From Gammaproteobacteria bacterium (GTDB taxonomy: Bacteria > Pseudomonadota > Gammaproteobacteria > Poriferisulfidales > Poriferisulfidaceae), in the NCBI GenBank assembly GCA_028819565.1, contig JAPPLD010000029.1, forward strand, positions 1 through 34,997: DNA of 34,997 bases. Reading direction: 5' to 3'. Position 1 is the stretch's first letter. Every line of letters starts with the position of its first letter. The notes beneath the pieces were generated by a model. The model was not told the origin of the DNA. It saw only the letters and a list, made by a program, of their open reading frames with translations, and did no database searches. The translations under genes and the position numbers were made by a program. Of this stretch, positions 1 to 34,997 are shown in pieces.

Positions 1-187
1 CCTCATTGTGTCCGCCCAAGGCTGATTTTGGAAGCAGGGCGAACCATCCCATCACACAGGTTTTATGAAAGATTCAGCCACTCACCGAGTAGACGATTGG
101 CCCAGAAGGGGCTGTGTCAAGCAAAACGTATAAATCCCTAAAAAACCATGATAATAGCGCTACAGCTACACTGATTTTGTTGAACGC

Positions 188-1228
188 ATGGTCCAAATCA
201 CTCGAGTACTAGGCATCGAGACCTCCTGCGATGAAACCGGAATCGCGGTATGGGACAGTGCGCGCGGACTTCTCTCCCATAAGCTCTACAGCCAAGTCAA
301 GACCCACCGGCAGTATGGCGGGGTCGTGCCAGAACTGGCCTCACGCGATCACGTGCGTCGTTTGCCACAGTTGACTGTGGACGCCCTGGAAGAAGCCGAC
401 TGCCTGTCTACGGAACTGGATGCCATCGCCTATACGGCCGGGCCCGGACTGATCGGCGCCCTGATGTCCGGCGCCTCGTTCGCCTGTGCCATGGCCTACG
501 CGTTGGATCGACCGGCGCTCGCCATTCACCACATGGAGGCTCATTTGCTGGCCCCTCTCATGGACAACCCGGATTTTTCTCCTCCCTTCGCGGCTCTGCT
601 GGTCTCAGGCGGCCACAGCCTGTTAATGCGGGTTGATCGAATCGGCCAGTACACCTGCCTGGGGCAAAGCATCGACGATGCCGTCGGTGAAGCGTTCGAC
701 AAGACCGCGCGCATCCTGGATCTGCCCTATCCTGGCGGTCCCGCCCTGGCAAAATTCGCGGAACGCGGCGACCCTGAACGTTTTCACTTTCCCCGCCCGA
801 TGCTGGATCGTGAAGGTTGCGACATGAGTTTCAGCGGGCTCAAGACCCATGCCCGCCGCCTGGCCGAGGCCCACCCGGAAGACGCCCAGGCGGCTGCCGA
901 CATCGCAGCCGGTTTTCAGGAAGCCGTCGTTGACGTCCTGGTCGCGAAGTCCCGGCGCGCGCTGGCGAAAAGTGGGCTGGATCATCTGGTGGTGGCCGGC
1001 GGGGTCGGCGCAAACCAACGGCTGCGAGACCGGCTGGCGGCAGCCTTGGAAAAGGATGGACAACAAGTCCTATGGCCACCTCTCGAGTATTGCACAGACA
1101 ACGGCGCCATGATCGCCTTTGCTGGTTCGCTGCGCCTGCAGGACCCGGCTGCTCTTAGCGGACTGGAAATTCGGAGCCGGGCACGCTGGCCTCTGGAAGA
1201 ACTCGCTTCGCCGTCTCCTCTCGCCTGA
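188..1228 (+). CDS. tsaD: tRNA N6-adenosine threonylcarbamoyltransferase TsaD
   Basis: TsaD transfers the threonylcarbamoyl group from threonylcarbamoyl-AMP to A37 of ANN-decoding tRNAs, working in the cytoplasm with TsaB and TsaE. The 346-residue product has the usual length and architecture (ASKHA fold). The N-terminal GIETSCDETG block begins at about residue 9, and the metal-binding HxxxH is seen as H115 and H119 in HHMEAH. The phosphate-binding VSGGHS block and the C-terminal AGGVGANQRLR and CTDNGAMIAFAG blocks are also present. The ATG at 188 puts the conserved block at the normal distance from the N-terminus, although no strong ribosome binding site precedes it. The gene stands alone on this strand. 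Its 3' end overlaps the end of the convergent membrane-protein ORF. Identification is secure. Confidence 0.97.
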   Translation: MVQITRVLGIETSCDETGIAVWDSARGLLSHKLYSQVKTHRQYGGVVPELASRDHVRRLPQLTVDALEEADCLSTELDAIAYTAGPGLIGALMSGASFACAMAYALDRPALAIHHMEAHLLAPLMDNPDFSPPFAALLVSGGHSLLMRVDRIGQYTCLGQSIDDAVGEAFDKTARILDLPYPGGPALAKFAERGDPERFHFPRPMLDREGCDMSFSGLKTHARRLAEAHPEDAQAAADIAAGFQEAVVDVLVAKSRRALAKSGLDHLVVAGGVGANQRLRDRLAAALEKDGQQVLWPPLEYCTDNGAMIAFAGSLRLQDPAALSGLEIRSRARWPLEELASPSPLA

Positions 1229-1603
1229 GGGGCATCCACAACTCAGGCCGGCCGGCTCTTCGCCCGGTGGCGGAAAAATCCGTAGACCGCCCCAGGCCGG
1301 AACACTGGAAACGATCGCGTAGATCGCGATGCCCAAGGGCCCGAACAATCCACCGATCAAAACCGCCCAAACAGTCGCGGGCGCCAACACGATGAACGTG
1401 ACCCAGGCCGACACGACATGCCCCCCGCGCCGCAATGCCCGGCAGGCCAATGCCAGCGGAAGACCGAATGGTGCCAGAAAGATCAACTCCAACCATGCCT
1501 GCGGCTCGACGAACAGGGGAATCCCTCTGGCCGCAGTCACCAGAAGGGTCCCGAACGGCAACCAGAGCAAGGCTAGCAGGATGAAAGAAGAGAAGCGTTT
1601 CAT
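1070..1603 (-). CDS. Small integral membrane protein of unknown function
   Basis: I do not recognise this family. The ATG at 1603 is preceded by a good GGGAGGT ribosome binding site. It lies only about 20 bases after the stop of the thioredoxin-like gene, so it is probably the last gene of the rpiA operon. The first ~110 residues contain about four hydrophobic segments: FILLALLWLPFG, LIFLAPFGLPLAL, VSAWVTFIVLAPATVWAVLIGG and LGIAIYAIVSSVPAW. A polar Cys- and Arg-rich tail follows. The last ~50 codons run antisense through the 3' end of tsaD and look like low-information sequence, so the conserved part may be shorter or the 3' end may be altered by a frameshift. The membrane part is credible; the tail is doubtful. 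Confidence 0.6.
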   Translation of the reverse strand: MKRFSSFILLALLWLPFGTLLVTAARGIPLFVEPQAWLELIFLAPFGLPLALACRALRRGGHVVSAWVTFIVLAPATVWAVLIGGLFGPLGIAIYAIVSSVPAWGGLRIFPPPGEEPAGLSCGCPSGERRRRSEFFQRPACPAPNFQSAKSSRVLQAQRTSKGDHGAVVCAILERWP

Positions 1604-1622
1604 ACGCGACCTCCCGGGGAAT

Positions 1623-2183
1623 TTAACTTCCGCCGCCTCGCCACTTGATCGAACAGCCCATGCTGGGAACCTGCTCGCTTGGTCCTTCACCGGTCTTCGC
1701 GACTTGAACCATCGCCTCGAACAAATCCCGCCGCGCGTCTGGAACCGGGTGCATGCCGCTCTCGTCCAAGCGTCCGCGGTATTGCAATTTCAACTCGGCG
1801 TCGTACCCGAAGAAATCGGGCGTGCACGCCGCGCCGTAGGCCTGCGCGACCTGTTGCGACTCGTCCAGAAGATAAGGAAATGGAAAATCGTATTCGCGTG
1901 CGACCACAATCATGTTGTCGAACGAATCCTCTGGATAGTCGGTTGGGTCATTCGCCATGATGGCCACCGACTGAATGCCATGTGCACGCAATTCGCCCGC
2001 ATCTCGCACGATCCGTTCTCGCACTGCCTTCACGTACGGGCAGTGATTGCAAATGAACATCACCAAGGTCCCGGCTTCGCCACGGCAGTCATCCAGTGAC
2101 CATTCGCGACCATCAACCCCAGGCAGGGTGAAATCAATTGCCGACAGGCCAAAATCGCAGACCGGGGTGTGTTTCAGGCTCAT
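1623..2183 (-). CDS. Thioredoxin-like/redoxin family protein
   Basis: The product has 186 residues and a single thioredoxin-fold domain of the AhpC/TSA-redoxin type. The active-site region reads FICNHCPYVKAV, a CxxC (Cys-Asn-His-Cys) after the first beta strand. This is typical of a widespread 'thioredoxin family protein' group often annotated as putative peroxiredoxin. A cis-Pro-like ACTPDFF segment and a further Cys near the C-terminus (SMGCSIKW) are visible. There is no signal peptide, so a cytoplasmic role in thiol redox chemistry is inferred; the substrate is unknown. The ATG overlaps the stop of the upstream aldolase as ATGA (2180-2183), which indicates translational coupling in the rpiA operon. 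Confidence 0.85.
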   Translation of the reverse strand: MSLKHTPVCDFGLSAIDFTLPGVDGREWSLDDCRGEAGTLVMFICNHCPYVKAVRERIVRDAGELRAHGIQSVAIMANDPTDYPEDSFDNMIVVAREYDFPFPYLLDESQQVAQAYGAACTPDFFGYDAELKLQYRGRLDESGMHPVPDARRDLFEAMVQVAKTGEGPSEQVPSMGCSIKWRGGGS

Positions 2184-2950
2184 GATCGAACTCCTTTGAG
2201 TGCCTGAGATGCCGCCTGCGACAAAAACAGGGTGTCCACTCCGATCCCCACCAGGGTGAACCCCATATCAATGTATCGGGACACCACGTCCGGCGCAATC
2301 CCGAAAATGCCCGGAATCTTGCCTACTTCCTGGCAGACCTCCAAGACTTCGGCAATTGCTTCTTGTACCGCCGGATCGTTCACTTGGCCCGGGATGCCCA
2401 TGCTTGTAGACAGGTCGTAGGGCCCGATAAACAGCACGTCCACCCCCTCCACGGCGGCCAGATCCCGGACGTTTTTCACTGCGTCCTTATGTTCGATCTG
2501 GATCACCGTCAGTAGTGAATCGTTTGCCTGAGCCAGATAAGTCTCGAATTCCGCCCCGTAACGGTGCGCGCGAGCGATGCCGACGCCTCGTTCGCCCTGG
2601 GGTGGGTACTTGGCATAATTGACGACCTGTTCCGCTTGCGCAACCGTATTGACCTGAGGCGCAATGATTCCGCTCGCTCCGACGTCCAGCATCTTCTCGA
2701 TCCAAGTCTCCTCGTGCACCGGGATTCGGACCAGGCAAGGCGTCCGGTCTCCTGTGGCCTGGATAAGAGATTCGACGGCAAGCGGGTCATGCGTACCATG
2801 TTCGGCATCGATGAACAGCCAGTCGAATCCGGTATCGCTCAAAATCTCTGCGGCCTGAGGACTGTTGAGGCTGACGATCGTGCCAACCAGCACTTCGCCG
2901 GCGCAGGCCCGTCGGCGAAAACCGTTTTCGCAAACCAGCGGACCGCTCAC
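2180..2950 (-). CDS. HpcH/HpaI-family class II aldolase/citrate lyase-like protein
   Basis: This family performs metal-dependent retro-aldol cleavage of 2-keto-3-deoxy acids to pyruvate plus an aldehyde. Known members are 4-hydroxy-2-oxoheptanedioate aldolase and 2-keto-3-deoxyrhamnonate aldolase. The 256-residue length is normal. Family signatures are the [11 protein letters not shown] segment near residues 43-53, the Glu metal ligand in [10 protein letters not shown], and the Asp ligand in [15 protein letters not shown]. Translation starts at GTG 2950, which overlaps the rpiA stop as GTGA, and the stop overlaps the next start as ATGA. The three genes are therefore translationally coupled. 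The exact substrate cannot be read from the sequence; coupling to rpiA suggests sugar or sugar-acid metabolism, but this is inference. Confidence 0.9.
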
Positions 2951-3600
2951 GGCAGCGACTCCACGCCTTGATCGGTCCCGATCAGTAACACATCCGCGCC
3001 GCGCCGGGCAAATAATCCGACCGTGACCACTCCAGGAATATCGTTCAAGGTATCTTCCATTTTCGGGGGATCCAGAATTTCAAGGTTATGGACATCCAAG
3101 ATGCAGTTGCCGTGGTCGGTCACAAAGCCTTCGCGCCACTCTGGCATGCCGCCATGCTGGACCAGTTCGCGCGCCACCATGGAACGCGCCATCGGAATGA
3201 CTTCAACCGGCAAGGGAAAAGCGCCTAAACGATCCACTTGCTTGCTATCGTCAATGACGCAGACGAAAGTTTCGCTGCATTCGGCGATGATTTTCTCACC
3301 TGTCAGCGCGCCGCCACCGCCCTTGATAAGGCTGCGGTGCCGCGTCGCTTCATCAGCCCCGTCCACATACAGACGCAAGGGCCCGACCGTGTTCAAATCC
3401 ACCACCGGGATGCCAATCTGGCGCAATCGCTCGGTGCTCGCCTGCGATGACGATACGGCGGCATCGATCTTGCTTTTGACGGAGGCCAGCGCGTCGATGA
3501 AGAAATTGACCGTCGAACCCGTCCCGACTCCCAGTACTTCGCCCGGCTGAATGTAATCCAATGCGGCTTCCGCCGCTTTTCTCTTCTTATCGTCGCTCAT
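2947..3600 (-). CDS. rpiA: Ribose-5-phosphate isomerase A
   Basis: RpiA interconverts ribose 5-phosphate and ribulose 5-phosphate in the non-oxidative pentose phosphate pathway. The 217-residue protein shows the phosphate-binding [15 protein letters not shown] near the N-terminus. It also shows the catalytic region [26 protein letters not shown] and the C-terminal [23 protein letters not shown] block. Length and motifs match E. coli RpiA. It is the first gene of a leftward operon with the HpcH-type aldolase and the thioredoxin-like gene. The left end of the TnpB element begins only 25 bases upstream of its ATG (3600), so its promoter must lie within or beyond that element. Confidence 0.96.
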
Positions 3601-3624
3601 CCCGCGAGTCCCTATAATTGAACT

Positions 3625-3644
3625 GGGAATTATGTAGCAAAATC
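3625..3644. repeat. Left copy of 20-bp inverted repeat
   Basis: GGGAATTATGTAGCAAAATC reads here on the plus strand. It is the exact reverse complement of 4982-5001, at the far side of the tnpB gene. It lies 25 bases from the rpiA start codon and 20 bases before the tnpB ATG. The adjacent ATAATT (3614-3619) can also pair with AATTAT inside the repeat (3628-3633). Confidence 0.9.
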
Positions 3645-3664
3645 TGCAACAGTATAATGCCGAA

Positions 3665-4996
3665 ATGAAAGTCCACCGCGCCGTTCGTTACCGTTTGCAC
3701 CCCGGTTCTGCATGCAAGAACCGGCAATTGCACGGTACCGCCGGAGCCTGCCGGTTCGTCTGGAACCATATGGTCGGGAAACTCAGGGACGAGTATGAAG
3801 CGTGGGGCACCTGCAACTTCTCCTATATGTCCACGAAAAATATCCCGACGCCGGGGCTGGGCCGGACTTTCACGGTACTTAGGAAGCACAGTTACCCGTG
3901 GTTGCAGGGCTACTCGGCATACATCGTCAAGAGTTCGCTGCAGCCCATCGAGAGAACCTACAAGGCGTTCTTCAAGGACTTGGAAACAGGCGGGAAGTTG
4001 AATCGCAAGCCCCCGCAGTTCCACAACAAGTGGACGACCACGCCTTCGTTTCCGATCAACTACCAATCGGCAAAGGTGGCGAGAGAAAGCCTGTACGTGC
4101 AGAAGGTCGGCTGGATGAAGCTGGTCGGCACCAACCCATACCCGAACGGCGAATTCAAGTCTGGCACGGTCAAGTACGAATGCGGCAACTGGTACGCCTA
4201 CCTGATGTACGAAGTGGAGGCGCAGGCCAGTCTTCCCCATTCCATCAAGGAAGTAGGCATCGACCGCAATGTGGCGGAAGGTCGACTGGCGGTGCTGTCG
4301 GACGGGACGAAGCACAGCGGGCCGGACCTGGAGAATAAGGTGGCCAAACGCAAACGGTATGAGCGGTCAATGGCGCGCAAGCGTGAGGTCTACTGGGAAG
4401 ATCAAAAGAATCTCTGCGGGCCGAAGCCTCAAGGCCGCCCGCGCTATCAACCCTCCAAACGGTATCTGCGGACCCAACTCAGGCACCAACGGGCTTGCGC
4501 GGCGGAACGCTTCGCACGGAAGAATTGGGGGCACCACGTCAGCAAGGACATCGCCTCCGAATACGATGTCGCCTACATGGAGAAGTTGAACATCCGGGGC
4601 ATGACGAAATCGGCCCGGGGCACGAAAGAGAAACCCGGCAGGCACGTGAAATCGAAATCCGGCCTGAACCGGCAGATTCTGGCCAGCGCATGGGGCACGC
4701 TGGAGTTGTGCCTGAACTACAAGATGGAAGTCCGCAAGGTGCCTCCGGCGTACACCAGCCAGACCTGCCATTTATGCGGGCATGTCGACAAGGACAGCAG
4801 GAAGAAAACAGACTTCAAGTGCACCGCTTGCGGGCACGCGGACGATGCGGACGTAAACGCCGCGTTGAACATATTGGCCTTCGGGAATGGGGCTGCTGGA
4901 CGTGGAGGTGGCGACACCGGCGGGGCATCCTGCCACAGTCGGCCTGGGAAGCGTCAAGAAATGGGCAAAGAATCCCTTTCGGATTTTGCTACATAA
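3665..4996 (+). CDS. tnpB: TnpB-family RNA-guided DNA endonuclease (IS200/IS605 accessory protein)
   Basis: The 443-residue protein has the TnpB layout. The N-terminal part is a wedge/REC-like region (YRLHPGS... [11 protein letters not shown]). The C-terminal part is a split RuvC nuclease. The three catalytic acidic residues are all present: D200 in VGIDRNV, E306 in [10 protein letters not shown], and D396 in [10 protein letters not shown] zinc ribbon sits between motifs II and III, with C368, C371, C386 and C389. Characterised relatives (ISDra2 TnpB) cut DNA next to a short TAM, guided by an RNA made from the element's right end. The gene looks uninterrupted. The last codons (DFAT, stop at 4994-4996) lie inside the right inverted repeat. 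No ribosome binding site is evident before the ATG. Confidence 0.92.
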
Positions 4997-5001
4997 TTCC
5001 C
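4870..5001 (+). ncRNA. Putative guide (omega/re) RNA region at the tnpB 3' end
   Basis: In characterised TnpB elements the guide RNA scaffold comes from the 3' end of tnpB and the right end of the element, and the guide is the flanking DNA. The equivalent region here is GC-rich and Gly-coding. It ends in a small hairpin at 4971-4985 (AATCC-CTTTC-GGATT) shortly before the element edge. The limits given are guesses from family knowledge; no promoter or covariation was assessed. Confidence 0.25.
4982..5001. repeat. Right copy of 20-bp inverted repeat
   Basis: GATTTTGCTACATAATTCCC is the perfect reverse complement of 3625-3644. It contains the last codons and the TAA stop of tnpB and begins inside the 3' arm of the 4971-4985 hairpin. 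Identity stops exactly at its inner edge: inward of it, left and right sequences differ. Confidence 0.9.
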
Positions 5002-5033
5002 ATTGGGCTTCAAAGTTTAACATTGGCAGTGTC

Positions 5034-5270
5034 ATGCCGTATTTTGTTTTCCAAGTCGAAGGCGCCAACTCGGAAAGCCGTGTAATCAATTTTCTGCAGG
5101 TCTTCGAAAACTACCGGGACGCACGTACGCTTGCCCGGGAAGAGCGGGCGAAACAACCGGATGCAGGACCGGAAACCGTCCGCGTGGTCTTCGCGGAATC
5201 CCAGGAACTAGCCGAAGGCCTGCTGCGGCAGCGGCGCGAAGCGCCGATCCTGCAGGAATGGGAAAAGTGA
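5034..5270 (+). CDS. Conserved hypothetical protein, 78 residues
   Basis: This is a small soluble protein beginning MPYFVFQVEG. It carries a charged helical centre (NYRDARTLAREERAKQ) and the C-terminal segment VRVVFAESQELAEGLLRQRREAPILQEWEK. I recall similar proteins of unknown function in beta- and gammaproteobacteria, with the same YREAR / ELAEELLR / REAPIL pattern, but know of no assigned role. The ATG at 5034 was chosen because the longer open frame upstream (from 4887) runs out of the transposable element in a different frame from tnpB. The next gene starts 16 bases after this stop, so the two are probably co-transcribed. Confidence 0.75.
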   Translation: MPYFVFQVEGANSESRVINFLQVFENYRDARTLAREERAKQPDAGPETVRVVFAESQELAEGLLRQRREAPILQEWEK

Positions 5271-5286
5271 GAGCGGAGGTGCCTTG

Positions 5287-5493
5287 ATGTCCAAAAAGAT
5301 TCCACCGGATGCGTCGGCGGAAGAACGTTCCCGCAAACCACTTCCTTTTCACGAAGGCCGCGCGACTGAAACCGCCAATACGCGTTTTTCCTCGTTCTCG
5401 CGCATTTTTGGCGCACTGAAAGGCACTGTGACAATCATGCCGAACGTGGATTTGACCCAGCCGACCGGCGAAACGTGGGATGCCGAAAAGTAA
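5287..5493 (+). CDS. Small hypothetical protein, 68 residues
   Basis: A good GGAGG ribosome binding site (5275-5279) precedes the ATG at 5287; an in-frame TTG lies directly before it. The N-terminal half is charged (PPDASAEERSRKPLPFHEG). The second half has SSFSRIFGALKGTVTIMP followed by an acidic end, PTGETWDAEK. No transmembrane segment, metal motif or recognised domain is seen. The acidic Trp-containing tail resembles C-termini of some small antitoxins, but no toxin-like partner adjoins it, so I do not call it one. It follows the 78-residue gene by 16 bases and is probably in the same transcript. Confidence 0.6.
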   Translation: MSKKIPPDASAEERSRKPLPFHEGRATETANTRFSSFSRIFGALKGTVTIMPNVDLTQPTGETWDAEK

Positions 5494-5580
5494 CGAGAAG
5501 AAGCGTGCCCGAATGGTCCCGCAGCGACAATAAGAAGCCCCAGCCGGAAAACCCGGCCGTCATTCATGCGATCCGCATCC

Positions 5581-6039
5581 ATGGATGAGGTCCAGTACCG
5601 GGAGACCTATCACTCGGTCAACGAGCGACGGTGTCATTTCGAAAAGACGATCAACGCCCGGGTCTGCACCTGCCGCCACATGCGACGATTCAATCTGGCA
5701 GACCGGGAAGGCGTCGGCTGCACCCACCCCGAAGCGCACCAGAACTGCGCCGACTGGCTCCGCGCCCTGCGCCAAGCATCGTGTTTTGCGCTGTCCCAGC
5801 CTAATCCGGTAGACATCCTCCCGCACCGCTTGGAAGCAAAGGTCCAGGCGGGCGGCCTGCTGGGCCTCGCCAAACTAGTCGATAACGCCGCCCATGTCGA
5901 TGACATCTCCGGCTTGCTGGACCGTTCACTCGAACGCTACGGCAATGTGTCCGACATTCCCATGCAGGACATCGTGACGGCAGTCGCGGAATATGAACCG
6001 CGCCAACGAAAGAAGCGCCAAGAACCTGATCCTGAATAG
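5581..6039 (+). CDS. Cysteine-rich conserved hypothetical protein
   Basis: The product has about 152 residues starting MDEVQYRETYHSVNE; an ATG five codons upstream (5566) is also possible, and neither has a clear ribosome binding site. The N-terminal half carries six cysteines: C18, C29 and C31 (CxC), C47, C56 and C68, with nearby histidines. The spacing suggests a zinc or iron-sulfur site. The C-terminal half is helical, with a GGLLGLAKLVD segment and an acidic/basic tail. I have an impression of similar unknown-function proteins in sulfur-oxidising and related proteobacteria but cannot name a family. It precedes the DUF971-MoaD gene by 70 bases in the same direction. Confidence 0.7.
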   Translation: MDEVQYRETYHSVNERRCHFEKTINARVCTCRHMRRFNLADREGVGCTHPEAHQNCADWLRALRQASCFALSQPNPVDILPHRLEAKVQAGGLLGLAKLVDNAAHVDDISGLLDRSLERYGNVSDIPMQDIVTAVAEYEPRQRKKRQEPDPE

Positions 6040-6109
6040 CAGAACCATAAAACTCGCGGATGTGCCCCCGGTACAATCTTGGAATCCCCGACTTACTTCG
6101 CGCGAAACC

Positions 6110-6733
6110 ATGTCCCCAATCCCGGAAGAACTGAGACTCGACCGCCAGGCGCGCGAACTCCATGTCCGCTTCGACGACGGGGCCGAATTCGTGCTCCCCT
6201 GCGAGTACCTGCGCATCTTTTCCCCCTCCGCCGAGGTGAAAACGGCAAGGGCCCGCGGCGACTTGGTCACGGACAAACAGAGCGTCAACATTGAGCGCAT
6301 CGAGCCTTACGGGACATACGCCGTCCGCCTCTATTTCAGCGACGGCCACGACACCGGGATCTATTCCTGGGAGTCCTTGTACCAGTTGGGCCAAGACCGT
6401 CAGAAGAACTGGCAACAATACCTAGCCGATCTCGAACAACGAAAGCAATCCCCCGCGGAAAGCGAAGAGCGAGTTATCACCCTCCTGCTGTTCGGCGCCT
6501 TGGCCGAAGAATTGGAGATGGAATGGGTGGAGGTGGCCCTGCCCAGCGAAACGGCAACGGTTGCCGACTTTTTGTACTGGCTGCGCCAGCGTGGGGACGA
6601 CTGGCACGAGGCCATCGACCCTAGGCGGCTGACTGTTACGGTCAACCGGCAATCTGCCGAACCGACCACTCGCCTGCACAACGGAGACGAGGTCTCGTTG
6701 ACTCCGACTTACAAAAAAATATCTGACGACTGA
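6110..6733 (+). CDS. DUF971 (GBBH-like N-terminal) domain fused to a MoaD/ThiS-like ubiquitin fold
   Basis: The 207-residue protein has two domains. Residues ~5-110 are a DUF971/GBBH-like domain with the diagnostic FSDGHDTGIYSWESLY (76-91), as in small gammaproteobacterial DUF971 proteins linked to iron-sulfur and carnitine-type enzymes. Residues ~121-202 match MoaD: VITLLLFGALAEEL, then VEVALPSETATVADFLYWL, then LTVTVNRQSAE and NGDEVSLTPTY. The protein ends YKKISDD and lacks the C-terminal Gly-Gly that MoaD/ThiS proteins need for adenylation and thiocarboxylation. A sulfur-carrier role is therefore unlikely without processing. The ATG at 6110 was chosen because upstream residues in the open frame overlap the previous gene and are not conserved-looking. 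Confidence 0.85.
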   Translation: MSPIPEELRLDRQARELHVRFDDGAEFVLPCEYLRIFSPSAEVKTARARGDLVTDKQSVNIERIEPYGTYAVRLYFSDGHDTGIYSWESLYQLGQDRQKNWQQYLADLEQRKQSPAESEERVITLLLFGALAEELEMEWVEVALPSETATVADFLYWLRQRGDDWHEAIDPRRLTVTVNRQSAEPTTRLHNGDEVSLTPTYKKISDD

Positions 6734-6735
6734 CC

Positions 6736-8058
6736 CTAGCCGGCCATGGAACCCAGTTCAGTCAACAGGATTCCAGTCAACGCACAAGTCACCATCACCG
6801 GCACCACCGGGACCCGTCCGGCGGAGAGAGCCAGCAATGCCAGTCCGGTCATCAGCACCATGTTGAAGTCGGGTGGAGCCTCCCAACCATGCGTCCAAAT
6901 GACATGTCCCGCGAACACCACCGCCAGATTCAGCATGACACCAACGACGGCTGCGGTGATGGCGGTCAGCGGAGCGGTGAAGGCGGGACGGTGACGCGTC
7001 TGTTCGATATAAGGCGCACCGATGAAAATGAACAGGAATGAGGGCAGGAACGTATACCAGGCCGCGATCATGGCGGCCAAAATCCCGGCCTCCACCATTC
7101 GGTCCGACCCGAACAACTGTCCTTCCCATCCCCCGACGAAGCCGACGAAGGAGGTAATCACCACCAATGGCCCGGGGATCAGTTCCCGCAACGCGAGCCC
7201 GTCGATCATCTGAGCGCCTGTAATCCACTGGAAATGCTCCACCGCGCTCTGGTACACATAGGGAAGAACCGCATAGGCACCGCCAAAAGACAGGACGGCA
7301 GCCTTGCTGAAAAACAGCGACATGTCTGTCAATGTGCCGCTGTCGTCGATTAAATGGGCAATCACATACACGCCGGCCCACAACCCGGCCCCGGCCACGC
7401 ACAGCCACAAGACTCCGCGCCGGGTGATTGAAAGTGCGGATGTGAAATTGTCTTCGTCCGCCGTTTCAGTTTGGGAATCCGACGGCGCGACCCAAGCGGG
7501 CTTGACCCAATGCACCAACCAGCCCAGAACCCCTGCGGAAATGATGATTAACGGAAAAGGAAGGTGGAATACGTACAGTCCGGCAAATGCTGCAAACATC
7601 ACCACCCAAAGCAGGGCATTGCGCATAACACGCCGTCCGATTCGCCAAATTGCGTACAGAATCACTGCCGTCACTGCCGGCTTGACCCCGTACAACGAGG
7701 CCGCCACCCACTCGATGTCTCCGAATGCCAAATATAGCCAGGCCAGCACCACGATCATGAGCAGCGAAGGAGCCACGAACAGGATGCCGGCGATCAATCC
7801 GCCCAGCCTTCCATGCAGCAGCCAACCGATGTAGGTGGCCAACTGCTGCGCCTCCGGGCCCGGCAACACCATGGTGTAGTTGAGGGCGTGCAGGAACCGA
7901 TGTTCGGAAATCCAGCGCAGGCGCTCCACCAATTCCAGGTGCATGATCCCGATCGCACCGCCCGGACCGCCAAAGCTGACCAGTCCCAAACGCAGCCAGT
8001 AACGCATGGCCTGCCACAGGCTGAGCGAGGTCGGCATGGTCTTGTGTGACTCGGTCAT
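6736..8058 (-). CDS. chrA: Chromate transporter, ChrA (CHR) family
   Basis: ChrA proteins export chromate across the inner membrane and confer resistance. The 440-residue product has the bidomain long-chain form. The first CHR domain carries GLVSFGGPGGAIGIMH and the PGPEAQQLATYIGW block (roughly residues 20-90). The second carries AVLSFGGAYAVLPYV, then LIPGPLVVITSFVGFVGG (roughly 255-320). There are about ten hydrophobic segments. The ATG at 8058 is used; a TTG eleven codons upstream is possible and neither has a strong ribosome binding site. No chrB regulator is adjacent. The gene is divergent from the 105-residue protein, with 47 bases between starts. Its stop is 3 bases from the convergent DUF971-MoaD stop. 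Confidence 0.92.
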   Translation of the reverse strand: MTESHKTMPTSLSLWQAMRYWLRLGLVSFGGPGGAIGIMHLELVERLRWISEHRFLHALNYTMVLPGPEAQQLATYIGWLLHGRLGGLIAGILFVAPSLLMIVVLAWLYLAFGDIEWVAASLYGVKPAVTAVILYAIWRIGRRVMRNALLWVVMFAAFAGLYVFHLPFPLIIISAGVLGWLVHWVKPAWVAPSDSQTETADEDNFTSALSITRRGVLWLCVAGAGLWAGVYVIAHLIDDSGTLTDMSLFFSKAAVLSFGGAYAVLPYVYQSAVEHFQWITGAQMIDGLALRELIPGPLVVITSFVGFVGGWEGQLFGSDRMVEAGILAAMIAAWYTFLPSFLFIFIGAPYIEQTRHRPAFTAPLTAITAAVVGVMLNLAVVFAGHVIWTHGWEAPPDFNMVLMTGLALLALSAGRVPVVPVMVTCALTGILLTELGSMAG

Positions 8059-8105
8059 TTGTTGCAAACTAGACTTCCGATTCCTAAACAATACAGGAGG
8101 TATTC

Positions 8106-8423
8106 ATGTCGGATGATATCGTTTCCCGTTCCGGTGCCGTGGTCGGACAATGGGATGGCAAGGACGTCAAGGATTTGCAAGAAGAACTCGCGCGCATCAA
8201 GCGTGAAGTTTCGGGCGACAGGGTGGAGCCTTCCGGAGTTCCGCATCAGGATCAATTCCCGGACGACCTGAAGAATTTCACGGCTTATATCCTGTGGGGC
8301 TGTGACTTGAACAATGTCTGCCTGGTCGGCTCCGGCGCCAACCGCCCCGAGTCGGTCGAATCCATTCGAGAGTTCTATGGCAACCAAATCGCCAAGGATG
8401 CGATGGCCCGGCACGATGAGTGA
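8106..8423 (+). CDS. Unrecognised 105-residue protein
   Basis: A strong AGGAGG ribosome binding site lies six bases before the ATG at 8106, which argues for a real, well-translated gene. The N-terminal half is acidic/basic and likely helical (DVKDLQEELARIKREV). The middle reads LKNFTAYILWGCDLNNVCLVGSGANRPESVESIREFYG, with two cysteines six residues apart. No signal peptide, membrane segment or known domain is visible. It is transcribed divergently from chrA. A link to chromate handling would be only positional. Function unknown. Confidence 0.7.
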   Translation: MSDDIVSRSGAVVGQWDGKDVKDLQEELARIKREVSGDRVEPSGVPHQDQFPDDLKNFTAYILWGCDLNNVCLVGSGANRPESVESIREFYGNQIAKDAMARHDE

Positions 8424-8463
8424 AAATCCAAGTCGAATTTAGTTAGTTATAAGCGCCTGAAAT

Positions 8464-8512
8464 CCTCCGACAAGAGACAATTGCAGATTACATCCTGCTT
8501 CTCAGTCGGAGG
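8464..8512. repeat. 8-bp inverted repeat with 33-base spacer
   Basis: CCTCCGAC (8464-8471) is exactly complementary to GTCGGAGG (8505-8512) in the gap between the 105-residue gene and cca. A hairpin with a long loop is possible. No T-run follows on either strand, so it is not a standard intrinsic terminator. The rest of the 194-base gap shows nothing I can name. Confidence 0.4.
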
Positions 8513-8617
8513 TTCCGGCGCCAATCTATAGCGGACTTTCAATGGTCACGAGTCGACGGTAACTCCGTCCCGGCTCATTGTACCGGCAGGCTTGGCCAAG
8601 GGCTGTACACTGGACGC

Positions 8618-9721
8618 ATGCAAATTTATCTGGTTGGCGGCGCGGTGCGCGATGAGTTGCTGGGGCTCCCGGTTTCGGAACGCGACTGGGTGGTGGTCGG
8701 CGCCCGTCCGGAGCAACTTCTCGAACTCGGCTACCGCCCGATCGGGCGGGATTTTCCGGTCTTTCTGCATCCGGAAACCCAGGAAGAATATGCGCTGGCG
8801 CGTACGGAACGCAAGACCGGTCGCGGCTATCACGGATTTTCATTTCATGCCAGCCCGGAGGTCTCGCTAGAGGAAGATTTGCGTCGTCGGGATTTGACCA
8901 TCAATGCGATGGCCCAGAACGAGGCCGGAGAGTTGATCGACCCGTACGGCGGGCAACGCGACCTGGAAGCCAAGGTCCTGCGCCATGTCTCTCCCGCTTT
9001 CGACGAGGACCCGGTGCGCGTGCTGCGGGTTGCGCGCTTTGCGGCCCGTTTCCATGGACTTGGGTTCCAGGTCGCTGATGAAACCCTTGAGCGGATGCGC
9101 GCCATCGCGGAAACCGGAGAGGTGGATACCCTGACTCCAGAGCGGGTATTCCTGGAGCTTCAGCGCGCTTTGATGGAGTCCGCCCCCGAAGTGTTTGTTG
9201 CCGCTCTCGCCGCCTGTGGCGCTTGGCCTGCAATTTTCCCGCAACTGCCCGACACGGCGGCCATCGAACAGACCTTGCGCGAGTCGGCTGCGGCAAAGTC
9301 GCCATTGCCTGTGCGTTTTGCCTGTCTCTCCTGGCACAGCCGTGATGTCGACGCCTGGTGTCAGGCCATTCGCGCACCGCGCAGGCTCGCCCAAGCCGCC
9401 CGGCTGCTGCACCGGCATTTCTCCACCTGGTCCAATCTGGATTCCAATGACCCTTCAACCGTGTTGGCCCTGCTTGAATCCCTCGATGCCGTGAGACGAC
9501 CGCAACAACTCGAAGATTTCAGTGCCGCCGCTGCCGTTCTCAGCACTGTGCTCGAACTGGATTGTGAGCAAACCAACCGGCGCGTGCACGCTGCCTGCGT
9601 TGCTCTTCGAGATTGCGACGAGAAGTCTGCTGTCCAGCAAGCCGACCAAAGGACGGTTCGCGAGCGAGTTCACGAGGCACGGCTCGAAGCCGTGAGCGCC
9701 GCCTTAATGGAAAGCCAGTAG
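8618..9721 (+). CDS. cca: CCA-adding tRNA nucleotidyltransferase
   Basis: This enzyme adds or repairs the 3'-CCA end of tRNAs using CTP and ATP. The 367-residue protein opens with [16 protein letters not shown], the GGxxR-type nucleotidyltransferase motif. It continues with [10 protein letters not shown], which supplies the catalytic DxD-equivalent ERDW segment, and [23 protein letters not shown] near residues 90-112. The ATP/CTP-selecting [16 protein letters not shown] segment follows, then a helical tail. It lacks an HD domain long enough for the ~410-residue E. coli form, so it resembles the shorter gammaproteobacterial type. The ATG at 8618 fits the conserved start. The 3' end overlaps convergent uppP by 18 bases. 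Confidence 0.95.
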
Positions 9722-10495
9722 AAGCCCGCCGAGCACCACCCGGTACAGCGCGAACGGCATCATCCCGATTCGCTCAATCAGGCGCAGGAAGAAGTGGATG
9801 CACAGCCAAGCGGAAATTCCCGCGACCAAGGCACCCAGGATTAGCGCCCCCCAATCCACGGCTTGAGTTACATGCAAAGATTTTTGCAGGGATAAAGTCC
9901 CGGCGGCGGCAATTGTCGGAATTGCCAAAAGGAAAGCCACTCGCGCGGCAGCGGTTCGCTGCAGACCCAGAGCCAAAGCCGCCGTCATCACGATGCCGGC
10001 CCGCGACACTCCCGGCACCAGTGCCAAGCACTGCGCGGACCCGATCCATACGGCATCGCTCCAACGCAATTGCTCCTCGGTTCGTGCCCGGGAGCCTTGA
10101 GCGTCTGCAACCCACAGCAAGATGCCGAATCCTAGCGTCGTCCAGGCGATGAGCTGCACTTCGCGCAAATCAGTCGACACCACGCTAAACATTGCTGCGC
10201 CGACGATTACGATCGGAATCGTCGCAACAACCAACCAGGCGGCCAGGTAACGTGCGGATTCCGATCCCGGAACCTCCCCAGCCATCACGGCACGCAGCAT
10301 TGCCCCAAGCTCTCGACGGAAATAGCTCAACATCGCAAGCAGAGTGCCCACATGCACGGCAACATCGAATGCATGGCCCTGGTCTTCCCAACCGAGCAGC
10401 ACCGGAGCCAGAATCAAATGGGCGGAACTGGAAATCGGCAGGAATTCCGTCGCTCCCTGCAGCAGTGCCAGAACCAGGACTTCAAGCCAGTTCAT
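9704..10495 (-). CDS. uppP: Undecaprenyl-diphosphate phosphatase UppP (BacA)
   Basis: UppP dephosphorylates undecaprenyl pyrophosphate in the inner membrane, recycling the lipid carrier for peptidoglycan and other envelope polymers; overproduction gives bacitracin resistance. The 263-residue protein has the catalytic motif [14 protein letters not shown] near residues 14-27 and the second motif [19 protein letters not shown], with about eight hydrophobic segments. Both match the family in position. The ATG at 10495 overlaps the midA stop by one base (TAATG), so the longer open frame from 10522 is not needed. The gene is probably translationally coupled to midA. The 3' end overlaps convergent cca. 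Confidence 0.95.
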
Positions 10496-11631
10496 TAGAG
10501 TCGGTTCCGATGATCCGGGCAAACGCGATGCGACAACTCGACCGGAAAATCGCGACCCAGCGCCAGTACCCGGAAGCGTTCACCCATGTGATCGGGATGC
10601 GTCAGGGTTTCAATCTGTCCGCGTTGCGCCAGCCACGTGGCTTCATCTACCGAGGAGTCGGCAGCCTCCAGCAAGCCGTATTCCAGCAGAAATCCAGCCT
10701 GCGAAGTGAACATCAGGATATCGAATCCTCGCTCCGCCGCCAGTTCCGCGACTGCCGTGAAGTCCACATCCACGCTGATGTCTTCGTGTCCTGGCTGGCG
10801 AAACGGATCCGAATGCGCTTGATGATCCGCATGGCAACGCAAGGTGCCGGTGACCCGCTGGGGATGGTAATACTCCCGGCGCGGATAGCCGTAATCGATT
10901 ATCAGCACAACGCCACGTTGCAGAGATTTATCCAACTCATCCAGCCACGCGCGCAGGGCGTCATGCCGCCACTCCGAGCAATATCCAGCCGCAGGAGCCT
11001 CTTCAAGTTCGGCGATTAACTGGTCTAAGCCCAGGCTGGCTGGCGTTCCAAGTTCCCAACAGAACTCATCTCCGTCCCGGACGGCAACCATGCGCTCGCG
11101 AATGCCTTCGTCGGTCACCTCAAAGCAACGGGCCGGTAAGGCATCCAGAAATTCATTGGCCAGCACGATTCCCTCAAATGCCTTGGGCAGCCTGTCAGAC
11201 CAGCGCAGCGATGTGCCCCGGCCGTCCAAGGTCTCGGCCTGTCGCTTTCGCAATTCGGACGAACGCTCCAGCAACCAATAGTCATCCGGTCGCTCCTTCA
11301 GCGCATCCAACACGTCGTGCGCCAGCATGCCGTTACCGGGTCCATACTCCGCAATCGCGCCATTGCCCAGTTCTTCCCGGGAAAAATCGCAGAAACGCGC
11401 CACGCAGTGGGCAAGAAGATCTCCCAACCCCGGTGCAGTAACAAAATCCCCGGATGTGCCGAATATGGGGTGCGTCCGCTCGTAGTATCCGTATTCCGGA
11501 GCATACAGTGCCTGTTCCATGTACTGGTCGAACCGCAGCGGACCTTCCTGCCGGATTCGTTCCGCCAAGCGCATGCGCAAGGCATCCACGGAAATCTCCG
11601 ATTCGGACACGGGTGAGGAAATGACAGCCAT
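10495..11631 (-). CDS. MidA-type SAM-dependent methyltransferase (COG1565/DUF185)
   Basis: The 378-residue protein matches the NDUFAF7/MidA family of class I methyltransferases. Features include the FDQYMEQALYAPEYGYY segment (~residues 34-50) and GTSGDFVTAPGLGDLLAHC. The SAM-binding IAEYGPGNGMLAHDVL (~93-108) and VLANEFLDALPARCFE, in which the NEFLDALP block is diagnostic, follow. The mitochondrial member dimethylates an arginine of complex I subunit NDUFS2; bacterial targets are poorly known. It shares a leftward transcript with uppP (TAATG overlap) and lies 49 bases from the divergent FolM-like gene, so both promoters must lie in that short gap. Confidence 0.9.
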   Translation of the reverse strand: MAVISSPVSESEISVDALRMRLAERIRQEGPLRFDQYMEQALYAPEYGYYERTHPIFGTSGDFVTAPGLGDLLAHCVARFCDFSREELGNGAIAEYGPGNGMLAHDVLDALKERPDDYWLLERSSELRKRQAETLDGRGTSLRWSDRLPKAFEGIVLANEFLDALPARCFEVTDEGIRERMVAVRDGDEFCWELGTPASLGLDQLIAELEEAPAAGYCSEWRHDALRAWLDELDKSLQRGVVLIIDYGYPRREYYHPQRVTGTLRCHADHQAHSDPFRQPGHEDISVDVDFTAVAELAAERGFDILMFTSQAGFLLEYGLLEAADSSVDEATWLAQRGQIETLTHPDHMGERFRVLALGRDFPVELSHRVCPDHRNRL

Positions 11632-11680
11632 GGCGCTGCTATTATCGCGTTATCATGGACATGAGCGGACAGACAGGAAA

Positions 11681-12433
11681 ATGACTCCTCCCTCTTTGGA
11701 CGGCCAAACCATTCTGATTACCGGTTCTGCGCGCCGGTTGGGCGCGCATATGGCACGCCATCTGCACCGGGCCAGCGCCAACATCGTGCTGCATTGCCAG
11801 CACTCCGTGGTCGAGGCTCAGCAACTGGCGGAAGAACTGCAGGAACAGCGCCCGGATTCGGTCGCTCTCGTTACCGCCGACCTTCGCGAGGAGCAGAGTG
11901 AATTTTCCATCATTGCGGCAGCCGTGCAGTCGTTCGGACGGCTGGACGCGCTCATCAACAATGCCTCTCTGTTCGATCCCGGGGGGGTGGCGCCGGCAAA
12001 CCCGGAGCAATGGGAAGAAATCCAGGCCGTTAATGTCCGAGCTCCATGGCTGCTGGCAGAAGCGGCAACGCCGTATCTGCGCGAGATGCAGGGCTGCATT
12101 ATCAATCTTCTGGACATCTACGCCGTGCGCCCGCTGCGTGGCTACCTGTCGTACAGTACCAGTCAAGCCGCTTTGGCCGGACTGACCCGCGCCCTGGCGC
12201 TGGAACTTGCTCCAGACGTACGCGTCAATGGCATTGCGCCGGGCGCGATCCTGTGGCCGGATGAGGCCGATGGCCGGGATCGTCAAGCCATTATCGACAG
12301 CACGGCACTGAAACGCCTCGGCCACCCGGACGACATCGCCCGCGCGGCACTATTCCTGATTAGAGATGCGGGCTACCTGACAGGAGAAGTCCTGACCGTC
12401 GACGGCGGGCGCAGCCTCACGCCCTGGACCTGA
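11681..12433 (+). CDS. FolM/pteridine-reductase-like short-chain dehydrogenase with altered catalytic lysine
   Basis: The 250-residue SDR resembles FolM and PTR1, which reduce dihydropteridines with NADPH. The cofactor motif is TGSARRLGAHMARHL (14-28), the Arg-containing TGxxxRxG typical of pteridine reductases. NNAS (93-96) is present. The active-site stretch LLDIYAVRPLRGYLSYSTSQ aligns with the PTR1 D-x-H-A-x-R-P-L-x-G-Y pattern. D145 and Y158 are kept, but the lysine of YxxxK is Gln162 (CAA at 12164-12166). APGAILWPDEADG follows, as in FolM. The start at 11681 has an AGGA site upstream. Its neighbours folK and folB support a pterin role; the missing lysine may impair reductase activity. 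Confidence 0.88.
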   Translation: MTPPSLDGQTILITGSARRLGAHMARHLHRASANIVLHCQHSVVEAQQLAEELQEQRPDSVALVTADLREEQSEFSIIAAAVQSFGRLDALINNASLFDPGGVAPANPEQWEEIQAVNVRAPWLLAEAATPYLREMQGCIINLLDIYAVRPLRGYLSYSTSQAALAGLTRALALELAPDVRVNGIAPGAILWPDEADGRDRQAIIDSTALKRLGHPDDIARAALFLIRDAGYLTGEVLTVDGGRSLTPWT

Positions 12434-12910
12434 TACCGGGCGCAAGGTGACAGGGTTGTCGTCCTGCCATTCCTGCCACAGTTTCGCAATGGGAATCCCC
12501 AGCACCGGGTGCTCCAGACTTCCGCAGATTTCCGCCAGCGGGCCGAGCACGAACTCATGATGCAGGATTTCCTCGCGCGGCAAGGACAAGACTCCATCCC
12601 CCAGTACCCAATCGTCATAGAGCAACACGTCCAGATCGATCGTGCGGGACACGAAACGATCCTTGCCCCGAACCCGTTCCAGTTCGGTCTCGATCCGGTA
12701 TAAGGCTTTGTTGACGACATGGGGGTGGTCTTGCGTGTCGAACGCCACGACCATGTTGTGAAAATCGTCACCCTCGAATCCCAGCGCCGGGGATTCGTAC
12801 AGGGTGGATCGGGTCAGCGGCCCATAATGTTCCTCCAGCCGCTCCAAGGCTTCCGCAATCTTGCGCTCCCGGTCGATGTTGCTACCGAGGCTGACATACA
12901 CCCGCGCCAT
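12350..12910 (-). CDS. folK: 2-amino-4-hydroxy-6-hydroxymethyldihydropteridine pyrophosphokinase
   Basis: FolK transfers pyrophosphate from ATP to 6-hydroxymethyl-dihydropterin in folate synthesis. The 186-residue protein starts MARVYVSLGSNIDRE and contains SPALGFEGDDFHNMVV. It carries the signature RTIDLDVLLYDDWVL (~residues 93-107), then LSLPREEILHHEFVLGPLAEI. The ATG at 12910 overlaps the folB stop by one base (TGATG), so the longer frame from 12991 is rejected. The conserved domain ends around residue 155; the remaining ~30 residues run antisense over the end of the SDR gene (84-base overlap) and are probably a non-conserved tail. Confidence 0.95.
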   Translation of the reverse strand: MARVYVSLGSNIDRERKIAEALERLEEHYGPLTRSTLYESPALGFEGDDFHNMVVAFDTQDHPHVVNKALYRIETELERVRGKDRFVSRTIDLDVLLYDDWVLGDGVLSLPREEILHHEFVLGPLAEICGSLEHPVLGIPIAKLWQEWQDDNPVTLRPVSGPGREAAPAVDGQDFSCQVARISNQE

Positions 12911-13260
12911 CAATCCCCTCGCTCGATCTCGACCCCGACTTCCTGCGCGGTCCGGACTGCAAATGGCTTGGCGATTCGGACTCGCACCCAACTCACCGAG
13001 AATTCTTCACGGACAAGGCCCGCCACCGCCTCGGCCAACGACTCGACCAACTGATACTGGCTGTTCTCCACGAATTCCACTACACGTTGGCTGATCGCCT
13101 TGTAGTCGACGGCCTCTTCCAGCGTGTCATTGGCTGCTGCATGCGCCACATCCGCCCGGAGATCCAGATCCAGCACCAGATTTTGGCGAATCTGCTTCTC
13201 CCATTCGAAAACGCCGATTACGGCCTTCGCTTTGAGGCCCCGGATGAAAACAGTATCCAT
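12910..13260 (-). CDS. folB: Dihydroneopterin aldolase
   Basis: FolB cleaves 7,8-dihydroneopterin to 6-hydroxymethyl-dihydropterin and glycolaldehyde, the step before FolK. The 116-residue length is standard. It begins MDTVFIRGLKAKAVIGVFEWEK. It contains the substrate-binding DTLEEAVDYKAISQRV (~residues 45-60) and VESLAEAVAGLV, then the conserved catalytic lysine region VRIAKPFAV near residue 100. It is translationally coupled to folK through a TGATG junction. The tRNA-Leu gene starts 72 bases upstream on the other strand, so a folB promoter must lie in that gap. Confidence 0.95.
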   Translation of the reverse strand: MDTVFIRGLKAKAVIGVFEWEKQIRQNLVLDLDLRADVAHAAANDTLEEAVDYKAISQRVVEFVENSQYQLVESLAEAVAGLVREEFSVSWVRVRIAKPFAVRTAQEVGVEIERGD

Positions 13261-13332
13261 GATTCAACCGCAGAATGTAGCACAGACGACCAGGGTACGG
13301 TAAAATTGAATGTTGGGCGGGCTCACCGCCGT

Positions 13333-13420
<88 letters not shown>

Positions 13421-13437
13421 TCGCTCCAAAACCAGAA

Positions 13438-13461
13438 GGAAAAACCGGGCAATGCCCGGCC
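13438..13461 (-). terminator. Rho-independent terminator downstream of phhB
   Basis: On the minus strand a perfect 6-bp stem CCGGGC-ATT-GCCCGG is followed at once by five T residues. It lies 74 bases after the PhhB stop and is correctly oriented for it. On the plus strand the T-run is absent, so it should not terminate the tRNA-Leu transcript. Confidence 0.75.
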
Positions 13462-13534
13462 TAGCCCTGTCTGCAAGGCAGTGTATCCGCCTGTCTGACC
13501 CAACGCTTTCTGTCAAAGTTCCCGTCTCACCGGA

Positions 13535-13915
13535 TCAACTGTGGCGAAGATAGGCAAACCGGGGATCATCCGGAGTGCCTTCAAGTGCCGAACCTTCAGG
13601 GGGCTGCCATGTCATGGCCTCCTCGATCCGGGCCGCCAACTCAAAGTCCCGGTTGGTCACCCCTTTCTTCGCATGGGTAGTCAGTTTGACGATCACGAAC
13701 GCATATGAAACGGTTAAATCTGGATGATGCCAGCCCTGTTCCGCCAAGTGTCCGATCGTGGTCACGGCCATGAGTGTACCCTTCCAGCTCGCCGTGCGGT
13801 ATTTGCGGCGGATCCAGCCGGATTCCAAATACCACTCGGGTAGTTCTTCCTTGAGCCGCGCCTCAATTTCCTCGTCCGTGTAGGTCGCGTCGTTGTCTTC
13901 TTTTTTCAGGCTCAT
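13535..13915 (-). CDS. phhB: Pterin-4a-carbinolamine dehydratase (PhhB/PCD family)
   Basis: PCD dehydrates 4a-hydroxytetrahydropterin to quinonoid dihydropterin and in bacteria supports pterin recycling, including for phenylalanine hydroxylase. The 126-residue product starts MSLKKEDNDATYTDEEIE. It contains the active-site block GHLAEQGWHHPDLTVSYAFVIVKLTTHAKKGVTNRDFELAARIE. The HHP motif, the later His in TTHAKKG and the Asp in NRDFELA match the family. The ATG at 13915 has a GAGGG ribosome binding site; the open frame continues upstream without conserved sequence. No phenylalanine hydroxylase gene is in the window. It has its own terminator and is close to folB/folK. Confidence 0.92.
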   Translation of the reverse strand: MSLKKEDNDATYTDEEIEARLKEELPEWYLESGWIRRKYRTASWKGTLMAVTTIGHLAEQGWHHPDLTVSYAFVIVKLTTHAKKGVTNRDFELAARIEEAMTWQPPEGSALEGTPDDPRFAYLRHS

Positions 13916-14082
13916 GATTTTCCCTCGTGCTGCATCTTCCCATTCTACTCTTGCGCAATCATAAAATAGGAAATCCTGTACTAGCCCTGCATGCTCCGCA
14001 CCGTGCGAATGCGGATGTGGAGCCATGTGCCAGTGCCGGCAGAAAACTCGGGAAAGAGAATATCCGTTTAGCAAATACTGAC

Positions 14083-14550
14083 ATGCGCCTGAATCCATGC
14101 CGAATCCAGCGGGTATTCCTGCCTCCAGCCATCCTTGCGGCGGCTGTTTTCCTGCTGCTACCCGCATGCACCGGGGAAAGAACCGACCTGACGGGCGCCC
14201 AAGCTTGGATACTCGAGCCCTCTGGCGAAGGTATTTCCACCGGCGGCCTGATCGTGCACAACCGGACCGACGAAGCACGAATCCTGCTGCACATCATGGC
14301 GACTGACTTCAGGCAGGCGAACATCCGCGCAAAAACCGGTTCCAGTTCTCCGCCTTCCATCATCATCGAAGCCTACCAAACTATTGAACTGCCGCCGGAT
14401 GGCATCGTTTTCTTGCTAGAAGGGTCTGAGCGTCCCCTTCACGCCGGTGACAAGACCTTGCTCGCACTTCATTTCGACGACAGTCAGGCGATTTTCATCA
14501 ATGCGGAAGTCCGGGCATCTTCCCCATCCTCCTCCGGGTCTGAGCCATGA
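14083..14550 (+). CDS. PCuAC-like lipoprotein, first gene of the tungstate transporter operon
   Basis: The 155-residue protein has a lipoprotein signal: a basic start MRLNPCRIQR, hydrophobic ILAAAVFLLL and lipobox LPAC at about residue 28, so it should be anchored in the envelope. The mature part recalls the PCuAC (DUF461) copper chaperone fold: AQAWILEPSGEGISTGGLIVHN, then IELPPDGIVFLLEG and LHAGDKTLLALHF. The canonical copper ligands (HxM, then a second Met and an HxM) are not kept; only HIM remains. The ATG at 14083 was chosen because the signal peptide begins there. It overlaps tupB as ATGA, so it is translated with the transporter. Whether it binds metal or oxyanion is unknown. Confidence 0.75.
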   Translation: MRLNPCRIQRVFLPPAILAAAVFLLLPACTGERTDLTGAQAWILEPSGEGISTGGLIVHNRTDEARILLHIMATDFRQANIRAKTGSSSPPSIIIEAYQTIELPPDGIVFLLEGSERPLHAGDKTLLALHFDDSQAIFINAEVRASSPSSSGSEP

Positions 14551-15248
14551 GCGATTTCGGTGATGCCCTAGTTGCCTCAGCTGGCCTCTTGACGGGACTG
14601 AACCCTGATCTCCTAGAGATCATTCGGCTGTCATTGTTCGTCACCCTGACTGCTGTCTGTATTGCGACCATAATCGGCATTCCGCTGGGAGGCCTGCTTG
14701 CGGTCAAGCGATTCCCGGGGCGTGGGTTCGTTGTGCTCGTGATTGACACTTTCATGGGGCTACCGCCCGTTGTTGTCGGACTGATTGTCTATCTGTGGCT
14801 GTCGCGTTCCGGCCCTCTCGGCGTGCTGGGCCTGCTGTACACCCCAACCGCGATGATCATTGCGCAGTGCCTGTTGGTCACACCCATCATTGCCGCGTTG
14901 TCCCGCCAGGTCATTGCCGATGCTCACGGCCAATATGACGAACAACTTCGTTCCTTGGGCGCGGCACGTTGGCAGCGCATCGCCACCCTGCTCTGGGAAA
15001 CCCGGACCAGTCTTCTTGTAACGGTGCTGGCCGGTTTCGGGCGAGCCAACGCAGAGGTCGGTGCCGTCATGATCGTGGGTGGAAACATCAACCATGTCAC
15101 CCGTGTCATGACGACCAGCGTCGCCTACGAAACCAGCCGCGGCAACCTCACTCAAGCCCTGGCACTCGGCATCGTGCTGATCCTGATCGCCATGCTGTTG
15201 ACCCTGCTACTGCACCAGTTGCGCAGACTCAACGTAGAGCCCGGATGA
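14547..15248 (+). CDS. tupB: Tungstate ABC transporter permease TupB
   Basis: The 233-residue inner-membrane protein has about five to six hydrophobic helices. The cytoplasmic coupling segment YDEQLRSLGAARWQRIATLLWETR (residues ~132-155) corresponds to the EAA loop of binding-protein-dependent permeases. TFMGLPPVVVGLIVYLWLSRSGPLG and FGRANAEVGAVMIVGGNI are strongly typical of TupB/WtpB-like permeases. It overlaps the lipoprotein gene upstream (ATGA) and tupC downstream (ATGATG), so the operon is tightly coupled. The identity as tungstate permease rests mainly on family resemblance and on the TupA downstream. Confidence 0.9.
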   Translation: MSDFGDALVASAGLLTGLNPDLLEIIRLSLFVTLTAVCIATIIGIPLGGLLAVKRFPGRGFVVLVIDTFMGLPPVVVGLIVYLWLSRSGPLGVLGLLYTPTAMIIAQCLLVTPIIAALSRQVIADAHGQYDEQLRSLGAARWQRIATLLWETRTSLLVTVLAGFGRANAEVGAVMIVGGNINHVTRVMTTSVAYETSRGNLTQALALGIVLILIAMLLTLLLHQLRRLNVEPG

Positions 15249-15988
15249 TGCAACATCCTCCAGATTCCCTGTTTCCTCTCGCCGTATCCGGCCTTGACTT
15301 CTCTGTCGGCGGAGAACAACTGTTGTCTGGATTGTCGTTCGAGCTGGAAGGAAAAGGCTGTACGGCAATACTCGGCCCAAACGGTTCCGGAAAAACCCTT
15401 TTGTTGCGTCTGTGCCACGGCATGCTCACGCCTACTGCCGGTTCTGTCCGGTGGGGAGAAGCCACGCCGGTTCAAGCCCTGCCATCTCAGGCCATGGTCT
15501 TTCAATTGCCCGCCATGCTCAACCGCAGCGTGCGAGCCAACATCGACTATGCGTTGAGGCTGCGCCGTATACCTCGCGATGAACGGCAACGGCTTGTTCA
15601 AGAGGCCGTTGAGCTCTGCGGCCTGACAGAAGTGGTCGGGCGCAATGCCCGGGTTCTGTCCGGCGGTGAACGGCAAAAGCTGGCCATCGCGCGGGCCTGG
15701 GTCACCCGACCACGCGCCTTGCTGATGGACGAGCCGACTTCGGAACTGGATCCCCTCGCCACCCGGGAGATCGAATCCATGATCCAGAGGGTCGTCGCCC
15801 AAGGGGTTCGCGTCATCTTGGCGACACACGACATGAATCAAGTCCGCCATCTGGCAGACGACGTCCTTTTCCTGGAATACGGCCGCTTAAGAGCTCACCT
15901 GCCGATCAGGGACTTTCTGAATTATCAAGGCGACGACACAATGCGCGATTTTGTTGCTCACCCAACCCGTTCCGGAGCCATCTCATAA
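15245..15988 (+). CDS. tupC: Tungstate ABC transporter ATP-binding protein TupC
   Basis: The 247-residue ATPase has Walker A GPNGSGKT (44-51), the signature LSGGERQKLAIARAW and Walker B LLMDEPTSELD. The switch histidine is in LATHDMNQ. There is no C-terminal TOBE/MOP domain of the ModC kind. The ATG at 15245 overlaps the tupB stop; a second ATG follows directly at 15248. It energises the TupB permease and ends 5 bases before the tupA start. Confidence 0.92.
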   Translation: MMQHPPDSLFPLAVSGLDFSVGGEQLLSGLSFELEGKGCTAILGPNGSGKTLLLRLCHGMLTPTAGSVRWGEATPVQALPSQAMVFQLPAMLNRSVRANIDYALRLRRIPRDERQRLVQEAVELCGLTEVVGRNARVLSGGERQKLAIARAWVTRPRALLMDEPTSELDPLATREIESMIQRVVAQGVRVILATHDMNQVRHLADDVLFLEYGRLRAHLPIRDFLNYQGDDTMRDFVAHPTRSGAIS

Positions 15989-15993
15989 GTCAC

Positions 15994-16806
15994 ATGCGCC
16001 TTACATTCGCCTTCGTCTTGAGCTGCCTGGCCTTTCCTTCCGCAATGGCGGAATCGGAATTCCTGACCATCGCATCCACCACTTCGACGGATCACTCCGG
16101 CCTGTACGATTATCTGTTGCCGATCTACGAGAAGAAATCCGGCGTCAGTTTCCGGGTTGTGGCCGTCGGCACCGGACAGGCCATCCGCAATGCGATGCGG
16201 GGAGATGCCGACTTGCTGATCGTTCATCATCGCGAATCGGAAGAGCATTTCGTCGCTGAAGGTTACGGATTGCAGCGGGATGACCTGATGTACAACGAGT
16301 TCATGCTGATCGGACCACGCGAAGATCCCGCGAAGGTTGCAGAAGTAGGTGATATTGCGGAAGCTTTCCGTCGCATCTCGCGCTCAGGCGTTACTTTTAT
16401 CTCTCGCGGCGACGACAGCGGAACCCACAAGCGTGAACTGGAACTATGGGCAAAAGCGGGCATCCAAGTCCGGCCAGCCAGCGGCGACTGGTACTGGGAG
16501 GCCGGAGCCGGCATGGGACCCACTCTGAACACTGCCGCCGCACGCAATGCTTATGTGCTGAGCGATGGCGCCACCTGGGCCGCGTTTGGCAACCGGCAGG
16601 ATCTGGTGGCGGTGTACCAGAGCGACCCGCTGCTGCACAATCAGTACGGACTCATCGTGGTCAATCCCGACCGCCATCCGCACGTGAAGGGAGAACAGGC
16701 GCGGGAATTTGCAGAGTGGCTATTGTCCGAAGAAGGGCAACAAGCGATTGCGGCTTTCGAGATCAACGGAAAACGAGTATTTTCTCCAAACGCCAAACCA
16801 CATTAA
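15994..16806 (+). CDS. tupA: Tungstate-binding periplasmic protein TupA
   Basis: The 270-residue protein has a Sec signal peptide (MRLTFAFVLSCLAFPSAMA, cleavage before ESE). It also has the TupA hallmark TIASTTSTDHSGLYDYLLP (~residues 26-44), in which the TTS residues contact the oxyanion. VVAVGTGQAIRNAMRGDADLLIVHH and FISRGDDSGTHKRELELW (~125-142) are further family signatures. It delivers tungstate, and possibly molybdate, to TupBC. Gene order here is lipoprotein-tupB-tupC-tupA. No molybdenum-cofactor riboswitch or ModE-like gene was seen. Confidence 0.93.
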   Translation: MRLTFAFVLSCLAFPSAMAESEFLTIASTTSTDHSGLYDYLLPIYEKKSGVSFRVVAVGTGQAIRNAMRGDADLLIVHHRESEEHFVAEGYGLQRDDLMYNEFMLIGPREDPAKVAEVGDIAEAFRRISRSGVTFISRGDDSGTHKRELELWAKAGIQVRPASGDWYWEAGAGMGPTLNTAAARNAYVLSDGATWAAFGNRQDLVAVYQSDPLLHNQYGLIVVNPDRHPHVKGEQAREFAEWLLSEEGQQAIAAFEINGKRVFSPNAKPH

Positions 16807-16810
16807 ATCC

Positions 16811-16839
16811 TCGATTTTCCCCTAACCTAAGAAAATCGA
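16811..16839 (+). terminator. AT-rich inverted repeat after tupA
   Basis: TCGATTTTC (16811-16819) is a perfect 9-bp complement of GAAAATCGA (16831-16839) with an 11-base loop, 5 bases after the tupA stop. Position favours a transcription end, but the stem is AT-rich and no clear T-run follows, so terminator function is uncertain. Confidence 0.35.
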
Positions 16840-16873
16840 TAAATTCCAATTCTTGCTAACAAGGTAAATATTT

Positions 16874-16901
16874 TTGCCATTTAGTAATGTTATGTTATAA
16901 C
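16874..16901 (+). promoter_or_regulatory. Sigma-70-type promoter of the COG0523 GTPase gene
   Basis: TTGCCA (16874-16879) and TATAAC (16896-16901) are separated by 16 bases, giving a good -35/-10 pair. The predicted start near 16908 leaves a leader of about 120 bases before the ATG at 17031. The leader contains two short perfect palindromes, at 16926-16938 and around ACGTGGCCACGT. Confidence 0.6.
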
Positions 16902-16906
16902 GTTGC
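16884..16906. promoter_or_regulatory. Zur operator
   Basis: The segment contains ATGTTATGTTATAACGTT, a near-perfect dyad (AnGTTAT...ATAACnTT). It closely matches the gammaproteobacterial Zur box consensus with ATGTTAT and ATAACAT half-sites. It overlaps the -10 element of the promoter, as expected for repression when zinc is plentiful. The downstream gene belongs to a family commonly Zur-regulated. Confidence 0.8.
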
Positions 16907-17030
16907 GACAATTGATAACAAGAGCCAAGGGCCTTGGAAGGTGGACGTGGCCACGTGCACAGCCGGGCTACATCGCCTTGACCCCAAGGACCCACGCAGT
17001 GCACCCTGAATGAACCAAACGAGGACTTCG

Positions 17031-18275
17031 ATGCCCCTGAACCAAGAGACCAGTTCCAACCATTCACGCCTCCCCGTTACCGTTCTGTCGGGCTTCCTCG
17101 GGGCGGGAAAGACCACACTCCTCAACCAGGTGCTCAACAACCGGGAGGGCCGGCGCGTCGCGGTGATCGTGAACGACATGAGCGAGGTTAACATCGACGC
17201 AGCGCTCGTCGAGCGCGGCGGTGCGGAACTCTCGCGGACTGAGGAGAAATTGATCGAGATGTCGAACGGCTGCATCTGCTGCACGCTACGAGACGACTTG
17301 CTCGCCGAGGTCTCACGACTTGCGCAGGAGGAACGTTTCGACTACCTGCTCATCGAGTCCACGGGGATTTCGGAGCCGATCCCGGTCGCGCAGACCTTTA
17401 CCTTCGAAGACGAGCATGGCGTGAGTCTGAGCGAAGTTTCGCGCCTCGATACGATGGTCACGGTCGTGGACACGGCAAGCTTCTTACGAGACTACAACGC
17501 CGCCGAGGCACTCCAAGACCGCGGTGAGTCGCTGGGCGGAGAAGATCACCGGACGGTGACCCACTTGCTCATCGACCAGATCGAGTTCGCCAACGTCATT
17601 GTGCTGAACAAGCTCGATCTCGTGAACAACGAACAGGCTCTCGAGGTCGAGGCTATTGTGAAAGCGCTCAACCCCGGCGCGAAAATCCTCATGGCGACGC
17701 GCGGACAGGTTCCGCTTGAATGCGTGCTTGACACGGACCTGTTCGACTATGACAAGGCAGCGAGTTCCGCTGGTTGGATTCGAGAGCTTCAGGGCAAGCA
17801 CACGCCGGAGACTGAGGAGTACGGAATCTCGAGCTTCACCTATCGGACGTCACAGCCCTTCGACGCCGAGAAGCTGTGGGCGTTCCTGCACGATGACGAG
17901 AACTGGAACGGCGTGCTCCGCTCGAAGGGCTTCTTTTGGGTCGCCGCTGACCATCGGGTCGCCTACGAGTGGGCTCAAGCTGGCGGCATCAGCAACGTGA
18001 ATCCCACCGGGATGTGGTGGGCGGCTGTGCCTCGCGAACATTGGGGGCATCCCGAGGGTCAGCGACCTGACCAGCGACCGGGCTGGCATCCTCGCTTCGG
18101 CGATCGCGTGCAACAACTCGTCTTCATTGGCCAGCAGATGCACGAGGCGACAATGCGCGCTCGCCTCGACGCGTGCCTGCTCGACGAGCACCTTGCCTCC
18201 GCTGACAGTAAGACCTGGGCAGAGCTCCGGAACCCGTTTCCAGAGCTTCGCATGGCCGAGGAGTTAGCAGTTTAG
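17031..18275 (+). CDS. COG0523 (CobW/ZigA-type) zinc metallochaperone GTPase
   Basis: The 414-residue protein has Walker A GFLGAGKT (21-28), then [11 protein letters not shown] and the metal-binding CxCC motif [12 protein letters not shown] (79-90). ESTGISEP (switch/Walker B region) and NKLD follow. The C-terminal CobW_C domain ([16 protein letters not shown] onward) includes a His-rich REHWGHPEG segment. Such proteins deliver zinc under starvation (ZigA, YeiR, ZNG1 groups). The ATG at 17031 is preferred over 17010 because GAGGA lies five bases upstream of it. The Zur box supports a zinc-limitation role. Codon choice looks somewhat different from neighbours (many CTC, GTC, CGC), hinting at transfer. 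Its stop overlaps that of the convergent permease gene. Confidence 0.9.
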
Positions 18276-19498
18276 TGCGCGGGTAAACCATGCAGACGCT
18301 CTGCACGACGGCGCAATAAGGCCACGGTCGCCAACAAAAGAATCGAAATCAGGACGAAGATCGTCGCTACCGCCAGAATGGTCGGCGAGATCTGCTCCCG
18401 GATGCCGGAGAACATTTGACGCGGGACTGTCCGCTGGGTCACATCGCCGAGTTGCAGAATCACAACCACTTCGTCAAATGAAGTGATAAAGGCGAACAGG
18501 GCTCCAGATACCACGCCGGGAAGAATGATTGGTGTCTGTATCTTGAAGAAAGTTCGCACCGGCGAAGCACCGAGGCTGGTCGCCGCACGCACCAGATTGT
18601 GGTCAAACCCAGCCAAGGATGCCGTGACCGTAATGACCACGAACGGGACCCCAAGCACTGCATGCGCGAAGATTAATCCGGGGTAGGTCTTCGCAAGCCC
18701 GACCTGGCTAAACGCGAAAAACAACCCGGATGCCGTAATGACCAACGGCACCACCATCGGTGAAATCAACAATGCCATCACGGTGCGCTTGAACGGCATT
18801 TCCGAGCGACTGAGGCCGACTGCGGCCATTGTTCCGAGTGCCGTGGCCAAAAGGGTTGCCGGAATGCCGATGATGAAACTGTTTTTGATGGAACGCACCC
18901 ACTGCGCGTTGTTCCACATGTCGGCCCACCAGCCGATCTCCGCATCCGGCGCCACCATGCCATTGCGCACGATGTCGGCATACCAGCGTAGGCTGAAAGC
19001 ATCCGCTTCCAGATTCAGCATGCCAGCAGTAAAACTGAAATACGGTTCCTGATTGAAGGACAAGGGCACCACGACGAAAATCGGCACCACCAGGAACAGG
19101 AAAATCAGCGCGCACACTCCCCGGAACATGTAAAACAGGAATACTTCGCGCGGCCCGGCATACTCCGGCAGGCCTTCCCGGTAGCGTCCGGTGGCGAGCC
19201 AAGCAGATGCCGACGCCAAAACCCAGCCAAGTGCCAACATCAGCAAAGCGAAAGCCACGCCGTGTGTCGCGAGTCCCACCAACGCAAGTGCGAGCATGCA
19301 GAACGAACGCGCGACTCTCGGCGATTCGGGGTGAATCGCAGCAGGAAGCGACAGCAAAGCGAACAGCAAGGCGCCCGCCAGCGTGTACGGCAGCATCAAT
19401 GCGGTGTCACCGTATGCCGTGAGCACCCCAACCAAGGCTCCCGCCATACCGCACCAAGCCGCGGCAAATCGGGCCGGGGGGCGGATCGCCTCAAGCAT
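18272..19498 (-). CDS. PotC-type ABC transporter permease with N-terminal membrane extension
   Basis: This is an inner-membrane permease of the spermidine/putrescine (PotC/YdcV) class. The conserved permease core starts near residue 120 ([32 protein letters not shown]). It contains the EAA-type loop [28 protein letters not shown] (~300-330) and [15 protein letters not shown]. PotC is usually about 265 residues; this one has 408, with an extra ~115-residue N-terminal region of three to four hydrophobic segments. The start at 19498 lies 3 bases after the stop of the upstream permease, so it is the last gene of the leftward operon. Confidence 0.88.
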
Positions 19499-19501
19499 GC
19501 C

Positions 19502-20758
19502 TCAGCCCAACCTCATCCGGTCGATGCCGGACACGCGATCGTACAGCCAGTACAGGAACATGACCAACACCAGCAGCACGAAGCCCATTGCCGCCGCCAG
19601 TGGCCAGTTGAGCGATCTCCGCATGTGAAAATCGATCAAGTTGGAAATCATCTGCCCATCCTGTCCCCCCACCAAGGCCGGGGTGATGTAGTAACCGGTG
19701 GCAAGGATGAACACCAGCACCACGCCTGCACCGATACCCGGCAGGGTCTGCGGCAGGTATATCCTCCAGAAGGCTATCCAACCGTTTGCGCCCAAACTAT
19801 GCGCTGCCTGAACGTATGCCTTCGGTACGGTTCGCATGACTGCATACAGTGGCAGGATCATGAACGGCAAGAGAATGTGCGTCATGGCGACCAAGGTCCC
19901 GGTTCGGTTGTAGACCATGCTGAACCGGCTGTCGTCACCGATGACCCCAAAAGCGACAAACAGGTCGTTCAGCACCCCGTTGCCCTGCAGGATTGCGATC
20001 CAGGCAGTGGTGCGCACCAGGATCGAGGTCCAAAACGGCAACAGCACCAAAATCAGGAGCAGGTTCGTGCTTCGCTGGGGCAAGTTGGACAGCAGATAGG
20101 CTACCGGATAACCCAATAACAGGCAGAAAATCGTGACCAGCGCGGAGATCTCGATCGTGCGCCAAAACAGCGTGAGGTGAATGCGGCGTTTCTCATCCTG
20201 GCGACGAATGGAACCGTCGCCGCTGTACTTGAGATCCACCGAGGCCGCCAGGTAGGTTGGCGTATACCGGGCTGCCGCAACGCGAAGCGCCTGCCAAGTC
20301 TCAAGTCGGCCCCACGCCGGCTTGAGATCAATCATCGCTTCCCGGTAAGGAGCCTCAAGACGTGCCGCCCTGCGCGCCGTGGAAGTGAACAGAGACCGAC
20401 CCCCGGGCAGTTCCCGGTTTACCCGGGTGGCCACCTTGCCGACGGTTTTGTCCTTCCTCGCCTGCACCAGGTCCTTCTGCAGGGCTGCGTACATCGCTTC
20501 GGTCGGCTCCGACACGCCGTCCCACGCCTCCAATACGGGAGTGCTGTGCGACATGTATCGTGCGTATGTATCGTCATGAACCCCCTGCCACAGGAATACC
20601 AGCACCGGAATAATGAAAGCTGCGAACAGGAAGGCCAGCAGCGGTATGGTCAGCCCCAGAGCCCTGAGCCGGCGGACCATGAGCGCCCGTGCCAGTTTTG
20701 TTTTAAGTGGGACGCCGTCGACGACGATGACCGACTCGGGGGGGGCTGATGGAGTCAC
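19502..20758 (-). CDS. PotB-type ABC transporter permease with large periplasmic insertion
   Basis: The 418-residue permease is of the PotB/YdcU class. A first membrane helix (LTIPLLAFLFAAFIIPVLVFLW, ~residues 35-56) is followed by about 145 hydrophilic residues. The permease core then begins at about residue 205 (TIEISALVTIFCLLLGYPVAYLL). The EAA-type loop KAYVQAAHSLGANGWIAFWRIYLPQTLPG (~325-353) is intact. The long segment between the first two helices, absent from ordinary ~285-residue PotB, should lie in the periplasm. The start codon is GTG at 20758. The gene sits between the second binding protein and the PotC-type permease in one operon. Confidence 0.88.
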   Translation of the reverse strand: MTPSAPPESVIVVDGVPLKTKLARALMVRRLRALGLTIPLLAFLFAAFIIPVLVFLWQGVHDDTYARYMSHSTPVLEAWDGVSEPTEAMYAALQKDLVQARKDKTVGKVATRVNRELPGGRSLFTSTARRAARLEAPYREAMIDLKPAWGRLETWQALRVAAARYTPTYLAASVDLKYSGDGSIRRQDEKRRIHLTLFWRTIEISALVTIFCLLLGYPVAYLLSNLPQRSTNLLLILVLLPFWTSILVRTTAWIAILQGNGVLNDLFVAFGVIGDDSRFSMVYNRTGTLVAMTHILLPFMILPLYAVMRTVPKAYVQAAHSLGANGWIAFWRIYLPQTLPGIGAGVVLVFILATGYYITPALVGGQDGQMISNLIDFHMRRSLNWPLAAAMGFVLLVLVMFLYWLYDRVSGIDRMRLG

Positions 20759-20795
20759 GAATTAAATATTGAGGAGTGTTCCGAATCTCGACCGC

Positions 20796-21875
20796 CTACT
20801 CTCCGGCCAGCCAAGCATTGAATCGCTCGTTCAACTCATCCAGATGATCCGCCCAGAACTCCGTATCCTGCCAGATCCCCGTCTTCATGTTGTCCGGCGA
20901 GGTCGGCAGGTGCGGGATCATATCCAGTTCGGAATTGGCATGGTAGGTGTCAACCATTTCAAGAGCGGAGCGCCGAGCCGGCGCATAGGAGATCCATGAA
21001 GCCTGGACGGCCATGTTTTCAGGCATGGAGGCAAATCTTATGAAATCCAGTGCCAGTTCCAGATTCGGAGCTCCTTTGACAATCGCCCAATTGCCGAAGT
21101 CAAGTATCTGCGCATCCCAGACGATGGCTAGGGAACGGCCCTCCAGCGCGTAGGCATTAAAGACCCGCCCGTTGTAGGCCGTGCTCATGACCACTTCGCC
21201 GTCCGCCAACAACTGCGGCGGCTGGGCTCCCGCCTCCCACCACACGACCTGATCCTTGACGCCATCCAGCCGCGCAAAGGCGCGATCAACCCCCTCCGCG
21301 GTCGCCAGTACCGCATAGATTTGGTCCAGGGGAACCCCGTCCGCCGCCAAGGCCATCTCCAGATTGATCTTGGGGCTCCGACGCAGGCCACGCCGACCGG
21401 GAAATTTTTCCAAGTCGAAAAAGTCGCGGATGGTCGTCGGCCCAGGCGACAGTCGGCTTCGGTCGTAGGCAAAGACCATTGCCCCCACGACGGTTCCGAT
21501 CATGCAGGAGCCAATCCCTCCCTCAAAAAAATCCTGTTCGGCGGGAGCCCCGTCTGGCGCCGGGGGCAGGGTGGAGGAATCAATCTCCTCGAGCAGGCCC
21601 TCGTCGCAGGCCAGAAGCCCCTCGGCGGAATCGAGGTCCACCACATCCCAGGTCACGTTGCCGGCAAGGACCTGCGATTTGATCTCAGACACTCCTCCGT
21701 TGTAGTCTTCGGACAAGATCCGGTGGCCGGTGCGAGCCATCCATGGCTTATGGTAAGCCTCCACCTGGCTCTTGGTATAAGCGCCGCCCCAAGAGACCAC
21801 AGTCAAGTCACCCGCCAAAACATCCGGTGCTGCAAGCCACGTCCCCGCGGCAAGAAAAAGAGCAGAGAATCTCAT
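20796..21875 (-). CDS. PotD-like extracellular solute-binding protein, copy 2
   Basis: This periplasmic binding protein (about 359 residues) has a signal peptide beginning MRFSALFLAAGTWL, cleaved after VLAG. The mature protein starts DLTVVSWGGAYTKSQVEAYHKPWM, the N-terminal beta strand of PotD-like proteins. Family landmarks shared with its paralogs are VDLDSAEGLLACDEGLLEEID, FFDLEKFPGRRGLR, GAQPPQLLADGEVVMSTAYNGR and QASWISYAPARRSA. A GTG at 21905 overlapping the upstream stop (GTGA) is an alternative start, but it would add acidic residues before the signal peptide. It lies between copy 1 and the PotB-type permease. The ligand is probably a polyamine or related cationic compound, by family only. 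Confidence 0.9.
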   Translation of the reverse strand: MRFSALFLAAGTWLAAPDVLAGDLTVVSWGGAYTKSQVEAYHKPWMARTGHRILSEDYNGGVSEIKSQVLAGNVTWDVVDLDSAEGLLACDEGLLEEIDSSTLPPAPDGAPAEQDFFEGGIGSCMIGTVVGAMVFAYDRSRLSPGPTTIRDFFDLEKFPGRRGLRRSPKINLEMALAADGVPLDQIYAVLATAEGVDRAFARLDGVKDQVVWWEAGAQPPQLLADGEVVMSTAYNGRVFNAYALEGRSLAIVWDAQILDFGNWAIVKGAPNLELALDFIRFASMPENMAVQASWISYAPARRSALEMVDTYHANSELDMIPHLPTSPDNMKTGIWQDTEFWADHLDELNERFNAWLAGE

Positions 21876-21901
21876 TGGCAACCATGCTTCCGCCACCTCG
21901 C

Positions 21902-22978
21902 TCACTTGATCAGCCAGGCATTGAAGCGTTCGTTCAATTCGTCAATATGGTCTGCCCAGAATTCCGCATCGTTCCGAATCGCCGTCTTCATGTTGTCCGG
22001 CCAGGTGGGAAGGTGCGGTCCCATCTTCAAGTTGGGGTCGGCGTGGTAGCTCCCGACCCGTTCGGAGGCAGACCTGCGCGCGGGCGAATAGGAAATCCAC
22101 GAAGCCTGGACGGCCATGTTCTCGGACATGGAGGCAAACCGCAAGAAGTCCAGGGCCAGTTCCAGGTTCGGGGCTCCTTTCACGATCGCCCAGTTGTCGC
22201 CCGCCAGGACCTGCGCGTCCCAGACCATGGAGAGCGGTTGGCCTTCTGCCGCAATCGCATTGAAGATGCGGCCGTTGTAGGCCGTGCTCATGACCACCTC
22301 ACCGTCGATCAGCAGTTGCGGCGGCTGAGCGCCCACCTCCCACCACAAGACATGCTCCTTGATGCTGTCCAGCTTGGCAAAAGCGCGGTCGATTCCCTCC
22401 GGGGTCGCCATCACCTCGTAAACCTGGTCCGCCGGGACGCCGTCGGCCACCAGCGCCATCTCGAGGTTGACCCTGGGAGTTTTGCGCATGCCGCGCCGGC
22501 CCGGAAACTTCTCCAGGTCGAAGAAGTCCCGAATGGTGCTCGGAGGCGGCAACAATCGCTCCCGGTTGTAGGCATAGGCCGTCGACCAGACGACGGTGCC
22601 AATGGCGCAGTCGCCGAGGGTGCCCTCAAGAAAATCCTCTTCGGCGGGCGTCCCGTCCGGGGCTGCAGGCAGAATGGCCGGGTCAATCTCTTCGAACAGC
22701 CCTTCGTCGCACCCCAGAATGGCTTCGGCATCCTCGACATCCACGATGTCCCAGGTGACGTTGCCGGCCTCGACCTGCGCCTTGACTTCGGACAGGCCGC
22801 CGCTGTAGTCCTCGGATAGGATCCGGTAGCCGGTGCTGGCCATCCACGGCTTGAAATAAGCCTCGGTCTGGCTCTTGGTGTAGGCGCCACCCCAGGAGAC
22901 GATGGTTAGATCGCCCGCGGATGCAGTCGTTGCCGCGAAACAGAGGCCTGCAGCATAGAGAAATGCGAAAGGCTTCAT
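21902..22978 (-). CDS. PotD-like extracellular solute-binding protein, copy 1
   Basis: The 358-residue protein has a signal peptide (MKPFAFLYAAGLCFAATTASA, cleavage before GDL). Its mature sequence is very close to copy 2 and closest by eye to the orphan copy at 31.7-32.7 kb. Shared blocks include WGGAYTKSQ, CDEGLFEEIDPAILPAAPDGTP, FFDLEKFPGRRGMRK and IKEHVLWWEVGAQPPQLL. The ATG at 22978 has GGGGGT just upstream. It follows the ATPase gene by 27 bases and precedes copy 2, so it is the first binding protein of the operon. Confidence 0.92.
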   Translation of the reverse strand: MKPFAFLYAAGLCFAATTASAGDLTIVSWGGAYTKSQTEAYFKPWMASTGYRILSEDYSGGLSEVKAQVEAGNVTWDIVDVEDAEAILGCDEGLFEEIDPAILPAAPDGTPAEEDFLEGTLGDCAIGTVVWSTAYAYNRERLLPPPSTIRDFFDLEKFPGRRGMRKTPRVNLEMALVADGVPADQVYEVMATPEGIDRAFAKLDSIKEHVLWWEVGAQPPQLLIDGEVVMSTAYNGRIFNAIAAEGQPLSMVWDAQVLAGDNWAIVKGAPNLELALDFLRFASMSENMAVQASWISYSPARRSASERVGSYHADPNLKMGPHLPTWPDNMKTAIRNDAEFWADHIDELNERFNAWLIK

Positions 22979-23005
22979 GGTTACCCCCAAATTGAACGAA
23001 CTTCG

Positions 23006-24088
23006 TTATGGTAGTGCATCCAGCGCACGACAGTCCTCGGTGTTCCAACTCACCTGGGTTTCCTGACCGGCCTTCAGATGCTGGTGATCCGGCGCGTTCG
23101 GCATCTTGACAATGAAATCGTCATGTCCCAGCACCCTCATACGGCAACGAATGTGGTCGCCAAGATAAATCAATTCCTCCACCACCGCATCAAACCGGTT
23201 TTCCCCCGTATCACCGATGAATACCCGCTCCGGTCGAATCGACAACGTGGTCGGGGTGCCGACCCCGCTGCAGTTGATGGCCAGCGCCCGGCCCTGACCC
23301 ATATCTTCGATCGAAACCTCGGCCACGCCATTGTCGACACGTTCAACCCGACCGTACAGCCGGTTGTTCTCTCCAATGAAGCGCGCGACAAATGCCGTCT
23401 CCGGACATTCATATAGCGTTTCCGGGCCGGAATCCTGCTGGATGGAGCCATCCTTGAACACGGCAATCCGAGTCGACATGGTCAACGCTTCGGATTGATC
23501 GTGCGTCACATAGACGACGGTCACGCCCAACTGGTCGTGCAGGCGCTTGATCTCGTACTGCATGTGCTCGCGCAACTGACGGTCCAGCGCCCCCAAAGGC
23601 TCATCCATCAGTACCAGTTCCGGTCGAAACACCAAGGCACGGGCCAGCGCGGCGCGTTGCTGCTGTCCGCCCGACAGCTCGGACGGGCGGCGATTGCCGA
23701 ACCGCCCCATCTCCACCATCTGCAATGCCTCGCGCACTCGTTCCTCGATTTCGGAACGCCCCATCCGACGCACCTGCAGCGGAAATGCAAGATTCTCGTT
23801 TACCGTCATATGCGGGAACAAGGCGTAATTCTGGAATACCACGCCGATGCCCAGTTGGTGCGGAGGCACGGAATTCACCGAGCGGCCGTCGAGACGGATC
23901 TCTCCATGCGTGACGGTCTCGAATCCGGCCAACATCATCAGGCTGGACGTCTTGCCCGAGCCGGACGGCCCGAGCAGGGTCATGAATTCACCGCGGGGGA
24001 TGCTCAGGTTGAGGTTCGCAACCGCCAGAGTCTCACCGTCATAGCTTTTCTGAACCTGATCGAATTCTACGAATGCAGTATCCGTCAT
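23006..24088 (-). CDS. PotA-type ABC transporter ATP-binding protein
   Basis: The 360-residue ATPase energises the leftward transporter. Walker A is GPSGSGKT (40-47), the Q-loop lies in VVFQNYALFPHMT, the signature is LSGGQQQRAALARAL, and Walker B is LVLMDEPLGALD, followed by VTHDQSEALTMS. The C-terminal ~120 residues form a TOBE-type regulatory domain (FIGENNRLYGRV..., IRPERVFIG...). That domain ends with IRCRMRVLGHDDFIVKMPN. The ATG at 24088 has GGAG eight bases upstream. It is the first gene of the five-gene operon ATPase-SBP-SBP-permease-permease. A decayed fragment of a second copy of its 3' end lies near 32.8 kb. Confidence 0.93.
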   Translation of the reverse strand: MTDTAFVEFDQVQKSYDGETLAVANLNLSIPRGEFMTLLGPSGSGKTSSLMMLAGFETVTHGEIRLDGRSVNSVPPHQLGIGVVFQNYALFPHMTVNENLAFPLQVRRMGRSEIEERVREALQMVEMGRFGNRRPSELSGGQQQRAALARALVFRPELVLMDEPLGALDRQLREHMQYEIKRLHDQLGVTVVYVTHDQSEALTMSTRIAVFKDGSIQQDSGPETLYECPETAFVARFIGENNRLYGRVERVDNGVAEVSIEDMGQGRALAINCSGVGTPTTLSIRPERVFIGDTGENRFDAVVEELIYLGDHIRCRMRVLGHDDFIVKMPNAPDHQHLKAGQETQVSWNTEDCRALDALP

Positions 24089-24373
24089 GATCGGCACTCC
24101 CGATGCCGGCAAACCCCTCTTGGTTTCGTCCCGCGGGTGCCGGAGAGAACACTCCCCTGCTTCAATCTCGCGGCAACCCGCAGTCCGAGGAAAACGATTC
24201 GTTTTATTCTACTAGACGCGAAGCAGGCAAACCCTAGGGTGGCATCTGACGACCCCCGGTCGCCATAAAACATTCATCTTATTTTTATGCTCCTGTCATG
24301 CGCATCTGCGAATCTAGCCATCAAGAAGTCCGGAACCCAAGGGCAAAGGGTTGTATGTTTCCTGATTGAAAGG

Positions 24374-25318
24374 TCAGGGCTTTCGCTTTTGACCCGCATG
24401 GCCCGGCTTCCTTGAGCTGCACCAGTATCGTCCGACATCCTCCGCATACAGACGCCAGCAATGGGCTCTCTGAGGGTTGAAGCGCCCAAAGTTACTGGGG
24501 TGGAAGGTATGAAGCCAAAGGAATAGCTTTCCGTCCGGCTCGAGTTCGATCAGGCCAGTTTGGTAGCAAGCGTCCCGTTGGTACCGACGACGATCGCTCT
24601 TCACGGTCCGCTCTTCAGGCCGTCGGACATCATAGCTCTTTCGAATCGCGTCCCTTGCCGGGTCGCCTTGCGTCACGACCACATCCGGCTCCAGAATGCG
24701 TAGCTCTCCCGGAATGAAACGGCGGCAGTTCTCGAACAACGTCGAATCAGCCCGCTTTCTACCGGGCTTGTTCTGGCAGCACTTCGCGCTGTTCACGTGT
24801 GCGAAGTGGAGACGCGTGTCCTCAATCGTGAGATGCGGCTTGAACTGGCAAAGTAGATCAAAGGCCATTTGATGGGTGCGGTACCAGTGCAGGTTCTTCG
24901 GAAGCGCCTCCACGTCGCAATCAAGAGCCTGCCTGCGGACGGCTTCGACGGTGCGTTGCTGCCGATCCGGGTGACCTCTGCCGGAGTCCAGCGAGAGAAA
25001 AAGCAAGCGCGGGAGCGTTCCCTCTTCATAGCGTGGACCCACGAAACTCGCCTTGGCTTCCGTGAATTGCGGGGCTTTTGCCGAGCATACCGCACGCGAA
25101 GAACAGCGAAAGCCAATCGATGATATTCCACGCAAATCATAGAACTCGGCAAGCCGTTTGCCAAGGGAGATTTCATCCTGTTCTATTTTTGTTCGAAACT
25201 TTCTCTGGGCATCTCCGACTTTTTCTAAATTCCTCAGATGTGCTGCTCTTTCTTCCTTTGTCCAATCCATAAATTCTCCAGGCTTGACCTCTTTGGTCTC
25301 TTCCTTTTCTTCAAGCAT
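24374..25318 (-). CDS. Divergent uracil-DNA-glycosylase-superfamily protein
   Basis: I do not know this exact family, but the ~314-residue product shows UDG-fold landmarks in order. LPRLLFLSLDSGRG (103-115) corresponds to the first active-site loop. FAHVNSAKCCQNKPGR...LFENCRRFIPGELRILEPDVVVTQGDPARDAI (172-224) matches the NxVKC...C...L..L.P..I...G..A pattern of family 4/5 UDGs. TFHPSN (271-276) matches the catalytic HPS motif. Cysteines C72, C78, C180/C181 and C198 could hold an iron-sulfur cluster as in thermophilic UDGs. An N-terminal ~65-residue charged helical region is extra. ATG 25318 has GGGGG upstream; 25330 is possible. It is monocistronic. Confidence 0.65.
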   Translation of the reverse strand: MLEEKEETKEVKPGEFMDWTKEERAAHLRNLEKVGDAQRKFRTKIEQDEISLGKRLAEFYDLRGISSIGFRCSSRAVCSAKAPQFTEAKASFVGPRYEEGTLPRLLFLSLDSGRGHPDRQQRTVEAVRRQALDCDVEALPKNLHWYRTHQMAFDLLCQFKPHLTIEDTRLHFAHVNSAKCCQNKPGRKRADSTLFENCRRFIPGELRILEPDVVVTQGDPARDAIRKSYDVRRPEERTVKSDRRRYQRDACYQTGLIELEPDGKLFLWLHTFHPSNFGRFNPQRAHCWRLYAEDVGRYWCSSRKPGHAGQKRKP

Positions 25319-25527
25319 GTGAACCCCCATCTGTGGATGTGGACCTCAGTGCTACCGGAATCAGCTGCAGAATCAAGAGTAAAAGGCTCCTATTTGGAGT
25401 GAGCATTATAGTGCTGCTTCTTAGCCCCGAACGCGCCCATGTCGTAGGCACCCCGGGAAGAATAAAGGCAGATCTTCCTTCGCCGGGAGCACGGCGACGC
25501 GACACGAAAGTCGAGCCTCGGACCGGT

Positions 25528-26079
25528 TCAATCTTCCCCGGGGCGGGATGCCCCTTGCCAAAATCGTTCCGGCTGCCCGTATTCCCTGGCCAGCGTCCGC
25601 GCCAGAACAAACAGCAGGTCCGACAATCGGTTCAGGTAGACCCGCGCCGTTTCTGGCAAATCATCCAGCGCGACCACCCGCCGTTCGGCACGTCGGCAGA
25701 CCGCACGCGCCACATGGCATTGCGCCGCCTCGACGCCCCCACCCGGAAGGACGAATTCCTCAAGCGGCGGCAACGCGGCATTCAGTTCCTCGGTCCAGCG
25801 TTCCAGTTGGGCTGATTTCTCTTCACCTTTCCACTCCAACTTTCCCTGCGCAATGATTGCGCCCAGGTCGAACAGGTCCTGCTGCACCTCTTCGACCCGC
25901 CGACAGGCCTCTGCACCCGCCGCCAAGGCGAGCAGCAACCCCAATTGGCAGTTGAGTTCATCGACTGCACCCAATGCTTCGATTCGTGGATCGTCTTTTG
26001 ACAATCGGGCACCTCCCGCAAGGCCCGTCGTCCCATCGTCCCCGCTTCGGGTCGTTACGCGCGAGATGCGGTAGGCCAT
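25528..26079 (-). CDS. pduO: PduO/MMAB-type cob(I)alamin adenosyltransferase
   Basis: This enzyme attaches the 5'-deoxyadenosyl group of ATP to cob(I)alamin to make coenzyme B12. The 183-residue protein has the family N-terminus RVTTRSGDDGTTGLAGGARLSKDDPRIEALGAVDELN (7-43), which includes the ATP-binding TRxGDxGTT motif. It also has the helical core FVLPGGGVEAAQCHVARAVCRRAERR (~115-140) and YLNRLSDLLFVLAR. It follows the bcp gene by 9 bases, apparently in one transcript with cysG. No B12-dependent enzyme is in the window, and no cobalamin riboswitch was seen upstream. Confidence 0.95.
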   Translation of the reverse strand: MAYRISRVTTRSGDDGTTGLAGGARLSKDDPRIEALGAVDELNCQLGLLLALAAGAEACRRVEEVQQDLFDLGAIIAQGKLEWKGEEKSAQLERWTEELNAALPPLEEFVLPGGGVEAAQCHVARAVCRRAERRVVALDDLPETARVYLNRLSDLLFVLARTLAREYGQPERFWQGASRPGED

Positions 26080-26088
26080 GTCCGAACC

Positions 26089-26613
26089 TTATCGGAAGCC
26101 ATCCAAAACGGCGATGACGTCCTGAGCGTGCCCTTTTATGGGCACCGTCCTCCAGATGTGGCGGATAATGCCTTCCGGGTCGATCAGGAAGGTCTGGCGC
26201 TTGGCATACGCCGAACCCGGCACCCTACCTTGCGCACCGTAGCGCTCGGCGACCCTTCCCTCCGGATCCGACAGCAGCGTGAACGGCAGGCCGTATTTGT
26301 TGATGAATTTCTGGTGGTTGTCCGCATTGTCTATGCTGATTCCGACCACCTTGGCGTTCCGCTTGTGGAACGGCACGATCTCGTCTCGAAATGCACAGGC
26401 TTCCATGACACAGCCCGGTGTGTTGTCTTTCGGATAGAAATACAGCACCAGCCACTGCCCGTAATAATCCGAAAGGTGATGGGGCACCCTGTTCTCATCG
26501 GTCAACGTGAAGCCGGGAGCCGGCATGCCCACTTCCAGGAATTCGGGGGTCGGTGGCGTACTCAACCCCAGCATGGTCAGGCTCCGGCGGAGCCCCGACA
26601 GGAAGCCGTTCAC
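26089..26613 (-). CDS. bcp: Thiol peroxidase of the BCP/PrxQ type
   Basis: This family reduces H2O2 and organic hydroperoxides using thioredoxin. The 174-residue protein contains GQWLVLYFYPKDNTPGCVMEACAFRDE (~residues 55-81), with the peroxidatic Cys in TPGC and the resolving Cys five residues later (C-x4-C), as in PrxQ. Also present are VVGISIDNADNHQKFINKYGLPFTLLSDPEG, KRQTFLIDPEG and the C-terminal KGHAQDVI. The GTG at 26613 is chosen because GAGAGG lies seven bases upstream. The longer frame (TTG 26700) overlaps cysG and adds unrelated sequence. The start lies 73 bases after the cysG stop and the end is 9 bases before pduO. Confidence 0.93.
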   Translation of the reverse strand: MNGFLSGLRRSLTMLGLSTPPTPEFLEVGMPAPGFTLTDENRVPHHLSDYYGQWLVLYFYPKDNTPGCVMEACAFRDEIVPFHKRNAKVVGISIDNADNHQKFINKYGLPFTLLSDPEGRVAERYGAQGRVPGSAYAKRQTFLIDPEGIIRHIWRTVPIKGHAQDVIAVLDGFR

Positions 26614-26686
26614 CGAAGCGCCTCTCTTGCTCGTCTCCGTATCCGGCAACGCGGTTGCCGGAAATTTTCGAGCAGGAGGCAGAAGA

Positions 26687-28087
26687 TCACGGTGCGGCAA
26701 TGTCCCCGCTGGTTTGGAACCAGCGGAGCTGTTCGCGCAGGCGGACGACCTCGCCGATCACGATGAGGGTCGGCGGTGCCACATCCTGCGATTGGACGAG
26801 TTGCGGAAGATCCTCCAGGGTGCCAGTGAGCACCCGTTGCTCCGGAGTGGTGCCCCGGGTAATCAACGCGGCCGGAGTGCTGGCGTCCAAGCCATGCTGT
26901 ACCAACTGCCTGCAGATCTCCGGGCAGCCGGCCAGACCCATGTAGAACACCAGCGTCTGGCGCGGGTGCGCCAGCATGTCCCAATTCAGGTTGACGCTCC
27001 CGTCCTTGAGGTGGCCGGTGACGAAGATGCAGGCCTGCGCGTAATCGCGGTGGGTCAGAGGGATGCCCGCATAGCTGGCGCAACCATTGGCGGCCGTGAT
27101 CCCGGGGACGATCTGGAACGGGATACCTTCCTCCATCAGGGTCGCGATTTCCTCTCCTCCACGGCCGAACACCAGCGGGTCGCCTCCCTTCAGGCGCAAG
27201 ACCCGCTTGCCTTCCCGGGCAAAGCGGACCAGCAACGCGTTGATTGATTCCTGTTCGATGGCATGCTGCGCGCGCTCCTTCCCTGCATAGATCTTCTCGA
27301 TGTCACCCCGAAGCAGAGCCATGATCGGATCCGACACCAACCGATCGTAGACCACCACGTCGGCCTGGTGAATCAGTCGCAATGCCCGGAACGTCAGGAG
27401 ATCCGGATCACCTGGCCCCGCGCCGACCAGATAGACTTCCCCGGTGTCGGGAACCCGCCCGCGCTCCAGTTCCTGCTGCAGAGTACTGTCTGCCTCCGCC
27501 TCACGACCGTCCAGCACCTGCTCGGCAACCGGCCCGGTCAGGACCGCTTCCCAGAAGCGGCGGCGCAACCGCCGCTCGGGGAATTTCTCCCGCGCCGCAC
27601 CCCGGAATCTCTCGACCAAAGCCGCCAATCTCCCGAACGCGCCGGGAATGCGGCTTTCCAGGTGGTTTCGCAGCAGTCGCCCGAGTACCGGCGAAGCGCC
27701 GTCGGTGCAGATTGCGACCTGAATCGGGTCCCGCCGGATTACCGAGGGCAACAACACGTCTCCCGCGTCGGCCTTATGGGCGGCATTGACCAGGAGGCCC
27801 CGTCCCCGTGCTTCCTCTGCAATCTTGTCGTTCAGTGTCGCATCGCTGCTGGCAATCACGACCAGGAAGACTCCCTCCAGATCCTCCTCACGGAAGTCCC
27901 GGGCCTGATAATCGATGCGGCCTGCCTCGGCATGATCGCGTACCGAATCGACGGCTTCGGGGGCGACTACGCATACTGGCGCACCCGCACGAACCAACGC
28001 TTCGATCTTCCGCGCAGCAACCGGCCCAGCACCGACCACCAGGCAGCGGCGATCCGCGACATTGGCAAACAGGGCGAGCGAAGCCAT
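26687..28087 (-). CDS. cysG: Siroheme synthase (trifunctional CysG)
   Basis: CysG methylates uroporphyrinogen III twice, then oxidises and ferrochelates precorrin-2 to siroheme, the cofactor of sulfite and nitrite reductases. The 466-residue length fits the fused protein. The N-terminal dehydrogenase/chelatase half has the NAD-binding VVGAGPVAARKIEALVRAG (18-36) and CTDGASPVLGRLLRNHLE. The C-terminal SAM-dependent methyltransferase half starts at about residue 217 with VYLVGAGPGDPDLLTFRALRLI. It continues with VVYDRLVS, LRLKGGDPLVFGRGGEEI and GITAANGCASYAGIPLTHRD. The start at 28087 is close after a GGGAAG motif. It heads the leftward cluster cysG-bcp-pduO. Confidence 0.96.
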   Translation of the reverse strand: MASLALFANVADRRCLVVGAGPVAARKIEALVRAGAPVCVVAPEAVDSVRDHAEAGRIDYQARDFREEDLEGVFLVVIASSDATLNDKIAEEARGRGLLVNAAHKADAGDVLLPSVIRRDPIQVAICTDGASPVLGRLLRNHLESRIPGAFGRLAALVERFRGAAREKFPERRLRRRFWEAVLTGPVAEQVLDGREAEADSTLQQELERGRVPDTGEVYLVGAGPGDPDLLTFRALRLIHQADVVVYDRLVSDPIMALLRGDIEKIYAGKERAQHAIEQESINALLVRFAREGKRVLRLKGGDPLVFGRGGEEIATLMEEGIPFQIVPGITAANGCASYAGIPLTHRDYAQACIFVTGHLKDGSVNLNWDMLAHPRQTLVFYMGLAGCPEICRQLVQHGLDASTPAALITRGTTPEQRVLTGTLEDLPQLVQSQDVAPPTLIVIGEVVRLREQLRWFQTSGDIAAP

Positions 28088-28153
28088 ATCTTCCCAAAAT
28101 GGAGTTAGAGTAAAATCAGTCTTATTATCAACCTAAAAAGGTCTTTTGAATCC

Positions 28154-28228
28154 ATGTTTCGACTGATTGCGATCCTGATTGGCCTTGCCATCCTTGGCTC
28201 GGCCATCTACTTTGCGCTGGTTGGCTGA
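28154..28228 (+). CDS. Possible 24-residue single-pass membrane peptide
   Basis: A short frame reads MFRLIAILIGLAILGSAIYF followed by ALVG and a stop. It is one hydrophobic helix with an Arg at the N-terminal side, as in many bacterial small membrane proteins. An AAAAGG-type site lies about 11 bases upstream. It is divergent from cysG. No neighbour or homolog can be invoked and it could be chance, but the composition is unlike the surrounding DNA. Confidence 0.35.
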   Translation: MFRLIAILIGLAILGSAIYFALVG

Positions 28229-28508
28229 AGGCCGCGCCAAACAGGGTGCGGAGCAGGCTGGACGTCACCTGCTCGAGGTGAGCATCCGCCGCATGCACCC
28301 AACAATACCAGACTGGGACTGATGTCTTCCACATCTTAAGTTATGCTTCCAGGTGGGCGAACGAGAAGTTTGTATTTCATCGGAAAGAATAATCTTTGCA
28401 GTTTTCATTATGCTGCCGGGTAATATAGGCAACTTACGGTTGCTGGCCCCGATACACGAGCCGATTTGAACGCCGTATTTGGATAATTCCTGAATGTGAG
28501 CAGCGAGC
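28229..28508. other. Non-coding stretch between the small peptide and the decarboxylase
   Basis: The region contains a 7-bp hairpin, GAGCAGG (28251-28257) with CCTGCTC (28268-28274), without a T-run. It then becomes AT-richer up to the decarboxylase start and probably holds that gene's promoter. A minus-strand open frame (28265-28522) has no recognisable features and I do not call it. Confidence 0.4.
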
Positions 28509-29978
28509 ATGCCCAAGCTCAAAACAGAACAAGCAAAAGGAACTGAGACATGCAGTGATCTTCAGATGACTCCCGAGTTAATGCTGGATCTGGCGCACAG
28601 AACAGCAGAACTTGTAGTGGAATGGTCCGAGAACCTACCCGAGAAAGATGCTTGGGAGGGAGAGTTTAAAAAGGAGCTTGAGGAGCAGTTCATGGAGGAT
28701 GCTCCTGAGAACGGGAGGTCCGCGACGGAGGTTCTTGAGCAGGCCGCGCGGGAGATTCTCCCAATTGCGACACGGCTATCGCATCCTCGCACTTTTGCGT
28801 TTATCCCATCGTCTCCTACATGGCCCGGAGTGCTGGCCGACTTCATGGCGGCTGGATACAACATCAATTCGGCTACCTGGCTGACTGCAAGCGGACCCAG
28901 CCAGATTGAACTGACAGTCATCGACTGGTTCCGGCGCTGGCTGGGTTACCCAAATAGTGCCGGCGGGCTTCTCACAAGCGGGGGATCGGCGGCCAGCTTA
29001 AATGCCCTCGTTGCGGCACGGGAAGCCGCGGGCAATCCCGAGCAGGGAACCGTGTATATGAGCGATCAGAGTCATACCGTACAGGTCCGGGCGGCAAAGA
29101 TTGTGGGTGTTCGGTCGAAACATATACGCATGATTCCATGCGATCAATGCTTCCGCATCGACATGAAAGCCCTGGCTCATGCTGTAGCTGAAGACCTTGA
29201 TGCAGGGCTCAATCCTATTGCCGTGTGTGCCAATGCGGGAACCTCCAGTACCGGGGCGGTCGATCCGCTTGAGGCGATGGCGGATTTCTGCGAGAAACAG
29301 GGCATCTGGCTGCATGTGGATGCTGCTTACGGGGGGTTTGCAGTCGTAACCGAGAAAGGAAAGACGTTGTTGCGTGGAATCGAACGTGCTGATTCGGTTG
29401 TGCTAGATGCCCACAAGTGGTTTTTCCAGCCATATGAAGCAGGTGGCCTCTTGGTTAAGGACATACGTACCCTCGAGCGTACGTTCACAATCCATCATGA
29501 TGTTCTCCAAGACACGCTTTGGGGCGCGGATCATCCGAATTTTTCTGATCACGGCTTGCAACTGAGTCGTTCGTTCAGGGCTTTAAAAATCTGGATGTCC
29601 GTCCAGACCTTCGGGATGGCAGCATTTCGAAAGGCTGTAGCAAAAGGAATGGAATTGGCCAGCCGGGCGGGCGAATATGTTGAAGAACACAAAAATTTCG
29701 AGCTCCTGAGCCCGGTAACCTTGAGTGTTGTATGTTTTCGGATTAATCCCGCTGAAACTCATCTCGACGAGGAGTCTTTGGAAGAGATCAATCGGGCCGT
29801 GCTGGCTCGCGTCTTCTGGGACGGCCGTGCGCTCATGTCGTCGACGACGCTTGGAAAGACTTTTTCGCTCAGGCTTTGCATCCTGAACCACATGACCACC
29901 TGGAGTGATGTGTACGAAACCTTAGAAGCAATTGAACGGTTCGGGAAAGAAGCGCTGGAAAACCAAAAGCGACCCTGA
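28509..29978 (+). CDS. PLP-dependent group II amino acid decarboxylase (aromatic-L-amino-acid decarboxylase-like)
   Basis: The 489-residue protein belongs to the fold-type I group II decarboxylases (AADC, histidine and glutamate decarboxylases). The PLP lysine is K303 in LDAHKWFFQPYEAG. D271 in HVDAAYGG contacts the PLP pyridine nitrogen. H189 in SDQSHTVQVRAAKIVG is the stacking histidine. ANAGTSSTGAVDPL and the N-terminal SHPRTFAFIPSSPTW (91-105) are typical. The substrate is not determined; aromatic amino acids are likely from the overall pattern. The ATG at 28509 lacks a strong site, and M20 (28566) is an alternative. Codon use is less GC-biased than in neighbours, so transfer is possible. 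It converges on the aldehyde dehydrogenase gene. Confidence 0.9.
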   Translation: MPKLKTEQAKGTETCSDLQMTPELMLDLAHRTAELVVEWSENLPEKDAWEGEFKKELEEQFMEDAPENGRSATEVLEQAAREILPIATRLSHPRTFAFIPSSPTWPGVLADFMAAGYNINSATWLTASGPSQIELTVIDWFRRWLGYPNSAGGLLTSGGSAASLNALVAAREAAGNPEQGTVYMSDQSHTVQVRAAKIVGVRSKHIRMIPCDQCFRIDMKALAHAVAEDLDAGLNPIAVCANAGTSSTGAVDPLEAMADFCEKQGIWLHVDAAYGGFAVVTEKGKTLLRGIERADSVVLDAHKWFFQPYEAGGLLVKDIRTLERTFTIHHDVLQDTLWGADHPNFSDHGLQLSRSFRALKIWMSVQTFGMAAFRKAVAKGMELASRAGEYVEEHKNFELLSPVTLSVVCFRINPAETHLDEESLEEINRAVLARVFWDGRALMSSTTLGKTFSLRLCILNHMTTWSDVYETLEAIERFGKEALENQKRP

Positions 29979-30028
29979 GCATCTGGAACCGGTTTACGTC
30001 CTATTCAAGGATTCGTCGACCCGCTCCA

Positions 30029-31456
30029 TTAGTTGGAGTAGCCCATGACCGCCTTGACTTCAAGGAACTCCTCTAGACCGTATCTCCCCGCCTCACGGCC
30101 GTTGCCAGACTGTTTATATCCTCCGAACGGTGCTTCGCTGGATGGCATCGCTCCATTGAGGTAAACGTTGCCTGTCCGAATGCGACGGGCTACGGCCTGC
30201 GCATGCTCAAGGTTACCTGAGGAGATATAGCCGGACAACCCGTATACCGTATCGTTTGCAATCCGCACGGCATCCTCCTCGTCCGCATAACTAATCAGAG
30301 AGAGCACTGGACCGAAAATTTCCTGCCGGGCGATCTTCATTTCATTGTTTACGCGGGAGAACACCGTCGGTTTCACATAGTAGCCAACACTCAGGCCATC
30401 CGGGCGACCGACGCCACCCGTCACCAACTCGGCGCCTTCGTCTATGCCAACCTGGATCAAGTCCTGAACCCGGTTGAACTGCGATTCGGAAACAACCGGA
30501 CCCATCGTCGTGTCCGTGGCATTGGGATCCCCGACCTTCACGCCTTCTGCCGTTTCTCTGGCAATCGCCGCCGCTTCCTCCATGCGCGATTCAGGCACCA
30601 ACATCCGCGACGGAGCAATGCAGGACTGACCCGAGTTCGTGCACAACCAAGAGACATCGCGTGGAATCGCTTCTTGGAAATCCGCGTCGTCGAGCAGAAT
30701 ATTGGCGGACTTGCCGCCCAACTCTTGTGCGACCCGCTTGACGGTCGGCGCCGCATTGCGCGCAACCTCAATGCCTGCTCGTGTCGAGCCGGTGAATGAA
30801 ACCATGTCGATGTCGGGGTGCGAAGCAAGAGCCGCACCGACCGTAGGGCCTTCACCGCTCACAAGGTTGAACACCCCCGGCGGGACACCTGCGGCATCCA
30901 GAATTTCGGCGAATAGAATTGCGTTGAACGGGGCCACTTCGGAGGGTTTCAAGATCATCGTGCAGCCCGCTGCCAGTGCCGGTGCGACTTTGCAGGTAAT
31001 CTGATTCATGGGCCAATTCCACGGAGTGATAAACCCGCAGACCCCCACGGGTTCGCGCATGATGCGAGAAGAACCCAAGTCTTCCTCGAATTTGAATTCA
31101 CGCAAAACGTCAAGCGTTGTGGTCAGGTGATCCAGTCCCATGGGGACTTGTGCCGAATGCGCGAGATTGATTGGCGCACCCATTTCTTCGCTGATCGTTA
31201 CCGCAATCTCATCGGAACGAGCCTTGTAGTGATCGATGATGTTTTCCAATAATTCGATCCGCTCCTCCCGCGAAGTTCGCGAATAGGAATCAAAGGCGGA
31301 TTTTGCCGCAGCGACGGCTTTGTCGACATCTTTTGGGTTCCCCGCCGCCACGGAATCGATAATTGCCTCTGTCGCAGGATTGATGACTTCCAGAGCCTGA
31401 TTTGCCAGGGGCTCGACCCATTCACCATTGATATAAAACTGGGCCCGATTCGTCAT
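30029..31456 (-). CDS. NAD(P)-dependent aldehyde dehydrogenase
   Basis: The 475-residue enzyme oxidises an aldehyde to an acid. The ALDH landmarks are in place. N147 in TPWNWPMNQ stabilises the oxyanion and K170 in MILKPSEVAP contacts NAD(P). VSFTGSTRAG, the catalytic general base E245 in QELGGKS, and nucleophile C279 in NSGQSCIAPSR follow. EIFGPVLS and the C-terminal PFGGYKQSGNGRE are also present. The start at 31456 has GGAGAAAT upstream. The substrate is unknown; proximity to an amine-type binding protein and a decarboxylase makes an amine-derived aldehyde plausible, but this is inference. There is a ~210-base gap to the orphan binding-protein gene upstream, in which I see no further gene. 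Confidence 0.94.
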   Translation of the reverse strand: MTNRAQFYINGEWVEPLANQALEVINPATEAIIDSVAAGNPKDVDKAVAAAKSAFDSYSRTSREERIELLENIIDHYKARSDEIAVTISEEMGAPINLAHSAQVPMGLDHLTTTLDVLREFKFEEDLGSSRIMREPVGVCGFITPWNWPMNQITCKVAPALAAGCTMILKPSEVAPFNAILFAEILDAAGVPPGVFNLVSGEGPTVGAALASHPDIDMVSFTGSTRAGIEVARNAAPTVKRVAQELGGKSANILLDDADFQEAIPRDVSWLCTNSGQSCIAPSRMLVPESRMEEAAAIARETAEGVKVGDPNATDTTMGPVVSESQFNRVQDLIQVGIDEGAELVTGGVGRPDGLSVGYYVKPTVFSRVNNEMKIARQEIFGPVLSLISYADEEDAVRIANDTVYGLSGYISSGNLEHAQAVARRIRTGNVYLNGAMPSSEAPFGGYKQSGNGREAGRYGLEEFLEVKAVMGYSN

Positions 31457-31667
31457 TAGAATTTCTCCGTTTTATGCGGAAGACCTCGCAAGCTGTATGA
31501 GGGCAAACGAGCATACAAAATTCTACAGGACATTTGAGTCCCATTCTTTCAAACTAGAGCAGAAGCCGTGTCCCTCAGGCTCAGAGTCAAATCCCTAAGG
31601 TGAAGTGCGGCGAAGACTTGGCGGCCGCGCTCCCGAAATCAGTGCAAGCGACCGGATCAGCCTCCGT

Positions 31668-32744
31668 TCACTTGAGCAGCCAAGCGTTGAACCGTTCGTT
31701 CAGTTCGTCGATCCGGTCCGCCCAGAATTCCTTATCGTTCCAAACTGCGTTGCGAATGTTGTCCGGTGCGGTCGGCATGAGCGGGCGCATGTCCAGCCCC
31801 GGGTCGGCATGATAGGCACCGATCATCGCAGACGCGGAGCGGCGCACCGGCGCGTAGGAGATCCACGAAGCCTGCACCGCCATATTCTCCGATGCAGAGA
31901 CGAACGCCAGGAAATCCAAGGCCAGTTCCATGTCCGGCGTATCCTTCACGACCGCCCAACTGTTGACCGTCAACACCTGCGCGTCCCAAACCACCTCCAG
32001 CGACTGTCCTTCCGCTACGGCTGCGTTGAAGATGCGTCCGTTGTAGGCGGTACTCATCACCACCTCGCCATCCACCAGCAGTTGCGGAGGCTGCGCCCCG
32101 GACTCCCACCATACGACGTGCTCCTTGATGGTGTCCAGCTTGGCAAAGGCGCGGTCCACCCCCTCCGGAGTCTGCAACACCTCGTAGACTTTCTCCGGCG
32201 AGACACCATCGGCAACCAACGCCATCTCCAGGTTGGCCTTGGGAACCTTGCGCATGCCACGTCGACCGGGGAACTTCTCCAGATCGAAAAAGTCACCGAT
32301 CGTGGCTGGCGCAGGCGATAGTCGTTCCCGGTCGTAGGCGAACACTGTTGACCACGCGATGGTGCCGACCGCGCAGTCGCTGATCGTGCCTTCGTAGAAG
32401 TCCTCCACGGCTGGAGTGCCGTCTGGCGCCGGCGGCAGGATGGCGGGGTCGATCTCCTCGTGCAATCCTTCGTCACAGCCCAGCAACACTTCGGCGGCCT
32501 GGGAATCCACGACGTCCCAAGTCACCTGGCCAGCCTGGACCTGCGCCTTGATTTCGGCAAGCCCACCGTTGTAGTCTTCGGACAGGATGCGGTGTCCGGT
32601 CTTGGCCATCCACGGCTTGTGATAGGCCTCGATCTGGCTCTGGGTGTAGGCGCCCCCGAAGGAGACCACGGTCAGTTCGCCCGCTGACGCAACGCTCGCC
32701 GCGAGACCCAAGGCCGCAGCGTAAGGAAACAAGTGAAATTTCAT
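31668..32744 (-). CDS. Orphan PotD-like solute-binding protein, copy 3
   Basis: The 358-residue protein has a signal peptide (MKFHLFPYAAALGLAASVASA, cleavage before GEL). Its mature sequence is strikingly similar to copies 1 and 2, with the same GGAYTQSQIEAYHKPWMAKTG, CDEGLHEEIDPAIL, FFDLEKFPGRRGMRK and AYNGRIFNAAVAEGQ blocks. It ends NERFNAWLLK, as copy 1 ends NERFNAWLIK. No permease or intact ATPase adjoins it. The ATG at 32744 is chosen over the longer frame because the signal peptide begins there. It probably works with the 18-24 kb transporter or is a relic of a second one, since a truncated ATPase lies just upstream. Confidence 0.92.
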   Translation of the reverse strand: MKFHLFPYAAALGLAASVASAGELTVVSFGGAYTQSQIEAYHKPWMAKTGHRILSEDYNGGLAEIKAQVQAGQVTWDVVDSQAAEVLLGCDEGLHEEIDPAILPPAPDGTPAVEDFYEGTISDCAVGTIAWSTVFAYDRERLSPAPATIGDFFDLEKFPGRRGMRKVPKANLEMALVADGVSPEKVYEVLQTPEGVDRAFAKLDTIKEHVVWWESGAQPPQLLVDGEVVMSTAYNGRIFNAAVAEGQSLEVVWDAQVLTVNSWAVVKDTPDMELALDFLAFVSASENMAVQASWISYAPVRRSASAMIGAYHADPGLDMRPLMPTAPDNIRNAVWNDKEFWADRIDELNERFNAWLLK

Positions 32745-32819
32745 AATGGCATCCCAAAAATGTCTCAGATGAATGGCATTTCTATGGTGCCACATTCTAG
32801 GACGGCAGTCTCAGGCATT

Positions 32820-32906
32820 TCAGTTGACCGGCAAGCGATCCAGCGTCTCGACGATGAAGTCGTCGTGCCTCGAGACATTCATGCGACGACGGATGAAAGT
32901 ATACGT
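32820..32906 (-). pseudogene. 3' remnant of a PotA-like ABC ATPase gene
   Basis: On the minus strand the frame reads TFIRRRMNVSRHDDFIV, then ETLDRLPVN and a stop at 32820-32822. This aligns with the C-terminal domain of the intact ATPase (HIRCRMRVLGHDDFIVKMPN, whose last residues are ALDALP). Matching IRxRMxVxxHDDFIV, plus the TLDRLP/ALDALP endings, points to common descent with an internal loss of about 25 codons. Nothing further 5' resembles an ATPase; the toxin-antitoxin promoter begins at 32935. It sits directly upstream of binding-protein copy 3, the same relative order as in the intact operon. Confidence 0.75.
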
Positions 32907-32934
32907 CACCGCGTCGGGAAAAGTCGTAAGGTAA

Positions 32935-32962
32935 TTGACAGTTTAATATACACTCATATAAT
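32935..32962 (+). promoter_or_regulatory. Consensus sigma-70 promoter of the toxin-antitoxin operon
   Basis: TTGACA (32935-32940) and TATAAT (32957-32962) are both perfect consensus hexamers, separated by 16 bases. The start of transcription would fall near 32969, about 30 bases before the antitoxin ATG. Confidence 0.85.
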
Positions 32963-32976
32963 GTCAATGACATTAT
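32958..32976. promoter_or_regulatory. 19-bp palindromic operator of the toxin-antitoxin operon
   Basis: ATAATGTCA-A-TGACATTAT is a perfect dyad around a single central A. It overlaps the -10 hexamer and the likely transcription start. This is the expected place for autorepression by a ribbon-helix-helix antitoxin, alone or with its toxin. Confidence 0.8.
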
Positions 32977-32998
32977 TTTGCATTACGCAGGGCTTACT

Positions 32999-33220
32999 AT
33001 GTCTCAAATCAGCGCACGCTTGCCAGACCCGTTGGTTAGCGCACTGGATGCGGCCGCAAACCAGCAGAAACGCAGCCGGGCGGAAATTATCCGCCAGGCG
33101 ATTGAACATTATCTCGAAGATTACGAGGATTTGTCTATCTCTATTGAACGGCTCCGAGATCCAAACGACCCGGTACTGGATTGGGAAAAAGTAAAAAATG
33201 AGTTGCTCCATACAGATTAA
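32999..33220 (+). CDS. Ribbon-helix-helix antitoxin (RelB/CopG type)
   Basis: The 73-residue protein begins MSQISARLPDPLVSALDAAA, a beta strand and helix of the RHH DNA-binding fold. The second helix RSRAEIIRQAIEHYLEDYED follows. The acidic C-terminal half (ISIERLRDPNDPVLDWEKVKNEL) is the likely toxin-wrapping segment. An AGGG-type site precedes the ATG at 32999. It overlaps the toxin gene by 23 bases, the usual order of antitoxin before toxin. It should repress its own promoter through the 19-bp palindrome. Confidence 0.92.
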   Translation: MSQISARLPDPLVSALDAAANQQKRSRAEIIRQAIEHYLEDYEDLSISIERLRDPNDPVLDWEKVKNELLHTD

Positions 33221-33452
33221 GCGCAGTGCCCAGAAAGAATTACGACGGATCACCAAACCAGAACGTAAGCGGATCATCGAAGCCATTGGCCAATTGGCAG
33301 AAAACCCTTTTGCCGGCTCTATCCTCAAAGGATCATTGCGAGGAATCTATCGGCTCCGGGTTGGACACTACCGAGTGTTATACGAACTTGGAGAAAATGT
33401 ATTGATCTTGCGTGTTGCCCATCGGCGGCAAGCATACCGCGAACTAGAGTAG
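33198..33452 (+). CDS. RelE/ParE-superfamily toxin
   Basis: The 84-residue basic protein has the RelE fold pattern: IQIKRSAQKELRRITKPERKRIIEAIGQLAENPF, then LKGSLRGIYRLRVGHYRVLYELGENVLILRVAHRRQAYRE. The RLRVGHYRVLY strand and the terminal RVAHRRxAYR segment carry the arginine and tyrosine residues seen in mRNA-cleaving RelE toxins. RelE-type ribosome-dependent mRNase activity is more likely than ParE-type gyrase poisoning, but the sequence alone does not settle it. Its start lies inside the antitoxin gene. Confidence 0.92.
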   Translation: MSCSIQIKRSAQKELRRITKPERKRIIEAIGQLAENPFAGSILKGSLRGIYRLRVGHYRVLYELGENVLILRVAHRRQAYRELE

Positions 33453-33548
33453 TCAACACGACTCCAAAAACTGAAACGCCACAAGATGGCTTGGCAAAAC
33501 TTTTAGAAATTTCCGGCTTTCAAGTTCAACTAAGTGGAAGAGGCGTGC

Positions 33549-34022
33549 CTAGTCGGGAGTCCGGCGAAGGGTCAGAAAGATCAAGGCGACAACACCCAAC
33601 GAAATTGCGGCATCAGCCAAGTTGAAGGTCGGCCAGTGCCAACCGTGGTAATGCAGCACGATAAAGTCCGTTACCGCGCCCGTGGACAGACGGTCGACCA
33701 AGTTGCCAGCGGCACCGCCCAGGATTAACGCAAGTGGCCACAGCAACCGCCGTTCCGCGGAGGTCAGGCGGTGAATCCACACACCCAGCCAGATCATGAC
33801 TGCGATGCTGACCGCCGACAGGAATCCACGTTGCCAGCCTCCGGCATCGTGCAAAAGGCTGAACGCGGCTCCCGTATTGTAGGTCAGCTGAAAAGACAGG
33901 AAAGGAAGCAACACTAATTCCTGGTGTAGCGCAAAAATACGTTCAATCAAGAACTTACTCAACTGATCCAGCACCAGCACTCCGCCCGCCACCGGAAGTG
34001 CCATGCGCCACGAATCAGACAT
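33549..34022 (-). CDS. lspA: Lipoprotein signal peptidase (signal peptidase II)
   Basis: LspA cleaves signal peptides of prolipoproteins at the inner membrane. The 157-residue protein has four hydrophobic segments. The catalytic aspartates lie in GGAAGNLVDRLSTGAVTDFI (~residues 101-120) and FNLADAAISLG (~133-143). The N-terminal VLVLDQLSKFLIER and the YNTGAAFSLL block are also present. The ATG at 34022 lies inside the 3' end of ileS (8-base overlap), the common ileS-lspA arrangement. Confidence 0.96.
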   Translation of the reverse strand: MSDSWRMALPVAGGVLVLDQLSKFLIERIFALHQELVLLPFLSFQLTYNTGAAFSLLHDAGGWQRGFLSAVSIAVMIWLGVWIHRLTSAERRLLWPLALILGGAAGNLVDRLSTGAVTDFIVLHYHGWHWPTFNLADAAISLGVVALIFLTLRRTPD

Positions 34023-34997
34023 ATTGCCGTTCCTCGCCTTCTCCCTCTATGTTGGTGTGGCAGCGTGCGCACAGTTCCGGATGCGCATCAATGCTGCCAA
34101 CTGTCGGGTCACGGTGCCAGCAGCGGATGCATTTGGGGTGCGCGCTGGAAACGGCCGCAACATGGAGCGTGCCAGCCCGGGGCATTTGATAGGTTTGCGC
34201 ATCGGGCGCAGGAGTGTCGCTGAGTCGCGCGTCGGAAGTGATGAACAGAAAATGCAATTCAGACCCGAGCCGTTCCAGCAGCCGGGCCGTGTCGGATTCC
34301 GCGGTCAACGTCACCTCGGCATCCAAGGCCGCCCCGATCACTTCCGCCTGACGCAGGGGTTCCAGCGTCTGGCTAACCGCCTGCCGGACTTCCAGGAGGA
34401 TCTCCCAGTCGTCGTCGGAAAACGTGGAAGGCACATTTCTCCATGCTTCTAGATCAAACCATTCAGTCAAGTGAACCGAATCCTCGCGCGGCCCCGGGAT
34501 ATGCTCGTATATCTCGTCGGCGGTGAACGGGCAAATCGGTGCAAGCCAGCGGCACATCGCTTCAGCCAGAAGGAACATGGCGCTCTGCGCACTGCGCCGG
34601 GCCGGGTGGTTGGCCGGGAGCGTGTAGGTGCGGTCCTTGGTTACGTCGAGATACAGGCTGCCGAGTTCAATAACACAGAACGTGTGCAAACGCTGGCAGA
34701 TTGTGTGGAACCGGTAGCGCTGGAAATCTCCGCGAATCTCCGCATCATGGACGGCGGCTTTCTTCAGGATCCACTGGTCCAAGGCCAACATGTCCTCCGG
34801 TGCGCACATGTCAACGGCGGGATCAAAATCGTGCAGGCTCGCCAGCAGGTAGCGTGCGGTATTGCGAATCCGGCGATAGGTCTCCGCAGTATGTCCCAGA
34901 ATTTCTTCCGATACCGCCAATTCGCCGCTGGTATCGGTGGAGGCTACCCACAGGCGCAGAATGTCCGCACCCAAACTATCCACGATTTTCTGGGGTT
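34015..34997 (-). CDS. ileS: Isoleucyl-tRNA synthetase, C-terminal part (truncated by window edge)
   Basis: About 327 C-terminal residues are visible; the 5' end lies beyond 34997. The segment SLGADILRLWVASTDTSGELAVSEEIL is the end of the catalytic domain just after the KMSKS region. An anticodon-binding helical domain follows (TYRRIRNTARYLL, DQWILKKAAVHDAEI, APICPFTADEIYEHIPG). The protein ends in the zinc ribbon typical of bacterial IleRS: CIRCW, then ELCARCHTNIEGEG. The stop overlaps the lspA start, so the two are co-transcribed. Confidence 0.96.
   Translation of the reverse strand, partial: PQKIVDSLGADILRLWVASTDTSGELAVSEEILGHTAETYRRIRNTARYLLASLHDFDPAVDMCAPEDMLALDQWILKKAAVHDAEIRGDFQRYRFHTICQRLHTFCVIELGSLYLDVTKDRTYTLPANHPARRSAQSAMFLLAEAMCRWLAPICPFTADEIYEHIPGPREDSVHLTEWFDLEAWRNVPSTFSDDDWEILLEVRQAVSQTLEPLRQAEVIGAALDAEVTLTAESDTARLLERLGSELHFLFITSDARLSDTPAPDAQTYQMPRAGTLHVAAVSSAHPKCIRCWHRDPTVGSIDAHPELCARCHTNIEGEGEERQYV

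Follow-up and report, generated by a model that had tools for sequence, protein, structure and literature searches.

The window, a stretch of 34,997 nucleotides from contig JAPPLD010000029.1 of a gammaproteobacterial genome (1.80 Mb, 31 contigs), contains a gene for a protein of the uracil-DNA glycosylase (UDG) superfamily, P0001, which is flanked by housekeeping genes and present as a single copy in its own genome. An earlier note on this DNA had given its coordinates correctly as 24374-25318, and the strand, absent from that note, is the minus strand. An alternative in-frame ATG 12 bases upstream of the start would yield a protein of 318 aa; the shorter form of 314 aa is preferred because a G-rich stretch lies upstream of its ATG at 25318. 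The genome encodes five PF03167 proteins in total, P0001 included. Two of the four further UDG-superfamily proteins found in the 1.8 Mb (L003-L006), L004 and L006, score under every NCBIfam cut-off, and PF03167-type matches were also identified in the congeners, at least four in each of four of the five and two in the remaining, 76%-complete one. The gene and the features of its product, for which P0002 is the sole homologue found, are:

24374 to 25318, minus strand: gene of P0001, 314-aa UDG-superfamily protein (ATG at 25318, stop at 24374-24376)
25139 to 25318, minus strand: charged N-terminal extension, residues 1-60, unconserved in P0002
25085 to 25105, minus strand: first cysteine pair C72-x5-C78, candidate Fe-S ligands, identical in both members
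25022 to 25039, minus strand: residues 94-99 (GPRYEE), the less favoured of the two motif A placements suggested by alignment
24980 to 24994, minus strand: proposed motif A, S109-L110-D111-S112-G113, aligned with GEAPG/GLAPG, with D111 in third position (register unproven)
24902 to 24979, minus strand: residues 114-139, lying between motif A and the region of P140; compared with family 4, about 18 residues are inserted here (alignment A6, below)
24770 to 24793, minus strand: motif-3 region N176-SAK-C180-C181-Q-N183, from alignment with families 4 and 5
24725 to 24727, minus strand: C198, aligned with the fourth Fe-S cysteine and invariant in A6
24491 to 24502, minus strand: motif B, H273-P274-S275-N276 (HPNN in P0002), from alignment

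P0002 (L001:5898-6764) is encoded on a 10-kb contig of a Chloroflexi MAG and is 62% identical to P0001; it was retrieved by a genome-contig scan with exact octapeptides, which detects close relatives only. Five of its neighbours belong to unclassified families without a Pfam or PADLOC match, and the sixth is an ankyrin protein. Over the core (residues 56-302, 246 codons) the two proteins are 67% identical, with 50, 49 and 114 differences at the first, second and third codon positions and NG86 values of dN 0.23 and dS 1.15 (dN/dS of about 0.2). Thus, the core of P0001 is under purifying selection. The charged N-terminal extension described in the earlier note exists in P0001, where the first 60 residues contain 15 Asp/Glu and 13 Lys/Arg, but it has no recognisable counterpart in P0002: over the first 55 residues no conservation was recognisable, and NG86 dN is about 1.0 over the 34 alignable codons. 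All motifs listed previously were found in P0001 (LFLSLDSG at 106-113, AKCCQ at 178-182, ENCRRF at 196-201, LEPDVVVTQG at 209-218 and HPSN at 273-276), the last of which is replaced by HPNN in P0002.

Membership of P0001 in the UDG superfamily, as proposed in the earlier note, was borne out by sequence profiles. PF03167 matched P0001 with 24.1 bits (E 4.1e-5; gathering cut-off 24.3), or 24.9 bits in the genome search, and P0002 with 21.8 bits (E 2.1e-4). The P0001 score thus lies at the cut-off and does not clearly exceed it. The two-sequence profile of P0001 and P0002 aligned to 50 family-4 UDGs from viral contigs with an hhalign score of 45.6 (E 1.6e-6 for a single comparison), compared with 22.4 for the best of 100 column shuffles and 17.5 for the reversed profile. 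With 29 family-5-type UDGs (the L013 group, which we take to be family 5, UDGb, from its motifs), the score was 57.8 against a shuffle maximum of 22.7 and the match extended to motif B; this set is biased, as its seed L013 had been found with the same two-sequence profile, and the score drops to 46.4 once L013 and its nearest relatives are removed (leaving 24 of the 29 rows, with the cut made at 62% identity to L013). On these grounds, a closer relationship with family 5 was rejected, and since 46.4 stands against 45.6 for family 4, P0001 appears to be about equally near to both families. Significant similarity spans the middle of the protein, together with motif B in the case of family 5, and no significant match was obtained over motif A.

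No NCBIfam, PADLOC or PHROG model matched P0001, and P0002 matched the family-4 NCBIfam models weakly and far under the cut-off (15.3 and 14.5 bits, the former to TIGR00758, which has a cut-off of 125.3 bits and did not match P0001). A phmmer search of P0001 against PDB sequences returned a chance methyltransferase match and nothing else. By the PF03167 E-value, the dN/dS of about 0.2 relative to P0002 and the hhalign score of 45.6 versus a shuffle maximum of 22.4, P0001 is a real gene and the original observation is confirmed beyond chance.

For structure prediction, AlphaFold2 on the two-row alignment of P0001 and P0002 gave no usable model (mean pLDDT 31.9). An alignment of both proteins with 50 family-4 rows (A6) yielded a model of residues 67-303 with a pLDDT of 66.9 and a pTM of 0.68. 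Its best Foldseek matches were the family-4 structures 4zby and 4zbx (E 1.1e-4 and 1.6e-4), followed by UdgX and human TDG. VIA-align superimposed the model on 4zby with a Z of 13.9 and an rmsd of 3.6 over 174 residues, and on structures of human TDG, presumably a family-2 enzyme, with a Z of about 10, and its first 50 fold matches included no UNG row; matches in a viral library were weaker and mixed, comprising UDGs and phage DNA polymerases. Because 50 of the 52 input rows are family-4 UDGs, the model is compatible with the UDG fold and does not constitute independent proof of it. The earlier note had named a predicted structure lacking this fold, or homologues lacking the cysteines and HPS, as findings that would count against it. 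Neither was encountered, although the homologue, which keeps the cysteines, carries HPN for HPS, and the fold comparison is not an independent test.

Eighteen columns of A6 are invariant in the 50 family-4 rows, and P0001 retains seven of them (G113, N176, C198, P211, G218, H273 and P274), whereas the 11 others, including the stacking Phe, are altered, with the losses mostly in the N-terminal half. In common with family 4 (UDGa, TIGR00758), P0001 has the Asn of the (T)N..KC element, the third and fourth cysteines, the strand region of P211 and G218, and the His-Pro of motif B (H273-P274), which is present in both members. N176 falls on the Asn that reads the base in family 4, and C180/C181 fall on the third Fe-S cysteine. 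R187 aligns with the water-positioning Asn of family 4, N89 of Thermus UDGa. N183 resembles the Asn of the NKP element that follows the third cysteine in family 5, with which P0001 also shares HPS in motif B. Six cysteines are identical in P0001 and P0002 (C72, C78, C180, C181, C198 and C287), which is compatible with a candidate four-cysteine [4Fe-4S] cluster. The first pair is indeed CxxxxxC, as noted previously, in contrast to C-x2-C in 46 of the 50 family-4 rows and in all 29 family-5 rows, and the second pair has near-canonical spacing, with 16 residues between C181 and C198 and 15 in the family-4 row L021. The four-cysteine, putatively metal-binding cluster raised in the earlier note is therefore plausible.

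The first active-site loop, motif A, can be placed in two registers. Alignment with the full-length query puts GPRYE at motif A, a global alignment and a trimmed query put SLDSG there, and queries trimmed to begin at residue 96 or 100 put another residue again at this position. In ungapped 11-column scoring with family 5, PRLLFLSLDSG ranks first in both members at 1.57 bits, which is below the 95% shuffle level of 3.14, and the next candidates score -5.24 and -4.52; longer family-5 windows placed motif A inconsistently. The corresponding family-4 scoring ranks AKASFVGPRYE first in P0001, without significance. The choice of SLDSG as the motif A register is a judgement that we consider quite likely to be correct, because RLLFL is more strand-like and identical in both members. 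If this register is right, D111 would sit where family 1 has its catalytic Asp.

In either register, motif A differs from those of families 1, 4, 5 and UdgX, and the unusual first loop reported in the earlier note is thereby upheld. Neither candidate corresponds to GE(A/G)PG, present in 50 of 50 family-4 rows, an invariance partly built in, as GE[AG]PG was part of one of the two patterns of the scan that supplied these rows, nor to GLAP(G/A), present in all 29 family-5 rows. P0001 further differs from family 4 in its Cx5C pair, the insertion of about 18 residues after motif A and the lack of an aligned stacking Phe. The best fold matches of the model, which was built with family-4 rows, are to this family. 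If SLDSG is motif A, the Leu in its second position is shared with family 5, in contrast to the third position, where family 5 has Ala and P0001 has Asp. This Asp would be shared with family 1 (UNG), again only if the register holds, whereas the GQDPY motif of that family is absent from P0001; UNG is also not known to have Fe-S cysteines. UdgX resembles P0001 in its Fe-S UDG fold, as predicted by the model, and in a changed third motif A residue; its KRRIH loop and GEQPG motif A (PMC10359453) are present in neither P0001 nor P0002.

Searches with P0001 or the two-row profile covered overlapping sets of genomes (369 from the class, 398 from the phylum, two sets of 396 and 400 surrounding the genome that encodes P0002, and 55 relatives) and identified no true member besides P0001 and P0002. 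One weak candidate (L008 in G599) was rejected as its match, on our reading, overlaps an AraC-like ORF and contains a stop, and two weak matches to the middle of the profile (L013 in G926 and L014 in G858) are ordinary GLAPG-type UDGs. Furthermore, tblastn against plasmids and phages gave no match, and scans of viral contigs with P0001, alignment A1 and P0002 returned no relative. P0001 is thus very rare among the genomes searched, as a putative UDG-superfamily glycosylase with a divergent first active-site loop. The suggestion in the earlier note of an undescribed branch is reasonable, given the lack of NCBIfam, PHROG and PADLOC matches to P0001 and the single homologue found. A literature search pairing SLDSG with uracil returned no match, and searches for new UDG families returned no description of this branch, neither of which is proof of absence. 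P0001 probably represents a new branch close to both family 4 and family 5.

By profile search, the gene is absent from all five congeners (completeness 76-98%). Comparison with the same site in a congener delimits the following segment:

24234 to 25498, no strand assigned: segment of about 1.26 kb not alignable to the congener at the same site (breaks at 24233/25499 versus L109), carrying the P0001 gene alone

The segment is slightly wider relative to L110 and L111. In all three congeners examined at this site, short sequences not fully alignable to 24234-25498 take its place; the matching flanks are separated there by gaps of about 54 to 278 bp and are colinear at 82-93% DNA identity, comprising potA-like, cobalamin adenosyltransferase and, presumably, peroxiredoxin-like and siroheme-synthase-like genes. 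Across all four congeners compared, the intergenic region between the potA-like and cobalamin adenosyltransferase genes (24113-25527) differs in both its length and its content and constitutes a small variable spot. GC3 of the P0001 gene is 0.60, compared with 0.67-0.80 for four neighbouring genes. No convincing integron or transposon ends or repeats were identified at the segment, Rfam gave no match over 23900-26200, and a promoter and terminator scan remained near chance level. Horizontal acquisition by its own lineage is the simpler reading of this distribution, with parallel loss in the congeners as a possible alternative.

Taken as a whole, the interpretation in the earlier note is partly supported. 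The reading that we favour, with moderate confidence, is that P0001 is a monofunctional DNA glycosylase of the UDG superfamily, from the Fe-S (family 4/5) side and with an active-site loop of its own, encoded by a single, horizontally acquired gene. In Thermus UDGa, N80 forms a hydrogen bond with the base, N89 positions the water and H155 stabilises the base as it leaves (PMC5387724). P0001 has N176 at the place of N80 and H273 at that of H155. The enzyme would bind DNA and flip out a deaminated or otherwise modified base, the edge of which may be read by N176, a residue seen in the alignment, as it is by the equivalent family-4 Asn. The attacking water would be activated or positioned by N183, by D111 if SLDSG is motif A, or by both, and N183, whose NKP setting is similar to that in family 5, may take over the task of N89. 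H273 may stabilise the leaving base while the HP[S/N]N loop, likewise seen in the sequence, would occupy the space left in the DNA, and C72, C78, C180 or C181, and C198 would hold a structural Fe-S cluster. The resulting abasic site would be passed to repair enzymes of the host. P0001 has lost the GEAPG glutamate by which the family-4 pocket is tightened, suggesting a substrate range other than plain uracil. Since UDG-like proteins are now known to cut modified bases from phage DNA (PMC11078745), an acquired UDG of such rarity is also a candidate for acting on an unfamiliar substrate.

More tentatively, and with clearly less confidence, we hypothesize that P0001 represents a new UDG family that combines an Fe-S, family-4/5-like scaffold with a family-1-like Asp as the third residue of motif A (SLDSG), the site being completed by N176, N183 and H273. 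If the SLDSG reading is true, P0001 would be the naturally occurring equivalent of the QD swap that was engineered in Thermus UDGa. Its pocket, open and bearing an insertion, would suit a modified base, possibly one from a phage. Asp at this place in a natural Fe-S UDG would make the matter directly testable.

A role as an anti-phage glycosylase that, like Brig1, excises a hypermodified base from invading DNA, rather than in host repair, appears rather unlikely. Brig1 is described as a UDG-like protein in phage defence that cuts modified bases from phage DNA, specifically alpha-glucosyl-hmC, and shows that the fold is capable of such activity (PMC11078745); for a further defence glycosylase, Brig3, a pocket for 5hmC is described (PMC13160076). 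Compared by description only, P0001 shares with Brig1 a predicted UDG-like fold and an accessory distribution, being a single, patchily distributed gene. Moreover, most members of the genus have four other UDG-superfamily genes, so that repair alone does not require P0001, and in one congener a PD-Lambda-5 pair is immediately followed by another, different gene of the UDG fold. However, Brig1 homologues often occur in defence islands (PMC11078745), and the P0001 gene apparently does not: the scans of the window revealed no adjoining defence gene, and PADLOC matched neither P0001 nor P0002 nor the five tested neighbours of P0002.

The congener locus (L112, G1145:C1:284500-290500) encodes PD-Lambda-5_A (180-1529) and the methyltransferase PD-Lambda-5_B (1550-2416) on the plus strand, followed 68 nt further on the same strand by a UDG-superfamily protein (2485-3162; PF03167 29.7 bits, no PADLOC match), which shows no similarity to P0001. 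A base-excising partner of PD-Lambda-5 at this locus is a possibility.

We consider it unlikely that P0001 belongs to family 5 (UDGb) or family 4 (UDGa) as a divergent enzyme for ordinary repair of deaminated bases, with its odd motif A resulting from drift. The equal profile similarity to both families (46.4 versus 45.6 without L013 and its close relatives) and the NKP-like and HPS parts, which resemble family 5, are consistent with such an enzyme, but P0001 has neither the motif A nor the Cx2C pair nor the stacking Phe of these families, and at motif A and the cysteine pair it carries the same residues as P0002. A non-catalytic UDG-fold protein, acting in nucleic-acid binding only or in redox or iron sensing through its cysteines, is very improbable: the loss of the family-typical motif A and the charged N-terminal extension are consistent with it, but both members, under purifying selection, retain N176, N183, H273 and D111, the candidate for activating the water, Pfam finds no fused sensor domain, and the retained catalytic residues together with this selection favour an enzyme over the nucleic-acid-sensing protein suggested in the earlier note, for which no evidence was found.

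Elsewhere in the window, a TnpB-like protein is encoded on the plus strand (3665-4996), with Cas12u4 and Cas12f as best PADLOC matches, which we take to be probably an IS200/IS605-type remnant or element. Three similar solute-binding proteins are encoded on the minus strand, two of them adjacent (20796-21905 and 21902-22990) and the third about 9 kb away (31668-32795); they presumably belong to a putative spermidine/putrescine-type ABC transporter, and their DNA cross-matches at 71-76% to the copies of relatives.
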